A DNA stretch of 64,000 nt from positions 1 through 64,000 of the forward strand of contig NZ_NMWV01000011.1 of assembly GCF_002860405.1 (NCBI RefSeq), written 5' to 3'. Under the pieces are notes generated by a model. That model did not search any database, was not told the DNA's origin, and saw only the letters and a list, made by a program, of their open reading frames with translations. A program made the position numbers and the translations under genes. The stretch is from Bifidobacterium imperatoris. Its GTDB lineage: Bacteria; Actinomycetota; Actinomycetes; Actinomycetales; Bifidobacteriaceae. Each line of letters starts with the position of its first letter. Within the stretch, counting starts at the first letter, position 1. Shown here one piece after another: positions 1 to 64,000 of this stretch.

Positions 1-2
1 TC

Positions 3-236
3 ATACCCGACGACAAGCGAGAGGAGATCGAACACCCGCTCGCGCCCGTGAACCCGGCCGAGCTCGTCCGCCGCATCCACGACATCCAGGACCGGCTCGA
101 AGCACTGGCGGCACCGCGCACCGCGCGGCTGGCCAGACGCATGGGCCCGGACATGGCATACTTGAACAAGACGCTCGCCCGGATCGCGGGCGTCGAACCG
201 GAAGACGACGAAACCCCACAAGCCGACGCGGACTAG
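3..236 (+). CDS. C-terminal part of an unidentified protein, truncated by the window start
   Basis: The frame is open from base 3 and ends at a TAG at 234-236, giving 77 residues of a gene that begins outside the window. The visible part is charged and probably helical, with a central stretch reading ELVRRIHDIQDRLEALAAP and an acidic tail. An internal ATG at residue 39 and a GTG near residue 16 could be starts, but no ribosome-binding site precedes either. I do not recognise the family. A transposase or integrase tail is possible, because small repeated hairpins follow immediately, but that is a guess. Confidence 0.5.
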   Translation: MPDDKREEIEHPLAPVNPAELVRRIHDIQDRLEALAAPRTARLARRMGPDMAYLNKTLARIAGVEPEDDETPQADAD

Positions 237-245
237 GATTTCACG

Positions 246-304
246 CTCACCACAGGTGAGGCACCACTCCGGATTACGCGCTCATTTTCAAATGAGGCAC
301 CTCG
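246..304. repeat. Two related small hairpins after the truncated gene
   Basis: Two short hairpins share the pattern CGCTCA, a loop, then TGAGGCACC. The first is at about 246-268 (loop CCACAGG-like) and the second at about 280-302 (CTCAT-TTTCAA-ATGAG). They could be tandem terminators of the upstream gene or the end of a mobile element. Nothing else is seen in the 157-bp gap before chorismate mutase. Confidence 0.4.
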
Positions 305-393
305 CTGCTTGATAAGGGCTAGATTTGCCGAGCATGAAAGTACAGTATGTGCAGACTCGCGAAATACCGCGATAGGGGAGTATCCTCGAAACT

Positions 394-783
394 ATGAGCG
401 AAACGAGCAGTGACTGGCAGAGGACGACCATCGATTCCGCCCAGGCGGCGGCACATCCGGAAACCGCGCAGGCGGTGGCGCGTATCAAAGCGCTTCGTCA
501 ATCCATCGATAATATCGATTCCGCAGTTATTTCCCTGCTCGCAGAGCGGTTCAAAACCACTTCACAGGTGGGTGTGCTCAAAGCCAATGCTGGTTTTGCT
601 CCTGAAGATATGAAGCGTGAGGATTACCAGATCGAGCGCTTGCATCGCATTGCCATCGAAGCGGGCCTTGACCCGGAAATCGCTGAAAAATACCGCGAAT
701 TCGTTGTGACCGAGGCTAAGAAGCGCCACCAGCGCATCGCCGAGGCCGGTGGCGATCCGGGCGTGCTGGACGTGTTCGCCTGA
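394..783 (+). CDS. Chorismate mutase, AroQ class
   Basis: The 129-residue product would convert chorismate to prephenate in the cytoplasm, the branch point to phenylalanine and tyrosine. It has the all-helical AroQ pattern: an N-terminal helix ALRQSIDNIDSAVISLLAERF (residues about 33-53), a Lys-containing second helix (VGVLKA), and a third helix ending in EFVVTEAKKRHQRI. The first 25 residues are extra and low in structure. The ATG at 394 follows a GGGGAG stretch about 12 bases upstream. The length fits monofunctional actinobacterial enzymes. It stands alone, with the next gene starting 25 bp downstream on the same strand. Confidence 0.85.
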   Translation: MSETSSDWQRTTIDSAQAAAHPETAQAVARIKALRQSIDNIDSAVISLLAERFKTTSQVGVLKANAGFAPEDMKREDYQIERLHRIAIEAGLDPEIAEKYREFVVTEAKKRHQRIAEAGGDPGVLDVFA

Positions 784-807
784 GTTCGGTTGTCTTTTCA
801 ACTTGAT

Positions 808-2796
808 ATGAGACTTTTTCCTGCACTAATCAGCTGTGCATTGTGCGTAACAGGTGCTGTGGGCGGCGCTTGGGTATCTCGCCCACAAGAACCGGATTAC
901 GCTGCCATGCTTGACACGGCTGCTGACATCTATGCCGTAACCGATTCCGAGGGCGAACCCACGCGCTTCTATGTGGCATCGAATTCCGCAAAAGTCGATT
1001 CCACTCAACATGCGCCCGGAACCGTAAACCGTCTCCCTACATCCGCAGTCCAGCTGCCGTGGTCGATCAGTGTTGAATATTCGCTTGATGGCCCAAATGT
1101 CTCGGCTAGCAAAGTCGCAAATGCCTCAGGACTTGTAGGCGTGCATGTTACGGTTCGACCGGCGCATGCTTCTGGCAATACCGCTCGTCAAACCATTCCG
1201 ATGGTGGCGTTCACAGTTCCCAGCCAAGTCGCCGATGATATCTCCGCCGATAGCAGCGTATCCGTCAGCACACAAGGCACCAATACGCTGATTGCGGCAG
1301 CTGGACAGGCCGGAACGACTCTGGAATTCAGCTGCTATATGAACGCCAAACATTTCACCATGAGTTCCATCGCGCTCGCTGTGCTGCCTGGCAATGCTAC
1401 CGGCAATGATACCGGCAGTGGCGCGAATGCCAGCTCCGATGCTGCTCAGTTGACTTCCACCGCATCCATTTTGGTCGATTCGCTGACTGATGCCGGTTCC
1501 GGCGAGCATCAGCAGCTGATCGATCAACTCAAGGCCTTGCGCACCAACGAGCAGCAGCTCGCCCAATCCGTGACTGCTGAACGTACAGCCGCGCATAAGC
1601 AAACATTCCAGAATTACATGGCTGCCTATGTGGGCTCATACACCACGCATCTATCTGGTTCTATCGGCACTTCCACACAATTGCCTGCGCTGGTCGGTAC
1701 GGCAGGTGAGCTTTCCGGCGATACGCCGCTTGCTCAGGCGGTGCTTGATTTGGCGAATGCGGTGAACAATGTGAGCGCTGCGCATATGCATGATGGTGCC
1801 GTGGATGCACTGGACGAAGTAATTCGTCGCATTCAGCAGCAGGGTACTACCGGTCTGGTCGATGATCTGACCAAGGAAGCCGCTGAGGAAGCCACTAAAG
1901 GTTCCAAGCAGTATGCGGCAGGGCAGAAGCAGTTGTCTGCTGCGATGATTCCTTATTCGATGAAGTACACGGACGTGTACACGGCCAAGCTCAGCGCTCT
2001 GACCGGTGAATCTTCCGCAAATGCTTCGGCCTATGCGCAGCAGGCCATCAGCGAAACCAACAGCAGCGATGAGCTTAAGGATTCGCAGACCAAGGTAGAT
2101 GCCGCAATGGCTGCGCTCGCCACCGCGTGCGAGCATACCGGCAAATCGCAGGCATTGAAGCAGATTCTGCTGCGATTCTCCGATCAGTTCGAGGGTGGGA
2201 GTACATCTGCAAAAACAACGCAGGATGCTGCGTCTGATTCCGCCGTACATCTGTTTACGCAAGGTTTGGTGGATTCGCAAGCCCAGTCGTTCTACGGGAA
2301 AACCAAGGCGGCTCAAGCCAAGCGCAAAGCCGCCGCTGCGCGCAAGAAAGTGCAAGCTGCCCAGCAGCAACAATCCCAGGATTCCAATGCTTCGCTGGTG
2401 GATGACGCAATGTCGATGTCTGCCAGCGATGTGATGAGCTATGCGAACGGCCTGACGTCCGCGCTCGGCGGCGGCAAATCAGATAGTTCTGCCAGTTCAG
2501 ATTCTGGAAGTTCCGGAAACTCCACAGATGCGAATGCGACGGATGATGCTGCGGCACAGCAGACTGCGAAGAAGAATGAAGCTGACGAAGCTCCAATCCT
2601 CTTCGGTTTTGGTCAAAGCGACACTGGTGGCACATTGTTTACGCATGATATGAGCGCGCTGATTGCCGAGACGGTGGAAATCGGCGATGCAGGCCAGCTT
2701 ATTGCCGAAGCAGTAACCCAACTAGGCTCAGCTGCGATTTCGCAACAGTCATCAGCACAAGCTCCCGCTTACCTTATAGTTATTCCCACGGTGTGA
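808..2796 (+). CDS. Large Ala/Ser-rich exported or membrane-anchored protein
   Basis: The 662-residue product starts with a hydrophobic segment (RLFPALISCALCVTGAVGGAWV) that can act as a signal anchor. A region of predicted beta character follows, then a long Ala/Gln/Ser-rich helical region (about residues 230-560, coiled-coil-like, with runs such as KRKAAAARKKVQAAQQQQSQ). A Ser/Asp/Gly-rich linker and a short hydrophobic end finish it. I chose the ATG at 808. A TTG at 790 is in frame, but neither has a convincing ribosome-binding site. No catalytic motif is visible and the function is unknown. It may be a cell-envelope protein. Confidence 0.7.
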   Translation: MRLFPALISCALCVTGAVGGAWVSRPQEPDYAAMLDTAADIYAVTDSEGEPTRFYVASNSAKVDSTQHAPGTVNRLPTSAVQLPWSISVEYSLDGPNVSASKVANASGLVGVHVTVRPAHASGNTARQTIPMVAFTVPSQVADDISADSSVSVSTQGTNTLIAAAGQAGTTLEFSCYMNAKHFTMSSIALAVLPGNATGNDTGSGANASSDAAQLTSTASILVDSLTDAGSGEHQQLIDQLKALRTNEQQLAQSVTAERTAAHKQTFQNYMAAYVGSYTTHLSGSIGTSTQLPALVGTAGELSGDTPLAQAVLDLANAVNNVSAAHMHDGAVDALDEVIRRIQQQGTTGLVDDLTKEAAEEATKGSKQYAAGQKQLSAAMIPYSMKYTDVYTAKLSALTGESSANASAYAQQAISETNSSDELKDSQTKVDAAMAALATACEHTGKSQALKQILLRFSDQFEGGSTSAKTTQDAASDSAVHLFTQGLVDSQAQSFYGKTKAAQAKRKAAAARKKVQAAQQQQSQDSNASLVDDAMSMSASDVMSYANGLTSALGGGKSDSSASSDSGSSGNSTDANATDDAAAQQTAKKNEADEAPILFGFGQSDTGGTLFTHDMSALIAETVEIGDAGQLIAEAVTQLGSAAISQQSSAQAPAYLIVIPTV

Positions 2797-2804
2797 ATAT
2801 AGAT

Positions 2805-4151
2805 TTATTCCGCATGCGCCCAATCGCTGTAGTGGCGCCTCAGATATGACCTGAGCCCATTAATCGCCCACAATGGCAGATTCGCCACCCATGACTCATC
2901 ACGGTATCCGGCAAGGCTTGCACGGATTGCATGCACAAGCTCAAAATGGTCATACGCATATTTAAGACTCTTGGCATGCAGATTCTGTTCTGCCTTCACC
3001 TCGATTGGGTAAATCACGCCGTTGTTGCTGATGGAAAAATCTATTTCCGCGCGCCCATTTGGATTCGCCCAGTACGTGGGCTCAAACGCGTCTGCCACAA
3101 GCTGCTGGCATACATACTGCTCGGTCAGAGCACCTTTGAATTCGGTGAATATCTGGTTCTGCTGCGTGATTACAGACGGTTCAAGATTGGCCAATGCGCC
3201 TAGAAGGCCGATATCGGATGCAAACATTTTGAAGGTGGAGGTGTCGGTATAGCTCGTTAATGGTTCGCGCAGCGCAGAGGCGCAATATACCTGATGGATA
3301 ACACCGTAATCACGCAGCCACATGATGCTTTCTTCAAAATCACGAGCGCGCGCACCCGGGCGTACCACGCCATAGACGAATTTGCGGTTTTCTTTGGATA
3401 ACTGTGCAGGTAATGTGTGCCAGACCATGCGGATGCGGTCAACCAGTCTTGCCGGAGCGTGCTTGGAGAAGTCGAGATCGTATGCGTCGAGGATTTCTCG
3501 TTGGATATTGCGTACTTCGGCTGCGTTCGACCCATTAAGATGGGCAGCTACTGCTGCCGGCATGCCACCAACGAACAGGTATTGCTTAAGCATATTGTGC
3601 AATCGGTCGTTGAACAATGAGTTGATTTGCTCAATCTCGCCATTGCGAATCAGGTTTGCAAGTTGTGGTTGCCCGGCATTTTCCAAGTATTCGAGGAACG
3701 TGAGTGGGTGAAGTGTCAGCATGTTGACTTTGCCTACAGGGAAAGAAGCATCGGGATGTTTCGATACACCCATGTACGATCCAGTAGCAATCACATGCTG
3801 TTCCGGTGCTTCTTCGCAGAAGTATTTCAGCGCGGTCAGTGCGCGCGGGCATTCCTGGATTTCGTCAAAGAAAATAAGCGTCTTCCCAGGGGTGATGTTC
3901 ACGCCGGTATAGAGCGAAAGATTGCTCAGAATGGTATTGGGGTTTAGATTGCCTTCGAATAAGCTTCGCACTTCGATATCGCGCATAAAGTCGATGCGCA
4001 GCACATTGCTGTATGCTTGGCGACCGAATTCGGAAACGATCCAAGTCTTGCCGGTCTGCCGGGCTCCACGCAGGAGCAGAGGTTTGCGGTTGGGCTGCTG
4101 TTGCCATGTTTCTAAGTCGCTCATCAATGTACGTTGCAATTTCTCGACCAT
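2805..4151 (-). CDS. AAA-type ATPase with C-terminal nuclease-like domain (DUF4143 / archaeal ATPase type)
   Basis: The 448-residue protein has a Walker A motif GARQTGKT (residues 29-36), a Walker B LIFFDEIQE near residue 90, and a sensor-like ATGSYMG. The C-terminal domain reads AEIDFSISNNGVIYPIEVKAEQN, matching the restriction-endonuclease-like fold (D, E-x-K) of DUF4143 proteins. These are widespread accessory ATPases of unclear role. I chose the ATG at 4151 because GAGGT lies 8 bases upstream. The longer GTG start at 4193 lies inside the upstream repeat array and has no ribosome-binding site. It is probably part of an accessory islet between host genes. Confidence 0.85.
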   Translation of the reverse strand: MVEKLQRTLMSDLETWQQQPNRKPLLLRGARQTGKTWIVSEFGRQAYSNVLRIDFMRDIEVRSLFEGNLNPNTILSNLSLYTGVNITPGKTLIFFDEIQECPRALTALKYFCEEAPEQHVIATGSYMGVSKHPDASFPVGKVNMLTLHPLTFLEYLENAGQPQLANLIRNGEIEQINSLFNDRLHNMLKQYLFVGGMPAAVAAHLNGSNAAEVRNIQREILDAYDLDFSKHAPARLVDRIRMVWHTLPAQLSKENRKFVYGVVRPGARARDFEESIMWLRDYGVIHQVYCASALREPLTSYTDTSTFKMFASDIGLLGALANLEPSVITQQNQIFTEFKGALTEQYVCQQLVADAFEPTYWANPNGRAEIDFSISNNGVIYPIEVKAEQNLHAKSLKYAYDHFELVHAIRASLAGYRDESWVANLPLWAINGLRSYLRRHYSDWAHAE

Positions 4152-4178
4152 GACTACCTCGATTACCCCTACCAAAAT

Positions 4179-4285
4179 GTGTGTGACTCCCACATTTTAT
4201 CATCCAAAAATGTGGGAGTCACACACATATTAGGATCCAAAAATGTGGGAGTCACACACATATTAGGATCCAAAAATGTGGGAGT
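4179..4285. repeat. 33-bp tandem repeats plus one inverted copy at the ATPase gene start
   Basis: A 33-bp unit occurs at 4202-4234 and 4235-4267 without mismatch. A third partial copy lies at 4268-4285. The core AAAATGTGGGAGTCACACAC is also present in reverse complement at 4179-4198, so the first pair can form a 20-bp stem with a short loop. The array directly abuts the 5' end of the AAA ATPase gene on its upstream side, which suggests an operator array or a transcribed hairpin leader. Confidence 0.85.
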
Positions 4286-4290
4286 ATGTG

Positions 4291-4600
4291 TTGTGCCTAA
4301 GTGTGAGGGAGAGGCTGGTTCCAGTGATTGTTGCAACACCTGATGATTCGAGAGGAGATTTCAGGTGGGCAGGTGGGTGTTCGATGGTATTGGGTACGCG
4401 ACCCGGAATCAGATGTGTCAAGCACGTCGTGACCGGTATGTGGAGCTTATCCGCGACGGCATGAACACATGAATCTCAAACAGGAGTTGCATCGCCTGCG
4501 TATCCGTCACGGCCTTGACGCTGCATAAGGCGCAACTTATATGTTGATGGTTCCATCTATGACAGATGGAACCATAATGAATTTTCACGAGCATAGGGAT
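4291..4600. other. Gene-poor stretch with degenerate coding remnants
   Basis: No convincing gene lies here. Two short coding-like pieces are visible. One is a plus-frame piece ending at about 4471 with GYATRNQMCQARRDRYVE. The other is a 19-codon frame at 4470-4529 that begins MNLKQELHRLRIRHG. They look like debris of a decayed gene. A 12-bp-arm hairpin lies at 4547-4575 (ATGGTTCCATCT and its complement, 5-nt loop). Confidence 0.45.
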
Positions 4601-4604
4601 GATT

Positions 4605-4650
4605 TCAAAAAATAAGCCGTTGAACTGACGTTACATCAGTTCAACGGCTT
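4605..4650 (-). terminator. valS terminator
   Basis: Perfect 15-bp arms (4614-4628 and 4636-4650) enclose a 7-nt loop. On the minus strand the stem is followed by TTATTTTTTG, a U-rich tract. It sits 36 bp past the valS stop. Confidence 0.9.
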
Positions 4651-4685
4651 TGAACTACCCTTCAGTCAGCTAGCGCTGGGGTGAA

Positions 4686-7415
4686 TCACTTCTTCTTTAC
4701 CGGCGGTTCGCCGAGCTCGCTGGCGGCCACGGCCACCTCGGTCTCGGGAGCGTCTTCCGCGGCGGATTCCTCGGCGTGCTTGGCAACCAGGTCGAACTTG
4801 CCCACCACACGGCCGGCCTGAGCGATATCACCCAGAGCGGCGTGAATGGCGTCCACACCTTCCTGAGCGGCGGTCAGAGCCACGGAGAGAATCGGGGTCT
4901 TCATGGAGACCTTGGCCTCGGACTTGATCTTGCGCAGCTGCTCCACAGCCTTGCCAGCCCAAGTCAGCAGCTCCGGAGAAGCGCCGGTGGCAGCCTCAAC
5001 GTACGGTTCCGGAGTCGGCCATGCAGCGCGGTGCACGGAGCCGGAGCCGGCGTGCATCCAGCTCCAGACCTCTTCGGTGGCGTACGGCAGGTACGGTGCC
5101 AGCAGACGGGCGAAGGCATCAAGACCCAGGCCCAGAGCGGTGCGGGCGGAACGAACAGCCTTCTCGGAAGGAGCCACACCCTTCTCATCCGGAGTGCCAT
5201 AAGCACGGTTCTTCACGAGCTCGATGTAATCATCGCAGAACTGCCAGAAGTAGCTTTCGATGACCTCCAGAGCCTTGGAATGCTCGTAAGCCTCCAGCGC
5301 GTCAGTGGCCTGGCGAACCACCAGAGCCAGCTTGGCCATAGCGGCGCGATCCAGCGGCTCGGTCACATCAGTCGGATTCCAAGCAGCAGTAGCGGCATCG
5401 CCAACGTGATGGTTCTCGTCTTCGCGGCCGATAGCCAGAGCGAACTTGGTGGCGTTCAGCAGCTTGATGGCCAAGCGGCGGCCGATCTTCATCTGGCCGA
5501 CGTCGTAGGTGGCGTCAAGGCCCAGACGAGCAGCGGCAGCCCAGTAGCGCACAGCGTCGGCACCGAACTTCTCGATCGGCTCGTTCGGCACCACGACGTT
5601 GCCCTTGGACTTCGACATCTTCTTGTGGTCCGGATCCAAGATCCAGCCAGACAGGGTGGCATGGGCCCACGGCAGGCACTTGTTCTCAAGGTGAGCACGG
5701 TCCACGGTGGAGAACAGCCAGGTACGGATGATGTCCTGGCCCTGAGGGCGCAGATCCATCGGGAACGTAGCCTTGAACAGTGCCTTGGAAGCCTCATCCG
5801 GCTCAGCCCAGTGGGTCACGATCTGCGGGGTGAGCGAAGAGGTGGCCCAAGTATCCATGATGTCCTTCTCGGCGGTGAAGCCACCGGGCACATCACGCTG
5901 AGACTCGTCGTAGCCTTCCGGCACATCAATGGTCGGGTCGATCGGCAGACGGTCCTCAGACGGGGTCAGCGGGTGATCGTAATCGGCGGAGCCATCGGCC
6001 TTGACCGGGTACCACAGCGGGAATGGCACACCGAAGAAGCGCTGGCGGGAAATCAGCCAGTCGCCGTTCAGGCCGTGCACCCAGTTCTCATAGCGCACAC
6101 GCATGAAGTCCGGGTGGAAGTTCAGTTCCTTACCGCGCTCGATGAGCTCAGCGTTCAGCTTCGGGTCAGTGCCGCCGTTCTTCAGGTACCACTGGCGGGA
6201 AGTGACGATTTCGAGCGGCTTGTCGCCCTTCTCATAGAAGTTCGTCATACGCTTGGTCGGCGTCGGCTCACCGTCCATATCGCCGGATTCACGCAGCTTG
6301 TCGACAATCACCTTGCGAGCGGAGAACGTGGTCTTGCCAGCGGTCTCGGCGAAGATTTCACGGCCGGCCGAATCGGTGATCCAATCCGGGGTGTCCATCA
6401 CGATGCGGCCGTTGCGCTGGATGATGGAGCGGGTCGGCAGCTTCAGATCGCGCCACCACTGAACATCGGTCACATCACCGAACGTGCAGCACATGGCGAT
6501 GCCGGCGCCCTTGTCCATTTCGGCGGCCGGGTGAGCCAAAATCGGCACCTTCACCTTGAACAGCGGGGAGTAGACTTCCTGGCCGAAGTACTTCTTGTAA
6601 CGGTCATCATCCGGGTTGGCGATTAGCGAAGTGCAGGCGGCCAGCAGTTCCGGACGAGTGGTCTCGATGTAAATCGGGGTGCCGTCTTCGAAGCGGAAGG
6701 CGATCTTGTGGTAGAAGCCCGGGTATTCGCGGGATTCCAGCTCGGCCTGAGCCACTGCGGTCTGGAAGGTCACATCCCACAGACCCGGAGCGTCCTGCTG
6801 GTAGGCCTCGCCGCGGGCCAAGTTGCGCAGGAAGGCCTTCTGAGCCACACGCTGCGGGTGTTCACCGATGGTGTGGTAGGTCTGGGACCAGTCGATGGAA
6901 AGACCCAGCTTGCGCCACAGTGCTTCGAACAGCTTCTCGTCCTGAGCGGTCAGCTTCTCGCACAGCTCGATGAAGTTCTTACGGGAAATCGGCACCTGAT
7001 CCTTGGCCTGAATCTTCTTGCCATCAGTGCCCTCGTACGGCGGCTTGAAATCCGGGTCGTACGGCAGGGAGACGTCCACGCGCACGCCGTAATAGTTCTG
7101 CACACGGCGTTCGGTCGGCAGACCGTTATCGTCCCAGCCCATCGGGTAGAACACGTCGTAGCCGCGCATACGCTTGTAACGAGCGACCACGTCGGTATGC
7201 GTGTAGGAGAACACATGACCCACATGCAGGGAGCCGGAAACGGTGGGCGGCGGGGTATCGATGGAATACACAGCCTTGCGGTCACGAGTGTTGTTGAACT
7301 TGTAGGTGCCGTTTTCATCCCAAACGGCGCGCCACTTATCCTCAAGACCGTCTACACCGACCTTGTCGGGCAGCGGGGTGAGGTTGGCGTTGATGATGGA
7401 ATTGCCTTCAGTCAT
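4686..7415 (-). CDS. valS: Valyl-tRNA synthetase
   Basis: The 909-residue class I synthetase charges tRNA-Val. The nucleotide-binding HIGH-type signature is PPPTVSGSLHVGH (residues 55-67). The KMSKS loop is KKMSKSKGNVV near residue 600. Between them lies the CP1 editing domain, which removes Thr-tRNA-Val (IETTRPELLAACTSLIANP). The C-terminal part is the helical anticodon-binding domain, ending in an Ala/Glu-rich tail. The long N-terminal form without a C-terminal coiled coil fits the actinobacterial type. A terminator follows the stop. The start ATG is 50 bp from the upstream gene. Confidence 0.97.
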   Translation of the reverse strand: MTEGNSIINANLTPLPDKVGVDGLEDKWRAVWDENGTYKFNNTRDRKAVYSIDTPPPTVSGSLHVGHVFSYTHTDVVARYKRMRGYDVFYPMGWDDNGLPTERRVQNYYGVRVDVSLPYDPDFKPPYEGTDGKKIQAKDQVPISRKNFIELCEKLTAQDEKLFEALWRKLGLSIDWSQTYHTIGEHPQRVAQKAFLRNLARGEAYQQDAPGLWDVTFQTAVAQAELESREYPGFYHKIAFRFEDGTPIYIETTRPELLAACTSLIANPDDDRYKKYFGQEVYSPLFKVKVPILAHPAAEMDKGAGIAMCCTFGDVTDVQWWRDLKLPTRSIIQRNGRIVMDTPDWITDSAGREIFAETAGKTTFSARKVIVDKLRESGDMDGEPTPTKRMTNFYEKGDKPLEIVTSRQWYLKNGGTDPKLNAELIERGKELNFHPDFMRVRYENWVHGLNGDWLISRQRFFGVPFPLWYPVKADGSADYDHPLTPSEDRLPIDPTIDVPEGYDESQRDVPGGFTAEKDIMDTWATSSLTPQIVTHWAEPDEASKALFKATFPMDLRPQGQDIIRTWLFSTVDRAHLENKCLPWAHATLSGWILDPDHKKMSKSKGNVVVPNEPIEKFGADAVRYWAAAARLGLDATYDVGQMKIGRRLAIKLLNATKFALAIGREDENHHVGDAATAAWNPTDVTEPLDRAAMAKLALVVRQATDALEAYEHSKALEVIESYFWQFCDDYIELVKNRAYGTPDEKGVAPSEKAVRSARTALGLGLDAFARLLAPYLPYATEEVWSWMHAGSGSVHRAAWPTPEPYVEAATGASPELLTWAGKAVEQLRKIKSEAKVSMKTPILSVALTAAQEGVDAIHAALGDIAQAGRVVGKFDLVAKHAEESAAEDAPETEVAVAASELGEPPVKKK

Positions 7416-7465
7416 AAGGCCAAAGTTTATGCATGTTGTATGACAAGGAATAACTCTCGTAAGAG

Positions 7466-9013
7466 CTACTGCTTATCCAATGCTCCCAACGGCATGCGCG
7501 TATCAATCAGACCGGTCGGATAGCCGGAGAGTTTGCTGTTGGCCACGGTGAAGCATTTGCGCGTGTACAGCCAATCGCTTGCCGCGTCCTGGCTGATTGT
7601 GCGCGCATACGCCTTCAGTCGTTCCGCATAGTCGGCATCATTGGTGGCCGCACGAGCATTCGCATAGGCTTGCTGAGCTTCGGCATGATTGTAATGGAAG
7701 ATTGAATCCGGGTTTGCGAAGTCCCCTATGCCATCAGAGCCGTTCATGCTCATAATGGTGAGTTCCCAGGAACCATCCTGAATGCGCTTGGCATAATCCT
7801 CATCAGATACGACTTCAAGGTTGACTTTTGGCCTTGGAATTTGACCGATCTGCTGGGCGATATTCTCCGCCATCGAACGATATTGTTCAGTGACTACGAA
7901 ATCAACAGTGGTCAGATAAGTGCCAAAGTACCAGGTCATTGACTGTACTTGCGATAGGTCATGTGGGAACAGTCCGGTCAAATCCTCATACCCGGTTTCC
8001 AGAGGACTGATCGGGCCGCCCAAAGCACCGGCTGAGTCAGGTTGAGAGGAAGCAATGGATGCGGCATCGATGAGATAGCGGAACGAGGTGCGCACTTTTT
8101 CATCAGACATGATGGAATCAGTGCCGGTATTGAATGCCAGCAGTACTTTGTCTGTTGTGGCACCTTCGCTTACCTTAAGATTCTGTTTATCTGCAGCAGC
8201 AGAGGCAACAGCTGCAGTGGTCGGCATGGCCAAATCAATGCTGCCGTTGTTAAGGGCTTCAGTGAGCTGGTTCTCATCGGAATATTGGTTGAATGCTACT
8301 GACCCCACTTTGGCTTTGGTGCCGTGGTATGTGCTGTTGTATTGCAATGTGAGCGATTGTGCGGCAGTGAATCCGCTGACGGTGAATGGTCCTGAACCAA
8401 TAGGCTGCTTGGCGTAATCGATGTTGCCGGCTTCAGAATCGTAGACAATGCCCAATCGTCCGGATAATGCGCGTAACAGGGTGGGGTTCGGCTGCGTGAG
8501 CTTGATGATAACAGTGTGAGCATCCGGGTTCGTGATGGATTTGAGCTCGCCAAGCTGATCAACGTCGGCGTATTTATTGGTGACGGCCTGCTGCAGCGAC
8601 CACACTACATCCGCGGAGTCCAACGTATGCCCATTGGAGAATGTGACGTTGCTGGCGATGGTCAATGTGTAGGTGAGGCCATCTTTTGAAACATCCCATT
8701 TGGTAGCGAGCCCGGGCTTAAGCTGATTTTGCTGATCTACTGTGACGAGGGTTTCATACACGTTATCGATGAGCAGACGCTCAGCTGCGGCGGAGCTTGA
8801 TGCGCGAACGTCCAGCGATTGCGGCATGTCGCTAATGCCTACGGTGACGCGTGCGGTGGGGGAGGATTCGATGCCAAGATCATCGACGATGTTGCGATGC
8901 TGCAACATCGACCATCCAGCCCATACCAGCGTGCTTAACACGAGAGCCACTGCAAAGAAGACTCCCCAACTAACTAGTCCGCTGTTCTGCTTGTGATGTT
9001 GCTTGCTGCGCAT
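7466..9013 (-). CDS. ABC transporter substrate-binding protein, family 5 (peptide/oligopeptide type)
   Basis: The 515-residue protein resembles SBP_bac_5 proteins that deliver peptides or nickel to ABC permeases outside the membrane. An N-terminal hydrophobic segment (about residues 15-35) anchors or exports it. It lacks a lipobox Cys, unusual for a Gram-positive binding protein. The mature part shows family features: PQSLDVRASSSAAAERLLIDNVYETLV, a TYTLTIASNVTFSNGHTLD-like core and QPIGSGPFTV. No permease or ATPase gene is adjacent, so the partner transporter lies elsewhere. It is followed after 50 bp by valS on the same strand. Confidence 0.85.
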   Translation of the reverse strand: MRSKQHHKQNSGLVSWGVFFAVALVLSTLVWAGWSMLQHRNIVDDLGIESSPTARVTVGISDMPQSLDVRASSSAAAERLLIDNVYETLVTVDQQNQLKPGLATKWDVSKDGLTYTLTIASNVTFSNGHTLDSADVVWSLQQAVTNKYADVDQLGELKSITNPDAHTVIIKLTQPNPTLLRALSGRLGIVYDSEAGNIDYAKQPIGSGPFTVSGFTAAQSLTLQYNSTYHGTKAKVGSVAFNQYSDENQLTEALNNGSIDLAMPTTAAVASAAADKQNLKVSEGATTDKVLLAFNTGTDSIMSDEKVRTSFRYLIDAASIASSQPDSAGALGGPISPLETGYEDLTGLFPHDLSQVQSMTWYFGTYLTTVDFVVTEQYRSMAENIAQQIGQIPRPKVNLEVVSDEDYAKRIQDGSWELTIMSMNGSDGIGDFANPDSIFHYNHAEAQQAYANARAATNDADYAERLKAYARTISQDAASDWLYTRKCFTVANSKLSGYPTGLIDTRMPLGALDKQ

Positions 9014-9037
9014 GCCCTTCAGTCTAACGATGGCATG

Positions 9038-9709
9038 CTACCGACTGACGGCCGGCTCATAACTTGGGCAGGAATCGGCGAGCGGGCAGTTTGCACAATC
9101 GGGTTTGCGCGCATGGCAGGTGGCTCGGCCGAATAGAATCAGTCGATGGCTGAGGTCCGTCCACTCGTCAGGTGGGAAACATGCTGTGATTTCATGTTCG
9201 ATTTTGACTGGATCCGGGTGAGTGGAACGCCAATCCGTACGCCAGCGCAGGCGGCCGGTAACGCGCATCACATGCGTATCGACCGGGAAGCCTGGTATGC
9301 CAAAAGCGTTACCCAATACTACGTTTGCGGTTTTGCGGCCTACGCCGGGCAGACTGGTCAACTCCGCCATTGTCTGCGGTACAACACCACCGAATCGTTC
9401 ATCCAATGCGGTTGCCAAGCCAATGAGATGCTGTGTTTTGGAACGGTAAAACCCTAGCGGATGAATAATATCCTCAACCTGACTTGGATTCGCGGCAGCC
9501 AATGCGGCGGCGGTAGGGTAGGTTGCGAAAAGTTCTGGAGTAACGGTATTGACTCGTTTATCCGTGGTTTGTGCGCTCAGTACCGTGGCGATAAGCAGCT
9601 GCAATGGGGAAGTGAAGTTCAGTGCACATTGTGGCGCTGGAATCACTTGGCACAGCACCTCGTATTCCTGATGCATGCGGGCGATGCGTTGGGATTTACT
9701 TTCGCGCAT
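9038..9709 (-). CDS. nth: Endonuclease III, DNA glycosylase/AP lyase
   Basis: The 223-residue base-excision-repair enzyme removes oxidised pyrimidines and nicks the abasic site. Its helix-hairpin-helix is LPGVGRKTANVVLGN with the catalytic Lys at 126. The catalytic Asp is D144 in FPVDTHV. The [4Fe-4S] cysteines follow the C-x6-C-x2-C-x5-C spacing in CHARKPDCANCPLADSC at the C-terminus. Length and all catalytic residues are standard. It lies 24 bp upstream of the binding-protein gene and about 49 bp downstream of glnR on the same strand. Confidence 0.96.
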   Translation of the reverse strand: MRESKSQRIARMHQEYEVLCQVIPAPQCALNFTSPLQLLIATVLSAQTTDKRVNTVTPELFATYPTAAALAAANPSQVEDIIHPLGFYRSKTQHLIGLATALDERFGGVVPQTMAELTSLPGVGRKTANVVLGNAFGIPGFPVDTHVMRVTGRLRWRTDWRSTHPDPVKIEHEITACFPPDEWTDLSHRLILFGRATCHARKPDCANCPLADSCPSYEPAVSR

Positions 9710-9758
9710 AAGAGCGGCCTTATCAGTATGAAAGCTCTACGCAGTTGGGTGCTGCTGA

Positions 9759-10544
9759 TTACTCTGCGATACCGTTGGACTCAGCAGCGCTATGCATGCT
9801 GGCTTTGGCGGCTTCCTGGGCGGCAGCATCGCCCTTATCGTTTTCAGGCGGGTCGAAACGGTAACCCACGTTGCGCACCGTGCCGATGAGATGCTCATAT
9901 TCGCCGCCGAGCTTGGCGCGAAGACGACGGATGTGCACATCCACGGTTCGGGTGCCGCCGTAGTAGTCGTAACCCCACACTTCCTGCAGTAGCTGGGCGC
10001 GCGTGAACACACGTCCTGGATGCTGTACGAGGTACTTCAGCAGCTCGAATTCCTTATAGGCCAAATCAATGGGGCGGCCGTGCAGAGATGCTGTGTAGCC
10101 GTTAGTATCCACGATGAGATCGCCGGAACGAATCTGCCCGTCTTCCACGGTAGTGGTCGGTTCAGCCGATGAGCCGGGGGAAGTGGCGGCCGGAGCATTG
10201 CCCCGCTCGGAAACCAAACGGAGTCTGCCCTCAACCTCAGCAGGAGAAGCAGTGGTGACCACTACGTCGGCAATACCCCACTGGGAGTTGACCACAGTGA
10301 AGCCACCCTCAGTGAGCACCAGAACAATAGGAGTGGAAAGACCGGAAGCATGGATGAGGCGGCACAAGGTTTTAGCGGTAGCCAAATCGTCGCGAGCATC
10401 GAGGAACAGAATGGTGTTTTCCGGCATTTTCACCAAGCTGGCGGCATCCATAGGAAGAACGCGGACTCGATGAGACAGCAGCGCGAGCGATGGCAGTACC
10501 GTTGCGGGGTCGCTAGCGAATGTCATTAACGTTAAGTCCGTCAC
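9759..10544 (-). CDS. glnR: GlnR-type orphan response regulator of nitrogen metabolism
   Basis: The 261-residue protein has an atypical receiver domain ([61 protein letters not shown]). This matches actinobacterial GlnR, which works without a partner kinase. A winged-helix OmpR-type DNA-binding domain follows ([26 protein letters not shown] to [17 protein letters not shown] to VRNVGYRF). In actinobacteria GlnR controls glutamine synthetase and ammonium uptake. I chose the GTG at 10544 because AAGGGGG lies 7-8 bases upstream. The ATG at 10526 lacks such a site. A longer upstream extension would run through the hairpin at 10611-10651. Confidence 0.9.
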
Positions 10545-10610
10545 GCTAATCCCCCTTGGCGAATGTAATGCAATCGCAAATTTTCCATCATTGTACGCGC
10601 CAACTCGGGA

Positions 10611-10651
10611 CACTGGTTGCGTATCGTTGCGAAAATGATACGCAACCAGTG
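10611..10651 (-). terminator. Hairpin downstream of the membrane protein gene
   Basis: Perfect 15-bp arms CACTGGTTGCGTATC and its complement (10611-10625, 10637-10651) with an 11-nt loop start 4 bp beyond the stop of the minus-strand membrane protein gene. No U-tract follows, so it may attenuate or mark transcript ends rather than being a classic terminator. Confidence 0.65.
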
Positions 10652-10654
10652 CCA

Positions 10655-11359
10655 CTAAGCCAAGAACCGGCTCAGCAGCAGCGTCGCAGAAGCGATAGTC
10701 ACGCCCATCAGCATAACCGGCAACAATCCAGTGCCAATCCACGGTTCACGAGTAGTTGGATCAGGATCCGCATCCCGCACCCACAGCACGGAAGCCACTG
10801 CCAGAGCCAGAGCAAGTATTACTAATACAGCAACCGTGATATTGCCTTCAGTGGTGCCTTTGGCCACCAATGCAGCGAGGTTGGGCAGGAAGCACCAGCC
10901 GGCCACAGCAATGGCGGCGACACCGGAAGTGACTGCATGGGACAGTGCGCGAATGAGATGAGACCGTTCCTTGCGAGCCATTTGGCGGCCGAATGAGAAC
11001 ACCACCAGCACTACAAGCAGGAGGCCTACGGCCAGAGCCCAGGAATACCAAGGCAGCACGCCACCATCTTCAGTGGTCATCTGCGGTGGTACCTCATGAA
11101 TGGGGAAGGGAATGACCACGAACAGCAGTGAAATCACACCGAAAATCAAGGTGATGGCACGGTCGAACACCGAGCCGCGGAACGGCCAGAACAGTGTGAA
11201 CATGCCCAGCGTGAGAGCCGAGAAAATCAACGAAGCTTCAGGTATTGGCCCAGGCGTGGTGATGGCAGTGGCTGCGATAAGCAGCACATAAGCCGTAAGC
11301 TGAGCCAACAGCATGCTGATTGCCTTGTGCTTCCAGTTTTCCTGAGTGATCTCGGTCAT
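10655..11359 (-). CDS. Polytopic membrane protein of unknown function
   Basis: The 234-residue protein has about six hydrophobic segments (for example [99 protein letters not shown]). The charged loop [14 protein letters not shown] lies between segments 4 and 5. The ATG at 11359 is preceded by AGAGGT 6-7 bases upstream and is preferred over the ATG at 11380 inside the terminator of mntP. It sits between mntP and glnR on the same strand, but hairpins separate it from both. No known transporter motif is visible. Confidence 0.8.
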
Positions 11360-11375
11360 GTGAACCTCTCGAAAA

Positions 11376-11429
11376 GTCATTGCTCGGTCTCATCCTACGC
11401 TGTGTGCTGGAATGAGACCGAGCAATGAC
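11376..11429 (-). terminator. mntP terminator
   Basis: Perfect 18-bp arms GTCATTGCTCGGTCTCAT (11376-11393) and its complement (11412-11429) begin 13 bp after the mntP stop. On the minus strand a short TTTT follows the stem. The arm overlaps the region just upstream of the next gene. Confidence 0.85.
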
Positions 11430-11441
11430 TGCTGCGGCTGA

Positions 11442-12020
11442 TTAGAAAGCGATGATACCGAGGTGCTCAAGCAATACTTTGAGACCGATGAGAATCAGCA
11501 CCACACCGCCTGCGATTTGCGAAGGTTGCTGCCAACGTGCGCCGAAAACGCGACCGATGTAGAGGCCTGCCGCAGAGAAGAGACCGGTGACGATGCCGAT
11601 GCACGTGACGGCGAAGATGATGTTGGTTTTCATGAAAGCAAGACTCACGCCCACGGCGAATGCATCAATGCTGCAGGCCACGGCGAGAGGCAGCATGTGC
11701 TTCCAGTCGAATTGAGGTGTTTCCTTGGCGTTCTCCTCGGGCTCCTCGAATGCCTCGTGCACCATGTTGCCGCCGATGAATACAAGCAGACCGAAGATGA
11801 TCCAGTGATCGAATTCGGTAACGTATGAGCTGAACGCGGATGCGGCAAAATAGCCGAGCAGAGGGAATAATGCTTGGAATCCGCCGAACCACAAGCCGGT
11901 TTTGATGGCGTCTTGTGTACGAACTTTGGAGACGGTAAGCCCCTTGCCAATGGAAACGGCAAACGCATCCATTGAGACGGAAACGGAAATCAACAAGGTT
12001 TGAATGATTATTGAAATCAT
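11442..12020 (-). CDS. mntP: Manganese efflux pump MntP
   Basis: The 192-residue inner-membrane exporter of Mn(II) belongs to the MntP (YebN/DUF204) family. It has six transmembrane segments arranged as two repeats. Each repeat carries the signature acidic motif: SVSMDAFAVSIGKG (Asp16) and CSIDAFAVGVSLAF in the second half. A cytoplasmic acidic loop (EAFEEPEENAKETPQFD) separates the repeats. Length and both Asp motifs are normal. The leader upstream is GC-rich, with a possible -10 TATAGT at 12116-12121 on the minus strand. No manganese riboswitch could be matched with confidence. Confidence 0.93.
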   Translation of the reverse strand: MISIIIQTLLISVSVSMDAFAVSIGKGLTVSKVRTQDAIKTGLWFGGFQALFPLLGYFAASAFSSYVTEFDHWIIFGLLVFIGGNMVHEAFEEPEENAKETPQFDWKHMLPLAVACSIDAFAVGVSLAFMKTNIIFAVTCIGIVTGLFSAAGLYIGRVFGARWQQPSQIAGGVVLILIGLKVLLEHLGIIAF

Positions 12021-12123
12021 GAATATTGAGAAGGTTCATCGCCGCTGTACTGCGCGATGGGCCTCGACCAGCGCTCCCACACGCCGCCTACGCCTAGTTG
12101 AAAAGACAAAACATCACTATACA

Positions 12124-12151
12124 ACAAAAGGCCCCCGAAGGAGCCTTTTGT
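12124..12151 (-). terminator. ppa terminator
   Basis: The arms ACAAAAGGC (12124-12132) and GCCTTTTGT (12143-12151) start 33 bp past the ppa stop. The A-rich and U-rich flanks would let it work in both directions. The promoter of mntP is immediately beyond it. Confidence 0.85.
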
Positions 12152-12183
12152 CATGTTCTATTGCGTTTGAGCGCAGCTAGAAA

Positions 12184-12675
12184 TCACTTGGAAGCGGCGA
12201 GGCGCTCGCGAGCTTCCTTGATTTCCTTCTCGGCCACGTCAGCACCGGTCCAGTAGTCACCAGGCTTGACTTCCTTACCCGGCTCCAGGGCCTTGTACTG
12301 CTCGAAGAAGTGCTTGATCTCAGCGAGGTGGTACTCGTTGACATCCTTGACATCCTTGATGCCGTCGTAGCGAACGTCAGCCGGCACGCACAGCACCTTG
12401 TCGTCGCCGCCCTCTTCGTCTTCCATGTGGTACAGACCAACGGCGCGGCATTCGATGACGCAGCCCGGGAACACGGAGTTCTTGACCATCACGAGAGCGT
12501 CCAGCGGATCGCCGTCCTCGCCCAGGGTGCCCTCGATGTAGCCGTAGTCATCCGGGTAGCCCATAGCGGTGAACAGCTCACGATCCAGGAACACGCGACC
12601 GGTTTCCTGGTCGACTTCGTACTTGTTCTTGGAGCCGCGCGGAATCTCGACCACAACGTTGAAGGTTTCTGCCAT
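12184..12675 (-). CDS. ppa: Inorganic pyrophosphatase, family I
   Basis: The 163-residue soluble enzyme hydrolyses pyrophosphate to phosphate and so drives biosynthetic reactions. The metal-binding signature D-x-D-P-x-D is D54-G-D56-P-L-D59 in GEDGDPLDALVM. Other conserved active-site residues are visible: EIPRGSKNKYE near the N-terminus and Y45 in DDYGYIEGT. Length matches prokaryotic hexameric enzymes. The ATG at 12675 is preceded by AGGAGA on the minus strand. It is monocistronic, with a terminator following. Confidence 0.97.
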   Translation of the reverse strand: MAETFNVVVEIPRGSKNKYEVDQETGRVFLDRELFTAMGYPDDYGYIEGTLGEDGDPLDALVMVKNSVFPGCVIECRAVGLYHMEDEEGGDDKVLCVPADVRYDGIKDVKDVNEYHLAEIKHFFEQYKALEPGKEVKPGDYWTGADVAEKEIKEARERLAASK

Positions 12676-12775
12676 TGTTTATCTCCTTGTCTGGAAACTA
12701 TTCGTTACACACACTACTACCGACTGTGCGAAGTCACACAGTGTTGCCCTTCGCACAGTCGGCATACACGACATA

Positions 12776-15055
12776 TCACTGCACAGACAGGATATGAGCC
12801 ACGTCAGCCCACGGGGCGAGCGAAACGTAGTTGTCCCAGCCCCACTGGAACTCACGGCCGGTCAGCTCATCGCGCACCGTAAGCGGACGGTCGGTAGGCA
12901 GTCCAAGCTCGCCCAACTCCACATGCACCATAGCCTGATGTGCGTTGTGACCGTCGAGGTTGACCACCACAATCAGCGTATCCGCCTGGCCGGTGCCGGT
13001 CAGCTCGGCCGGCGTATGGCGGGCGAACGCCAGAATGTTCGGATCCGAGGTGGGCAGAATAGTCAGGTTGTGGTAGCTCAGTGCAGCCGGATGAGAACGA
13101 CGAATCTTGTTCAGCGAAGTGAGCATCTTGGCCACGCCATAACGCTCGGCCTTGGACCAATCGCGAACCTTGACCTCGTACTTCTCGTTATCGATCTGCT
13201 CCTCGAAACCGGGGCGCTGCCTGTTCTCAATCAGCTCGAAGCCGTTGTAGATGCCCCAGCTCGGGGAGCCCATAGCTGCGAGTACCGCGCGCACGCAGTG
13301 GCCGGCGATGCCGTTGTCGCGCACGTAGGCGGTGAGAATATCCGGGGTGGTGGGCCAGAAGGTGTTGTGCTGGTAGTAGCCGTCGTCGCCATTGGTGACC
13401 GGCAGATACTCCTCCAGCTCCTCCTTGGTGTTGCGCCACGGGAAGTAGCAGTGGGACTGGGTGAAGCCCACATAGCTCAGTGCACGCATCATGCCCGGGC
13501 GGGTGAACGCTTCAGCCAGGAACAAGATCTCCGGGTGCTTCTTGGTCACGGCGGCAATCACGTCCTGCCAGAAACGAACCGGCTTGGTATGCGGGTTATC
13601 AATACGGAAGATGGTAACGCCTGCGTCGATCCACAGGTTCAGCACGCGTTCGACTTCCTTCTCAATGCCGGGCATATCGGCGTTGAAGTCGATCGGGTAG
13701 ATGTCCTGATACTTCTTCGGCGGGTTCTCGGCGAAGGCGATGGTGCCGTCCGGCTTGTGGCGGAACCAATCCGGGTGCTGCTTAACCCACGGGTGGTCAG
13801 GAGAGCACTGCAGAGCAAAATCAAGGGCGATTTCGAGACCCAGCTCATGAGCGCGAGCGGTCAGAGCCTTGAAATCATCCATCGTGCCAAGCAGCGGGTC
13901 GACGGTATCATGGCCGCCAAGTTCGGAGCCGATGCCGAACGGGGAGCCCGGATCATCAGGACCAGCAACCAGCGAATTGTTGCGGCCCTTACGGTTGGTC
14001 ACACCGATCGGGAAGATCGGCGGCAGGTAGACGATGTCGAAGCCTTCGGCCTTGGCACGCTCCAAACCGGCGAGCGAAGTCTTCAGCGTACCCTGAATAA
14101 TCTTGCCGGTGTTCGGATCGACCGTGGCACCTTCGGAGCGCGGGAAGAACTGATACCAAGCGGCGAAGCTGGACTTCGGACGTTCCACCTTGAAGCGCTG
14201 CGGCTGGCTGGGAGAAATGCCGTCGCGCAGCGGGTTGGACTCATGCAGTGCGGCGATGTGCGGGTTATCGCCGGCTGCCAGACGCTCCTCAGGAGTCAGG
14301 GATTCATCGGCCATCGTCTCAGCGGCCTGCTGCAGTGCCTTGCGCTCGCGGGCAGGAAGGCCGGCATCCGGGGTCACGGCCCAACGAGCCAACAGCTCGG
14401 CACCGGAGTTCAGCGCGTTATCCACATCGTCATGAACCTTCACCTTGATGCGGGCATCATGCAGCCAGGACTTGTAGGTGTCTTCCCAGCCCTCAATGGT
14501 CACAGTCCATTCGCCAAGTTGACGCTTGACTGCGGCATAACCATCTTCCCAAGGCTTCAAATCGCTGTGCTCGCCGCACTTCAGCGTGACTTCCCAACGA
14601 TCCAGACCAGCGTTCGTGCAAGTCATGGCGCGGCGCAGCGTTTCCTTGCCGCGTGCATTGCGCACGATGGCGGTGGCGCCTACCTTGGTACGACCTTCGA
14701 TGAACACCTGGGCGGTCACCTTGAATGGTTCGCCAAGCTCAACGCGTGCCGGGTAGATGCCGCGCTCTTCGCCAGGCGTAATGTCCATGACGTTGATGCG
14801 GCCGAACAGGCCAGGCTCATCAGCGGGAATGGACGGGGCCGGAGCTTCGCCGGTCAGGCCCTTGAGCGCTGCATTGGCGCGTGCGGTTTCGGCATCGACG
14901 CGCTTGCGCGTGGTCTTGGTGGTTTTGGATCGGGAAGTCGCCTTTGACTTCGCTGCCTTGGAGGACTTGGAGACCTTAGTGGTCTGAGCGGCCTTAACGG
15001 CCTCGAGGGATTCTGTTTCAGATGTGCGCGAATCCGCGCTATGTTGTACTGCCAT
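12776..15055 (-). CDS. glgE: GlgE: alpha-1,4-glucan:maltose-1-phosphate maltosyltransferase
   Basis: The 759-residue GH13_3 enzyme extends alpha-glucan using maltose 1-phosphate. An N-terminal Ala/Lys/Thr-rich basic tail (about 60 residues) precedes the family N-domain (RINVMDITPGEERGIYPARVELGEPF). The catalytic barrel shows FFPRSEG, a nucleophile Asp in IFRIDNPHTKP near residue 488, and the acid/base Glu in FLAEAFTRPGMM. The C-terminal beta domain ends in LAPWADVAHILSVQ. I chose the ATG at 15055. Upstream ATGs extend into a non-conserved frame through DnaA-box-like DNA. TreS or Pep2 partners are not in the window. Confidence 0.9.
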   Translation of the reverse strand: MAVQHSADSRTSETESLEAVKAAQTTKVSKSSKAAKSKATSRSKTTKTTRKRVDAETARANAALKGLTGEAPAPSIPADEPGLFGRINVMDITPGEERGIYPARVELGEPFKVTAQVFIEGRTKVGATAIVRNARGKETLRRAMTCTNAGLDRWEVTLKCGEHSDLKPWEDGYAAVKRQLGEWTVTIEGWEDTYKSWLHDARIKVKVHDDVDNALNSGAELLARWAVTPDAGLPARERKALQQAAETMADESLTPEERLAAGDNPHIAALHESNPLRDGISPSQPQRFKVERPKSSFAAWYQFFPRSEGATVDPNTGKIIQGTLKTSLAGLERAKAEGFDIVYLPPIFPIGVTNRKGRNNSLVAGPDDPGSPFGIGSELGGHDTVDPLLGTMDDFKALTARAHELGLEIALDFALQCSPDHPWVKQHPDWFRHKPDGTIAFAENPPKKYQDIYPIDFNADMPGIEKEVERVLNLWIDAGVTIFRIDNPHTKPVRFWQDVIAAVTKKHPEILFLAEAFTRPGMMRALSYVGFTQSHCYFPWRNTKEELEEYLPVTNGDDGYYQHNTFWPTTPDILTAYVRDNGIAGHCVRAVLAAMGSPSWGIYNGFELIENRQRPGFEEQIDNEKYEVKVRDWSKAERYGVAKMLTSLNKIRRSHPAALSYHNLTILPTSDPNILAFARHTPAELTGTGQADTLIVVVNLDGHNAHQAMVHVELGELGLPTDRPLTVRDELTGREFQWGWDNYVSLAPWADVAHILSVQ

Positions 15056-15094
15056 ACGGCCCATTCTAAGGGGAATCCGACATTTGGCGTGCAT

Positions 15095-15165
15095 TGTGGA
15101 CAACTTTTGGATGAACGTTCGATAAATGGCTTGAAGTGGATAACTCGTTGTCCAAGTTATCCACA
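15095..15165. promoter_or_regulatory. Cluster of three DnaA-box-like sites
   Basis: The 242-bp gap between divergent glgE and the surface-protein gene holds TTATCCACA (15157-15165), its near-match in reverse (AGTGGATAA, 15135-15143) and TTGTCCACA in reverse (15095-15103). The first two form a 10-bp inverted repeat, GTGGATAACT/AGTTATCCAC. Promoters for both flanking genes should also lie here, but I could not assign them. Confidence 0.55.
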
Positions 15166-15297
15166 ACTCGCCAGTAAACGGCAAGCTCGGACCACATTGC
15201 CCGAAAAACGGCTGATGAAAGCCGTAAATCTGCCATGCTCATGGTCTATTCGCTCGCAATGATGTGGGTGAATTCACACCACGGAAAGGATGGGAAC

Positions 15298-17271
15298 ATG
15301 GCGGCATCATGGTGGAAGAAACGCGTGATTGCTTTTGGGGCCATGCTGGCGGGTCTGGCAATGATGATGGGCGTAATTATCGGAACGCCTGCAAGGGCTT
15401 ATGCGGCAATAGTGCTTTCGCCCTCGCGCGCACATCAACGCATCGACTTTACGTTCGACGGTAATCGGCTTCAATTAGGTGTTATAGCTAATGATGCCGA
15501 TAACACCCGGTATTACTGCATTGAAGCCAGCCTCATCACCGATTATGTCAGCGGCCCCACACGCGTGGTTGATGATGACATGGAAGTGCGGCGCATGGCT
15601 TGGCTTCTTGACCGCTATCGCATTGCGTCAACCAATGATTATGCGGCTATCGCGTCGCTGATTCAGGACAAATTCGGCAACCAGGAGCAGTGGAAACCGC
15701 AACGTGATTATCTTGTGCCGCTGTATCCGGAAGTTTTCGCTCGAGCGCAGGAGATGTGGAGTGAGGCGGAGCGCAATACGCAGGGCAATGCAGTAATCGA
15801 GAGCACATATGCCGAAGGTTTGCGTCAAGGCACTGTTACGGTGGCAGTGGTTAACGGGGATGAACGCCAGCCGCAGCCGGTTGCAGGCGTGCCGTTCACC
15901 ATTACGCTCGAGGGTCCGGCCGTGTTTGAGGATAACGGTCTCAAAACATTGAGCAAGACCTCCACCGAGCAGGAGCAAACCTATCAGTGGAAGGCCACCG
16001 GGCGAGGCGAAGTGCGTGCAAGCGTCACCTATGACATTCCGCGAATGAGACATATGGATGCCCGCCAAGATATGCGCGCGTTCGATTCGTTCAGCTCGGT
16101 TCCGGGTGAAGCGGTGACATTCAAAGTGCGCAAGGATTTCACGCCATCGGTGCATACGCAGGTTTCAAGCAAAATATTGGATGCTGGCGCAGCGGTATTC
16201 GATGAGGTGACCAGCGCAGTGGTTGGCTCTGATAGTCACTGGGTGCCGGATTTGCTATTGAACGCTCAGGGATATTACTTTGCCGAACTTGGCGTTGACG
16301 ATCTGGCGCATATTACGGCGCCTCAAACTGGTGAAAGTGCTGATGATTATTTGGCCCGTTTGAAAGCGGACGGATATGCGCCGGTTGCCTATGGCAGTGC
16401 ATCATTCAGCGGGCCCAACCAAAGCGCTCGCGTACAGGCTATGACCAAACCGGATGGCAGTAAGCCGTATCTGACTCGTGCAGGCGGTGGATTCAGTACA
16501 TGGGTGTGGGTTTTCCGCAAAAGTGAGCAGAGCAAAGAAGCGCAAGATTATCTCACCGGTGACTGGAGCAGTACGTTCTTGGAAGCTGAGGAAAGTGGTT
16601 CGAATCGCAGCAGGTTGACTGTGGAATCAACGGTGACTGAGCATTCCGCTCAGATAGGTGCCGAATTAAGCGACACCATTACCGTCACCGGTTTCCCGGA
16701 TGACCACGGCAACTTTACCGGCGATGAGGTTTTTGGCTTTGGTGCTGATAGACCGCACGCGCAGGTAAGCGTCTGGTGGGCAGGTGATTCAGCCGATCAG
16801 ACGCAAGATGAACACTATAAGCCGAGCGGTGCCGCAGTGCCTCAGGAAGATGAGCATCATCGCAAGTTAATAACGTGGGATATTCCGGCAAGGAACGGCA
16901 CGTTTAAGATTGGCGCGGGAACGCTCGACGCCAATGGTGACCCCATGACTATTACCGCACAGCAACATGGCTGGTATGTATTCGTGTGGGAATTCAAGGG
17001 CGATGACCGTGTGATGCCTGCAACGAGCAGATACGACGATGCATGGGAGCGCACTCGTGTGACCGAGCCCTGCGATCCTGAGGAACCGTGTGAGCCTGAT
17101 GAACCAGATGAGGAGGAGCCAGAGGAACCTGAGGAGCCGGTCAAGCCCGAAGAGCCTGAAACGCCATTACCGTATACCGGCATCAATATGATGCCTCCGT
17201 TGGCGGTAACGGCTACGGCCATTCTCATCGGTGGCGTGATGCTGTTCATAGCCAGCAGGCGGCATATCTAG
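15298..17271 (+). CDS. Sortase-anchored cell-surface protein (LPYTG)
   Basis: The 657-residue protein has a basic N-terminus and a Sec signal peptide (about residues 1-37, ending ARAYA). The ectodomain begins with a thioester-domain-like segment (NTRYYCIEASLITD with a lone Cys). Two Ig-like beta regions and a Glu/Pro-rich wall-spanning stretch (EEPEEPEEPVKPEEP) follow. It ends with LPYTG, a hydrophobic helix and a RRH tail, the classic sortase substrate. I chose the ATG at 15298 because GGAAAGGATGGG precedes it. An adhesion role is inferred from architecture only. A terminator follows the stop. Confidence 0.85.
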   Translation: MAASWWKKRVIAFGAMLAGLAMMMGVIIGTPARAYAAIVLSPSRAHQRIDFTFDGNRLQLGVIANDADNTRYYCIEASLITDYVSGPTRVVDDDMEVRRMAWLLDRYRIASTNDYAAIASLIQDKFGNQEQWKPQRDYLVPLYPEVFARAQEMWSEAERNTQGNAVIESTYAEGLRQGTVTVAVVNGDERQPQPVAGVPFTITLEGPAVFEDNGLKTLSKTSTEQEQTYQWKATGRGEVRASVTYDIPRMRHMDARQDMRAFDSFSSVPGEAVTFKVRKDFTPSVHTQVSSKILDAGAAVFDEVTSAVVGSDSHWVPDLLLNAQGYYFAELGVDDLAHITAPQTGESADDYLARLKADGYAPVAYGSASFSGPNQSARVQAMTKPDGSKPYLTRAGGGFSTWVWVFRKSEQSKEAQDYLTGDWSSTFLEAEESGSNRSRLTVESTVTEHSAQIGAELSDTITVTGFPDDHGNFTGDEVFGFGADRPHAQVSVWWAGDSADQTQDEHYKPSGAAVPQEDEHHRKLITWDIPARNGTFKIGAGTLDANGDPMTITAQQHGWYVFVWEFKGDDRVMPATSRYDDAWERTRVTEPCDPEEPCEPDEPDEEEPEEPEEPVKPEEPETPLPYTGINMMPPLAVTATAILIGGVMLFIASRRHI

Positions 17272-17282
17272 TCGGAAATACG

Positions 17283-17315
17283 AAAAACCGGAATCCATTC
17301 GGATTCCGGTTTTGT
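17283..17315 (+). terminator. Terminator of the surface-protein gene
   Basis: The arms AAAACCGGAATCC and GGATTCCGGTTTT (17284-17313) have a 4-nt loop and TTTTG on the plus strand, 12 bp after the stop. Confidence 0.9.
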
Positions 17316-17359
17316 TGGTAGCGGGGCATGGATTTGAACCATGGACCTCTGGGTTATGA
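17316..17359 (-). other. attL with displaced 3' half of tRNA-fMet
   Basis: On the minus strand this reads as the T-arm and acceptor 3' strand of an initiator tRNA, ending CCCCGCTA followed by an encoded CCA. The left flank of the 16-bp core (17344-17359) is host DNA. It is the original 3' half of the tRNA gene, displaced by phage insertion. Its T-stem (CATGG/CCATG) differs from that in the rebuilt gene at attR. Confidence 0.85.
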
Positions 17360-17376
17360 TCCCAAACGACCCAAAA

Positions 17377-17748
17377 TCAGGCCGCCAGAACCACTGCCGG
17401 GGTCTTCCATGCCCCGCCACCTAGGCGGAAGTCGTCAACGTTGACGACTGATAAACCTCCATTCTTTCCATCGAGGATCGCTCGAACTTTCGACGGCGTA
17501 AGGTCGTCGCGCTGCAATGTATCAAGGGAGATACCAAAGTAGTCGGCGGCGGCCAGCATATCTTCGTAGAACCAACGATTTTTCCCCTTGAGCAGGTTGG
17601 TAATCATCGCAGGGTCTTTTCCGATGTAGGCGGCAAGGTCTTTGCGTTTGGTGCCAGAGGCAGCCATGAACATGTTTAGGTTGTCGTTGGCTAACGCCTG
17701 ACGATCCGTCTTGGGGGCCACACTCGGCGGCGCAAATACTTGAGTCAT
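17377..17748 (-). CDS. Putative prophage repressor (helix-turn-helix)
   Basis: The 123-residue protein has a Cro/CI-type HTH region: LNMFMAASGTKRKDLAAYIGKDPAMITNLLKGKNRWFYEDMLAAADYFGISLDTL. No peptidase domain is present, so it is not a LexA-like self-cleaving repressor. The short C-terminal part ends three residues after a Gly-rich turn. It is the leftmost phage gene, pointing to attL, and divergent from the Cro-like gene. I chose the ATG at 17748. The start codon lies within operator O-left (17738-17756) and there is no ribosome-binding site, so a leaderless or weakly translated message is likely. The product probably maintains lysogeny. Confidence 0.75.
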   Translation of the reverse strand: MTQVFAPPSVAPKTDRQALANDNLNMFMAASGTKRKDLAAYIGKDPAMITNLLKGKNRWFYEDMLAAADYFGISLDTLQRDDLTPSKVRAILDGKNGGLSVVNVDDFRLGGGAWKTPAVVLAA

Positions 17749-17842
17749 ATTCAACATTGTAAGCCATATCCGAAAAATTGCAACACGCCGAATTATGTGA
17801 ATGTGCTTGAACAGGACTATTGTACTTGAACATGACTCAAGT
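17738..17842. promoter_or_regulatory. Divergent operator region of the lysogeny switch
   Basis: The palindrome ACTTGAACATGACTCAAGT lies at 17824-17842. A reverse-oriented copy with 16 of 19 matches lies at 17738-17756. Each overlaps the start codon of the regulator gene facing away. A half-site GCTTGAACAGGAC occurs at 17805-17816. The 80 bp between them must hold both promoters. The layout fits two regulators competing for shared operators. Confidence 0.75.
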
Positions 17843-18101
17843 TGATAAGCAAAACTCAATCACTGCCGAGCGAGTTGAATACCTGCGCCGCATGCGCCAC
17901 CTCAAGCAAAACGAGGTAGCCAAGGCAGCGGCAATGAGCGATTCCCTGTACAGCCACAAAATTCACGGCCGTACTCAATTCATGCCAGAAGAACTCCGGG
18001 CGCTCGCCGACTTCTTCAACACGTCCGTTGACTACCTCATGGGCCGCACCCTCGACCCGTGGCCCGTGGACAACCCCCAACCGGAAGAGGCGACGGCATG
18101 A
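17832..18101 (+). CDS. Cro-like helix-turn-helix regulator
   Basis: The 89-residue protein has an XRE-type HTH: RVEYLRRMRHLKQNEVAKAAAMSDSLYSHKIHGRTQFMPEELRALADFFNTSVDYLMGRT. The tail is acidic. It is divergent from the putative repressor, and its ATG lies inside the palindromic operator at 17824-17842. An in-frame TTG at 17820 sits just after AGGAC and could be the real start. The stop overlaps the next start (ATGA). It probably promotes lytic development or balances the repressor. Confidence 0.8.
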   Translation: MTQVDKQNSITAERVEYLRRMRHLKQNEVAKAAAMSDSLYSHKIHGRTQFMPEELRALADFFNTSVDYLMGRTLDPWPVDNPQPEEATA

Positions 18102-18508
18102 GCGAGTCCGATCGCGAACCCGTATTGCTGTCCTCTCTGGAGGCATTGCAGCACAATCTTCAGGACGCCGGAATGCTGCGCATGAAAGCGTCCCTGTATT
18201 CGGAGGCTGCCGTGCGCGAGGCGCTGGGAGACTCCGAATACAGGCGAATCTCGGAGAAGCTGGACAGGCGCGCGCTGCTGGCGCAGCTCGACGCGGTGTC
18301 CTTGTTCCTTCTACAAGTCCTTGGTCTTGTTTCGGTCGGTGAGGGCGAGGTCGATCTGCTGAGCGCCGAAACCGATGTAATGGACGGCGCGGGCGAGTTT
18401 CCTCACCTCTTCGCTTTCTGCATGATCCCGGAGCCACGCGGCGCTACTGGTTCCGACGCGGAGATTATCGAGCGCTTCGTTAAGCGCCTCTCGTTGTGTC
18501 TGCATTGA
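18098..18508 (+). CDS. Hypothetical phage protein, partly antisense to the next gene
   Basis: The 136-residue frame starts with ATG overlapping the previous stop. The N-terminal 75 residues look like a real helical protein (LSSLEALQHNLQDAGMLRMK, SEYRRISEKLDRRALLAQLDA). The C-terminal half (from about 18311) is antisense to a better-supported minus-strand gene and may be read-through coding of an eroded end. The family is unknown. Confidence 0.5.
   Translation: MSESDREPVLLSSLEALQHNLQDAGMLRMKASLYSEAAVREALGDSEYRRISEKLDRRALLAQLDAVSLFLLQVLGLVSVGEGEVDLLSAETDVMDGAGEFPHLFAFCMIPEPRGATGSDAEIIERFVKRLSLCLH
18311..18505 (-). CDS. Small helical protein on the minus strand
   Basis: The 64-residue product (MQTQREALNEALDNLRVGTSS, then AAWLRDHAESEEVRKLARAVHYIGF) is probably all-helical. 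The ATG at 18505 has a strong ribosome-binding site, AAAGGAAG, 7 bases upstream on the minus strand. That makes it one of only three plausible minus-strand phage genes. It lies convergent with and fully inside the 3' half of the plus-strand frame. It may act in lysogeny, being expressed toward the repressor side. The family is unknown. Confidence 0.6.
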   Translation of the reverse strand: MQTQREALNEALDNLRVGTSSAAWLRDHAESEEVRKLARAVHYIGFGAQQIDLALTDRNKTKDL

Positions 18509-18605
18509 AATTCTTCCTTTCCCCGCTGTCGTGCGGATTGTTTTGGTTGGCACCTTCAAGCCTACCGGCGACGGGGAAAGGGCCTTGCTCCTGAAAGGAA
18601 CCCTC

Positions 18606-19505
18606 ATGATCTGGTTTATTGTCTCCATCGTCCTGCTGCTCTTCAGCGCCGTCATTACCGGCGTCGCGCTGTCCAACAACGTCAAGGGGGCCGGCATCGG
18701 CCTCATTCCGGGCCTCATCGGATTGCTGCTGCTGATCCCCTCATGCCTGTACTCCGTGGACGTGGGCGAGGTCGCGGTCATCCGCAACATGGGCGGCAGT
18801 CTGGCCGGCCATTCCGAAGACGCGGGCTTCCATTTGAAGACGCCGTGGCAGAGCGTCATCAAATACGACACCCGCAACAACCTCATCAACTTCTACAAAG
18901 ACACCGATTACAAGTACGAGGGCGGCAGCGCGGTCGGCAAGCAAGTCACCGTCAACGACAAGAGCGGCGCTTCCGCCGACATCGACATCCAAGTCAACTA
19001 CAGCCTCGATCCGAGCGCCGCCGAATACCTGTACTCGGAGTACGGCAAACAGCAGACGTTCACGCAGAACTACATCAGTAACGATCTGCGTTCCGTGGCC
19101 CGCGAACAGTCCGGCCGGTTCGACACCCTGACGATGCTCACCAACCGGGGCGAATACACGAAGGCGGTGCAAGAGGCGCTGGCGGCTAAGTGGAAGAAGA
19201 TCGGCCTGACCGTAGAACAGGTCAGCGTGCAGGACGTGCGCTATGGCGACGAGATCGTCAAGAAGTACAACGAGGCTCAAGCGGCCGAGATCGACAGGCA
19301 GAAGGCGTTGAACGAGCAGGAAGTCGCCAAGACCGAGGCCGAGACCAAGAAGATCAAGGCGCAGGGCGAGGCCGACGCGAACGCCGTGCTCAACGAAAGC
19401 CTGACCGACAACGTGCTCAAACAGCATTACATCGACGCGCTGTCCAACGCGGATCAGCTCGTCGTCGTCCCTGACGGCGCTGACACGCTCGTCCAGACCA
19501 AGTAA
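18606..19505 (+). CDS. SPFH (stomatin/prohibitin) domain membrane protein
   Basis: The 299-residue protein has two N-terminal transmembrane segments (MIWFIVSIVLLLFSAVITGV; GLIPGLIGLLLLIPSCLY). A Band-7 domain follows: VDVGEVAVIRNMGGSLAGH, GFHLKTPWQSVIKYDTRNNLINFYKD, and a beta strand SADIDIQVNYSLD. A helical arm comes next (EAQAAEIDRQKALNEQEVAKTEAETKKIKAQGEADANAVL), as in prohibitins and HflK/HflC. Such proteins form large membrane rings. I chose the ATG at 18606, which follows GAAAGGAA. It is placed among lysogeny genes, so a membrane-based exclusion or protease-control role is plausible but unproven. Confidence 0.88.
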   Translation: MIWFIVSIVLLLFSAVITGVALSNNVKGAGIGLIPGLIGLLLLIPSCLYSVDVGEVAVIRNMGGSLAGHSEDAGFHLKTPWQSVIKYDTRNNLINFYKDTDYKYEGGSAVGKQVTVNDKSGASADIDIQVNYSLDPSAAEYLYSEYGKQQTFTQNYISNDLRSVAREQSGRFDTLTMLTNRGEYTKAVQEALAAKWKKIGLTVEQVSVQDVRYGDEIVKKYNEAQAAEIDRQKALNEQEVAKTEAETKKIKAQGEADANAVLNESLTDNVLKQHYIDALSNADQLVVVPDGADTLVQTK

Positions 19506-19516
19506 AGGAGGCGGTC

Positions 19517-19705
19517 ATGTTCAAGCGCTACCCGTACACGATCGGCCTCGTGGCCGTCGTCTCGTTCATCTGCTGCATAGCGTGGCTGCTCACGCATGAG
19601 GCGTGCATGCACCCGCTCGGCAACGGCTTGGCTGCATGGTGGGCGTTCGTCGTCGTGCCCACCTTGTTCATCGCCATCGCCGAGGAAGCGGGGGATGAGG
19701 CGTGA
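19517..19705 (+). CDS. Small two-helix membrane protein
   Basis: The 62-residue protein has two hydrophobic segments (TIGLVAVVSFICCIAWLL and GLAAWWAFVVVPTLFIAIA) separated by a short His/Cys-containing loop, and an acidic tail. AAAGGAGGCGG gives a strong ribosome-binding site. It lies 11 bp after the SPFH gene, so the two probably act together. The family is unknown. Confidence 0.7.
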   Translation: MFKRYPYTIGLVAVVSFICCIAWLLTHEACMHPLGNGLAAWWAFVVVPTLFIAIAEEAGDEA

Positions 19706-20108
19706 ACGTCCCCGTGCTGACCATCTAAAAGGCTTGCCCGCCATCATTGCATTCCCTTCCAATATGGCGGGCGGCGACAAGGAAAAGTCGTTAACACCGC
19801 CTCTCTCAAACCCCGCGCGCCGTCGGCTCCCCACATTTTTCCGGCGGCGTGCGGTACGGGCGGGCAGGTTCGCCCCCGGCCAAGATCGGCGCAGTGGTGG
19901 CGTCGGCAACCAGCCGGGACGTGGTTCGATTCCACGGCCGTCCACTGCGATCGCGTCAACGTCGCCCCCTCGCACGCCACTGACAGGACAACGCGGAATG
20001 CCCGTGCGAGCGGGGAGCGATGGACACGGCAGGCTTCGACTCCTGAGGCCGCACCACCGAGTCCAGCGCGACCGCAACCCACATACTCCGACAGAAAGGA
20101 ACGCGCAC
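19706..20108. other. 400-bp non-coding stretch with hairpins and T-arm-like motifs
   Basis: There is no supported gene. A hairpin with 9-bp arms GCCCGCCAT/ATGGCGGGC (19736-19744, 19764-19772) probably ends the SPFH operon. A tRNA T-arm-like CGTGGTTCGATTCCACG lies at 19920-19936 and a weaker one at about 20030-20046, but no full cloverleaf fits either. It could be a structured phage RNA or the start of the early operon. Confidence 0.45.
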
Positions 20109-20390
20109 ATGGTGCATCAGCCGCCACCGGACGAATACGACCACAGGGAAGAGGGATGCAGCCTGTTCGAGTGGCCCCTGAGCGACGAGGCGCTGCACAT
20201 GGGTGCCGGCGAGCTTTTGGACTCGCTCATAGACACGATCCGCAGGCTCAACGTCGATCCGCAATGGGATCGCACGCTGATCTTCCCCCGCTTCGACGAT
20301 GTGGTCGTGGATCGCGGACGCCGGCAGATCACCGCGCGCTGCATGTGGAAGATCAAGCCCGACTATCAGATGAAAGGAACCAAGAAATGA
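20109..20390 (+). CDS. Hypothetical phage early protein
   Basis: The 93-residue protein is acidic at the N-terminus with a basic end. It contains FEWPLSDEALHMGAGELLDSLIDTIRRLNVDP and a beta-rich second half (RTLIFPRFDDVVVDRGRRQITARCMWKIKP). AGAAAGGAA precedes the ATG by about 8 bases. The stop overlaps the next gene (ATGA). First gene of the early/replication operon. The family is unknown. Confidence 0.65.
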   Translation: MVHQPPPDEYDHREEGCSLFEWPLSDEALHMGAGELLDSLIDTIRRLNVDPQWDRTLIFPRFDDVVVDRGRRQITARCMWKIKPDYQMKGTKK

Positions 20391-20878
20391 CCGATATCTC
20401 GCTTGAGGAGCGCTTGGCCCGTAGCCTCGCCGGCCGGCTGCTCGGCTACACCGAGGGCGACGTGGACGACATCGCCAACGTGAAGGACTCGCTCGAAGAC
20501 GCTCTCAAGGACGCCGGCGTTGAACTGTGCAAGCCGGTCAAGGCCGGCGTGTACGTCGCGCCCAACCCGGCCGAGGTGTCCGACTTCCTCGAAGAGGTGT
20601 TCAAGAACGTCAAACCGCAGTTCGTCGTCACCGATGACGCCGATGACGACGACGAGGAAGAGGACGACGGCCCGGATGATGACGGCGAGCTTGCCGAGCT
20701 GGAGCATATGCGCGACGTGGCCGACATGGCCTATGCGGCGCTCTCCGACCTCGCCCTGCACTGCCACAACCGCCGCGAAGACGTGGCATGGGGCATCGCG
20801 AGCAGCGCAGCCAAGGACGCGCACACCCTCGCCACGTTCGTCGGCGACTGGATCGAGGACATGGAGGACGAGGACTAG
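20387..20878 (+). CDS. Acidic hypothetical phage protein
   Basis: The 163-residue protein has a strongly acidic centre (a run of about 20 Asp/Glu near residue 85) flanked by helical regions (ISLEERLARSLAGRLLGYTEGD; HMRDVADMAYAALSDLALHCHNRR). Position directly before ssb suggests a DNA-replication or recombination accessory. The acidic stretch could mimic DNA or bind a partner. Translation is coupled to both neighbours by overlaps. The family is unknown. Confidence 0.65.
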   Translation: MTDISLEERLARSLAGRLLGYTEGDVDDIANVKDSLEDALKDAGVELCKPVKAGVYVAPNPAEVSDFLEEVFKNVKPQFVVTDDADDDDEEEDDGPDDDGELAELEHMRDVADMAYAALSDLALHCHNRREDVAWGIASSAAKDAHTLATFVGDWIEDMEDED

Positions 20879-21357
20879 TGGCCGGCGAAACCATTCTCAC
20901 GATCGTCGGCAACCTCACCGCCGACCCCGAGATACGCACCACCGGCGGCGGTGCCCCGGTAGTGAACTTCACGATCGCCTCGACGCCCCGCAACCACAAC
21001 CGCCAATCGAACCAGTGGGAGGACGGGCCGGCCCTGTTCATGCGCTGCTCGTGCTGGAACGACATGGCGCAGCACGCCGCCCAGAGTCTCGCGAAGGGCA
21101 TGCGCGTCATCGCACAAGGCCGGCTCTCGCAGCGCTCCTATCAGGCTCAGGACGGCACGAACCGCACCGTCATGGAGCTGACCGTGGACGAGATCGGCCC
21201 CAGCCTGCGGTATGCGACCGCGCAGGTCATGAAGCAGAGCGGCGGTAATCACGGCGGGTATTCGGGCGGCACCACCTACGGCAACCCCGCCGGCAACCCG
21301 CCCGCCGCGCCACGGCCAACAGCGGCACCGGCTCAGCCGCCGGCTTCCGATCCGTGA
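20878..21357 (+). CDS. ssb: Single-stranded DNA-binding protein
   Basis: The 159-residue protein has one OB-fold: TILTIVGNLTADPEIRTTGGGAPVVNFTIASTP, FMRCSCWNDMAQHAAQSLAKGMRVIAQGRLSQRSY, and MELTVDEIGPSLRYATAQV. The Gly/Pro/Ala-rich tail ends PASDP and lacks the acidic DDDIPF tip that normally recruits host repair proteins. The GTG start at 20878 overlaps the previous stop and is preceded by GGAGGACGAGG. It protects single strands during phage replication. Confidence 0.93.
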   Translation: MAGETILTIVGNLTADPEIRTTGGGAPVVNFTIASTPRNHNRQSNQWEDGPALFMRCSCWNDMAQHAAQSLAKGMRVIAQGRLSQRSYQAQDGTNRTVMELTVDEIGPSLRYATAQVMKQSGGNHGGYSGGTTYGNPAGNPPAAPRPTAAPAQPPASDP

Positions 21358-21439
21358 GCCAACGGCAGCGGCTACACGTCGGACTCATTCGCCCCGGCCG
21401 ATCCGGCCGGCGAACCGGAATTCTAGAAAGGACGCTCTC

Positions 21440-21853
21440 ATGGCGAAAAAGAAGGACAAGGGGATACAGGACTCGCTCATACCCGACGAGATCACCCCGT
21501 TGCAGCTCCTACCCCTGTCGGCCGCCGCCGGCGCGATCAAGAAAGCCGCCAGCGCGTTCCGCGTCAAGGCCGCACGCCTCTTGGAATGCGAGGACAAGGC
21601 CGAATACATCGAGAAGTACAAGGGCATCAGCCCCTACGTCGAAGCCCTATACGACGCGGACGCCGCCGCGCAGCACATCATCGACGAAGCCACGCTCATG
21701 GACGACCTGATGACCTACCCGACCGACACGCGCCGGCGGATCATGCGCGACGACCTCGAACGATCGTTCGACCCGTTCCACGGGCTGCCCACCACCGATG
21801 ACGGGGAAGACGGCGGGGAGGCCGTCGATCCGAACACCGGCGAGATCAAATAA
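21440..21853 (+). CDS. Hypothetical phage protein
   Basis: The 137-residue protein has a Lys-rich start, a helical middle (LSAAAGAIKKAASAFRVKAARLLECEDKAEYIEKYKG) and an acidic end. AGAAAGGA precedes the ATG. It lies between ssb and the replication protein, so a role in replication is likely but not shown. The family is unknown. Confidence 0.6.
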   Translation: MAKKKDKGIQDSLIPDEITPLQLLPLSAAAGAIKKAASAFRVKAARLLECEDKAEYIEKYKGISPYVEALYDADAAAQHIIDEATLMDDLMTYPTDTRRRIMRDDLERSFDPFHGLPTTDDGEDGGEAVDPNTGEIK

Positions 21854-21909
21854 CCCATCACATTGAGAGAGGCTTATATGCAGCAGTCAAATAAACGGGA
21901 TGGTGCGTC

Positions 21910-22923
21910 GTGTCTGTGAACTTCGACAGCACCTTCGGCTTCGATCCGGGCGTGCAGGACAGCAGCATGGCCGCACGCGGCCTGTACGCGACGATGGTGA
22001 CGTGGTGCGACCACCAGATATACACGCGGCCGGACTCGTTCGACGGAACCTTCGACCTCAAGCGCGTCAGAAGCGTCGGCGGAAACGCCAGACTCGTGCG
22101 CGAACTCGTGGAAAACGGCCTCTTCGAGGAGGTCGGCGAAGGCTTGTACAGGGTCGTGACCCGTCGCGGCCTCGCCGTGTTCGGCAGCTTCAAGAACCAG
22201 AAGAAGCCGCTCACACCCGAGGAAGCCGCCGAACTGCACGAAAAGAAAGCGGCCGCCGGCCACGCCGGAGGCAAGGCATCAGGCGCGGCAAGACGAGCCA
22301 AAGCCGAAGCAAACGCGAAGCAAAACGAAGCAGACGCGAAGCAGACTGCTTCAACTTCAACAAAGCAAACAGGAAGCACTACCGTACCTAACCAAACCAT
22401 GCCTTCTTCCTCCCCTAACCCCTCCGGGCCGGAATCGAAGCAAACCGTGTCGATCGCCGAAATCGAGGCCCGGGCGATGCTCGACCCGTTCGCCACGGCG
22501 TGGAGCCTGTACCCGAAGCACACCGGATCGCCCGACCGTGCCCGGATCGCATGGCAGGCCATCGTTGACGGCCGTGCCGTGACGCCACGGGCCACGCCCG
22601 AAGCGCTCCTAGCCGCCGTGACCCGCTACCAGAAAGCCGTCCGAGACGGCGACGCCGATGACCGGTTCGTCAAGGGCATGGGCAGATGGCTCGAAGAAGG
22701 CGGATACCTCGACTGGCTGCCCGCGCCACCGAAACCCCGGTACACGTGGGGCATCTGCGACGAGCAATGGCTTCAAGACCACATCCTCAGCCAAGTGCCC
22801 GAAGGCAGCTTCGAAGGCAGCATCGTCGGAACGTTCTGGGCCAACGTCAAAGCCGGGGGAGACCCCGAACAGGCGGCCGAGAGGGTCGTCAAGGAACTCA
22901 CAAGGAAAGGAAGGCCATCATGA
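21910..22923 (+). CDS. Phage replication initiation / replisome organiser-like protein
   Basis: The 337-residue protein has an N-terminal winged-helix-like region (ARGLYATMVTWCDHQIYTRPDS, LVRELVENGLFEEVGEGLYRVV). An Ala/Lys/Gln linker and Ser/Pro-rich spacer follow. The C-terminal domain reads FATAWSLYPKHTGSPDRARIAWQAIV and DDRFVKGMGRWLEEGGYLDWL, typical of DnaT/DnaD-like phage helicase-loading proteins. The GTG at 21910 is the first plausible start in this frame. A 13-codon ATG frame (21878) precedes it and may couple translation. It is probably the phage origin-binding or loader protein. Confidence 0.7.
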   Translation: MSVNFDSTFGFDPGVQDSSMAARGLYATMVTWCDHQIYTRPDSFDGTFDLKRVRSVGGNARLVRELVENGLFEEVGEGLYRVVTRRGLAVFGSFKNQKKPLTPEEAAELHEKKAAAGHAGGKASGAARRAKAEANAKQNEADAKQTASTSTKQTGSTTVPNQTMPSSSPNPSGPESKQTVSIAEIEARAMLDPFATAWSLYPKHTGSPDRARIAWQAIVDGRAVTPRATPEALLAAVTRYQKAVRDGDADDRFVKGMGRWLEEGGYLDWLPAPPKPRYTWGICDEQWLQDHILSQVPEGSFEGSIVGTFWANVKAGGDPEQAAERVVKELTRKGRPS

Positions 22924-23336
22924 GCGGGCCGACGCCCGAAACCCGGCGCACCGTGCTCGGCCGGGACGGCTGGAAGTGCGCCATCTGCGGCCGTGAGATC
23001 GACTGGCGTTGGAGCGGGTACAGCATCCACCACCGGCTCAAACGAAGCCAAGGCCACGGATACACCGGCCTGCACCAAGCCGGCAACCTGCTGCCCCTGT
23101 GCGGCAGCGGCTCGGACGGCTGCCACGGCTGGGTACACGACCAAGCCGGCGAGGCCGCCTACCAGCTCGGCTACCTCGTCCACCCGTGGCAGAACCCCAC
23201 CGCCACGCCCGTCTACTATCCGCGCCACGGATGGCAGCAGCTCGACGACGACGGCCGACGCCAACCCGCCCAACCGCCGGAAGGCATGCCCGACTACATC
23301 CCCGACATCAAACACCCGGAAGGAACCCAAGAATGA
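22920..23336 (+). CDS. HNH endonuclease (early region)
   Basis: The 138-residue protein has a CAIC zinc knuckle, SIHHRLKRSQGHGY (the HH of the HNH signature) and NLLPLCGSGSDGCHGWVH with further Cys/His ligands. The remainder is a Pro-rich end. It overlaps the replication gene by ATGA and the exonuclease gene likewise. A role in recombination or nicking during replication is likely. A homing nuclease is less likely because it is integrated in the operon. Confidence 0.85.
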   Translation: MSGPTPETRRTVLGRDGWKCAICGREIDWRWSGYSIHHRLKRSQGHGYTGLHQAGNLLPLCGSGSDGCHGWVHDQAGEAAYQLGYLVHPWQNPTATPVYYPRHGWQQLDDDGRRQPAQPPEGMPDYIPDIKHPEGTQE

Positions 23337-23986
23337 ACACCACCACCGAAACCCGCTCGCTCACCGTCGGAGGCGTCGCCATCCCGCTCGACCCGCCCCG
23401 ACCGCCCAAGAAGCCCCACAGGCTTTTGTGGATCGACACCGAAACCACCGGCATCGGCCGCACCAATGCGAAACTCTTGGAGATCGGCATGATCGTCACC
23501 AGCATGGACGGCGCGACCGAACACGACCGGTTCGTCTGCCCGGTACGCCCCGACAAAATCAGCCTCTACGACCTCGACCCCAAGGTGCTGCGCATGCACC
23601 TCGACAACGGACTGCTCGAAGAAGTCATGGACATCGACCCCGATGCCGCCGGCTACCGCAAGACCGCGCTCAACCTCAGCGAATTCCTCAACGATCAGGC
23701 AGCCCAATACGAACTCCACCCCGCCGGCACCAACGTGGACTACGACATCGACCTGCTCACCAACCAACTCGCCGGATACATCCACCCCGACTACCTGCGG
23801 GAACTCACCAACCACCGCAAACTCGACCTCAGCACATTCCGCCTCGCGGACACCGCACTGGGCGTCAACCCCTACAAAGGCCACGCCGGCACCCACCGCG
23901 TCACCGACTGCATCACCCGAGACCGCAACGACTACGCCACCTACCTCGACCTGCTGCGCACCGCCCGAGAGGAACCCGAATCATGA
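23333..23986 (+). CDS. DEDDh 3'-5' exonuclease (oligoribonuclease-like)
   Basis: The 217-residue protein carries the DEDD exonuclease motifs: Exo I WIDTETTGIG, Exo II around GTNVDYDIDLL, and Exo III HRVTDCITRD with the His and Asp. The LWIDTETTGIGRTNAKLLEIGMIV start is closest to oligoribonuclease. It could degrade nanoRNAs or trim DNA ends during phage replication. It overlaps both neighbours by four bases. Confidence 0.85.
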   Translation: MNTTTETRSLTVGGVAIPLDPPRPPKKPHRLLWIDTETTGIGRTNAKLLEIGMIVTSMDGATEHDRFVCPVRPDKISLYDLDPKVLRMHLDNGLLEEVMDIDPDAAGYRKTALNLSEFLNDQAAQYELHPAGTNVDYDIDLLTNQLAGYIHPDYLRELTNHRKLDLSTFRLADTALGVNPYKGHAGTHRVTDCITRDRNDYATYLDLLRTAREEPES

Positions 23987-24363
23987 ACTGGATACACGAT
24001 CCCGTGAACAGCCCACGCCATTACACCGACTCGCACCCCGGCATGGAATGCATCGACCTCACCGCCGACACCACCTTCTGCCTCGGCAACTGCTGCAAAT
24101 ACCTGTGGCGCTACCACTCGAAGGGCCGACCCGTCGAAGACCTCGAAAAAGCCCGATGGTACCTATGCCGCGTCATCGACAACGGCGAAAAGATCGCATG
24201 GACGCAACGCCAGACACGCATCCTCACCCGACTACGAGGCCAAGCCGAACAAGCCGGCCTCGAACACGAATACCGCATATGGCGAGACCTCGCCCTCGGA
24301 GACACCGACACCGCCCTCACCAACCTCGACATCCTCCTAGAACACGAAAGGAACAAGCAATGA
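23983..24363 (+). CDS. DUF3310 protein
   Basis: The 126-residue protein has the full DUF3310 signature: PVNSPRHYTDSHPGMECIDLTADTTFCLGNCCKYLWRYHSKGRPVEDLEKARWYL. These are common phage early proteins of possible nucleotide-binding function. A helical extension follows, ending with a Glu/Arg-rich tail. Overlapping ATGA junctions on both sides show a single translated operon. Confidence 0.85.
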   Translation: MNWIHDPVNSPRHYTDSHPGMECIDLTADTTFCLGNCCKYLWRYHSKGRPVEDLEKARWYLCRVIDNGEKIAWTQRQTRILTRLRGQAEQAGLEHEYRIWRDLALGDTDTALTNLDILLEHERNKQ

Positions 24364-24623
24364 GCACACGCATCTACTGCGACCAATGCGACACCGAAAC
24401 CAGCGAGCGCGACGCCCTGCGATTCCACCTGTCGGGCTATTCGGCCAACCGCACCACTATGGGCCGGATCGAGGAAATCGAAATCGACATCTGCCCCAAG
24501 TGCGCCGCCTCGTTCAACGGCACGCCCATCGGCCGGCTCGACATCAGCCGAGACCTCACGCTCCCCGGTGCCCCATACAAGCTCGAATACCAGCCCCAAG
24601 CCCAGAAAGGACAAACCGCATGA
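24360..24623 (+). CDS. Small zinc-ribbon protein
   Basis: The 87-residue protein has two Cys pairs, CDQCDTE at the N-terminus and CPKCAAS in the middle, consistent with one zinc ribbon. AAAGGAACAAGCA precedes the ATG. The family is unknown. Confidence 0.7.
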   Translation: MSTRIYCDQCDTETSERDALRFHLSGYSANRTTMGRIEEIEIDICPKCAASFNGTPIGRLDISRDLTLPGAPYKLEYQPQAQKGQTA

Positions 24624-24928
24624 GCAGCATCATCACCAACGAGATCGAAGAACGCTACCCCTACCCCGACAACGGCGAGCGCCCTGTTTCTCAGACCCGG
24701 TTGGGTGCGTGCCTCGCGTCGCGCAAGGCGTACAGGGCCGGCGTGGGGCGCACGCCTACCGATCGTGAGATCGACGCGGCGGCGCTCGCCGTCTACACCG
24801 GCACCACCGGCATGAGCTTGGAGGAAGTCAGCCCGTTGTGGCCGAAGCTGAACCCCGAAGCCAAAGCCCAATACCGCAAGCTCGCCCGATTGGCATTGGA
24901 CGCGGCACGCAAGGAGGCCATGCGATGA
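24620..24928 (+). CDS. Hypothetical phage protein
   Basis: The 102-residue protein is largely helical (SQTRLGACLASRKAYRAGVGRTPTDREIDAAALAVYTGTTGMSLEEVSPLWPKLNPEAKAQYRKLARLALDAARKE). It overlaps the next gene, and AGAAAGGA is upstream. No known motif is visible. Confidence 0.65.
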   Translation: MSSIITNEIEERYPYPDNGERPVSQTRLGACLASRKAYRAGVGRTPTDREIDAAALAVYTGTTGMSLEEVSPLWPKLNPEAKAQYRKLARLALDAARKEAMR

Positions 24929-25131
24929 ACGAGACGACCGGGAAGATATTCACGCGGCACATGCTCGAAACTGCGCTCGCGAGCGCTCTGGACATGATTA
25001 GCGAAACCCTCGCCCCGCCGACGGTGTATGAGATCGATCGGAAGGATATCAAGGCGCTCGCCGGCAATGTGTTCGTGCTCGGCGGCATCCCGACCGATAT
25101 CAGCGAACTGGAAGAAGCCCGGAATGAGTAG
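24925..25131 (+). CDS. Hypothetical small phage protein
   Basis: The 68-residue protein has a helix (RHMLETALASALDMISETL), a beta segment and an acidic end. The ATG overlaps the previous stop, with AAGGAGG 7 bases upstream. Confidence 0.65.
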   Translation: MNETTGKIFTRHMLETALASALDMISETLAPPTVYEIDRKDIKALAGNVFVLGGIPTDISELEEARNE

Positions 25132-25306
25132 TCAGTACTGCAAGCCCGCCGGTTCCGATCCGGTATGGCGCTGCCACATATGCGGCCAATGGTGGCATCT
25201 CGACCTGTGGGGCGAATTCTGGGAGCCAATGAGCACCCTCACCGCGTTCCTCTTCTACCACCCGAAATGGAAGGCCGAACGCAAACACAGAAAGGCCCGC
25301 GCATGA
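25124..25306 (+). CDS. Small Trp-rich CxxC protein
   Basis: The 60-residue protein reads MSSQYCKPAGSDPVWRCHICGQWWHLDLWGEFWE, with a CHIC knuckle plus His, then a basic helix KWKAERKHRKARA. It overlaps its neighbours. It is possibly a zinc-binding nucleic-acid protein. The family is unknown. Confidence 0.65.
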   Translation: MSSQYCKPAGSDPVWRCHICGQWWHLDLWGEFWEPMSTLTAFLFYHPKWKAERKHRKARA

Positions 25307-25632
25307 GCATCGACATCACCCAACAGGCATTGAACGCGCTCGCCGACGCCGGCCTCGGCAACGACAGCCCCGCAGAAGCCTACGTCATCGGATACACCCA
25401 AGGGCACGACGACGCGCTCGCGCTCGCCGTCCAGATCGAACAGGCCATCAACCATAGGCCGGCAAGCCCGGACGAGGCCGAACGGCTCGCGATGCGACTG
25501 CGCGACGAGGTTGGCGACTGCCCGATTGTCTACGAGAGCGACAAAGTCATCGCCGACAAGGTATTCGACTGGTGGGTGCGGCTCGCCGCCACCGCCTTGG
25601 ACATCATCAACGGAACGGAGGCCACGCGATGA
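25303..25632 (+). CDS. Hypothetical phage protein
   Basis: The 109-residue protein is helical and acidic (DSPAEAYVIGYTQGHDDALALAVQIEQAINHRP; DEVGDCPIVYESDKVIADKVFDWWVRLAATALDIING). ATGA overlaps occur at both ends. The family is unknown. Confidence 0.65.
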   Translation: MSIDITQQALNALADAGLGNDSPAEAYVIGYTQGHDDALALAVQIEQAINHRPASPDEAERLAMRLRDEVGDCPIVYESDKVIADKVFDWWVRLAATALDIINGTEATR

Positions 25633-25844
25633 GCGATCGCATACGACTCACTCCGGCCATGCGCGACCTGCTGCTCGAAATCTGGGAGCAGGGCAGCGCC
25701 TACCCGGCGGATCGCAACCAACGGCGCACCTTCGAAGCCCTCGAAGAGCGTGACTACATCGAACACGTCACATGGGGCCGATGGCAGATCACCCCGCTCG
25801 GCGAGATCGTCGCCAAACAACTAGCCAAGAAAGGAAACCGGTAA
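25629..25844 (+). CDS. Small winged-helix-like protein
   Basis: The 71-residue protein reads RIRLTPAMRDLLLEIWEQGSAYPADRNQRRTFEALEERDYIEHVTWGRWQITPLGEIVAKQLAKKG. That is a compact helix-helix-wing pattern seen in small phage DNA-binding proteins. It could be a regulator of this operon. ATGA and TAATG junctions on both sides. Confidence 0.65.
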   Translation: MSDRIRLTPAMRDLLLEIWEQGSAYPADRNQRRTFEALEERDYIEHVTWGRWQITPLGEIVAKQLAKKGNR

Positions 25845-26095
25845 TGCAGGTCAGCTTCACCTCCCACATCCCGGCACACAGCCCACTCACCATCCAACAA
25901 CGCCTAGAAGCCGCAGGCTTCACCAACGTCCACGTCAACGCCATCAGCGACACCACCGAACCCTTCGTGCGCACCAACCGCGAAACCATCCAAGCCTACG
26001 AAAACGGCAAACACGCCATCCTCAACACCATGAACCACCTCAGCAAACTCAACGACGAAATACACCACAACCCCTACCAAGACGGCACCAAATGA
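25844..26095 (+). CDS. Hypothetical phage protein
   Basis: The 83-residue protein starts with an ATG overlapping the previous TAA, with AGAAAGGAAA upstream. Its content is neutral, with helices around RETIQAYENGKHAILNTMNHLSKLND. The family is unknown. Confidence 0.6.
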   Translation: MQVSFTSHIPAHSPLTIQQRLEAAGFTNVHVNAISDTTEPFVRTNRETIQAYENGKHAILNTMNHLSKLNDEIHHNPYQDGTK

Positions 26096-26322
26096 CCGAC
26101 TGGAGACACCAAGCCACATGCCGACAATACGACCCCGAACTCTGGTTCAGCACCCGGCCAGACGAAACCAAAACGGCGCTCGCCGTCTGCCGGCAATGCC
26201 CGGTCATCGACGAGTGCCGCCAGTTCGCCGACCATAACAACCGGATCAACGGCTACCCCCTGCAAGGCATCTGGGGCGGCCGCAGGTATGGCACAGGACG
26301 ATCCAAGAAAGGACTCTCATGA
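26092..26322 (+). CDS. WhiB-family iron-sulfur regulator, phage encoded
   Basis: The 76-residue protein is a compact WhiB-like (Wbl) protein. It has the four Cys of the [4Fe-4S] site: C in ATCRQYDPELWF, the pair in CRQCPVIDEC, then the turn GIWGGRR and a basic tail for DNA contact. Wbl proteins bind the primary sigma factor in actinobacteria. The gene is embedded in the early operon. It could retune host transcription or exclude other phages, as suggested for mycobacteriophage WhiB proteins. Confidence 0.92.
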   Translation: MTDWRHQATCRQYDPELWFSTRPDETKTALAVCRQCPVIDECRQFADHNNRINGYPLQGIWGGRRYGTGRSKKGLS

Positions 26323-26552
26323 ACAACATCGACACCACCGTCACCGCCCACCAGATAGGGCCCATCGTCATCATGCGAGGCACCGCCACCCCAATCGGGA
26401 AGGTCTCGCACCCCGAATGCTTCGGCCGGTTCACCGTCATCGCCCTATCGCCCGCCACGGCGATCCGCAAGTGCATGCGCCGCGTCGCCCGGATGTGCGC
26501 CGACCACTCGGCGCGAGAACAACTCGACCGGCAGGAAGGAGCACGGGCATGA
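26319..26552 (+). CDS. Hypothetical phage protein
   Basis: The 77-residue protein has an N-terminal beta-like half (IGPIVIMRGTATPIGKVS) and a basic helical half (AIRKCMRRVARMCADHSAREQLDRQ). AAGAAAGGA lies upstream. It overlaps the next gene. The family is unknown. Confidence 0.6.
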   Translation: MNNIDTTVTAHQIGPIVIMRGTATPIGKVSHPECFGRFTVIALSPATAIRKCMRRVARMCADHSAREQLDRQEGARA

Positions 26553-26776
26553 AAGTCACTGACGGCATCCGGCGGATCATCGAGGACTGGCACGACAAGG
26601 GCGTCAGCCCCGAGGACACCGCCCAAAGCCTGCGCATCCCCATCGACGAGGTGCGGGCCATCATCCTGCAAGCTCACCCCGCACCTCCGCAGCCCAAACG
26701 ACCCGAATTCCTCGAACCCCGCATGAGCGCGCTGGAAGAGACGGCCGACGTGCGGGACAATAGGAAGGAAAGTTAA
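26549..26776 (+). CDS. Small helix-turn-helix-like protein
   Basis: The 75-residue protein has an N-terminal half GIRRIIEDWHDKGVSPEDTAQSLRIPIDEVRAIILQA that fits a single HTH such as those in small phage regulators. A Pro-rich linker and acidic end follow. It is the last gene of the overlapping early run. A 145-bp gap with a GC hairpin at about 26806-26840 follows. Confidence 0.65.
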   Translation: MKVTDGIRRIIEDWHDKGVSPEDTAQSLRIPIDEVRAIILQAHPAPPQPKRPEFLEPRMSALEETADVRDNRKES

Positions 26777-26921
26777 GGAAAGTAAGCAAATCGTTGAAAA
26801 CAAGCCATTCCCGGCCGTCTCGTCACGTCGGGAACGGCATCGAGGCAAATAAAAAGCCCCCACCCGAAGACAGAGGCTCGCATACCCAAAGAACAAGTCT
26901 ACCAGCAAAGGGCGGGGAACG

Positions 26922-27767
26922 ATGGAACCACAGCGGACATGCGCGGCATGCGGCCACCAGACCAACGAAGGCCGACGCCTCTGCGACGAGTGCACCAAGG
27001 AATGGGCCCGCCGCCTCGCATGGCTCCTTAAAGCCGGCATGCCCGCCCTCCAACAGATTGTCTACAAACAAGCCACCACCCGCGAGCGCTCCCCGCGTCA
27101 CGGCAACGCGGCGTATGCGTCGCCGCCGGTCAACGAGACCGCCCAAGCCCTGTTCGGCACGGTGGAGGTTCACTTGCAGCTCATGGGCGGCATGCTCAAC
27201 CTTGCCCCGGTCGGCCATGACCGGTACGGGCGCGCCCGCACCCTGAAACAATGGTCTGAGCTGATCCGCTTGCTGCTGCATCGCCTAGGCGAGCTCGCTG
27301 GGCTGGAGACGGCCGGAGACCTGTACGCGGACACCACGCGGCTCGCGGAAAAGGTGGATGCGGCGACCACGCGCACTGCGGAACGCCTGCTGATCGGCGT
27401 ATGCCCCGACTGCCTCAACGAGCGGGACGAGCAGGGGAAGCCGATACGCACGCCCATCTACGCCGCCCAATCCTCACGGTACGCGGTATGCCCCGCATGC
27501 GGCGCATGGCTCGATTTGAAGCGCATCAGGCTCGAATACCTGCGCAGCGCCGGGCTCATGCACATCACCCGCACCCAAGCCGACGCCGCACGATGGATAC
27601 GCGACAACACCGGCGTCAACGTCACGGGCAAGGACTTGGCGAACTGGCGCAGCCGGGGCAAAATGCCGTCCACGCGGCGCATCGACCGCCATTACTGGGA
27701 GTGGAACATCATGGAGCTATTGGCCTGTGCGCAGGATCGAGCGGAACGCGACCGCGGCGACGTTTGA
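26922..27767 (+). CDS. Zinc-ribbon / DNA-binding phage protein
   Basis: The 281-residue protein has an N-terminal CAACGHQTNEGRRLCDECTKEW (two CxxC pairs), a helical middle, and a second ribbon of Cys pairs (CPDCLNERDEQG and CPACGAWL). The C-terminal region (ITRTQADAARWIRDNTGVNVTGKDLANWRSRGKMPSTRRIDRHYWEWNIMELL) fits an HTH of the MerR/excisionase kind. It could be the late-gene activator or a DNA-processing protein. A terminator follows, separating early from late genes. Confidence 0.7.
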   Translation: MEPQRTCAACGHQTNEGRRLCDECTKEWARRLAWLLKAGMPALQQIVYKQATTRERSPRHGNAAYASPPVNETAQALFGTVEVHLQLMGGMLNLAPVGHDRYGRARTLKQWSELIRLLLHRLGELAGLETAGDLYADTTRLAEKVDAATTRTAERLLIGVCPDCLNERDEQGKPIRTPIYAAQSSRYAVCPACGAWLDLKRIRLEYLRSAGLMHITRTQADAARWIRDNTGVNVTGKDLANWRSRGKMPSTRRIDRHYWEWNIMELLACAQDRAERDRGDV

Positions 27768-27817
27768 GGTTTGAGACAAAAACGTGTTACGCTGTCGCGT
27801 GTAATCGGAGTGTCAAG

Positions 27818-27850
27818 AAAGCCCTGCCCATGTCGGCGGGGCTTTTTTGT
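27818..27850 (+). terminator. Terminator of the early operon
   Basis: The arms AAAGCCC and GGGCTTT (27818-27824, 27838-27844) with an inner CC/GG pair are followed by TTTTTTG on the plus strand, 50 bp past the stop. Confidence 0.85.
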
Positions 27851-27858
27851 CCCCCGCT

Positions 27859-27943
27859 GGATGGTTGGCCGAGCGGTCGAATGCACCCGCTTGCTAGGCG
27901 GGCAACCGGCAACGGTTCGCGGGCGCGAATCCCGCACCATCCG
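27859..27943 (+). tRNA. tRNA-Ser (GCT), phage encoded
   Basis: The acceptor arms GGATGGT/ACCATCC pair perfectly and the discriminator is G73. The anticodon arm is CCCGC-TTGCTAG-GCGGG, giving anticodon GCT (codons AGC/AGU). The long variable arm (AACCGGCAACGGTT) is right for serine. The T-loop reads CGCGAAT instead of TTCGAAT, which is atypical. CCA is not encoded. Confidence 0.9.
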
Positions 27944-27951
27944 CCCTTGAG

Positions 27952-28028
27952 GCCCCATTAGACCAATCGGTAGAGTCAACTGATTCAAGTCCAGTCAAGT
28001 CACGGTTCGAATCCGCGATGGGGCACCA
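27952..28028 (+). tRNA. Unusual tRNA with CAA anticodon and encoded CCA
   Basis: The acceptor GCCCCAT/ATGGGGC is perfect, A73 is present and CCA is encoded. The anticodon arm is ACTGA-TTCAAGT-CCAGT, with an A-C mismatch at the base of the loop and anticodon CAA (UUG). The variable loop is only 5 nt, unlike class II tRNA-Leu. The T-arm (CACGG-TTCGAAT-CCGCG) has one A-C mismatch and the D-stem has only about three pairs. It could be a degenerate or idiosyncratic phage tRNA. Confidence 0.75.
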
Positions 28029-28166
28029 GCCGCCGCCGGCAATCGTGCACGGCCGGCCATGCGGCACCCGAAAAACACCACCACAAGCGGCGAGCGCCGG
28101 CGGGCTTTTCCTCTCCTTTCTCCCGCCGGCCGCTTCGCCGTTGTCTCGGAGAGGGAGGCTACACTG

Positions 28167-28478
28167 TTGGCTCGCATTCGTGTTCTGAGGCGCTTCCCGA
28201 AGGATTGGGGGCGGCTGCGCCGGTTCGACCCGGCCAATCCGGCCCATATGCGCCTGCTGCAAGAGGTCGTCCATTATTGGGCGGGGGACTGGCGTGGCAT
28301 GATCCCCGTGCAGGTGGCACCCTGCCGTATCCGGTTCGACCGGGGGCACCTGTATGCGCCCTCCTGCATACGCGGCCATACGGGCGGCCCGGTGATCCGC
28401 GACGGCATGCCGTTGGTCAAATACCACGCCATCCCCATACCGGCCGAGCTCAGGCCCATGCTGTGGGGGCTGCTGTGA
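28167..28478 (+). CDS. Hypothetical phage protein before the HNH gene
   Basis: The 103-residue protein (ARIRVLRRFPKDWGRLRRFDPANPAHMRLLQEVVHYWAGDWRGM, then VQVAPCRIRFDRGHLYAPSCIRGH) starts at a TTG at 28167, about 10 bases after GAGGGAGG. No ATG is in frame near that site. The frame opens further upstream, but the region there is hairpin-rich and non-coding in character. It ends overlapping the next gene's GTG. The family is unknown. Confidence 0.6.
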   Translation: MARIRVLRRFPKDWGRLRRFDPANPAHMRLLQEVVHYWAGDWRGMIPVQVAPCRIRFDRGHLYAPSCIRGHTGGPVIRDGMPLVKYHAIPIPAELRPMLWGLL

Positions 28479-28801
28479 ACGTGCGGCGCAGCAACGGGGC
28501 CGCCCGCAGCCGCATCCGCAAGCGCCTGCTGTCACGGGCCAACGGCCGGCCGATATGCGCCCTGTGCGGCCAGCCCATAGACACCAGCCTCAGGACGCCG
28601 CACCCCGGCAGCATGGAGATCGACGAGAAGCTGCCCGTATCCAAGGGCGGCGACCCGTTCGACCTCGACAATTGCCAGCTCACGCACCGACGCTGCAACC
28701 AGCGCAAAGGCAACCACCAATACACCAGACTCGACACCGACCCGAACGCCAAGCCCGCGCCGCCGGCACCCAAGCCGATCCCGCTGTCCCGGCAATGGTA
28801 G
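28475..28801 (+). CDS. HNH endonuclease (packaging-associated type)
   Basis: The 108-residue protein shows CALCGQPID, then EIDEKLPVSKGGDPFDLDNCQLTHRRCNQRKGN, a standard HNH nuclease with two Cys pairs. A Pro-rich tail follows. The GTG at 28475 overlaps the previous stop. Nucleases of this type often help terminase cut concatemers, but here four functional genes separate it from terminase. Confidence 0.87.
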   Translation: MNVRRSNGAARSRIRKRLLSRANGRPICALCGQPIDTSLRTPHPGSMEIDEKLPVSKGGDPFDLDNCQLTHRRCNQRKGNHQYTRLDTDPNAKPAPPAPKPIPLSRQW

Positions 28802-29074
28802 GGGCGGTATACCCTCACCCGCCCGCCTAGCCCTTCCACGGTCATAGGGCCATAGATACCCCCGGCGGCGGTTTTTCCACGGAACCTCCCCGCAGGGCGT
28901 TCCGCCCGACGGCGCGGAAACACCGTGTACGGCCGTTTCGGCCGCGTTTCGGCGGTTCCGGGGCTTTGTTGCCATGATCGGCCGCGTTCGCCGTCCTGCG
29001 CCGATCGGCCCCGAACGGCCGGCCTCGCATGCCAGCAACCACGCTCGAAGCGCTCGAAAACGTTGCAATACCGC
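28802..29074. other. GC-rich non-coding stretch before the late-side operon
   Basis: There is no supported gene. It carries several short palindromes (for example GGCCGTTTCGGCC near 28931 and paired CCGAACGG/CCGTTCGG-like pieces) and GGTTTTTCC at about 28869. It leads into a strong promoter at 29075. Confidence 0.5.
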
Positions 29075-29103
29075 TTGTCAAGCGTTACAAAACATGATAT
29101 AGT
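29075..29103 (+). promoter_or_regulatory. Strong sigma-70-type promoter, leaderless
   Basis: The -35 box TTGTCA (29075-29080), a 17-bp spacer and the -10 box TATAGT (29098-29103) lie only 7 bp before the ATG at 29111. Transcription should start at or within one or two bases of that ATG, giving a leaderless message. Confidence 0.8.
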
Positions 29104-29110
29104 CTTGAAT

Positions 29111-29668
29111 ATGGGAAGACGTTGCGAGATCGACGGAACGTACATGGCCGGCGACAACGGGCACGGAGGCAGCGAACGGCGCGTATGCTCAGGCCGCTGC
29201 CGCGTCGAGGCGTACCGGCGGCGCAAGGCCATCCCCGACGAGATGAAGGCGCTGCGCAGGTGGGTGCGCGCCGACGGCAAACGGCCCATCCAACCCGACG
29301 GCAAACCCGCGTCCAGCACCAAGCCGGCCACATGGTCGGCGTTCGAACAGGTAGCGAACACGGGGGAGGGCGACGGCTTCGGGATCATGCTCGGCGACGG
29401 GCTCGCCTGCTACGACCTCGACCACATCCTCGACGAGCAAGGCCACGTCAAGCCCCGCCACCCCGGCCGGCTCATCCTCGACCGGCTCGAACGCGAAGGC
29501 TGCGTGTTCGCCGAGATCAGCAGCAGCGGCGAAGGCCTGCACCTGTTCGTCCATTCCGACGCCCCGAGCTGGAAACGCGAAGGCGTGGAATTCTACAGCC
29601 ACAGCCGCTTCATCCGCATGACCGGAATCAAGTGGAACCCGAAAAGGAGGCGCAATGCTCATCAGTGA
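29111..29668 (+). CDS. Short primase-polymerase (prim-pol)-like protein
   Basis: The 185-residue protein has an N-terminal zinc knuckle (CSGRCRVEAYRRRKAIPDEMKALRRWV). A minimal archaeo-eukaryotic primase-type region follows: GDGFGIMLGDGLACYDLDHILDEQGHVKPR with an Asp pair, and AEISSSGEGLHLFVHSDAP, the usual S-x-G-x-G-x-H-like motif. It ends after the HSRFIRMTG segment, without the helicase domain found in D5/RepB-type proteins. I chose the ATG at 29111 because a strong leaderless promoter ends directly before it. It may prime phage DNA. Confidence 0.7.
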   Translation: MGRRCEIDGTYMAGDNGHGGSERRVCSGRCRVEAYRRRKAIPDEMKALRRWVRADGKRPIQPDGKPASSTKPATWSAFEQVANTGEGDGFGIMLGDGLACYDLDHILDEQGHVKPRHPGRLILDRLEREGCVFAEISSSGEGLHLFVHSDAPSWKREGVEFYSHSRFIRMTGIKWNPKRRRNAHQ

Positions 29669-30683
29669 CATCATCCCCTACGAGCGCAACGCCCGCCACA
29701 ACGACAAGGCCATACCCAAGGTCGCCGAAAGCATCCAGAAGTTCGGCCTGCGCGGCAGCATCGTCTTGGAATCGCGCGACAACCCCGTCATCGTATGCGG
29801 GCACACGCGCGTCGCCGCCATGAAAAGCCTCGGCTGGACGGAAATACCCGACGACCACATCGAATACTGCGACGGCCTGACCCAAGACGAGATCGACGCC
29901 TTCCGCCTCATCGACAACAAGACCGGCGAGATCGCCACATGGAACGTCGCCCTGCTGAAAAGCGAAGCCAAACGCCTCAACGGCAAACTCGACTTCGCCC
30001 GCTACGGCTTCGACTTCAAAAGCAAGGTCAAACCCTACGGGGCCGAACGCACCCGCACCGACGACTACTACAACCTGCGCCTGTGCGACATCGACGACTG
30101 CTCCCCGGACGGCATGCCCCTGCTCGCCCCCACCGACATCCGACCCGCCCGGCTCATCGGCTTCAACTACGCCAAAAGCTGGAAGGACGACAAAACCGGC
30201 GTCGGCATCCACTTCTTCCTCGACGACTACCAATTCGAACGCCTGTGGAACAGGCCGGAGGACTACACGGGGCTGCTTAAGGGCTTCGACATGGCATGCA
30301 CGCCAGACTGGAGCCTCTACCTCGACATGCCCCGGCCGATGCAGCAATGGAACATCTACCGCTCCCGCGCCATCGGCGACTGGTGGCAACGCCACGGCCT
30401 GACCGTCGTACCGACCCTGTCATGGAGCGACGAGAACAGCTACGAATACTGCTTCAACGGCCTGCCCACCGGCTCCACCGTCGCCGTGAGCACCATCGGA
30501 GTCAAGGGCGACCCGGAGCGCGAACGACTCTGGCACCACGGCATGGACGAAGCCATCGACCGCGTGAAACCCAAGCGCGTGCTGCTCTACGGCGGCACCC
30601 TCGGCCACGACATGCATGGCATAGAGACCATCGCATACGCCAACACCGTCACCGACCGCATGGCCGGCGACAAGCCGCCGTAA
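29655..30683 (+). CDS. ParB/sulfiredoxin-like domain fused to DUF4417
   Basis: The 342-residue protein has an N-terminal ParB-like nuclease domain (SDIIPYERNARHNDKAIPKVAESIQKFGLRGSIVLESRDNPVIVCGHTRVAAMKSLG and DAFRLIDNKTGEIATWN). A DUF4417 domain follows (GFDMACTPDWSLYLDMPRPMQQWNIYRSRAIGDWWQRHGLTVVPTLSW). In phages this ParB domain usually precedes a DNA methyltransferase, and here DUF4417 takes its place. AAAAGGAGG is 4 bases from the ATG. It overlaps the prim-pol gene by 14 bp. The precise activity is unknown. Confidence 0.85.
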   Translation: MLISDIIPYERNARHNDKAIPKVAESIQKFGLRGSIVLESRDNPVIVCGHTRVAAMKSLGWTEIPDDHIEYCDGLTQDEIDAFRLIDNKTGEIATWNVALLKSEAKRLNGKLDFARYGFDFKSKVKPYGAERTRTDDYYNLRLCDIDDCSPDGMPLLAPTDIRPARLIGFNYAKSWKDDKTGVGIHFFLDDYQFERLWNRPEDYTGLLKGFDMACTPDWSLYLDMPRPMQQWNIYRSRAIGDWWQRHGLTVVPTLSWSDENSYEYCFNGLPTGSTVAVSTIGVKGDPERERLWHHGMDEAIDRVKPKRVLLYGGTLGHDMHGIETIAYANTVTDRMAGDKPP

Positions 30684-30726
30684 ACCCGGCGCAAGCATGC
30701 CTGAAAACTGAAAAGAGGTACCCGAC

Positions 30727-31359
30727 ATGGGCGGACGAGGCGCAACCAGCAGCCACGGCAAAACCAAAACCAAGGAAAAGCCGCGACAGAAAGGCCACCT
30801 CACCGGCGACCAAATCCCCAAGAACGCCGAAGAGACCGCCAAATACATCGGCTCGACCGTTCAGGAAGCCAAGGACATGTTCGACGCGGTGCAGGACTTC
30901 ACGGGCAGCGCATACTCGGGCATCCGACGCGCACAACGCGGAGAGAAGGCGTCCGACATCCCCGAGCTGCAAAAGAAGTACGACAGCGAGGCCAAACGGA
31001 TCGAAGGCTACATCGAACGAGCGCCCAAATGGGGAGGCGGCGTCACCTACCGAGGCATGAGCCTTCCAGCGTCCGCCGTCAAAGGACTCAAGGTCGGAGG
31101 AACGTTCGACGTCAACCTCGGCACCGCCTCATGGAGCACGCAGGAAAGCACCGCCCGCAACTTCGCCAAATCAAGCAGCGGCGACAAACCGGTCGTGTTC
31201 GTCAGCCAGACCCAGAGCAAGGGCACCTCCATCAAGCACATCAGCCGCTTCACCAAGGAAAACGAGGTGCTGGTGTCCAAGAACGCGAAATACACAGTCA
31301 CCAACATCTCGACCAAACCCGGCAGCCCATACACCTACGTCTACGTAAAGGAGAGCTAG
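30727..31359 (+). CDS. Putative ADP-ribosyltransferase, R-S-E class
   Basis: The 210-residue protein has a basic N-terminal tail and a helical region, then the transferase core. Three signatures are in order. Arg109 lies in VTYRGMSLP. The Ser-Thr-x motif is STQ at 137-139 in ASWSTQESTARNFA. The E-x-E pair is E178-N-E180 in KENEVLVSKN. These are the NAD-binding and catalytic residues of cholera-toxin/C3-like enzymes that modify proteins, often at Arg. No signal peptide is seen, so it acts inside the host or inside the virion. A sister gene 180 bp downstream encodes the reverse activity. Confidence 0.75.
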   Translation: MGGRGATSSHGKTKTKEKPRQKGHLTGDQIPKNAEETAKYIGSTVQEAKDMFDAVQDFTGSAYSGIRRAQRGEKASDIPELQKKYDSEAKRIEGYIERAPKWGGGVTYRGMSLPASAVKGLKVGGTFDVNLGTASWSTQESTARNFAKSSSGDKPVVFVSQTQSKGTSIKHISRFTKENEVLVSKNAKYTVTNISTKPGSPYTYVYVKES

Positions 31360-31361
31360 AC

Positions 31362-31538
31362 ATGACCGCCAAGAACACCACCAAGAAGACCACCACCGCA
31401 TCGGAAGACTGGTCACACCCCAAGCAGTACACCCGCCGACGCGGCGAAATGGCCGCACGCGGCCATCAGGACGGCCTCGACTTCATCAAAGGCAACGCCA
31501 AGGCCCTCGGCCTCGACAAGAAGAAGGGCGGCAAATGA
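31362..31538 (+). CDS. Small Lys/Thr-rich protein between the ADP-ribose genes
   Basis: The 58-residue protein is basic (TTKKTTTASEDWSHPKQYTRRRGEMAARGHQDGLDFIKGNAKALGLDKKKGG). It begins 2 bases after the transferase stop, with AAAGGAGAG upstream, and overlaps the glycohydrolase start. It could be a partner or substrate of the pair. The family is unknown. Confidence 0.65.
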   Translation: MTAKNTTKKTTTASEDWSHPKQYTRRRGEMAARGHQDGLDFIKGNAKALGLDKKKGGK

Positions 31539-32338
31539 CCCACACGCTCAAAGACGCCGTCTATGGTCAGGCCGTAGCCGACGCGCTCGGCGTACCCTAC
31601 GAATTCCAACCGCGCGGCACCTTCCACGCCACCACCATGACCGGCCACGGCACCCACAACCAGCCCGCCGGCACATGGAGCGACGACACCAGCATGGCGC
31701 TCGCCATCTGCGACAGCATCCGCAGCAACAAGGGGCGCATCGACCCGGACGACATGCGCGAACGGTTCAACGACTGGTACCAGCACGGCGATTACACCAT
31801 CGACGGGCTCTTCGACATCGGCAACACCACCATCAAGGCCCTGCGGGCCGGCCACGGCATGACCGGCGAATACGACAACGGCAACGGCTCGCTCATGCGC
31901 ACCATCCCACTCGCATTCACCGACGCCAGCGAAACGCAAGTCGAACAGGTCAGCGCCATCACCCACGCCAACCCCACCAGCACCCGAGCATGCGTGAAAC
32001 TCATCCACTACGCCCGCCAACTCGCCGCCGGACACACGCCGCTCGACGCGATAGAAACGGCCGGATACACGAGGGCGCTCGCCGACGAGCCCGAGGGCAT
32101 GATCCGTTCCGGCGGGTACGTGCTCGACACGCTCAAGGCCGCCGTCTGGTGCCTCGTCACCACCGACGATTACGCCGGCTGCGCGCTCAAGGCCGTCAAC
32201 CTCGGCGACGACACCGACACCACCGCAGCCGTCGCCGGCGGCCTCGCCGGCATCGTCTACGGCACCGAAGGCATCCCCGCCGAATGGATCGCCAAACTGC
32301 GCGGCAAGGACGTCATCGACGCATGCCTGTTCGCATAG
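31535..32338 (+). CDS. ADP-ribosylglycohydrolase (DraG/ARH family)
   Basis: The 267-residue protein carries the metal-site motifs of ADP-ribosyl hydrolases. GTWSDDTSMALAI (Asp50-Asp51-Thr52) lies near the start. GNGSLMRTIPLAF is in the middle. LGDDTDTTAAVAGGLAGIVYG lies near residue 230. The opening DAVYGQAVADALGVPYEF is typical of the family. It would remove ADP-ribose from modified residues, probably the marks made by the adjacent transferase. Overlap with the preceding small gene shows a co-translated unit. Confidence 0.9.
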   Translation: MTHTLKDAVYGQAVADALGVPYEFQPRGTFHATTMTGHGTHNQPAGTWSDDTSMALAICDSIRSNKGRIDPDDMRERFNDWYQHGDYTIDGLFDIGNTTIKALRAGHGMTGEYDNGNGSLMRTIPLAFTDASETQVEQVSAITHANPTSTRACVKLIHYARQLAAGHTPLDAIETAGYTRALADEPEGMIRSGGYVLDTLKAAVWCLVTTDDYAGCALKAVNLGDDTDTTAAVAGGLAGIVYGTEGIPAEWIAKLRGKDVIDACLFA

Positions 32339-32348
32339 GAGGAACATC

Positions 32349-32600
32349 GTGACACACATCAGAAAGGCCGCGATCCTGTGCGACAAGTGCGGCGCGCGCA
32401 TCGACATCGACCCGGACGTCGCCAGCCCGTTCTCATCGTCGATCCTGCACCGCGAAAGCGCATGGCGCGACTGGATCGAGGTCGATACCGGCCGACACCT
32501 GTGCCCCGAATGCGCGGGGCATTACCGGGAAGTGAAGCGGCGCATGGAACGCGAGCTGCGCGAGGCAGCCGGCGTGCGCACCATCGACTTCGACTACTGA
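32349..32600 (+). CDS. Small zinc-ribbon protein
   Basis: The 83-residue protein has CDKCGARIDID and LCPECAGHY, one zinc ribbon, and a basic helix (YREVKRRMERELREAAG). The GTG at 32349 follows AGGAGGAAC. It is the last gene before a terminator. The family is unknown. Confidence 0.7.
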   Translation: MTHIRKAAILCDKCGARIDIDPDVASPFSSSILHRESAWRDWIEVDTGRHLCPECAGHYREVKRRMERELREAAGVRTIDFDY

Positions 32601-32618
32601 CCGCCACCAAACCAAACG

Positions 32619-32646
32619 AAAGCCGCCCCACGGGGTGGCTTTTTCT
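32619..32646 (+). terminator. Terminator before the packaging operon
   Basis: Complementary stems AAAGCC(G)CCC and GGG(T)GGCTTT are followed by TTTTC, 18 bp past the previous stop. It isolates the ADP-ribose module from the terminase genes. Confidence 0.85.
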
Positions 32647-32670
32647 TTGCCCGAAAGCGAGACGCAGAAC

Positions 32671-33435
32671 ATGGAGCGCTCCCAATTCGAAGCCGATTCA
32701 AGGCTCGTGGAATTCTGCGAGGTCGGCGGCCGCCTGTTCACTGCCGACGACATGGAACTATGGAACCCGCAGGACGCCAAGACCGTCACCTTCCCCGACT
32801 GGGACACGGCCTTCGCCTACCATGACGGCGCGTACAGCTTCGCCGACAACGTCAGGGAGATGCGCAGCGTCCTGATCGACGAGAACGGCGGTCGCGGCGC
32901 GTCCAGCAGCACCAAGGGCGCGATGAAGACCTTCAAGTTCGGCCACGCCCCGCACAAGAGCGGCGAAGACCTCGGCAAGACCAAATTCCCCGCCGAATTC
33001 AACGACGGCGAGAAAACCCAGTCGTTCGACAAGGCCCTAGCCAAGTTCCGCAGGAAGCACGCCGACAGCGACACCGAATACGCGATCACCGTGGACGAAC
33101 AGGGCTACGTGCACCAGTACAGGCACGGCGGCAGCACGGCCGTGCAGATCGCCGGCCGCAAAGGCCAGATGGTCATCCACAACCATCCCAGCGGCGGCGC
33201 GTTCTCCGACAGCGACCTTCTGTCCACCGCACAGACCCCGGCCAAGGGCATCGTCGCGACCGGGGCGAAGGGGAGCTACATCGTGAGGAAGACGCAGAAG
33301 TTCAAGGCCAAAGCGTTCGCCAAAGGCGTCAAGACCGCGCAGATGCAGGGCACCAGCTACGACGACGCCGTTGACAAATGGCTCACCGCCAACCAGAAGA
33401 AATACGGCTACCAGTACGAATTCCGCAAGGCCTGA
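32671..33435 (+). CDS. JAMM/MPN-like metalloprotein
   Basis: The 254-residue protein has a near-JAMM motif, HNHPSGGAFSDSD (H170, H172, S179, D182). The spacing between H172 and the Ser is one residue shorter than the RadC/JAB consensus. A Glu/Gln strand (ITVDEQGYVHQYRHGG) lies before it, as in metallopeptidase folds. The N-terminal part is mixed and has no known domain. Possible roles are deubiquitinase-like protease, RadC-like DNA repair, or inactive fold. It sits between the terminator and terminase small subunit. I chose the ATG at 32671 since the hairpin covers the earlier GTG. Confidence 0.7.
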   Translation: MERSQFEADSRLVEFCEVGGRLFTADDMELWNPQDAKTVTFPDWDTAFAYHDGAYSFADNVREMRSVLIDENGGRGASSSTKGAMKTFKFGHAPHKSGEDLGKTKFPAEFNDGEKTQSFDKALAKFRRKHADSDTEYAITVDEQGYVHQYRHGGSTAVQIAGRKGQMVIHNHPSGGAFSDSDLLSTAQTPAKGIVATGAKGSYIVRKTQKFKAKAFAKGVKTAQMQGTSYDDAVDKWLTANQKKYGYQYEFRKA

Positions 33436-33455
33436 CACAAGGGAGGCGGCGACGC

Positions 33456-33881
33456 ATGGACGACCTCAAGCCCGAACTCATCGCCGCCGACCCCTACAAA
33501 AGCCGCAAATGGGACGAACTGACCACCGGCGCGGACATCGACCCCGCAGCCGTGCCCACGCTCACCCTCCTCGTCAACTGGTACGCGATCCTCGACCAAT
33601 GCATGCGCGACATCAGCGCCGACGACGGCACCCACGTCGCCTACGTCAACGATCAGGGCGACGTCAAGGCCATGCCCCAGATCGCCACCATGAAACAGGC
33701 CAGCGCCGAAATCAGGGCGCTCAACAAACAACTGTTCGCCGACGGCGGCGACACCGCCCTCATCCGCCGCGAAACCAAGGCCGCGCAGCGCGACAACCCG
33801 CTCGAACGCGCCCGACGCGCCCGCGAACTGAGACTGGAGGTCAGAAATGGCGGCAAGGCTCAAAGGAAGGCAGCAACCTAG
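33456..33881 (+). CDS. Terminase small subunit
   Basis: The 141-residue protein is of the P27-like type: helical N-terminal half (VPTLTLLVNWYAILDQCMRDIS, MPQIATMKQASAEIRALNKQLF) and a basic C-terminus. GGGAGGCGG precedes the ATG at 33456. Its 3' end overlaps the large subunit by 35 bp. It recognises the packaging start site and hands DNA to the large subunit. No clear HTH pair can be picked out by eye. Confidence 0.8.
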   Translation: MDDLKPELIAADPYKSRKWDELTTGADIDPAAVPTLTLLVNWYAILDQCMRDISADDGTHVAYVNDQGDVKAMPQIATMKQASAEIRALNKQLFADGGDTALIRRETKAAQRDNPLERARRARELRLEVRNGGKAQRKAAT

Positions 33882-35298
33882 CTACCAGCTCACACCCCGC
33901 CACGCGGACAGCTACGGGCCCGACGCGGCCGCATTGGCCGAGGGGTACGGCATGCCGCCCGACCCGTGGCAGCGAACCATCCTCGACGGCTGGATGGGCA
34001 CCCTCAAAGACGGCCGCTGGGCCGCCGGCGACTGCGGCGTCAGCGTGCCGCGCCAGAACGGCAAGAACGGCGTCATCGAATTCCTCGAACTGTACGACAC
34101 CGCCATACTCGGCCTGAAAATCCTGCACACCGCCCACGAGGTCAAGACCTGCCGCAAGCACTTCCTCAGGATGAAGAACTACTTCGAGAACGCCCGCCAA
34201 TACCCCGAGCTAGCCGAGGCGGTGGACTACATCAGGAACACGAACGGACAGGAAGCCATCGTCCTGACCAACGGCGGCAGCATCGAATTCATCGCCCGCT
34301 CCAAAAGCTCGGGCCGAGGCTTCACCGTGGACATCCTCGTATGCGACGAGGCGCAGGAACTCACCGACGAACAGATGGAGGCCATACAGCCCGCCACCTC
34401 GTCCGCACCCAGCGGCAACCCCCAGACCATCTACGCCGGAACCCCGACCCCGCCAAGCTCGCCCGGCACCGTGTTCGAACGCATCCGCCGCACCGCCCGC
34501 ACCGTGAAGCCGAAACGCACATGCTGGTACGAATGGGGCGTCGAAGAGATCGGCGACATCCACGACCGCACCCGCTGGGCGCAGGCCAACCCCAGCCTCG
34601 GCATCCGACTCGTCGAAACCGTCATCGAAAGCGAAGTCTCCAAATTCACCCCCGAAGGCTTCGCCCGCGAACGCCTCGGATGGTGGGACGAATCCCAATC
34701 CAACGCCACCGAGATCAACCCCGACGACTGGGCCGCATGCAAGACCGACCACCCATGTCAGGAAGGCCGCAACAGCTTCGCCGTCAAATTCAGCCCCGAC
34801 GGAGCCACCGCAAGCCTCGTCGCCTGCGTCCGCCCGCCCAAGGGCAGCGACCTCAAACCGCACATCGAACTCATCGACGTGCGCAGCATGCGCAACGGCG
34901 TCATGTGGCTCGCCGACTTCCTCGAACAACGATGGCGCAAAACCGTCGGCATCGTCATCGACGGCCGCGTCGGAGCCCCCACCCTCGTCCAGATGCTCAA
35001 GGACCAAGGCGTCTCCAGCCGCGTCATCGTCACCCCGACCAGCCGCCAAGTCGCCGACGCCGTAAGCATGTTCGAACAGGCCATCAACGACCACAGGCTC
35101 ACCCACTTCGACCAACCCGGCCTCAACGACGCCGCAGCCCACGCCAAACACCGCAAGATCGGCGACGGCTACGGCTACGAGCCCGGCGACCAAAACACCG
35201 ACGTCATGCCCCTCGAAGCCGCAGCGCTCGCCTACTGGAACCAGAAGACCAGCCGCCGCGACCCCGACCGCAAGCAAAGGATGGTACGACTCGCATGA
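33847..35298 (+). CDS. Terminase large subunit
   Basis: The 483-residue packaging motor and nuclease. The ATPase domain has a deviant Walker A VPRQNGKN (residues 67-74) and a Walker B ILVCDEAQE near 165. The C-terminal nuclease domain carries Asp residues in AVKFSPDGA and VIDGRVGAP, and the segment DVMPLEAAALAYW near the end. The size fits terminases of siphoviruses. It overlaps both the small subunit and the portal gene. Confidence 0.93.
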   Translation: MAARLKGRQQPSYQLTPRHADSYGPDAAALAEGYGMPPDPWQRTILDGWMGTLKDGRWAAGDCGVSVPRQNGKNGVIEFLELYDTAILGLKILHTAHEVKTCRKHFLRMKNYFENARQYPELAEAVDYIRNTNGQEAIVLTNGGSIEFIARSKSSGRGFTVDILVCDEAQELTDEQMEAIQPATSSAPSGNPQTIYAGTPTPPSSPGTVFERIRRTARTVKPKRTCWYEWGVEEIGDIHDRTRWAQANPSLGIRLVETVIESEVSKFTPEGFARERLGWWDESQSNATEINPDDWAACKTDHPCQEGRNSFAVKFSPDGATASLVACVRPPKGSDLKPHIELIDVRSMRNGVMWLADFLEQRWRKTVGIVIDGRVGAPTLVQMLKDQGVSSRVIVTPTSRQVADAVSMFEQAINDHRLTHFDQPGLNDAAAHAKHRKIGDGYGYEPGDQNTDVMPLEAAALAYWNQKTSRRDPDRKQRMVRLA

Positions 35299-36848
35299 AC
35301 GGACTCACACCGGTCACGGACTTCTCCCGCGGACCGCAATGGTTCACGCCGCCAAGCGGCGTGGAGGGCCTCGACCCCGAGACCGAACGGCTCATGTTTC
35401 CCCTGTTCGCCGTATGGAACCGCAAACGCGCCCGCAACATGCTGCGCAGCGCCTACGCGGACGGCAAGCACCGGCTCGACCACATCGGCTTCTCCATTCC
35501 GCCAGCCATGCGCCACATCGAGGAGGTCGTGGGATGGCCCGCCAAGGCCGTTGCGGCCCACGCCGAACGCTGCATGTTCGACGGCTTCGTCAGTCCCAGC
35601 GCGAACGACGACCCCTTCGACCTCGACGCCGTGTTGTCCGCGAACCAGTTCGGCCTCGAACTGCCCCAGGCGATCCGCAGCAGCATGACCCACTCGGTCG
35701 CGTTCATGACGGTCTCGCCAGGAGACCCGAACGCCGGCGAACCGCCGGTGATCGTCATGCCCTACTCGGCGCAATGGTCGGCCGGCCTGTGGAACTTCCG
35801 CACCCGCAGCCTCAAGGCCGGCCTCGTCGTCAAGGACGTGGACGACTACGCCATGCCGACGATGTACAGCATCTACACGCCGAAGGAAGTGACCACGCTC
35901 AAGCTCGCCGGCAAATGGGTCGTGGACAACGTATGGAGTCACAACCTCGGCCGCGTGCCGATGGAGGCGCTGCCGTACCGCCCCGACATCGACCGTCCAT
36001 TCGGCCGCAGCATCATCAGCCGACCCGTCATGAGCATCACCGACGACGCCGTGCGCACCGTCATGCGCACCGAAGTCAGCGCCGAATTCTACAGCGCACC
36101 GCAACTGCTGCTGCTCGGAGCCGACAAAGACAGCTTCCTCGACGACAAAGGCAACCCGATACCCGTATGGGAATTCATCATCGGCCGCATCAACGCCATC
36201 AGCCGCGACGACAACGGCGACGTGCCCACCGTCCAGCAGATCAGCCAACAAAGCGTCCAGCCCCACGTCGAACAGATGCGCGAACTCGCCAGCCGCTTCG
36301 CCGGCGAAACCAACGTACCCGTCTCCAGCCTCGGCGTCGTCACCGACAACCCATCCAGTGCCGAAGCCATGCACGCAGCCGAAAAAGACCTCGTCATCGA
36401 CTGCGCCGCAGCCAACCGCGTCTACGGAGCCGCCCTGCGCCGAATCGCACAGGACATCATCATGATCCGCGACCGCACCGCCGACATCACCGACGAAATG
36501 GCCGGCATCACCGCCAGATGGCGCTCGCCGGCGCTGCCCAGCGTGATCGACAGCGGCGACGCGATCGTCAAGCTCATCGGCGCGTTCCCGTGGCTCGCCG
36601 ACACCAGCGTCGCCCTGGAGGAGGCCGGCTTCACCGACGAGCAGATCACCCGACTGCTCGCCGAGAAGCGCCGCAACCAAGCCACCGCCACCGCCACGCA
36701 GATGCTCGCCGCCCTCACCTCGCAACAGACGCAGAAGGAACCCGAGAATGGTCAGCAGGACACAACTCAACCAGCTCAACCTGACGCAGCAGCAGGCGGT
36801 CAGGCTGGCGATAGCGGAGATGCGCAAACTGTGGACGACTCTCAATGA
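35295..36848 (+). CDS. Portal protein, SPP1 gp6-like
   Basis: The 517-residue protein shows the portal core: LMFPLFAVWNRKRARNMLRSAYADGKH, the central IIGRINAISRDDNGDVPTVQQ region, and ETNVPVSSLGVVTDNPSSAEAM. The C-terminus is Gln/Ala/Asp-rich. It forms the ring through which DNA enters the head. It overlaps the large terminase start by four bases and its 3' end overlaps the next gene by 101 bp. Confidence 0.92.
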   Translation: MNGLTPVTDFSRGPQWFTPPSGVEGLDPETERLMFPLFAVWNRKRARNMLRSAYADGKHRLDHIGFSIPPAMRHIEEVVGWPAKAVAAHAERCMFDGFVSPSANDDPFDLDAVLSANQFGLELPQAIRSSMTHSVAFMTVSPGDPNAGEPPVIVMPYSAQWSAGLWNFRTRSLKAGLVVKDVDDYAMPTMYSIYTPKEVTTLKLAGKWVVDNVWSHNLGRVPMEALPYRPDIDRPFGRSIISRPVMSITDDAVRTVMRTEVSAEFYSAPQLLLLGADKDSFLDDKGNPIPVWEFIIGRINAISRDDNGDVPTVQQISQQSVQPHVEQMRELASRFAGETNVPVSSLGVVTDNPSSAEAMHAAEKDLVIDCAAANRVYGAALRRIAQDIIMIRDRTADITDEMAGITARWRSPALPSVIDSGDAIVKLIGAFPWLADTSVALEEAGFTDEQITRLLAEKRRNQATATATQMLAALTSQQTQKEPENGQQDTTQPAQPDAAAGGQAGDSGDAQTVDDSQ

Positions 36849-37482
36849 GCTCACGCCCGAATGGCAGCACGACCTGCTGCTCGACGCGATCCCGCAACTC
36901 GCCGCCAGATACGGCGACATCGCCGGAGCCGCAGCAGCCGAATGGTACGAAGCCACCCGCCTCGAAAACACCGGAGCCGCGTTCGACGCCCTCACCTACG
37001 GCAGCTTCAGCCCCGACGCCATCAAAGGCAGCATCGACGCCAAGGCCTACCCCATGATCCTCAGCGGCAACCCCCAGCAGGCGTTCGACTTCCTCACGGG
37101 CGCGATGCAACGCTGGATCAGATACGTCGGCCGCCAGACCATCGCACGCAACTGCCAGCACGACCCCTTCAAACCCAGATGGGCCAGAGTCCCCAGCGGC
37201 GCGAAGACCTGCGCATGGTGCGAAATGCTCTGCTCGCGCGGCTTCGTCTACTACTCCAAGGAAACCGCCGGAGCGCTCGCCCACTGGCACGACGAATGCG
37301 ACTGCTCGATCGTGCCCGAATGGGAGAAGGACGACACCCACATCGCCGGCTACGACCCAGACCTCTACTACTCGCGGTACAAGGCCGCGTGGGACGCGGC
37401 CGGCGGCTACGGGGCCACCGACGCGCAGGTGACGCACTGGATGCGCGTGCTCAATCCGGGGGCCTACACCGACAACGCATAG
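36748..37482 (+). CDS. MuF-like minor head protein
   Basis: The 244-residue protein shows the Cys/His-rich motif ARVPSGAKTCAWCEMLCSRGFVYYSKETAGALAHWHDECDCSIVPEW common to MuF-type minor head proteins. A helical front (ALRLAIAEMRKLW-like) precedes it. The C-terminal tail ends SRYKAAWDAAGGYGATDAQ. It is translated in another frame across the end of the portal gene, an unusually long overlap of 101 bp. Such proteins are ejected or attached near the portal. Confidence 0.87.
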   Translation: MVSRTQLNQLNLTQQQAVRLAIAEMRKLWTTLNELTPEWQHDLLLDAIPQLAARYGDIAGAAAAEWYEATRLENTGAAFDALTYGSFSPDAIKGSIDAKAYPMILSGNPQQAFDFLTGAMQRWIRYVGRQTIARNCQHDPFKPRWARVPSGAKTCAWCEMLCSRGFVYYSKETAGALAHWHDECDCSIVPEWEKDDTHIAGYDPDLYYSRYKAAWDAAGGYGATDAQVTHWMRVLNPGAYTDNA

Positions 37483-37579
37483 ATTTACCGCGACCGGAAC
37501 CGGATCGCGGCGGCACTCGCACCGCATTGCGTGGACACCAAACAACCGACGGCCGGACAGCCGGCAAGGAGAAACGACC

Positions 37580-38191
37580 ATGTTCCGAAAGTCATGGATG
37601 AAGCACATCCGCACGATCGTCGCCGAAGGCGAGACCGGCGGAGACTCCGAGAACACCGCCGAACAGGCGGGAGAAGCCCCCAAGGACGAGCCGCAGCGCA
37701 CGTTCACCCAAGACGAGGTGAACGAACTCGTGGAACGCCGTCTGGCGAGGGAACGGGCCAAGCAGGGCGACATCGCCGAGCTGCGCCGCAAGGCCAAGCT
37801 CTACGACGAAGCCGAAGAGGCCAACAAGACCGAGACGCAGAAGCTCACCGAGCAGAACCAGAAGCAGGCCGCACGCATCGCGCAGCTCGAACACGGCAAG
37901 CTCGTGTCCGACGCATGCATGGCGCACGGTATCCCCGCCGAATACGCCGACCTCGTGACCGGCGCGGACGAAGAGGCCGTCAACGCATCCGCCGAGAAGG
38001 TCGCCAAGCTCATCGGCGGCGCGGCCAAGCCGCAGGTCGAACCCCCGGCCGTCACCGTGCCGAGCGAAGGCATGCGACCGGCATCCACCGGCAGCAAGAC
38101 CATCTACGAGCTCATCGCCGCCGCCGAGAAGAACGGCGACACCGCCAAGGCCATCGCGCTCAAGAGCACGCTGCTCGCGGACAAGAACTAA
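37580..38191 (+). CDS. Capsid scaffolding protein
   Basis: The 203-residue protein is largely helical and charged, with a long coiled-coil segment (QDEVNELVERRLARERAKQGDIAELRRKAKLYDEAEEANKTETQKLTEQNQKQAARIAQLE). A flexible middle and a helical end that can contact the capsid protein follow (IYELIAAAEKNGDTAKAIALKSTLL). Position between MuF and the capsid gene is as expected. AAGGAGAAACG lies upstream of the ATG. Confidence 0.87.
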   Translation: MFRKSWMKHIRTIVAEGETGGDSENTAEQAGEAPKDEPQRTFTQDEVNELVERRLARERAKQGDIAELRRKAKLYDEAEEANKTETQKLTEQNQKQAARIAQLEHGKLVSDACMAHGIPAEYADLVTGADEEAVNASAEKVAKLIGGAAKPQVEPPAVTVPSEGMRPASTGSKTIYELIAAAEKNGDTAKAIALKSTLLADKN

Positions 38192-38215
38192 CCAACCGAT
38201 CCGAAAGGAACCATC

Positions 38216-39295
38216 ATGCCCGGAATCACCGGTCAGGGAACCACCTACAACCTCCCCAACTACGTCGGCGAACTGTTCGCCGTCAGCCGCGAGGATACCC
38301 CGCTGCTGTCCGCCATCGGCGGACTGACCGGCGGCCGATCCACCACCGCCACCCTGTTCGAATGGCAGGGCTACGACCTGCGAGACCCCGACGCCAACCG
38401 CCAGCGTCTCGAAGGCGCGGCCGCGCCCGACGGCGAGGCCCGCGTGCGCTTCCACGCCAACAACGTGGTCGAAATCCATCAGGAAAGCGTGGAGATCAGC
38501 TACACGAAGCAGGGGGCCACCGGCAACCGATCCACGGACGGCATGCCGACCGTCAGCGTGGGCGGCACCGTCATCCCGGCCGACGAGCTCGGCTGGCAGA
38601 TCACCCAGCAGCTCAAGCAGATCAGCCGCGACGTCGAAGCCTCGTTCATCTCCGGCACCTACCAGAACCCGACCGACAACACCAAGCCCCGCAAGACCCG
38701 AGGCCTGCTGGAGGCCATCGCCACCAACGTGGCGACCACCACGCACACCGCCGCGCAGCTCACCGCCGACGACGTGCTCGACCTCGCGCAGCTCGCGTGG
38801 GACAACGGCGGCATCCGCGAGACCGAAACCCGCACCATCGTGGTCAACTCCACCCTCAAGCGAGCCCTGACCCGCGCGTTCGTCACCGACCGCAACTATC
38901 AGGAAGAGACCCGCAACGTGGGCGGCGTCAACCTCCAGACCATCGAGACCGACTTCGGCCGGTTCAACATCATGCTCGACCCCTACGTGCCCAAGGACAA
39001 GCTGCTCGTCCTCAGCCTCGAAGAGCTCGCGCCCCGCTTCCTCGAAATCCCCGGCAAGGGCCACTTCTTCGCCGAACCGCTCGCCAAGACCGGCGCGGCC
39101 GACAAGGTGCAGCTCTACGGAGAGATCGGCCTCGAATACGGCAACGAGAAGGCCCACGCCGTCCTCACCGTGGGCGTGACCGCATCCGAGAAGACCGCCG
39201 CCGAACCGGCCGCCCAGTCCGACGAGCCGGCCCCGGCCGCCCAGTCCGACGAGCCGGCCCCGGCCGCCGCGAAGCGTTCCGCCAAGAAGGCCTGA
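38216..39295 (+). CDS. Major capsid protein, SU10/DUF5309 HK97-fold type
   Basis: The 359-residue protein begins with a family start (GQGTTYNLPNYVGELFAVSREDTPLLSAIGGL). It continues with ATLFEWQGYDLRDPDANRQRLEGA and YVPKDKLLVLSLEELAPRFL. It has no protease-cleaved delta domain, fitting a separate scaffold gene. The last 60 residues hold two identical 9-residue repeats (AAQSDEPAP; 27-bp DNA repeats at 39209-39262) and a basic end, an unusual low-complexity tail that may be surface exposed. Confidence 0.9.
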   Translation: MPGITGQGTTYNLPNYVGELFAVSREDTPLLSAIGGLTGGRSTTATLFEWQGYDLRDPDANRQRLEGAAAPDGEARVRFHANNVVEIHQESVEISYTKQGATGNRSTDGMPTVSVGGTVIPADELGWQITQQLKQISRDVEASFISGTYQNPTDNTKPRKTRGLLEAIATNVATTTHTAAQLTADDVLDLAQLAWDNGGIRETETRTIVVNSTLKRALTRAFVTDRNYQEETRNVGGVNLQTIETDFGRFNIMLDPYVPKDKLLVLSLEELAPRFLEIPGKGHFFAEPLAKTGAADKVQLYGEIGLEYGNEKAHAVLTVGVTASEKTAAEPAAQSDEPAPAAQSDEPAPAAAKRSAKKA

Positions 39296-39296
39296 C

Positions 39297-39704
39297 ATGG
39301 CCGACAGCGACGCAACGGAAGAGCAGCCGTTCGCCACCGTCGCCGACCTTGAGAAACGCTGGTACGGGCGCACGTTCACCGGCACCGACAAGGAGGACCA
39401 CGTCAAGGTCCTCCTTGAGGACGCCAGCGACCTGATCCGCCAATACCCCGGACACAAGAGGTGCACCACGGCCACGCTGCGCCGCATATGCTGCGCCGTG
39501 GCCCGCCGCACCCTCGAAAACGAGGAAAGCGACCTCAACAGCAACGTCACCAACATGAGCGAGACCGTCGGCCCCGTGTCGCAGAGCTACACGTTCGGCA
39601 ACAGCGGAGCCGACATGCGCCTATGGCCCAGCGAGGAAAAGGAACTCGGCGTGGGACGCCAGCAGGCATGGAGCTACGACCCGTTCGAGGGGGCCAAGCC
39701 ATGA
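39297..39704 (+). CDS. Head-tail connector (gp15-like adaptor)
   Basis: The 135-residue protein reads FATVADLEKRWYGRTFTGTDKEDHVKVLLEDASDLIRQYPG, the helical start of phage connector proteins. VARRTLENEESDLNSNVTNMSETVGPVSQSYTFGNSG follows. The TGAC-ATG junction follows directly after the capsid gene. It joins the portal to the tail. Confidence 0.85.
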   Translation: MADSDATEEQPFATVADLEKRWYGRTFTGTDKEDHVKVLLEDASDLIRQYPGHKRCTTATLRRICCAVARRTLENEESDLNSNVTNMSETVGPVSQSYTFGNSGADMRLWPSEEKELGVGRQQAWSYDPFEGAKP

Positions 39705-40054
39705 AACGCATCCAAGGCGTAGACATCCGACTCGCCCGCCGCGAACCCTATCGGCTGCCCGACGAGATGAACGAACAGACGCTCATAGACCTGCCGCCCG
39801 AGACCATCGCCAACGCGATCGTCACCGACGGCACGCAGGCCAACGCCGGCGAAGCCGAACGCCCGCAAGGCACGGACACGGCCATCACCGTGTACCTGCC
39901 ACGCTCATGGCCATGGCGAAGCCTCAGGGGGGCCCGCCTCACCATCGACGGCACCGATTACTGGGTGCACGGCGACCCGCACCCGGTACGAACCAACCTC
40001 ACCCCGACCGGATACTGGCCCGTCGGGGTGCAGGCCAGCACGAGGAAGGCGTGA
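39701..40054 (+). CDS. Head closure / head-tail joining protein
   Basis: The 117-residue protein includes TAITVYLPRSWPWRSLRGARLTIDGTDYWVHGDPHPVRTNLTPTGYWPVGVQ, a pattern of head-closure proteins that seal the connector. It overlaps the connector gene by four bases. Confidence 0.75.
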   Translation: MKRIQGVDIRLARREPYRLPDEMNEQTLIDLPPETIANAIVTDGTQANAGEAERPQGTDTAITVYLPRSWPWRSLRGARLTIDGTDYWVHGDPHPVRTNLTPTGYWPVGVQASTRKA

Positions 40055-40056
40055 AC

Positions 40057-40314
40057 ATGGCACGAACCCGCGTCAAACTCGACCTCAAGGGCTTCCGCGC
40101 CTACCGGCGAGACCCGACCGTCAAGGCCGTCCTCGACGAACAGGCGCGGGCATGGGCCGCAAGGGCGAACGGGGCAAGACGCCGCCGCAAGGCCGAATAC
40201 GAGGCGGTGCCCGCCGCCGACAGCGAACACGGCAGCGTCGCGCTCGTCCACACCGGCAACATCGAAGCCCGCTTCGACAACGCCGAAAACAACACCCTCC
40301 TCCACACCATGTAG
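40057..40314 (+). CDS. Small basic structural protein (gp10-like)
   Basis: The 85-residue protein is basic at the N-terminus (FRAYRRDPTVKAVLDEQARAWAARANGARRRR). SEHGSVALVHTGNIEARFDNAENNTLLHTM follows, matching the short HK97 gp10-like minor proteins at this position. Three bases separate it from the previous gene's stop. Confidence 0.7.
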   Translation: MARTRVKLDLKGFRAYRRDPTVKAVLDEQARAWAARANGARRRRKAEYEAVPAADSEHGSVALVHTGNIEARFDNAENNTLLHTM

Positions 40315-40324
40315 GAGCCGCCGC

Positions 40325-40678
40325 ATGTCCAGCATCGCATCCACCGCCATCCAATGGATCAACCAACACCTGCCGGACGGATACACGGCACACGGCAGCA
40401 CGCCAGACCCGCGCCCCGAACGATACATCACCGTGCAGCGATCCGGCGGCGTCAGGACCCGCTACAGGGACGACGCCATGCTCATCGTCCAAGTCAACGC
40501 CCCCACCCGCTCGCAGGCCGCAGACACGGCCGAACAAGTCGCCGACCTGCTGCTCGACATGTGGCGGCTCCCCGAAATCGCCGACGTCGAGATACACAGC
40601 ATCGCCGACGTCAGCCTCAACGGGCCGCCGGTCGAACACCGCTACCAGATCACGGCGGAAATCACCACAACCACCTAA
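40325..40678 (+). CDS. Tail terminator / tail completion protein
   Basis: The 117-residue protein (ASTAIQWINQHLPDGYTAHGSTPDPRPERYITVQRSGGVRTRYRDDAMLIVQVNAPTRSQAADTAEQVADLL) fits the minor-tail/tail-completion family (DUF3168-like). AGGAGCCGC lies upstream. It caps the tail tube before head joining. Confidence 0.8.
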   Translation: MSSIASTAIQWINQHLPDGYTAHGSTPDPRPERYITVQRSGGVRTRYRDDAMLIVQVNAPTRSQAADTAEQVADLLLDMWRLPEIADVEIHSIADVSLNGPPVEHRYQITAEITTTT

Positions 40679-40687
40679 GGAACCAAC

Positions 40688-41308
40688 ATGGCAACCAAGA
40701 ACAACAAGAAGAACGTAAGCCTCGGCAAGCCGATGGTCGCCGGCGTCGCCTACCGCGCCCCCGCCGGAACCGCACTGCCCGCCGACGCCACCACCGCGCT
40801 CGCGGCGGCATACGAATGCGTCGGCTTCCTCGGCGAGGACGGCATCACCAACGCCACCGACACCGACAACACCACCATCAACGACATGGGCGGCGTGCAG
40901 GTCATCAACGAGATCAGCAGCTACGCCGAGACCTACCAGTTCATCATGATCGAGACCCGCGCCGAAAGCCTCAAGGCCCGCTACGGCGACGGCAACGTCA
41001 CCGCCGCCGGAACCGGCGACGCGACCACCCTCACCGTCCTGCACGCCATGCCCGACGGCGAATCCTGCGTCTGGGTCTTCGAAATCCTCATGACCGGCAA
41101 CCGCGTCAAGCGCATCATCATCCCCGACGCCACCATCAGCGAGGTCGGCGACATCACCTACTCCAGCACCGAGGTCATCGGCTACGACGTCACCTACAGC
41201 GCCAACCCGTCCGACCTCATCGACGGTGCCACCAGCAAGGAGATCATCGCCCCGCTGTCCAAGGCCGCCACCAAGGCGCTCAAGCAGGCGCTCCACGCCG
41301 CAGCCTGA
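40688..41308 (+). CDS. Major tail tube protein
   Basis: The 206-residue protein has a beta-rich tube pattern, including GKPMVAGVAYRAPAGTALPADATTALAAAYECVGFLGEDGITNATDTDNTTINDMGG and a second half with SEVGDITYSSTEVIGYDVTYSAN. It lies directly before the tail chaperone. A terminator follows, allowing high expression of the head-to-tube block. Confidence 0.88.
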   Translation: MATKNNKKNVSLGKPMVAGVAYRAPAGTALPADATTALAAAYECVGFLGEDGITNATDTDNTTINDMGGVQVINEISSYAETYQFIMIETRAESLKARYGDGNVTAAGTGDATTLTVLHAMPDGESCVWVFEILMTGNRVKRIIIPDATISEVGDITYSSTEVIGYDVTYSANPSDLIDGATSKEIIAPLSKAATKALKQALHAAA

Positions 41309-41330
41309 CCCGCGCACCGATAAACAGCCA

Positions 41331-41364
41331 AGCCGACCGGAACCACATCCGGCCGGCTTTTTTC
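41331..41364 (+). terminator. Terminator after the tail tube gene
   Basis: The arms AGCCGACCGG and CCGGCCGGCT (one mismatch) flank an 8-nt loop and are followed by TTTTTTC. Confidence 0.88.
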
Positions 41365-41386
41365 GACTTCCGTGAAAGGACAACCA

Positions 41387-41698
41387 ATGACAACCAAGCC
41401 GCAGGATCACAAGCAGCCCAAGGACAAGCCCCGCAGGATCGAGGTCATGGGCGCGACCCTGACCATCGACCCGTCCATCCTCGACGACCTCGATATGGTC
41501 GAATACCTCTACGACCTCCAGCACGCCGCCGACAGCGACGACGGGGGCTTCGCTATCGTGCCGTTCCTGCGCAAGCTGTGCGGCGACGACTACACGAACG
41601 TGAAGAAGGCGCTGCGCGACGACAACGGGCGCATCCCCTTCGAGAAGGTCGGCGAATTCGTCCAGCAGCTCATCGAAGCGCTCAACCCAAACTCCTGA
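41387..41698 (+). CDS. Tail assembly chaperone, upstream (G-type) product
   Basis: The 103-residue product (PRRIEVMGATLTIDPSILDDLDMVEYLYDLQHAADSDDGGFAIVPFLRKLCGDDYTNVKKALRD) is translated when no frameshift occurs. It coats or guides the tape measure protein with its longer form. The slip site CCCAAAC lies at 41686-41692, just before the stop at 41696-41698. AAAGGA precedes the ATG at 41387. Confidence 0.87.
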   Translation: MTTKPQDHKQPKDKPRRIEVMGATLTIDPSILDDLDMVEYLYDLQHAADSDDGGFAIVPFLRKLCGDDYTNVKKALRDDNGRIPFEKVGEFVQQLIEALNPNS

Positions 41699-42066
41699 CG
41701 CTCGTGGAAATGATGGAGGCCGCGCCCGACGCCCTGCGGGCCGACCTCCAACGCTTCTACGGGCTCGACATGGACGAGATCGGCCACACGGTGAGGGTGC
41801 GCCGCGCCGCCGACCTCGCCGCCAACCTCCCCGAAGACGCGCTCACATGGGGACGCATCGATGAACGCGCCACATGGGGCACTGCCAAGCACCTGCTCGC
41901 CACCATCGCCGACAACACCGGCTTCCTCGCGTGGACGAAGACCAAGGCCGCCAAGCAAGGCGAATGGCGCGGCGCGATCGAACGCCCCGGCTTCCCCAGA
42001 ACCGCCAACGTCCAGAAGCTCGACCCCGACAACATGCTGCGCATCCTGCGCATGCCACGAACCTGA
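41387..42066 (+). CDS. Tail assembly chaperone, frameshifted (GT-type) product
   Basis: A -1 slip on CCCAAAC (41686-41692) would join the upstream product to a second open frame, about 125 residues, reading LLTLVEMMEAAPDALRADLQRFYGLDMDEIGHTVRVRRAADL and on to 42066. That frame has no good start of its own. The slip heptamer is in the exact X-XXY-YYZ register, and the downstream sequence continues without a stop. This is the standard lambda G/GT arrangement. Confidence 0.85.
41686..41692 (+). promoter_or_regulatory. -1 ribosomal frameshift site
   Basis: The heptamer CCCAAAC has zero-frame codons CCA and AAC. The zero frame stops two codons later. GC-rich DNA just downstream could form a stimulating stem, but I could not fold it. 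Confidence 0.85.
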
Positions 42067-42081
42067 CCGAAGGGAGCGCAC

Positions 42082-45069
42082 ATGGTCGCACTCGCACACG
42101 CCTACGTGCAGATAGTCCCATCCATGAACGGTGTCGGCCGAACCATACAGGACGCCTTCGGTTCGGCCGGAGACAAAGGCGGTGCACAGGCCGGCAAGAA
42201 CTTCACCTCCGGCTTCTCCGCCAAGATCGGAGCCGTCGCCGGCGTCGCCGCAAGCGTGTTCAACAAGGTCGCCGGCGTGGTCGCATCCAGCCTCAACAGC
42301 GCCATCGGCCGAGCCGACCAGATGAACAACTTCCCGAAGGTCATGAAAAACCTCGGGTACTCCAGCGAGGACGCGGCAGCGAGCATCAAGAAGATCAGCG
42401 CCGCGCTCGACGGCCTGCCCACCACCAGTTCGGCCATGACCGGCATGGTGCAGCAGCTCGCCCCGTTGACCTCGAACCTCGACGAGGCCACCGACATCGC
42501 GCTCGCATTCAACAACGCCATGCTCGCCGGCGGCGCATCCACGATCGAGCAGGAAAACGCGCTCACCCAGTACACGCAGATGCTCTCCGCCGGCAAAGTG
42601 GACATGCAGGCGTGGCGATCCATACAGGCCGCCATGCCCGGCCAGCTCAATCAGGTCGCCGAAGCCATGATGGGTGCCGGTCACAACGCCAACGACCTGT
42701 ACGAGGCCATGAAGGACGGAACCTACAGTTTCGACGACTTCAACAAGACCGTCATGCGCCTCAACGACCAAGGCTTCGCCCAATACGCGAGCTTCGCCCA
42801 ACAGGCCAAGGACGCCACCCAAGGCATCGGCACCGCGTTCGAGAACGTCCGCAACCGTGTAGCCAAGGCCGTCCAGAAAGTCATCGAGGCCATAGGCGTG
42901 GAGAACATCGCCGGCGCGATCAACAATTTCAGCTCGCAATTCGGCAAGATCGGCGACGCCGCAGCCGGAATGGTGGGATACGTTAAGGACTGGCTCGTAC
43001 AGCTATACGGCAAATTGCAGGACAACGGCGCACTCCAATCATTCAAGACAGCATGGGACAACATCGTCGGCATCGTCAAACAGGTCGCCAACCTAGTCAT
43101 CGACTGGCTCAAACTCATCCCGCCAGACGGTGCCGCCGCAGCCCTCAAACTCGTCGCCGACATCCTCAAGACCCTCTCCGACATACTGCCGGGCCTAATG
43201 CCGTTCATCATCGCATTCGGTACCGCATTCGCCACATGGAAGACCGTCAACGCCACCGTCAACGGCGTCACTAAAAGCATCGGCGCATTCACAACAGGCA
43301 TCGCCAACGCCAAAGCGCTCGCCACGGAATTCTCAAGCGTTGTCACGGCCGCAGGCGGCCCGCTCAAGGCACTATGGGCGCTGTTCATGGCGAACCCCAT
43401 CGCCATCGTCATCACTCTCGTAGCCGCCCTCGTCGCAGGTCTCGTCTGGTTCTTCACCCAGACCGAAACCGGCCGCAAGGCATGGGCCGCGTTCACCTCA
43501 TGGCTCTCCGAAACATGGACGGCGCTCGCCGAGGGCGCGAAGGCGATATGGAACGGGCTGGGCGAATTCTTCGCGGGCTTGTGGCAGTCGATCACTCAGG
43601 GTGCCTCCGACGCATGGAACGGCTTCGTTGGCTTCCTATCCGGTCTGTGGGCCACGATTAGTGGCGGCATCTCCACGGCATGGACGAGCATCACCACGTT
43701 CCTGAGCGGCGTATGGACGGGCATCAGCACGACCGCCACGACGATCTTCACCGCGATCCGCGACTTCATCGTCAACGTGTTCACCGTGCTCGGCGCATTC
43801 ATCGTCGCCCCTTTGCAGGCGATCCAGAACGGCATCAACACCGTGTTCGGCTGGATACTGTCGTTCATCACCCAGCAGATGAACAGCACGAACACCGTGT
43901 GGAGCACCGTGTGGACGGCGATCTACAACGTCGTCAGCACGATCTTCACGGTGATACGCAACTACATCTCCACGGTGGTGAATGCGATCCGCACCGTCAT
44001 CGTCGTGTTCCTCAGCCTCCTCAAGGGAGACTGGAGCGGCGCATGGGACGCGATCAAGTCGTTCTTCACGACCACATGGGACGGCATCAAAGCATTCCTG
44101 TCGAACATCCTCGACGGAATCAAGAGCGTATGGGCGACCGTATGGACGGCCGTAAGCACGTTCTTCACCGACGTGTGGAACAACATCGTCGCGTTCTTCG
44201 CGCCCATCATCAACGGCATCAGGAACACGATCAGCACCGTCCTCAACGCGATCAAGAGCGTATGGACGAGCATCTGGAACGCTATCAAGAGCGTCGCATC
44301 CACCGTATGGATGGCGATCAGCTCGGCGGTGTCCTCGTACATCAACAACGTGCGCAACACCATCGGCACCGTCCTCAACGCGATCAAGAGCGTATGGACG
44401 AGCGTATGGAACTCCGTCAGCTCGCACCTGTCGAACATCTGGCACGGCATCACGTCGGCCGTATCCAACGGCATCCAGAGCGTGAGCAACACCGTCGGCC
44501 GCATCCGCGACACCGTGCTCGGCGCGGTCAGCGGGGCCGGCCAATGGCTGTACGACACCGGCCGTCAGGTCATCCAAGGCCTCATCAACGGCATCGGCGG
44601 CGCGTTCCAATGGGTCAAGAACACGATCAGCAACCTCGGCAGCAGCCTCGTCGGCTGGGCCAAGGGCGTGCTCGGCATCCACTCGCCATCGAGAATCTTC
44701 CGCGACGAGGTCGGCAAATGGATACCCGCCGGCATGGCCCAAGGCATCGACAAGGCCAGCGGCCTCGTCGCCGACAGCATCGACGGCCTCACCGACATGG
44801 TCCCGACCGTCAGCCTCAAGACCGACACCAGCCGGCTCGAAACCCCGCTCGCATACCAGCCCCGCATCGCCGGCGGAAGGATCGCCTACACAGTGGACGA
44901 CCGATCGGCCGACTACGCGACCAAGCAGGACATCATCGACGCGATCGACGCGGCCCTCGCCGCCGGCATCACGCTCAACCTCAACGACCGTGGCGGCGAG
45001 GTCATGGCCGGCAAACTCGCCAAACCAATGAGCTACGAACTCAACAGCCTCGCCATGAGAGGCCGTTAA
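42082..45069 (+). CDS. Tape measure protein
   Basis: The 995-residue protein sets tail length. An N-terminal helical domain (YSSEDAAASIKKISAALDGLPTTS, LTQYTQMLSAGKVDMQAWRSIQAAMP, as in TP901-type tape measures) precedes four hydrophobic patches around 430-620. A repeat region follows with recurring units of the form (N/D)AIKSVWTS(I/V)WNA and FLSGVWTGIST. The C-terminal region WAKGVLGIHSPSRIFRDEVGKWIPAGMAQGIDK is typical of the family end. Direct in-frame repeats occur near 44100-44420. Confidence 0.93.
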   Translation: MVALAHAYVQIVPSMNGVGRTIQDAFGSAGDKGGAQAGKNFTSGFSAKIGAVAGVAASVFNKVAGVVASSLNSAIGRADQMNNFPKVMKNLGYSSEDAAASIKKISAALDGLPTTSSAMTGMVQQLAPLTSNLDEATDIALAFNNAMLAGGASTIEQENALTQYTQMLSAGKVDMQAWRSIQAAMPGQLNQVAEAMMGAGHNANDLYEAMKDGTYSFDDFNKTVMRLNDQGFAQYASFAQQAKDATQGIGTAFENVRNRVAKAVQKVIEAIGVENIAGAINNFSSQFGKIGDAAAGMVGYVKDWLVQLYGKLQDNGALQSFKTAWDNIVGIVKQVANLVIDWLKLIPPDGAAAALKLVADILKTLSDILPGLMPFIIAFGTAFATWKTVNATVNGVTKSIGAFTTGIANAKALATEFSSVVTAAGGPLKALWALFMANPIAIVITLVAALVAGLVWFFTQTETGRKAWAAFTSWLSETWTALAEGAKAIWNGLGEFFAGLWQSITQGASDAWNGFVGFLSGLWATISGGISTAWTSITTFLSGVWTGISTTATTIFTAIRDFIVNVFTVLGAFIVAPLQAIQNGINTVFGWILSFITQQMNSTNTVWSTVWTAIYNVVSTIFTVIRNYISTVVNAIRTVIVVFLSLLKGDWSGAWDAIKSFFTTTWDGIKAFLSNILDGIKSVWATVWTAVSTFFTDVWNNIVAFFAPIINGIRNTISTVLNAIKSVWTSIWNAIKSVASTVWMAISSAVSSYINNVRNTIGTVLNAIKSVWTSVWNSVSSHLSNIWHGITSAVSNGIQSVSNTVGRIRDTVLGAVSGAGQWLYDTGRQVIQGLINGIGGAFQWVKNTISNLGSSLVGWAKGVLGIHSPSRIFRDEVGKWIPAGMAQGIDKASGLVADSIDGLTDMVPTVSLKTDTSRLETPLAYQPRIAGGRIAYTVDDRSADYATKQDIIDAIDAALAAGITLNLNDRGGEVMAGKLAKPMSYELNSLAMRGR

Positions 45070-45088
45070 AACCAGAGAGGAAAGCATC

Positions 45089-45868
45089 ATGCTCTACCAG
45101 CGACGCATGCGCCTGCCGCATGTCGAAGACCCCACGCTCAACGGCGTCCCGCTGGAGCGCATGATGTTCTCCCTCGCCGCCGACGGCATCACCATCGACG
45201 CCACCAAGCCCACAACCAGCACGCAGGACATGCCCGGCCGCGACGGACAACTCGACCTCACCCTCGAAGACCCCACCGGGGCCGCGTACATGGGCAACCG
45301 CGCCATCACGCTCACCCTGTACGCGATCGGCGGCGAAGACGACATCCTCGCCGCCAAAACCCGCCTCGCCGCCCTCGCCGGAACCATCGTCACGCTCTCA
45401 TGGCGCAGCCTGCCCGGCGAATACCGAGGCCGCATGAGCCTCGGCGCATGGGCGGACAAATGGGCCGGCCCCCGCCAGATCGCCACGCTCGTCACCGTGA
45501 GCATCGACGCCCACCCCTACCTGATCGGCCGCGGCCGATCCATCGCGCTCAAAACGGGCGCGAACACGATCCACGTCAAAGGCAACCGGCCATGCTGGCC
45601 CACATGGACGCTCACCCCCGCCGCCAACGCCAAGACCGTCAGCATCAAGGACGCGCACGGCCACACCCTCGCCGTCGCGTCCACCACCGCCATCACCGGA
45701 CGAATCAGCATCATCACCGACCCCGACCACCGGGAGCTGCGCGTCAACGGCAACCTCATGGCTCCGACCCTCGAATCCGACTACTTCCCCCTGCCGCCCG
45801 GCGTGCACACGCTCGCCCTCACCGGCTGCGCCGGCATCCTCACCTACCGGCCGCTCACCCTCATCTAG
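45089..45868 (+). CDS. Distal tail protein (Dit-like)
   Basis: The 259-residue protein reads HVEDPTLNGVPLERMMFSLAADGITIDATKPTTSTQDMPGRDGQLDLTLEDPTGAAYMGNRAITLTLYAIGG. It ends YFPLPPGVHTLALTGCAGILTYRP, as siphovirus baseplate hub proteins do. Its position after the tape measure and before the tail endopeptidase agrees. GAGAGGAAAG lies upstream. Confidence 0.87.
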   Translation: MLYQRRMRLPHVEDPTLNGVPLERMMFSLAADGITIDATKPTTSTQDMPGRDGQLDLTLEDPTGAAYMGNRAITLTLYAIGGEDDILAAKTRLAALAGTIVTLSWRSLPGEYRGRMSLGAWADKWAGPRQIATLVTVSIDAHPYLIGRGRSIALKTGANTIHVKGNRPCWPTWTLTPAANAKTVSIKDAHGHTLAVASTTAITGRISIITDPDHRELRVNGNLMAPTLESDYFPLPPGVHTLALTGCAGILTYRPLTLI

Positions 45869-45879
45869 GAGACTCGACC

Positions 45880-48800
45880 ATGCGTTACATGATCTTCGAC
45901 CGCTGGGGCAACCCGCTCGGCGACCTCCCATACGCCATCAAAGCCATCCGCACCAGAGCCACCGACGGCATCGACACCCTCGACATCACCACCATCGGCG
46001 AGATCAACAAGGACGAACGCATCGTGTTCAAGGACTCGATGGGCCGTTGGGCGGAATACCTGTGCCAGTCCACCCAGACCGCCCGCGCCGCAGGCATGCC
46101 CGTCACCGTCGCCTACTGCACCGGCAGCATCGCCGAACTCTCGCGCACCTATATCGAGGACAAACGCAACCGCAACGCGAACGCCAAAGCCTGCCTCGCC
46201 AAAGCCCTCGAAGGCACCCGGTGGGCAGTCGGCACCGTCGAGACCGGCACCCTCACCGGCACCGCCGACCTCAGCTTCTACCACTGCACCGTCCTCGAAG
46301 CCATCCAGAAGACCGCCGACACCTACGGGCTCGAAGTCCAGACCGAAGTCCAGCCCGACCCGACCGGCAACCGGATCGGCCGGCGCATCATCCACCTCGT
46401 CGAACACCGAGGCTCCGCCAACACCACGAAACGCTTCGAATACGGCAAAGACCTCACCCAAATCAAACGCGACATCGACAGCGGCGACGTCATCACCCGC
46501 CTCTACGGGTGGGGCAAAGGCATCGAACAAACCAACGACCAAGGCGAGGCCACCGGCGGATACAGCCGCAAAATCGGCTTCGCCGACGTCAACAACGGCA
46601 AACCCTACGTCCAAGACGACCAAGCGCTCGCCAACTGGGGCATACCCGGCCCCGACGGCACCAGACACCACAGCGAGGCAAGCGTGGACTTCCCCGATTG
46701 TGAAGACCCCAAGGAACTCCTCACCCTCACCAAAGCGGCGCTCAAGACCCGCGCCACGCCCGTCGTCTCCTACACCGCCGACGTGACCGCCCTCGGACAA
46801 GCCGGCTACAGCGCGGAAGGCACGGACGTCGGCGACAGCGTGCAGATCATCGACACCAGCTTCGCCACACCATTGCGCCTCGAAGGCCGCATCCTCCAGA
46901 TCGAGGAAGACCTGGCCGGCAGCCTCGCCGACACCAAGATCACCCTCGGCAACATCCGGCAATCCTACACGCAGCGCCTCGCCGCCCAACAGCAGGCCCT
47001 CGACAAACTCGTCTCCAACTCCGGCGCATGGAACAGCGCCGCCGGCGGCACCGGCCCGTACATGAAGGACCTCATCGACCGCATCAACCAGATCATGAAC
47101 GCCACCGGCGGATACACGTACCTCAAACCCGGCCAAGGCATCTACGTGTACGACAAGCCCGAAGACCAGAACCCCACCCAATGCATCCACATCGGCGGCG
47201 GCTACTGGCGCATCGCCGACCACCAGAAAGCAAACGGAGACTGGGACTTCCGATCGCTCGCCAACGGCAAAGGCATCTTCGCCGACGCGATCTACACCGG
47301 CCTGCTCTCCGATGCCGCAGGCTACAACAGCTGGAACCTCGACACCGGCGACTTCAAACTCTCCGCACGGACGACGGTCGGAGGAAAAACGGTCGACGCG
47401 ATCGCCGGAGACTCATCGTCGGCAGCGCTCGCCGCAGCGAAGAAGTACGCCGACCAGATGAAGCGTGAGTCCGACCAGACCGACCTCGACAACCTCGCCG
47501 CTGCCAAGGACTACGCGCAGGCGAAAGCCGAAGAGGCCCGAAAGAACGCGCTCGCGTCCGCCTCGACGGACGCGACGAACAAGGCGAACGCGGCCCTCGA
47601 AGCCGCCAAGAAGGCGGCGCAGGCGTACGTGGACGCCTTGGACGAGTCCCTTGGGCAGAAGAGCGTGTTCGACCGGCTCACGAACTACGGCAAGATCCAA
47701 GGCCTGTTCATGCAGAACGGCAACCTGTATGCCAACGCGTCCTACGTCAAGTCCGGCGTCCTGGACGCGAACCTCGTCAAGGCGGGCATCCTGACCGACA
47801 AGAAGGGCCTGCAGTACTGGGACATGACCACCGGCGAATTCCGACTGGCCGGAACCAGTACCATTGCCGGCAACAAGGCGAGCGACCTCGCCACCACCAC
47901 GGCGGCGCAGCGGCTCACCTCCGAAGCCGAGGCGGCGGCCAAGAAATACGCCGACGGCATCGGAACGGACACGCTCACCTCAGCCAAGGCCGACGCCGCA
48001 AGCAAAGCAAACGCCGCGCAATCCGCTGCGGCCGCCGATGCTACCAAGAAGGCGAACAGCGCGGAAGCCAACGCCAAGAAAGCCGCCTCGACGGACGCGA
48101 CGAACAAGGCGAACGCGGCCCTCGAAGCCGCCAAGAAGGCGGCAGCCGACGGCGACACCAGCACGCTCGAAGCCGCCAAATCGTATGCCGACAACACGGC
48201 CACGAGCCATGTGAACACGTTCGAAAAGTCGCTCACACAGCAGTACATCTTCAACAAGCTCACGAACAACGGCCAGCTGCAGGGCCTGTATATGAGCGGA
48301 GAATTGCTGTACGTCAACGCTACGTACCTGCGGTCCGGCATCATCAGCGGCGCGAGAAGCTACTGGAACCTCGACACCGGAATCTTCAGCATGAGCGACG
48401 CGAACGGAGTCGAAACGGTTCATCTCGACGGCAACGGCAGCCACAACACGCTCACCGGCACCTTCCAGACTGGCACGTCCGGCTCACGACTGTGGATGAG
48501 CCCGAGCTTCAAGCAGACACCAGTCGGCGGAACCGCCGACATCACCGGCGCCGGCGTCTCGTTCATCCACGCAACCACGGCGGCGCAGCATCCATACATC
48601 GCTGCCGAGTCCACGAATTCCGAACTGGGCGAGATCTCGACGCTGACGTTCAACGGCGGCCGTCGGGCGGACACCGATCCGGGCGCCTTCGTGCGAGTTG
48701 GCAGCACGAAAAACAACAACAACAAGAAAGAGGCTATATTCCAAGCGCTCGCCTTGCGCGACTACAGCGTGGCGTCCAGTGACGCGAAAAGCTCCGGCGC

Positions 48801-49233
48801 GAGACTGGTGTCCCTCGCCTCTCCTGCGACCGACGCTTTGGACACATACGCGGAGATCGCATCATGGGATCCGAACGGCGTCGTCGGTGTAAAGGCTGAC
48901 ATCAACACGGGATACCTCTACATGGGTGGTTTTCTCGGAGGATACACGAACCGTCACACGTTCGTGGGATCCGCGGCATGGCAGGCATGGAAACCGAATG
49001 GCGGATCAATATCGGTCGGCGCAAGCGTCTCCGTGCACTTCTCCACAGGGTCCCCAGCCAAATACGGAAGATACTACGCCGTCGCAAACGCCGATGGCGA
49101 ATGGGGTGGCATCGTCATGCATGTCAAAAACACCGGAGGCCAATCGGGATGGGACATCCAACTGTACAACGCTGACCGAAACCCTTGTTCGGTCACGATG
49201 TGGTGCGAGACGCTCGGATGGCTCGTTAAATAA
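45880..49233 (+). CDS. Tail endopeptidase / fibre protein (Tal-like), modular
   Basis: The 1117-residue protein has an N-terminal part matching prophage tail endopeptidases (MRYMIFDRWGNPLGDLPYAIKAIRTRATDGIDTLDITT, HLVEHRGSANTTKRFEYGKDLTQIKRDIDSGDVITRLYGWGKG). Two repeated coiled-coil modules follow (ALEAAKKAA and TDATNKANA, encoded by 61-bp identical DNA at 47558-47618 and 48083-48143). Each is followed by a SYWNLDTG(I/D)F-type fibre repeat. A large beta-rich end follows. Two internal duplications of LTNxGxxQGL suggest stepwise growth. Confidence 0.85.
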   Translation: MRYMIFDRWGNPLGDLPYAIKAIRTRATDGIDTLDITTIGEINKDERIVFKDSMGRWAEYLCQSTQTARAAGMPVTVAYCTGSIAELSRTYIEDKRNRNANAKACLAKALEGTRWAVGTVETGTLTGTADLSFYHCTVLEAIQKTADTYGLEVQTEVQPDPTGNRIGRRIIHLVEHRGSANTTKRFEYGKDLTQIKRDIDSGDVITRLYGWGKGIEQTNDQGEATGGYSRKIGFADVNNGKPYVQDDQALANWGIPGPDGTRHHSEASVDFPDCEDPKELLTLTKAALKTRATPVVSYTADVTALGQAGYSAEGTDVGDSVQIIDTSFATPLRLEGRILQIEEDLAGSLADTKITLGNIRQSYTQRLAAQQQALDKLVSNSGAWNSAAGGTGPYMKDLIDRINQIMNATGGYTYLKPGQGIYVYDKPEDQNPTQCIHIGGGYWRIADHQKANGDWDFRSLANGKGIFADAIYTGLLSDAAGYNSWNLDTGDFKLSARTTVGGKTVDAIAGDSSSAALAAAKKYADQMKRESDQTDLDNLAAAKDYAQAKAEEARKNALASASTDATNKANAALEAAKKAAQAYVDALDESLGQKSVFDRLTNYGKIQGLFMQNGNLYANASYVKSGVLDANLVKAGILTDKKGLQYWDMTTGEFRLAGTSTIAGNKASDLATTTAAQRLTSEAEAAAKKYADGIGTDTLTSAKADAASKANAAQSAAAADATKKANSAEANAKKAASTDATNKANAALEAAKKAAADGDTSTLEAAKSYADNTATSHVNTFEKSLTQQYIFNKLTNNGQLQGLYMSGELLYVNATYLRSGIISGARSYWNLDTGIFSMSDANGVETVHLDGNGSHNTLTGTFQTGTSGSRLWMSPSFKQTPVGGTADITGAGVSFIHATTAAQHPYIAAESTNSELGEISTLTFNGGRRADTDPGAFVRVGSTKNNNNKKEAIFQALALRDYSVASSDAKSSGARLVSLASPATDALDTYAEIASWDPNGVVGVKADINTGYLYMGGFLGGYTNRHTFVGSAAWQAWKPNGGSISVGASVSVHFSTGSPAKYGRYYAVANADGEWGGIVMHVKNTGGQSGWDIQLYNADRNPCSVTMWCETLGWLVK

Positions 49234-49245
49234 GGACGGTCGAAC

Positions 49246-49791
49246 ATGAAACAAACCATGACCATGAACGACGGGAACATCATCGTCAACTGTGACGAAC
49301 CCGTCAACGGATACCAGCAATTCGTGTTCTCCCCAGGAACCATTGCATCCTGGACGGCACTGCTCGGACTTGGATCCACAGCCGAAGCAGTCGCCGCGAT
49401 AATGCAAGGCGTCGAGGACACGACGCGATACGATCCGTCAACCGGCAGGGGGGTCTGGACGGAGGCCTATGAAGCGCTCGAAGCGGCGCTGAACGACAGT
49501 GCGGCGGACATGTCAATGCTCGCCGATGACGGAACCGTCCAGAACGATCCGCTGACTGTAGCCCGCAACGACACCAGAAAAGGCATGTACCTACCAACCA
49601 TCCCGCAACAGGCGCAATCGGTATCGACATACGCCCTCGAAGACTCAGACGCCGGAACCGGCATAGACACGTCCTGCGTTGACGCACAGGCGCTTTCCGA
49701 CCTGCTCTCAGACAAGACGGTTGCCAATGCCATCGACAACGCCGAGGAAAGCTTCTACGCAAGCCTCATGCCGCAACCAATAACCAGATGA
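49246..49791 (+). CDS. Hypothetical tail-associated protein
   Basis: The 181-residue protein has an N-terminal beta segment (GNIIVNCDEPVNGYQQFVFSPGT), a helical middle and an acidic Thr/Asp-rich end. It starts 12 bp after the tail endopeptidase. The family is unknown. Confidence 0.65.
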   Translation: MKQTMTMNDGNIIVNCDEPVNGYQQFVFSPGTIASWTALLGLGSTAEAVAAIMQGVEDTTRYDPSTGRGVWTEAYEALEAALNDSAADMSMLADDGTVQNDPLTVARNDTRKGMYLPTIPQQAQSVSTYALEDSDAGTGIDTSCVDAQALSDLLSDKTVANAIDNAEESFYASLMPQPITR

Positions 49792-49805
49792 AAGGTAGTA
49801 GAAAA

Positions 49806-49988
49806 ATGAACGATGACCAGCAGTACGTCAGCTTCGACCGACTCGTATCGCAGAAGCTTTCCGAACAACTCGCCGACGCGAACCGGCAGATCGCCACACT
49901 CGCCGCCATGTGCGACATCAAGGACGCGCAGATAGCCGAACTCCGCAGCCAGCTCGAAAACAAGGACGACGGCAATGGCAACGCTTGA
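49806..49988 (+). CDS. Small coiled-coil protein
   Basis: The 60-residue protein has the helix KLSEQLADANRQIATLAAMCDIKDAQIAELRSQLENKDDG, a parallel coiled coil. AAAGGTAG lies upstream. It overlaps the next gene, so the two may assemble together in the baseplate. Confidence 0.7.
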   Translation: MNDDQQYVSFDRLVSQKLSEQLADANRQIATLAAMCDIKDAQIAELRSQLENKDDGNGNA

Positions 49989-50967
49989 CGCATTCCGCAC
50001 CGCAAGCGGCGACCCACTCAAACTCGACTTCGCCAACGACTACGTGCCGGACGTGCGCCTCAACGCCGGCGACATCAACGGCCGCACCATCACCGTCGAA
50101 CTCACCGACAACGGCACCCCCATCACCGACACCGACGGCATCACCGTCGCGCTCGCCTACAACACCAGTCCCGGCAGCGACCTCGGCGACCGCGTGACCA
50201 TGAGCGCGGTCAGCGGCGCGGCCACGGCCACGTTCCGCGCGGCGGTGCCCCGCAAGGCGCTCGTCAAGCCCGGACGCATCCTGCTGGGCATCGAGATCAG
50301 CAGCGGCGGCCACAAGGTGTGCTCGCGCAACTTCTACGGGCTCGTGGAACGCGCCGTGTTCGACGCCACGTCACCCGACGCGGACGACAAGCTCGGCCGG
50401 ATCGAACAGCTCATCCTCGACGCCGACAAGGCGACCGGCAGCGCCAACACCGCAGCAGGCAAGGCCACCACGGCCGCGGCGGCGGCGAACACGGCGGCCA
50501 CGGCCGCGAACACCGCCACGGGCAAGGCCACCACCGCCACCACGAACGCCGACTCGGCGGCCACGGCCGCGAACACGGCGGCATCCAAGGCGAACGGCGC
50601 GGCGAGCTCGGCCACCACGGCCGCATCCAACGCCAACGACAAGGCCACGGCGGCAGACACGGCCGCGACCGCAGCGGCCACGGCGGCCGGCAAGGCCAAC
50701 GACGCCGCATCCAAGGCCACCAGCGCCGCCGGCGACGCACGCGACGCCGCCGAAGCAGCCCGCACCTCGACCATCGAATACGCGCAGCTCTCCGACGACT
50801 GCAAGGAAAAGATCGCCGCCAGCGCCAGCGCGGGCGTGGTCTTCGCCACACAGGCCGAAATCGACGAACAGTACGAGACCGTGATCGAACCCGCCCTGGG
50901 CGGCGACGCGATCCAGCCCCTCACCCAAGACGACATCGATTGGGCGCTCGACATCATCAACCGATAA
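49975..50967 (+). CDS. BppU-like tail fibre with Ala/Thr/Asn coiled coil
   Basis: The 330-residue protein opens with a BppU-type N-domain (DPLKLDFANDYVPDVRLNAGDINGRTITVELTDNGTPITDTDGITVALAYN). A long trimeric coiled coil of repeated AANTAAT and TTAASNA units (about 150-270) and a short end follow. It probably attaches to the baseplate and carries the DGR-variable protein. Confidence 0.82.
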   Translation: MATLDAFRTASGDPLKLDFANDYVPDVRLNAGDINGRTITVELTDNGTPITDTDGITVALAYNTSPGSDLGDRVTMSAVSGAATATFRAAVPRKALVKPGRILLGIEISSGGHKVCSRNFYGLVERAVFDATSPDADDKLGRIEQLILDADKATGSANTAAGKATTAAAAANTAATAANTATGKATTATTNADSAATAANTAASKANGAASSATTAASNANDKATAADTAATAAATAAGKANDAASKATSAAGDARDAAEAARTSTIEYAQLSDDCKEKIAASASAGVVFATQAEIDEQYETVIEPALGGDAIQPLTQDDIDWALDIINR

Positions 50968-50983
50968 ACAGGAAGGAGCCATC

Positions 50984-52564
50984 ATGGCGAACACGCAGAA
51001 GGTCATGACCTTGGAGGACACCGCCAAGCTCATCGCCAAAGTCCACGCCAACGCCACAGGCGGCGCGAAGTTCGAATACGACAATGCCAAGGGCGAATAC
51101 GGGAACGTCGCCGCCTACATGGCCGCCCACACGGACGGCAGGGTGTACGGCGTGAAATTCCCCAAATACACGTACAGCAACACGCCAACCGGCGTGAAGA
51201 CCCGAGACAACGCCAACCTGGCCATCGAGATCAGCACCAACGACAAGGCCGGCCGCGACGACTACGCGCCCCTGAACGCCTTCCGCGTGTGGGACGTGAA
51301 CGCCACCGTGGACGACGACGGCGTGCCCCACGTCACCGCCATCGACGGCATCGACACCCGCTTCAAACGCGACGGCAGCAACGGCGACGTGTACGTCATG
51401 ACATGCCCCGGATACTACAAGCTCGACAGCACGAGCACCCACAACGAATTCCTCTACAGCGACACCCAATACGACGGCTACACACCATTGCCCGGCGTGC
51501 TGCTGCCCGACGGCAGCAAACGACCATGCCTGTTGTTCGCGAAATACGCCGCCTCCCTCGACTCCCAGCAACGCCCCCTGTCCGTCAGCGGCAAGGAGAT
51601 CGACCGCGAATTCGGATCCCAGAACCGAGCCATCGACTACGCGCTCAAAAAAGGCAAGGGCTACGCCGGCCGATGCGCCGGCGACAACTTCTACATCCAG
51701 CTCATGCTCATGCTCAAATACGCCACCAAAAACTCGGACGTGCTCGGCGGCTGCTGGCAGTACACGCCTCAGACCGCCGTCACCAAGGCCGAAACCGGCG
51801 TCAAGCGCGTCATCATCGCCACCAGCAGCGCCGGCAACTTCGACATCGGCAGCACCATCAACATCGGCACCGACAAGGAACGCAACAACACCGGCAACTA
51901 CAGCGCCGCCCGCGCCCGCACCATCCTGAGCAAGACCAACCTCGACGCCAACAACACCGCCCTCAACCTCGACGGCGACGCCATCACCACGACCACCGCA
52001 TGCTTCGTCAGCAGCATGCCGTGGAAGACCGGGGCCACCGACAAGCTGCTCGGCACCGACGGCCGCCCATCCGCCGCGTTCGCCGCCAACCACCAACCCA
52101 TCCGCCTACAGGGCATCGAACTATTCAACGGCATCTACGAGACCGACGCCGACCTCATCGTCAACGCCGTCAAGGAAAGCGACGACAAGGGCCGACTCGA
52201 CATCTACCGCGTGTTCGACATCACCAAGGCCAGCAAGACATCGACGGCGAACTACACCAAGATCGGCGAATTCCCGGCCCGCACCAAAGCCATCGACAAC
52301 TCGTGGAAACAAGCCGAGGACTTCACGCTGTCCAACGGTGTGCTCATCCCCACCGGCATCGCGGCCACCAGCACCACCGGCCTGTGCGATGGCGTATACG
52401 CCAACCCGCTCACATCCCAAGGCCTCCGACAGGTGCGGCGCTTCGGCGGCCTCTGGGGCGGGGCTGCCTGCGGCGCTTTCGCCGTGTACCTCTCGGACGG
52501 CCTCGCGGGTCGCCGGTGGGGCGTCGGGGGCCGCCTTTCTGCGCTCGGTCGCACGAAGGCGTAG
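50984..52564 (+). CDS. DGR target: receptor-binding protein with C-type-lectin-like variable end
   Basis: The 526-residue protein has a beta-rich central part including MTLEDTAKLIAKVHANA, DYALKKGKGYAGRCAGDNFYIQLMLMLKYATKNSDVLGG and a linker. It ends with the variable C-type lectin fold: GGLWGGAACGAFAVYLSDGL and the AGRRWGVGG end. The last 36 codons (52432-52539) form the variable repeat written from the downstream template repeat. It is likely the phage's receptor-binding tip. GAAGGAGCC lies upstream. Confidence 0.92.
   Translation: MANTQKVMTLEDTAKLIAKVHANATGGAKFEYDNAKGEYGNVAAYMAAHTDGRVYGVKFPKYTYSNTPTGVKTRDNANLAIEISTNDKAGRDDYAPLNAFRVWDVNATVDDDGVPHVTAIDGIDTRFKRDGSNGDVYVMTCPGYYKLDSTSTHNEFLYSDTQYDGYTPLPGVLLPDGSKRPCLLFAKYAASLDSQQRPLSVSGKEIDREFGSQNRAIDYALKKGKGYAGRCAGDNFYIQLMLMLKYATKNSDVLGGCWQYTPQTAVTKAETGVKRVIIATSSAGNFDIGSTINIGTDKERNNTGNYSAARARTILSKTNLDANNTALNLDGDAITTTTACFVSSMPWKTGATDKLLGTDGRPSAAFAANHQPIRLQGIELFNGIYETDADLIVNAVKESDDKGRLDIYRVFDITKASKTSTANYTKIGEFPARTKAIDNSWKQAEDFTLSNGVLIPTGIAATSTTGLCDGVYANPLTSQGLRQVRRFGGLWGGAACGAFAVYLSDGLAGRRWGVGGRLSALGRTKA
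52432..52539 (+). repeat. DGR variable repeat (VR)
   Basis: This 108-bp segment at the 3' end of the target gene aligns without gaps to the template repeat 241 bp downstream. It differs at 18 positions, all of them A in the template, and at no other position. It covers the C-terminal lectin-like codons. Homology ends just after a GC-only stretch at about 52524-52535. Confidence 0.96.
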
Positions 52565-52592
52565 CCGCAGTGCGATGGGGGTGAAGCGCAGC

Positions 52593-52612
52593 GAGGGGGC
52601 GAAAGCCCCCTC
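52593..52612 (+). promoter_or_regulatory. IMH-type hairpin after VR
   Basis: A perfect 8-bp stem GAGGGGGC/GCCCCCTC has a GAAA tetraloop, 28 bp past the target stop. It matches the hairpin placed after VR that supports mutagenic homing in studied DGRs. Confidence 0.8.
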
Positions 52613-52672
52613 CTACGTTTCGCAAGCAATCTTTGGGATTTGTGGCGGTACGCCTCCGACGTTCGTGCGCTT

Positions 52673-52780
52673 GGTGCAGCGCTTCGGCAACCTCAGGAAC
52701 GGGGCTGCCTGCGGCGCTTTCGCCGTGAACCTCACGAACGACCTCGCGAATCGCAGGTGGAACATCGGGGGCCGCATATC
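52673..52780 (+). repeat. DGR template repeat (TR)
   Basis: The 108-bp non-coding template contains 20 adenines. Eighteen are changed in the VR and two are unchanged, with no change at the other 88 bases. Adenines cluster as AAC pairs that give Asn codons. It lies between the target gene and the reverse transcriptase on the same strand. Confidence 0.96.
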
Positions 52781-52945
52781 CGGTCAATCCTGTCAACAAA
52801 CACGATCATTACGCCACAACTACCCTCCACGCCAGCCAGTGAGAGGGCATGCCACGGCCCAGCCGAAAATCCAACCGAGCACCCGGCCGGTACCCGAACC
52901 CCTCCAGCAACGGGGAACGCCGGCATAGTCCAGATAGGAAACGCT

Positions 52946-54220
52946 CTGAAAACCCACTGCAAGAACACCCATTGCGCCACCCCCGCGTTCGTCCGCGCCG
53001 CGATCAGCCACTACCTCAAAGGCAAACAATCCCGGCGCGACGTCACCCGCTTCCTCGCCGCCAATCCAGACCTCGACCTGCTCGCCATGCGGATCGCCGA
53101 CGAAATCCGCGAAGGCCGCTTCCGAGACACGAGGATCACGTACTTCAACCGCATCGAACCGATCAGCAACAAGCACCGCGTCATCGGCCGGGAATCGGTC
53201 AGACACCAAATCTACGACCATGTGGCCGTCATGGCGCTCCAGCCGCTCTTCGACGCGAAGGTGGGACGATGGCAGACCGCCAGCATCCCCAATCGCGGCA
53301 CCATCGACGCGCGCAGGGCAATCAAACGCTGGACACGCGAACGAAGCTCGAAATGGTTCGTGAAGCTGGACGTGCGCAAATACTATCCGAGCATCGACCG
53401 GCCGACCCTCAAGAGACTGCTCGCCAGAGACGTCGGCGACCCGATCCTGCTGCGCCTCGTGTACCACCTCATCGACCGATACCAAGGCGACAACGGCCTC
53501 AACCTCGGCAGCTACCTAAGCCAATGGCTCGCCAACTACTACCTCAGCCATGCCTACCACTGGATCGAATCGCCGGCCATGACCATCGAACGCACCAGCC
53601 GGCGCACCGGCGAGATCACCACCCGCAGGCTCATCACGCACCAACTGTGGTACATGGACGACCTGCTGCTCATCGGCACCTCCAAACGAGACCTCAAGAT
53701 CGCCGCCCGCCGCATCGTCCATTACCTGCGAGACCGGCTCAGACTCGACGTGCACGAGGAATGGAACTGCAAACGCCTCGACCTCGAACCCATCGACATG
53801 GTGGGCTACACGTTCCGGCCCCACGGCCGCGTCAACATCCGCAGCGGCGTATTCCTCCGCGCCCGCCGAACGTTCAACAAAGCCCGACGTCGGCCAATGA
53901 GCGTGTTCCTCGCGCGACGCTGCTGCTCCTACTACGGATACCTGCGCAACAGCGACAGCATCCGATACCGGCGACGCCACCGCATCGACCACACCATGCG
54001 CCGCGCCACCCGGCACCTATCCACCCAATACAGGAAGGCAAACCAATGCTCCAGACAGTATCCAGCCCCGAACCCCTCGAAGAGGTCAGCTACTACCCGC
54101 GCGGCGACGGCCTCGCGGACATCCGCATCCGCCGCAACCTCGCCACCGTCCTGCACGAGGACGGCGATACCGCATGGACGGAATACACCGCCGACGAAGC
54201 CTATACCGTGCGCGACCTGA
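52946..54220 (+). CDS. DGR reverse transcriptase
   Basis: The product is about 424 residues. It copies the TR RNA with adenine-specific errors. Core motifs are KLDVRKYYPSIDRPTLK (motif 3-like), NLGSYLSQWLANYYLSHAYHWIE (DGR-type motif 4), and the catalytic YMDD in LWYMDDLLLIGTSKRDLK. RIDHTMRRATRHLSTQY ends the conserved part. There is no in-frame ATG, GTG or TTG between TR and the core. The start at CTG 52946 with AGGAA 5 bases upstream is tentative. The last 55 residues run through the next gene in another frame, suggesting a lost stop. Confidence 0.9.
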   Translation: MKTHCKNTHCATPAFVRAAISHYLKGKQSRRDVTRFLAANPDLDLLAMRIADEIREGRFRDTRITYFNRIEPISNKHRVIGRESVRHQIYDHVAVMALQPLFDAKVGRWQTASIPNRGTIDARRAIKRWTRERSSKWFVKLDVRKYYPSIDRPTLKRLLARDVGDPILLRLVYHLIDRYQGDNGLNLGSYLSQWLANYYLSHAYHWIESPAMTIERTSRRTGEITTRRLITHQLWYMDDLLLIGTSKRDLKIAARRIVHYLRDRLRLDVHEEWNCKRLDLEPIDMVGYTFRPHGRVNIRSGVFLRARRTFNKARRRPMSVFLARRCCSYYGYLRNSDSIRYRRRHRIDHTMRRATRHLSTQYRKANQCSRQYPAPNPSKRSATTRAATASRTSASAATSPPSCTRTAIPHGRNTPPTKPIPCAT

Positions 54221-54381
54221 CCGAGCAGGAAGCCATCGAACAAGCCGATTCGATATGGCTGGACTGCCTGCAAGCCTCCAAGACCGACAGCGAACGACTC
54301 AGCGAACTGGAGGCGTCCAGCCTCGATCAGGACGAGGCATTGGCCGAAATCTACCAGCTCCTCGCAGGAGGTGAAGCATGA
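54046..54381 (+). CDS. Acidic tail-region protein
   Basis: The 111-residue protein (EPLEEVSYYPRGDGLADIRIRRNLATVLHEDGDTAWTEYTADEAYTVRDLTEQEAIEQADSIWLDCLQ) begins at an ATG behind AGGAAGG and overlaps the reverse transcriptase frame by 175 bp. It resembles conserved phage proteins that follow tail fibres. It is not an Avd helical bundle. The stop overlaps the next start. Confidence 0.75.
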   Translation: MLQTVSSPEPLEEVSYYPRGDGLADIRIRRNLATVLHEDGDTAWTEYTADEAYTVRDLTEQEAIEQADSIWLDCLQASKTDSERLSELEASSLDQDEALAEIYQLLAGGEA

Positions 54382-54512
54382 GCAAAGCCATGATCCGCGT
54401 CTACGCCCGCCTCGTCATCGCCGGCCGCAAGACCATCGACGACGTACCCGAAGCCGGCCGCGAAGCCGTACAGGCATACATCGACGGCCTCGCGGGGGAG
54501 GGCGGCGAGTGA
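54378..54512 (+). CDS. CD1375/XkdX-like small protein
   Basis: The 44-residue protein (MSKAMIRVYARLVIAGRKTI, then DDVPEAGREAVQAYI) matches the short phage proteins that sit between the tail genes and the holin. ATGA overlaps the previous stop, AGGAGGTG lies upstream, and it is too short for common gene cut-offs. Confidence 0.8.
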   Translation: MSKAMIRVYARLVIAGRKTIDDVPEAGREAVQAYIDGLAGEGGE

Positions 54513-54832
54513 ACCCCATAGCCCAACAGCTCACCGTCTGGGCCGCCACCGGCATCATCGGAGCGATCGCCGGCTACGCGATCGCATGGTGCCGCAGCCG
54601 CATCAAACGCGACGGCGCTATGGACGTGGGCGTGCGCGTCCTGCTCCTATGCGAACTCGAACGCCAGCAACGCGAACTCGTCGCAGGCGGGGCCACCGCT
54701 GACAACGAGACCAAGGCCCGCGCCCAGACCGTCTACGACGCCTACCACCAACTCGGAGGCAACGGGCACGGCACCCAAGTCAACAACGACATCCAGAACA
54801 TGCCGATAGCCCCGAAAAAACCACAGGTTTAG
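54509..54832 (+). CDS. Single-pass membrane protein, holin region
   Basis: The 107-residue protein has one N-terminal membrane segment (LTVWAATGIIGAIAGYAIAWC) and a charged cytoplasmic part (ELERQQRELVAGGATADNETKARAQTVYDAYHQLGG). The GTG start at 54509 overlaps the previous stop. It could be a pinholin, holin partner or spanin-like piece. The family is uncertain. Confidence 0.7.
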   Translation: MNPIAQQLTVWAATGIIGAIAGYAIAWCRSRIKRDGAMDVGVRVLLLCELERQQRELVAGGATADNETKARAQTVYDAYHQLGGNGHGTQVNNDIQNMPIAPKKPQV

Positions 54833-54861
54833 CCCTCGCCGATCCCGGCGGGGGCTATTTT
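54831..54861 (+). terminator. Terminator before the endolysin gene
   Basis: A GC-rich stem (AGCCC, TCGCCG, loop, CGGCGGGGGCT) is followed by ATTTTC. It overlaps the stop codon of the previous gene. Confidence 0.75.
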
Positions 54862-54894
54862 CATGCCCACCCAACACACAGGAAGGATAAGAAT

Positions 54895-56127
54895 TTGGGC
54901 AAATACAAGAACAAAAGCAAGCCGATCACCGCGCTCATCGCCGCAATCGTCGCCATGCTGCTCGCCACCGCGCCGGCCATCGCAATGGCCGACATGGTCG
55001 GCATCGACGTGTCCGGCTGGCAGGCCGCGAACGTCACCTGCACCGCCAGCTACGACTTCGCCGTCGTCAAGGTCAGTCAGGGCATCGGCTTCGAGAACTC
55101 CAGTTGGCGCACGCAGGCCAAATGCGTGACCGACCGAGGCAAGAGCCTCGGCCTCTACCACTACGCAGGCGGCAACAACGCCACCAGCGAGGCCGACTAC
55201 TTCGTCGCCAAGGCGAGGGACTACATCGGCAAGGCCGTGCTCGTGCTCGACTGGGAGTCCTACCAGAACGCCCAGTGGGGCAACAGCAACTGGGTGCGCC
55301 AGTTCGTGCAGCGCGTCCACACGCTCACCGGCGTATGGCCGATGGTGTACGTGCAGGCCAGCGCTCTCAACCAGATACCCAGCGACGTGCGTGCCAACTG
55401 CGGCCTATGGGTCGCCCAGTACGCCAGCAACGCGCCCACCGGCTACCAAAGCCGACCGTGGAACTACAGCCTGTACGGCGAGGCCATGCGCCAGTACACC
55501 TCCAACGGCTGGATCAGCGGCTACAACGGCCCGCTCGACCTCAACTACTTCCGAGGCGACGCATCCCAGTGGCAGGCCTACGCCAACCCGGCCGGCAAGG
55601 CGCAGACCACGACCCCGCCGCAGGTCGAGAAGCCGCCGACCCAGACCGTCGATCTACAGGCCCTCGCCACCGCCACGATCCGTGGCGACTACGGCAACGG
55701 CCAGCAGCGGCGCGACGCGCTCGGCGCGAACTACGACAAGGTCATGGCGATCGTCAACCAGCGCCTCAACGCCGGCACCACCACGACGCAGCAGGCCACG
55801 ACCTCCAACACCACCCGTGTGACCGTTCGCTCTGGTGACACCATGAGCGCGATCGCCACACGCACCGGCCTGTGGCCGCTGTCCAAGTGGAGCGTGCCCA
55901 GCGGCAACCTCAACCTGATCTACCCCGGTCAGGTCGTCGCCTACAACGGCGGCGGCAGCACCGCCACCGCCGGCAACGCCCCACCGGCGACCCGCACCGT
56001 GACCGTCCGCAGCGGCGACACCCTCAGCGGCATCGCGGCCCGCCTCGGCATCAGCTACACGCAGCTCACCGGCTATCGCAGCGGCAACCCCAACGTGATC
56101 TACCCCGGCGAAGTTCTGCATTACTGA
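54895..56127 (+). CDS. Endolysin: secreted GH25 muramidase with CW_7 and two LysM repeats
   Basis: The 410-residue protein has an N-terminal Sec signal (SKPITALIAAIVAMLLATAPAIAMA). A GH25 domain follows (MVGIDVSGWQAANV, the catalytic AVLVLDWESY and GLWVAQYASNA). A CW_7 wall-binding domain comes next (LATATIRGDYGNGQQRRDALGANYDKVMAIVNQRLN). It ends with two LysM domains (VTVRSGDTMSAIATRTGL to NLIYPGQVV; VTVRSGDTLSGIAARLGI to NVIYPGEVL). The TTG at 54895 follows AGGAAGGATAAG. A signal peptide on a phage lysin implies host Sec export, with holin giving timing. Confidence 0.93.
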   Translation: MGKYKNKSKPITALIAAIVAMLLATAPAIAMADMVGIDVSGWQAANVTCTASYDFAVVKVSQGIGFENSSWRTQAKCVTDRGKSLGLYHYAGGNNATSEADYFVAKARDYIGKAVLVLDWESYQNAQWGNSNWVRQFVQRVHTLTGVWPMVYVQASALNQIPSDVRANCGLWVAQYASNAPTGYQSRPWNYSLYGEAMRQYTSNGWISGYNGPLDLNYFRGDASQWQAYANPAGKAQTTTPPQVEKPPTQTVDLQALATATIRGDYGNGQQRRDALGANYDKVMAIVNQRLNAGTTTTQQATTSNTTRVTVRSGDTMSAIATRTGLWPLSKWSVPSGNLNLIYPGQVVAYNGGGSTATAGNAPPATRTVTVRSGDTLSGIAARLGISYTQLTGYRSGNPNVIYPGEVLHY

Positions 56128-56143
56128 GAGCCAACCCGAACCC

Positions 56144-56187
56144 AACCTAGGAACCTTGCACCCGACACTGGGCGAGGTTCCTAGGTT
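56144..56187 (+). repeat. Hairpin between endolysin and holin genes
   Basis: Perfect 13-bp arms AACCTAGGAACCT and AGGTTCCTAGGTT (56144-56156, 56175-56187) enclose an inner CCC/GGG. No U-tract follows. It could damp read-through into the holin gene. Confidence 0.7.
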
Positions 56188-56211
56188 CCAAATCACAGAA
56201 TCGAGGACAAT

Positions 56212-56475
56212 ATGACCGACGAAAACACCGAACCGAAGACCGCCAGCACGGAGCCGACCGTGCCTGATTGGCTGCTGCCGAACCGAGCCTATGACGTGCT
56301 CAAATGGCTCGCGCTGATCGTGCTGCCGGCCATCGGCGTGCTCGTGCAGACCCTCGGCCCCGTCTGGGGCTGGACGTGGGCCGATCCGGCCGCGACGACC
56401 ATCAACGCCGTCGACCTGACCATCGGCGTCGTCATCGGCGCAAGCACCCTCAAGGCATACGCCACCAAGCACTGA
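56212..56475 (+). CDS. Holin
   Basis: The 87-residue protein has an N-terminal polar part and two hydrophobic segments (KWLALIVLPAIGVLVQTL and TIGVVIGASTLKAYA), fitting the small phage holin of the LL-H/Dp-1 type. It opens the membrane to the endolysin substrate. It lies after the endolysin, an order seen in some actinobacterial phages. Confidence 0.8.
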   Translation: MTDENTEPKTASTEPTVPDWLLPNRAYDVLKWLALIVLPAIGVLVQTLGPVWGWTWADPAATTINAVDLTIGVVIGASTLKAYATKH

Positions 56476-56481
56476 CAAAAC

Positions 56482-56530
56482 AAAGCCCCCGAACCCATCG
56501 CATTCAACGCGGTAGGCTCGGGGGCTTTTC
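56482..56530 (+). terminator. Bidirectional terminator between holin and integrase
   Basis: The stems AAAGCCCCCGA and TCGGGGGCTTT (56482-56492, 56518-56528) have T/A-rich flanks on both strands, so it can end both the late operon and the integrase message. Confidence 0.88.
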
Positions 56531-56543
56531 GTCGTATATGGGG

Positions 56544-57368
56544 CTAGGCGGCGAGGCGCGTGGCGGCGACCGCCGCCCTCAATCGATCGTCCGGCATGGC
56601 GATGTACCGTTGCGTGGTCTCGACCGAGGCATGGCCTAGGAGCTTGGAGACGAGCAGCAGGTCTCGCGTGGCGGCGTAGGTCGTGGTCGCGTACCTGTGG
56701 CGCAGGCTGTGCGCAGTCCATCCGTCGCCGAGCAGCGTCGAGAGGTGCCGGCCGATGTAGCTCGACTCGACGTGTCCCGACCATCGGCCGGGGAAGCAGT
56801 AGCCGTGGGCGGATCGGATCAGCAGGGCGAGGTCGTCGCCGATCGGCACGATGCGCTGCTTGTCGCCCTTGCCTACGACGACGAGGCTCCAGCCCACGAG
56901 GTCGCGCATCACGTCGCGGCTGTGAACCTTCGCTATCTCGAAGCGCCTCAACCCGCATTCGGCACCGAGGCGCAGCATGAGCCGCTCCCCGTCTGTGGCC
57001 TTGCGCAATGCGGCGAGTATGACCATGTCCGGGCACGGCCGTGGGTGAGGTTCGGGGCGCTTGACTGTCGGCAGGAACTCGCTCGGATCGCACTCGGATC
57101 GGCCGGACACCTTGAGCCATCGGAAATAGCTGACGCAGGCGTTCTTAGCGCCCTTGCGCGTCTCCGGCTTCCAGTCCTTCGCGGCGAAGTGCGCGAGCAG
57201 GTCGTCGCCCTCCACGTCCCTCGGATCGCCCTCAAGCGCCCTCGACAATGCGGACATCTGGCATCGGCGAGTGCCGATCGTGTTGGGGGAGTAGCCCGCC
57301 GCCTTGAGGGAGTCGAGCCATGAATTGATTGATTCTGCCCAGAGCGGGCTTGGATATTGTTTTTTCAC
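56544..57368 (-). CDS. int: Tyrosine-family integrase
   Basis: The 274-residue protein catalyses site-specific recombination at the tRNA-fMet core. Catalytic signatures are visible: the first Arg in AECGLRRFEIAKV, then VVVGKGDKQRIVPI, HSLRHRYATTTY with the second Arg, LGHASVETTQRYI with the His and the nucleophile Tyr. The N-terminal SAM-like region (NSWLDSLKAAGYSPNTIGTRRCQMSALSRAL) binds the core. It lies next to attR and points away from it. No excisionase was found. Confidence 0.93.
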   Translation of the reverse strand: MKKQYPSPLWAESINSWLDSLKAAGYSPNTIGTRRCQMSALSRALEGDPRDVEGDDLLAHFAAKDWKPETRKGAKNACVSYFRWLKVSGRSECDPSEFLPTVKRPEPHPRPCPDMVILAALRKATDGERLMLRLGAECGLRRFEIAKVHSRDVMRDLVGWSLVVVGKGDKQRIVPIGDDLALLIRSAHGYCFPGRWSGHVESSYIGRHLSTLLGDGWTAHSLRHRYATTTYAATRDLLLVSKLLGHASVETTQRYIAMPDDRLRAAVAATRLAA

Positions 57369-57419
57369 AGGACATCATCGCCCGTTCAGCGTGTTTGGCC
57401 CTGTAGGGCACGGCGGATA

Positions 57420-57453
57420 AACGAAAGGCCGCCACGAATAATCGTGACGGCCT
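57420..57453 (-). terminator. Terminator after the rebuilt tRNA-fMet
   Basis: The arms AGGCCG(C)CACGA and TCGTG(A)CGGCCT (57426-57452, one mismatch) are followed on the minus strand by TTTCGTTT. It lies in phage DNA, so the rebuilt tRNA gene uses a phage terminator. Confidence 0.8.
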
Positions 57454-57463
57454 CCGCCCGCAG

Positions 57464-57537
57464 TAGCGGGGACAGGATTTGAACCTGTGACCTCTGGGTT
57501 ATGAGCCCAGCGAGCTACCGAGCTGCTCCACCCCGCG
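57464..57537 (-). tRNA. Initiator tRNA-fMet (CAT), rebuilt by phage DNA
   Basis: The 74-nt gene without CCA has three G-C pairs at the anticodon stem bottom (GGG/CCC), a CTCATAA loop and a mismatched first acceptor pair (C1 against U72), both hallmarks of initiator tRNA. The 5' half up to the core is host DNA. The T-arm (ACAGG/CCTGT) and 3' acceptor come from the phage. The DNA after A73 reads CTG, not CCA. Confidence 0.9.
57489..57504. other. attR core
   Basis: The 16-bp core GACCTCTGGGTTATGA matches attL exactly. Flanking bases differ, which sets the crossover within this core. Confidence 0.85.
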
Positions 57538-57558
57538 TCGGCTTGTCTTTCAGACAGC

Positions 57559-57579
57559 TCTATCTACAATACTGATAGA
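57559..57579. promoter_or_regulatory. Small palindrome upstream of the homoserine acyltransferase gene
   Basis: The palindrome TCTATC-N9-GATAGA lies 86-106 bp before the start codon. It may be a regulator site. No ribosome-binding site precedes the ATG at 57665, and no riboswitch is recognisable. Confidence 0.4.
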
Positions 57580-57664
57580 TTGAATATTGTCAACGCGGAT
57601 GGCGCTCTTCGGCGTGTCGCGTTGCGGGGATGCAACATATCCGGAACAAGACCATAATGAAAAC

Positions 57665-58705
57665 ATGCCTATCAAGATTCCCAGCGGCCTGCCGGCCCGA
57701 GCCATTCTCGACTCCGAACGCATTTTTGCTCTCGAGAAGCCTGAAGCGGAGCGCCAACGCGTGCGCCCGCTCAAACTGGTAATCCTGAATTTGATGCCTA
57801 AAAAGATTGAGACCGAAACACAGTTGCTGAGGCTCATCTCCAAAAGCCCGTTGCAGGTTGAAGTCGATTTCATGAAGACCTCCACCCACGAGGCCACGCA
57901 TGTGTCCGCCGATCATCTGGTGAAGTTCTACGAGACGCTGGATGCGTTCAAAGACAATTACTATGACGGTTTTGTGGTTACCGGTGCTCCGGTGGAACAT
58001 ATGCCGTTCGAGGAAGTGGACTATTGGGAGGAGTTCAAGACCATTCTTGATTGGGCCTCCACCCATGTGTTCTCCACCATGTACCTGTGCTGGGGCGCAA
58101 TGGGCGCGCTGTATTACCGCTATGGTGTGCGCAAGGTGGACTATCCGCAAAAGATCTTCGGTGTGTTCCCGCAATATCTGCAGGATGAGTACTGCTTCTT
58201 GACTAATGGTTTTGATGAAATCGCTTTGCAGCCGCATTCGCGCCTGGCTGGCGTAAACGAGGCTGATTTGGCGCTGAAGAAGCAGGAGCTTCAAGTGCTG
58301 ACCTGGGGGCCGCAGTCCGGCCCGGGTCTAGTGGCTACGCGTGACTTTTCCGAAGTGTTCGCGCTGGGGCATTGGGAGTACGGCAAATACACGCTTGCTG
58401 AAGAGTATGAGCGCGATATGGCCAATGGCATGACCAACGTGCCGTTCCCGAAGAACTACTTCCCTCATGATGACCCGTCTTTGGAACCGCTGTTCAGCTG
58501 GCGTGCCCACGGCAATCTGTTGTGGCGCAACTGGCTGAACTGGGTGTATCAGACCACGCCATATGACCTGACCGAGGTCCCGGAGCTGAGGAAAGAGAAG
58601 AAGCTCGGCACCGATCGCTCGATTCGGCATTTGCCGGGAGGTCCACGCAAGGACAACTTCGAGCCATTCCTGCATGACGGCTACGGCGTGATTCAACGGG
58701 GTTGA
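57665..58705 (+). CDS. metA: MetA-family homoserine O-acyltransferase, probably acetyl-CoA dependent
   Basis: The 346-residue enzyme activates homoserine in methionine synthesis. It has the HTS/MetA architecture: catalytic Cys142 in YLCWGAMGALYY, and His236/Glu238 in LGHWEYG. At position 111 it has Glu (GAPVEHMPFEEVDYW). In this family Gly111 goes with succinyl-CoA and Glu111 with acetyl-CoA use. I chose the ATG at 57665; the first 26 codons of the longer frame are not conserved. It lies directly next to the tRNA. Confidence 0.93.
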   Translation: MPIKIPSGLPARAILDSERIFALEKPEAERQRVRPLKLVILNLMPKKIETETQLLRLISKSPLQVEVDFMKTSTHEATHVSADHLVKFYETLDAFKDNYYDGFVVTGAPVEHMPFEEVDYWEEFKTILDWASTHVFSTMYLCWGAMGALYYRYGVRKVDYPQKIFGVFPQYLQDEYCFLTNGFDEIALQPHSRLAGVNEADLALKKQELQVLTWGPQSGPGLVATRDFSEVFALGHWEYGKYTLAEEYERDMANGMTNVPFPKNYFPHDDPSLEPLFSWRAHGNLLWRNWLNWVYQTTPYDLTEVPELRKEKKLGTDRSIRHLPGGPRKDNFEPFLHDGYGVIQRG

Positions 58706-58893
58706 TGGGCCTGCTCTAGGGTATTCGTGTCGTTATGTGACCGCTCCGCGGACGTAGTGATGTTCATTATTTGGACGCTTAAATAAACGAAATTCGGCAG
58801 CTCCAGAGCAAACGTCTAATAGGGAATCGGAACATAACGAAATGATAAAACCCTTATGGCAGTAAGGGCGATGGCGGACACGCCCGAATGCCG
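58706..58893. other. Non-coding DNA between the homoserine acyltransferase gene and the atp operon
   Basis: There is no supported gene. A hairpin-like CTTAATAAG-type arrangement is absent. I see only AT-rich segments near 58770-58800 and 58845. No atpI-like gene is visible. Confidence 0.5.
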
Positions 58894-58922
58894 TTGACTT
58901 TGTCCCAAGTCAGGCCAATAAT
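58894..58922 (+). promoter_or_regulatory. Probable promoter of the atp operon
   Basis: TTGACT (58894-58899), a 17-bp spacer and AATAAT (58917-58922) resemble a sigma-70 promoter, giving a leader of about 150 nt before atpB. The leader has GC hairpins (for example near 58963-59002). Confidence 0.65.
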
Positions 58923-59078
58923 CACCTTTCAGTCATTCGGAGTCGAATGCCGCAGCGTCGACTCCTGTCCCCGCACGGCAGGCCCCGGAGCGGGGAGCGG
59001 AAGTAACCAATACGTCACATTTGCGCGTCCCGCTGGTCTAAACTGACACCTGACATTGAAGAAGCAGGAGGCGTGAGA

Positions 59079-59888
59079 ATGAACGAAGCCCTTTTGAACG
59101 GGTTAGCTTTGGCCGCAGACGGTCCGAAATTCCCGACCGTTAACGACTTCCTTCTTCCACAGATCATCTTCCCAGGAACCCCGTTTGCGATGAACCGCAT
59201 CATCATGGTGCGCATCATCGCCACGGTAATCATGCTGGTCATCCTCGGCATCTCCGCCGCACGAGCCAAGCTGATTCCTGGCCGCTGGCAGGGTGCCGTG
59301 GAATGGGTCATCGAATTTGTGCGTGACCAGATCGTCTACCAGGTGATGGGCAAGGAGCGCGGTCAGCGCTACCTGCCGATGATTACCACCATGTTCTTCA
59401 CCATTCTGGTGTTCAACCTGTGCGGCATCATCCCTGGCTTCAACATTGCAGCCACCGCTACCATCACCATGCCGTTGGTCTTCGCTGGCTGGTGCTTCTG
59501 CCAGTACTGGATCGCTGGCATCCGCGAGAAGGGTCTCGGTTCCTTCTTGAAGGATGAGCTCTTCCCGAAGGGCGTGCCCGCTCCGATCTACATCCTGCTG
59601 ACCCCGATTCAGATTTTGGAGCTTCTGGTGATTCGCCCGGTCTCCCTGACCCTGCGACTCTTCGCCAACATGGTCTCCGGCCACATCACCGTTGGCGTGT
59701 GCCTTGCCGCCACCCAGTGGTTCCTTATCGAAATCCCGAACAAGCTGTGGTCCATCCTCGGCGTCGGCACGCTTGCCGCAGGCCTGATTATGACCCTGTT
59801 CGAGATCTTGGTCGCAGCACTGCAAGCATTCATCTTCGCCATGCTGACCACCGCATACATCAACATGAGCTACCCGGAAACCGAGTGA
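59079..59888 (+). CDS. atpB: ATP synthase subunit a
   Basis: The 269-residue membrane subunit forms the two half channels for protons. It has five to six segments, and the essential Arg lies in PVSLTLRLFANMVSGH. The ATG at 59079 follows AGGAGG 7 bases away; the GTG at 59073 is too close to it. The ATP synthase order here is atpB, atpE, atpF, atpH, atpA, atpG. Confidence 0.97.
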   Translation: MNEALLNGLALAADGPKFPTVNDFLLPQIIFPGTPFAMNRIIMVRIIATVIMLVILGISAARAKLIPGRWQGAVEWVIEFVRDQIVYQVMGKERGQRYLPMITTMFFTILVFNLCGIIPGFNIAATATITMPLVFAGWCFCQYWIAGIREKGLGSFLKDELFPKGVPAPIYILLTPIQILELLVIRPVSLTLRLFANMVSGHITVGVCLAATQWFLIEIPNKLWSILGVGTLAAGLIMTLFEILVAALQAFIFAMLTTAYINMSYPETE

Positions 59889-59893
59889 TTTGA

Positions 59894-60208
<315 letters not shown>

Positions 60209-60302
60209 TTGTGGCCGTTGCCTATCGCACGGTGCAAGCCGATCGGTGGCAACGCAAGAAAGCAATCGCAAACGGAAATGAAGCTATGAAAGGAGAACGG
60301 CA

Positions 60303-60821
60303 ATGACTTTAGCGGAAAACGGTATTAACCTGTTCATCCCCGAGGTCTACGACATCGTATGGTCGCTGGTTATTCTGGCCATCATCGCGGTGTTCTTCTA
60401 CAAGTTCTTCATGCCGAAGTTCCAGGCCATTTTCGATGAGCGTACCGCCAAGATTGAGGGCGGTATCGCCAAGGCTGAACAGGCTCAGAAGGAAGCTGCT
60501 GAAGCCAAGGCCAAGTACGAGAGCCAGCTGAGCAACGCCCGCGTGGAAGCCGCCAAGATTCGTGACGACGCCCGCGCCGAGGCATCGCATATCGTTGCCG
60601 ATGCTCGTGCCCGTGCGGAAGCCGATGCCGCTCAGATTACCGCCAACGCTCAGCGTTCGCTGGAATCCCAGCAGCAGCAGGCTATGGTCTCGCTCAAGGG
60701 CGAGGTCGGCGCTCTGGCCACCGCTCTGGCCGGCAAGATTCTTGGTGCCAAGCTCCAGGACAGCGATGTGCAGTCCTCGATGATTGACTCCATGATCGCA
60801 GACCTGGACGCCAAGAAGTGA
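60303..60821 (+). CDS. atpF: ATP synthase subunit b
   Basis: The 172-residue stator subunit has one membrane helix (YDIVWSLVILAIIAVFFYKFF) and a long coiled coil (AEQAQKEAAEAKAKYESQLSNARVEAAKIRDDARAEASHIVADARARAEADAAQITANAQRSLESQQQQ). A 94-bp gap after atpE contains GGAGAAC. It is followed by atpH after 46 bp. Confidence 0.96.
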   Translation: MTLAENGINLFIPEVYDIVWSLVILAIIAVFFYKFFMPKFQAIFDERTAKIEGGIAKAEQAQKEAAEAKAKYESQLSNARVEAAKIRDDARAEASHIVADARARAEADAAQITANAQRSLESQQQQAMVSLKGEVGALATALAGKILGAKLQDSDVQSSMIDSMIADLDAKK

Positions 60822-60867
60822 CCGTGAACATCGTCAGGAACATCCGTAACCAGAAAGGGAGGTGACC

Positions 60868-61698
60868 ATGCGAGGAGAGGCATCTCGTATTGCAGACCGC
60901 GAGTCGCGTGATTCGCTGGCCCCGAAGCTGCGTGACACCCGTGAGGATGCATGGCGAATCGGCAATGAACTGTTCAAGATCACCAGCGTGCTCGATCACA
61001 ACATTGCGTTGGAGCGTGCGCTGACTGATCCCTCCCGCCCCCAAGCGGATAAGGTCGCAGTACTGAACGAACTGTTCAAGGGCGAAGCTCATCCGATGAC
61101 GGTGGAGATTATGACCGATCTGGTTGCCCGCCGTTGGAGCCGCGCTCGGGATATCGCCAACGCAGTGGAGGACTTCGGTGTGGACGCCATGATGTACTAC
61201 GCTGACGCCACCGACGCCACGTTGCAGGTGTCCATCGAACTCTCGCAGCTGCATTCGGCCTTGCTGACCCTGCCGGTTGTGCGCGCCAAGCTGTATGACG
61301 ATCAAGCTTCCAGTGATTCTCGTGTAAAGCTCTTCCGTGAAATCTTCGACGGTAAGGGACTGAACAAAATCACGATGAGGCTCGCCGAACACGCTACGTG
61401 CAACCTGCGTCGCCGCCGCTACTTGGAAACCATCCAGTGGCTCATCAACAAGTTCTCCCGCCATATGGGCGAATCGATGGTCACAGTGACCACCGCAACC
61501 CCGTTGAAGGATGAGCAGATCGAACGCCTGACCAAGGTCTATTCGGCCAAGGCCGGACGTCCGGTGCACATCAATTCTGTGGTGGATCCGAGCGTGCTGG
61601 GCGGTATGCGCATTCAGGTGGGCGATGAAGTCACGGATAACACCGTGGTAGCCCAGCTGCAGCATCTGAACCGCACCGTGAAAGCGGGCACTAACTGA
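60868..61698 (+). CDS. atpH: ATP synthase subunit delta
   Basis: The 276-residue subunit joins F1 to the stator. It is about 100 residues longer than most, with an extended N-terminal helical domain, a known actinobacterial feature. The C-terminal part (ATPLKDEQIERLTKVYSAKAGRPVHINSVVDPSVLGGMRIQVGDEVTDNTV) is the classic delta end. The ATG at 60868 follows GGGAGG. The GTG six bases earlier is too close. Confidence 0.95.
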   Translation: MRGEASRIADRESRDSLAPKLRDTREDAWRIGNELFKITSVLDHNIALERALTDPSRPQADKVAVLNELFKGEAHPMTVEIMTDLVARRWSRARDIANAVEDFGVDAMMYYADATDATLQVSIELSQLHSALLTLPVVRAKLYDDQASSDSRVKLFREIFDGKGLNKITMRLAEHATCNLRRRRYLETIQWLINKFSRHMGESMVTVTTATPLKDEQIERLTKVYSAKAGRPVHINSVVDPSVLGGMRIQVGDEVTDNTVVAQLQHLNRTVKAGTN

Positions 61699-61779
61699 GT
61701 GGTCGGTGCATCAGCACCCTCCGCGCAGCGGAACACAAGCAAAGACTTGACTGAACAATAACCAATAGAAGGAGTGATC

Positions 61780-63408
<1,629 letters not shown>

Positions 63409-63411
63409 GCC

Positions 63412-64000
63412 ATGGGCTCGCAACTCGCATTGAAATCACGCATCCACTCCACTGAGTCGTTGGAGAAGATCTTCAACGCTCAGGAGATGATCGCGTCTTC
63501 GCATATCGCCAAGGCCCGCGATGTGGCCCTGAACGCGAAGCCGTACACCGATGCGATTTTCGATGCCGTGCAAGCATTGGTGGCGCATACCCATATCACG
63601 CATCCGATCGCTGTGAAGGACGAGGACAACCCTCGCGTGGCTGTCCTCGCCCTCACCTCGGATCGTGGCATGGCCGGCCCGTACACCTCTTCGATTATCC
63701 GTGAAACGGAATCGCTGCTGGCCCGCCTTGAGGCGGATGGCAAGCAGCCGGAGCTGTTCGTGTACGGCCGTCGTGGTTCGACGTACTACAAGTACCGCAA
63801 CCGTGACGTGGCGGCCACATGGGAGGGCGACACCGATCAGCCCGGCGTCGAGATCGCCGAGACGATCTCCAACACACTGATGGACGCCTACATGAAGCCG
63901 GCTGAGAAGGGTGGAGTTTCCGAGCTCTACATCGTCTTCACCGAATTCATCAACATGGTGGTTCAGAAGGTGCGTGTGCTGCGCATGCTGCCCGTGGAAA
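63412..64000 (+). CDS. atpG: ATP synthase subunit gamma, 3' end outside the window
   Basis: About 196 residues are visible. The N-terminal helix (LALKSRIHSTESLEKIFNAQEMIASSHIAKARD) sits in the F1 cavity. The central domain shows VAVLALTSDRGMAGPYTSSIIRE and FVYGRRGSTYYKYRN. It starts 3 bp after the atpA stop, behind GGGAGAGAAG. The rest of the gene and atpD, atpC must follow outside the window. Confidence 0.96.
   Translation, partial: MGSQLALKSRIHSTESLEKIFNAQEMIASSHIAKARDVALNAKPYTDAIFDAVQALVAHTHITHPIAVKDEDNPRVAVLALTSDRGMAGPYTSSIIRETESLLARLEADGKQPELFVYGRRGSTYYKYRNRDVAATWEGDTDQPGVEIAETISNTLMDAYMKPAEKGGVSELYIVFTEFINMVVQKVRVLRMLPVE

What the first reader, a model, noticed from the sequence alone, without database searches (positions are those of the whole stretch)
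52432..54220. Intact diversity-generating retroelement in the tail-tip gene
A 108-bp VR and TR align with 18 differences, all at the 20 template adenines, and none at the other 88 bases. A GAAA-loop hairpin follows VR and a YMDD reverse transcriptase follows TR. Two template adenines are unchanged, so the VR shows heavy past mutagenesis. This is an active-looking DGR that can retarget the phage.
Basis: partly seen in the sequence, partly recalled or inferred. Interest (0 to 1): 0.9.

Follow-up and report, generated by a model that had tools for sequence, protein, structure and literature searches.

The report
Phage gene-diversifying retroelement, odd start codon
A bifidobacterial prophage carries a genuine diversity-generating retroelement, a known machine that rewrites the end of a phage tail protein, but its reverse transcriptase gene appears to start at CUG, a codon bacteria rarely use, so databases record close relatives of the enzyme with other beginnings.

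Summary
VR 52432-52539 and TR 52673-52780 differ at 18 of 108 positions, all among the 20 template adenines. With five near relatives, 86 of 123 A sites and 0 of 525 others differ. One of the 18 changes (VR position 104), probably a second (106), is a fixed 3'-end difference, leaving 16 or 17 as likely mutagenesis. In plan it is an ordinary DGR: TaqVP-like target, GAAA hairpin, DGR-type RT, and a spacer RNA that Rfam calls RT-19, lying where BPP-1 has its DGR RNA. DGR-like RTs in bifidobacterial prophages are already in print.

No ATG, GTG or TTG fits it. The codon that is ATG, GTG or TTG in 27 of 34 loci is CTG in the window's clade (6 of 6, one origin) and ATC in one other phage. Of 120 listed database homologues, those at least 80% identical begin there in 0 of 35, the rest in 52 of 85. 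No Avd was detected. The RT frame overlaps the next gene by 172 bases, where silent variation is reduced. CUG initiation is inferred from comparison, not measured; so is retargeting of the phage.

The parts
50984..52564 (+). Target gene (526 aa) with VR at its 3' end; predicted fold like the DGR variable protein TaqVP
   Evidence: (phrog_17147 1.3e-91; phrog_5302 tail 1.5e-20)
52432..52539 (+). Variable repeat (VR), 108 bp
52527..52539 (+). 3' end of VR with VR-type bases (IMH candidate); position 104 differs from TR in the same way in 6 of 6 copies
52593..52612 (+). Hairpin/cruciform, 8-bp GC-rich stem, GAAA loop, 53 bp after VR
   Evidence: published pattern PMC3240598
52673..52780 (+). Template repeat (TR), 108 bp, 20 A
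52819..52925 (+). RT-19 RNA (Rfam RF03073), spacer RNA between TR and RT
   Evidence: 98.4 bits, gathering 78.3, E 4.1e-20
52936..52939 (+). AGGA, putative Shine-Dalgarno core
   Evidence: (-4.2 kcal/mol with the anti-SD)
52946..52948 (+). CTG, inferred start codon of the reverse transcriptase
52946..54220 (+). DGR reverse transcriptase, 424 codons from CTG to stop; its last 172 sense bases overlap the next gene
53507..53524 (+). GSYLSQ motif (that SQ here marks DGR RTs is recalled)
53651..53662 (+). YMDD catalytic motif
54046..54381 (+). 111-aa acidic protein next to the RT in nearly all loci found; probably a tail-module gene
56544..57368 (-). Phage integrase beside tRNA-Met (57463-57537)

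Best explanation
This is a functional-looking diversity-generating retroelement in a Bifidobacterium prophage. An RNA carrying TR and the RT-19 spacer is reverse-transcribed with errors at adenines, and the cDNA replaces VR at the 3' end of a tail gene whose predicted protein resembles a known DGR variable protein. Shown here: the anatomy, adenine-only change across relatives, the fixed 3' site, the hairpin and the spacer RNA. Inferred: that the RT is translated from a CUG codon 20 nt after the spacer RNA, which would keep enzyme output low and ribosomes mostly off the template RNA; that the RNA works as in BPP-1; that the changed protein binds the host.
Against: No protein or ribosome data. 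Neither wild-type nor variant initiator tRNA starts efficiently on CUG in E. coli (PMC11497404, passages). In the window itself an in-frame GTG inside TR (52757) and a TTG (52640) lie upstream with no stop between. The 38 identical bases are not special to the start: runs of 22-43 identical bases also lie in the hairpin, TR and RT-19 stretches. Some of the 28 database proteins that begin inside may be fragments. The single-sequence fold of the leader is no more stable than shuffles (z -0.33). No bAvd was detected. The hairpin is farther from VR than the 4-34 bp reported for other phage DGRs. The target model's last 46 residues, which hold VR, have block pLDDT of only 42-79.
Confidence: 0.85

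Rival explanations
1. The DGR is real but the RT starts at a standard codon: upstream inside TR (GTG 52757 or TTG 52640), or inside the gene at ATG 53087, with CTG as an ordinary leucine codon.
For: Those codons exist in the window, and databases use such starts for close homologues.
Against: None is shared: codon 13 is ATG in 3 of 6, codon 32 GTG in 5 of 6, codon 47 ATG in 2 of 6, and three relatives have a stop 19 codons upstream with no standard start before codon 13 or 32. An upstream start would translate the structured spacer RNA, where indels shift the frame. Many distant homologues begin exactly at this codon.
Confidence: 0.1
2. The RT lost its start codon and the element is a decaying relic.
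For: CTG and ATC are weak initiators; a related phage with a deleted RT exists (L120).
Against: The CTG clade has six members with open RT frames and a third-position excess of variation. L005 and L006 show recent adenine-only VR change next to a CTG-start RT. Close homologues form large protein clusters (P0005, 2088 member sequences).
Confidence: 0.04
3. VR and TR are an ordinary duplication or a chance repeat.
For: The region is GC-rich with many short repeats.
Against: All 86 differences in six loci fall on 123 template adenines, none on 525 other bases; an adjacent DGR-type RT and RT-19 RNA.
Confidence: 0.01

Closest known systems
Bordetella phage BPP-1 DGR (mtd, avd, TR, brt; NC_005357)
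   Same: Order target/VR, hairpin with 8-bp stem and GRNA loop, TR, structured spacer RNA, RT; adenine-specific change; RT profile matches its solved RT.
   Different: No avd between VR and TR and none detected elsewhere; spacer RNA is Rfam RT-19, not Phage_DGR; hairpin 53 bp from VR; RT start is CTG and its frame runs into the next gene.
Reverse transcriptases beside tail genes in B. breve and B. longum prophages (PMC8705816, passages seen)
   Same: Same genus, same gene neighbourhood; the authors call it likely a DGR not yet described in Bifidobacterium.
   Different: The passages seen give no VR, TR, spacer RNA or start codon (0 occurrences of 'template repeat', 'variable region' and 'start codon' in the main text); I did not match their prophages to this one.
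Eggerthella lenta prophage DGRs (PMC8778435, passages seen)
   Same: DGR in prophages of a gut actinobacterium acting on likely receptor-binding genes.
   Different: Another class of bacteria; sequences were not compared.
Thermus aquaticus variable protein TaqVP (PDB 5vf4)
   Different: 16% identity; the match leaves out the first 100 residues.
RT-19 RNA, Rfam RF03073
   Same: Above gathering score at 52819-52925.
   Different: The search output names no function for it; here it sits between TR and RT of a DGR.

Membership tests
Diversity-generating retroelement | VR/TR pair differing at template adenines | tested here: met
Diversity-generating retroelement | Adjacent RT of the DGR group with a catalytic YxDD | tested here: met
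Diversity-generating retroelement | VR at the 3' end of a target gene with a C-type-lectin-like variable domain | tested here: met
   VR ends the gene; best match TaqVP by Foldseek and VIA-align; mean pLDDT 79.3 but lower in the VR-bearing end
Diversity-generating retroelement | Fixed 3' initiation site and downstream hairpin | tested here: met
   the 53-bp distance is outside the published 4-34 bp
Diversity-generating retroelement | Mutagenic retrohoming observed in culture | not testable with these tools
   needs an induced lysogen
BPP-1-type DGR with bAvd | Accessory protein bAvd (PF22296) | tested here: inconclusive
   0 of 11 distinct records, BPP-1 control rings at 2.2e-37; a profile miss does not exclude a divergent Avd
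RT-19 RNA (RF03073) | Score above Rfam gathering cut-off | tested here: met
   also 10 of 15 loci and 4 of 8 (BPP-1 not counted)
Gene with CUG initiation | Protein N-terminus mapped to CUG | not testable with these tools
   only comparative evidence

The most novel reading that the evidence does not exclude
A group of actinobacterial phage DGRs keeps its mutagenic RT scarce by weak start codons: CUG in the window's clade and, separately, AUC in a sister phage. It works without bAvd, on a template RNA whose scaffold is the RT-19 RNA. In the window's clade the RT has gained a basic 57-residue tail read from inside the next gene, which may do part of Avd's job.
Probability: 0.25. Interest if true: 0.7.

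Novelty: new variant of a known kind. Interest (0 to 1): 0.5.

Why it matters
Close homologues of this RT form large database clusters (P0005 with 2088 and P0008 with 743 member sequences), yet none of the 35 listed at 80% identity or more begins at the inferred start. That affects RT surveys, phylogenies and cloning of the enzyme. If measured, it would be a natural, conserved case of CUG, and separately AUC, initiation in bacterial hosts. It also ties the Rfam RNA RT-19 to DGR template RNAs, which makes its function testable. Bifidobacteria are important gut commensals, and their phages may change receptor-binding proteins this way.

Tried and rejected
Second target gene: a scan of the whole window on both strands for the 88 non-A TR positions found only TR and VR (88 of 88); the next best was 48. 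Ordinary duplication: rejected by the adenine statistics. A defence RT: PADLOC gave a generic RT (2.4e-19) and weaker UG/DRT models (9e-12 and worse) against PHROG 1423 at 3e-67. ATA codons at 52925 and 52934 as starts: ATAGTCCAGATAG is also present in L030 and L031, where an ATG follows out of frame with it, so it looks like RNA sequence. Close relatives among deposited phages: no DNA match in 50,697 records; 64 records match the RT protein, all below 60% identity.

Avd by PF22296: not found, control positive. Avd by PF05635: rang nowhere, BPP-1 included, so it says nothing. The next gene (54046-54381) as an Avd substitute: it adjoins the RT in 21 of 22 IMG/VR loci found with it as query, but L120 keeps it with only a remnant of about 58 RT residues; it is acidic (pI 4.1), had no Pfam match and no Foldseek match at E <= 0.001, so I take it as a tail-module gene; an accessory role is not excluded.

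Adenine test over 32 loci listed by hand: 24 have a pair of at least 100 nt with no non-A change (the script seeks the longest run without non-A changes and then tries to extend it tolerantly; in these 24 nothing was added); L031, L137, L138 and L040 have 2, 5, 1 and 1 non-A changes; L037 gave only 66 nt; L015, L017 and L044 gave no usable pair with their own TR. SD strength against start codon: leaders with ATG average -2.4 and others -8.5 kcal/mol (10 and 9 distinct leaders, Mann-Whitney P 0.005), but kinship is not corrected for and weak starts need an SD anyway, so I draw no conclusion. Papers: in the 20 listed of 141 none holds 'CUG start codon'; 10 papers hold 'diversity-generating retroelement' with 'start codon', of which I saw titles, abstract beginnings and, for PMC3240598, passages; for RT-19 searches listed nothing on the point; the paper that I recall as describing RT-19 is not held, so I cannot say whether its authors saw the link.

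Full report
Check of the observation. The two 108-bp repeats align without gaps at 52432-52539 and 52673-52780. They differ at 18 positions, every one of them an adenine in TR, with 20 adenines in all (P = 1.4e-18 for this placement). Five further loci in IMG/VR (L002-L006, RT 89-91% identical) have their own VR and TR: 14, 11, 14, 12 and 17 differences, none at a non-adenine within 108 bp. Over the six loci 86 of 123 adenine sites and 0 of 525 others differ. In a wider set of 32 loci listed by hand (it includes the window's record and these five), 24 have a pair of at least 100 nt with no non-adenine difference; the eight others are told in Tried and rejected.

Correction. VR position 104 is C in 6 of 6 copies where TR has A; position 106 is T in 5 and G in 1. 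They are the first and third bases of one Leu codon, and Arg-Leu-Ser at this place is invariant in 16 of 16 aligned targets. Position 104 is thus a fixed VR/TR difference, as at the initiation-of-mutagenic-homing site of BPP-1 (recalled in detail; passages), and 106 probably belongs to it, though the G in L003 leaves this open. So 16 of 18, or 17 of 19, mutable adenines are changed in the window. Leaving both sites out, the six loci show 74 changes at 111 sites: G 33, T 30, C 11.

Recent activity in relatives. L005 and L006 have identical TR and identical VR-TR gap (0 of 131), 7 mismatches in 1300 bp on the RT side, and 12 VR differences, all at TR adenines. Their target genes differ at 49 of 1440 sites upstream, so recombination has also acted.

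Anatomy. After VR come the target's stop codon (52562-52564) and a hairpin with an 8-bp stem and a GAAA loop (52593-52612). In PMC3240598 (abstract and passages) phage DGRs have 7-10 bp GC-rich stems with GRNA loops, 4-34 bp from VR; here the distance is 53 bp. A like hairpin stands in L029, L030 and L032, with other loops in L029 and L030. Between TR and RT lies RT-19 RNA (Rfam RF03073, 52819-52925, 98.4 bits against a cut-off of 78.3). The family was found in 10 of 15 further loci (missed in L139, L140, L008, L037, L043) and in 4 of 8 others (missed in L016, L015, L017, L007), each hit lying between TR and RT start. In BPP-1 the same search gives RF03022, the phage DGR RNA, at 2750-2882, between TR (2887-3020) and brt (start 2742). 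By position RT-19 is thus the spacer RNA of this DGR group; that it binds RT or primes cDNA is inferred from BPP-1 (PMC12875486, passages).

The start of the RT. In the RT frame the ATG, GTG or TTG codons from 52640 to 53110 are at 52640, 52757 (inside TR) and 53087. In the six near relatives 38 bases at 52919-52956 are identical; other runs of 22-43 identical bases lie in the hairpin, TR and RT-19 stretches. In L004-L006 an in-frame stop lies 19 codons upstream with no standard start before codon 13 or 32, and no standard start is shared by all six before codon 92. In 34 loci chosen by hand (one per contig or copy, N-terminus alignable) the corresponding codon is ATG in 18, CTG in 6 (the window's record and five others), TTG in 5, GTG in 4 and ATC in 1. 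In L138, with ATC, there is a stop 7 codons upstream and no standard start in the next 79 codons. The tree puts the six CTG loci in one clade (100/99), and ATC beside an ATG group (99/99). A collection scan with any base at the first position of that codon returned only the same six records. Of 192 database homologues 120 were listed; those at least 80% identical begin at this residue in 0 of 35 (7 upstream, 28 inside), the less similar ones in 52 of 85 (5 upstream, 28 inside). This is what one expects if gene finders do not take CUG. In E. coli CUG is a poor initiator (PMC11497404, passages), so low RT output is a reasonable inference, not a result.

Far end of the RT. In the six CTG loci the RT frame overlaps the next gene by 172 sense bases (57 codons); in 14 other records the frame ends between 14 bases before that gene's start and 59 bases inside it. 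In the overlap 7 of 58 third positions of the next gene vary, against 24 of 52 after it (Fisher P 1e-4); first and second positions show no such drop (P 0.27). Two ATG-start control groups show no significant drop (36 of 58 against 39 of 52, P 0.16; 4 of 58 against 5 of 52, P 0.73). This suggests that both frames are read there; a local conversion event could also explain it.

Accessory protein. bAvd (PF22296) was not detected in 11 distinct records, while BPP-1 rang. What replaces Avd, if anything, is open.

Host and literature. Named RT homologues are from Bifidobacterium sp. UTBIF-68, B. adolescentis and B. oedipodis, and those of the next gene from B. pseudocatenulatum; phage BigBern1 of B. 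asteroides matches 55% of window 33847-41800 at 69%. The host genus is inferred from these. A 2021 paper reports RT genes beside tail genes in B. breve and B. longum prophages as a likely DGR (PMC8705816, passages), so a DGR here is not new in kind. The CUG start, the RT-19 link and the overlap were not seen in the listings and passages.

Noticed in passing
L043 and L044, TR 3687-3796: Two metagenome contigs identical in 1000 bp before VR, in the VR-TR gap and in 1374 bp after TR, but the TR of L044 differs from that of L043 at 13 places, all at L043-TR adenines, while keeping the TR-type 3' end. Either the template itself was overwritten by a mutated copy, or the assembly is a chimera.
   Followed up: partly
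L133 and L137 (one contig, IMGVR_UViG_2877182016_000001): Two DGR copies on one 83.7-kb contig. The VR of L137 fits the TR of L133 better (1 non-A difference) than its own (5), and the target flanks are identical while the RT sides differ at 45 of 1226 sites: sharing of a VR between co-resident copies, by recombination or in-trans templating.
   Followed up: partly
L138 4001-4003: RT start codon ATC after AAAAGGACGAAAA, with no standard start nearby.
   Followed up: partly
L120 3175-5333: Target and following gene kept, but only a remnant of about 58 residues of the RT: a deleted DGR.
   Followed up: no
window 17344-17359 and 57489-57504: 16 identical bases shared by tRNA-Met at 57463-57537 and a tRNA-like stretch at 17318-17364 (47 bp, 85%); possible attachment sites that would bound a prophage of about 40 kb.
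   Followed up: partly
P0006, P0010, P0014, P0015, P0016, P0018, P0025: Database RTs that appear to pass by frameshift into the next gene near their C-terminus at different points: sequencing errors or decay.
   Followed up: no
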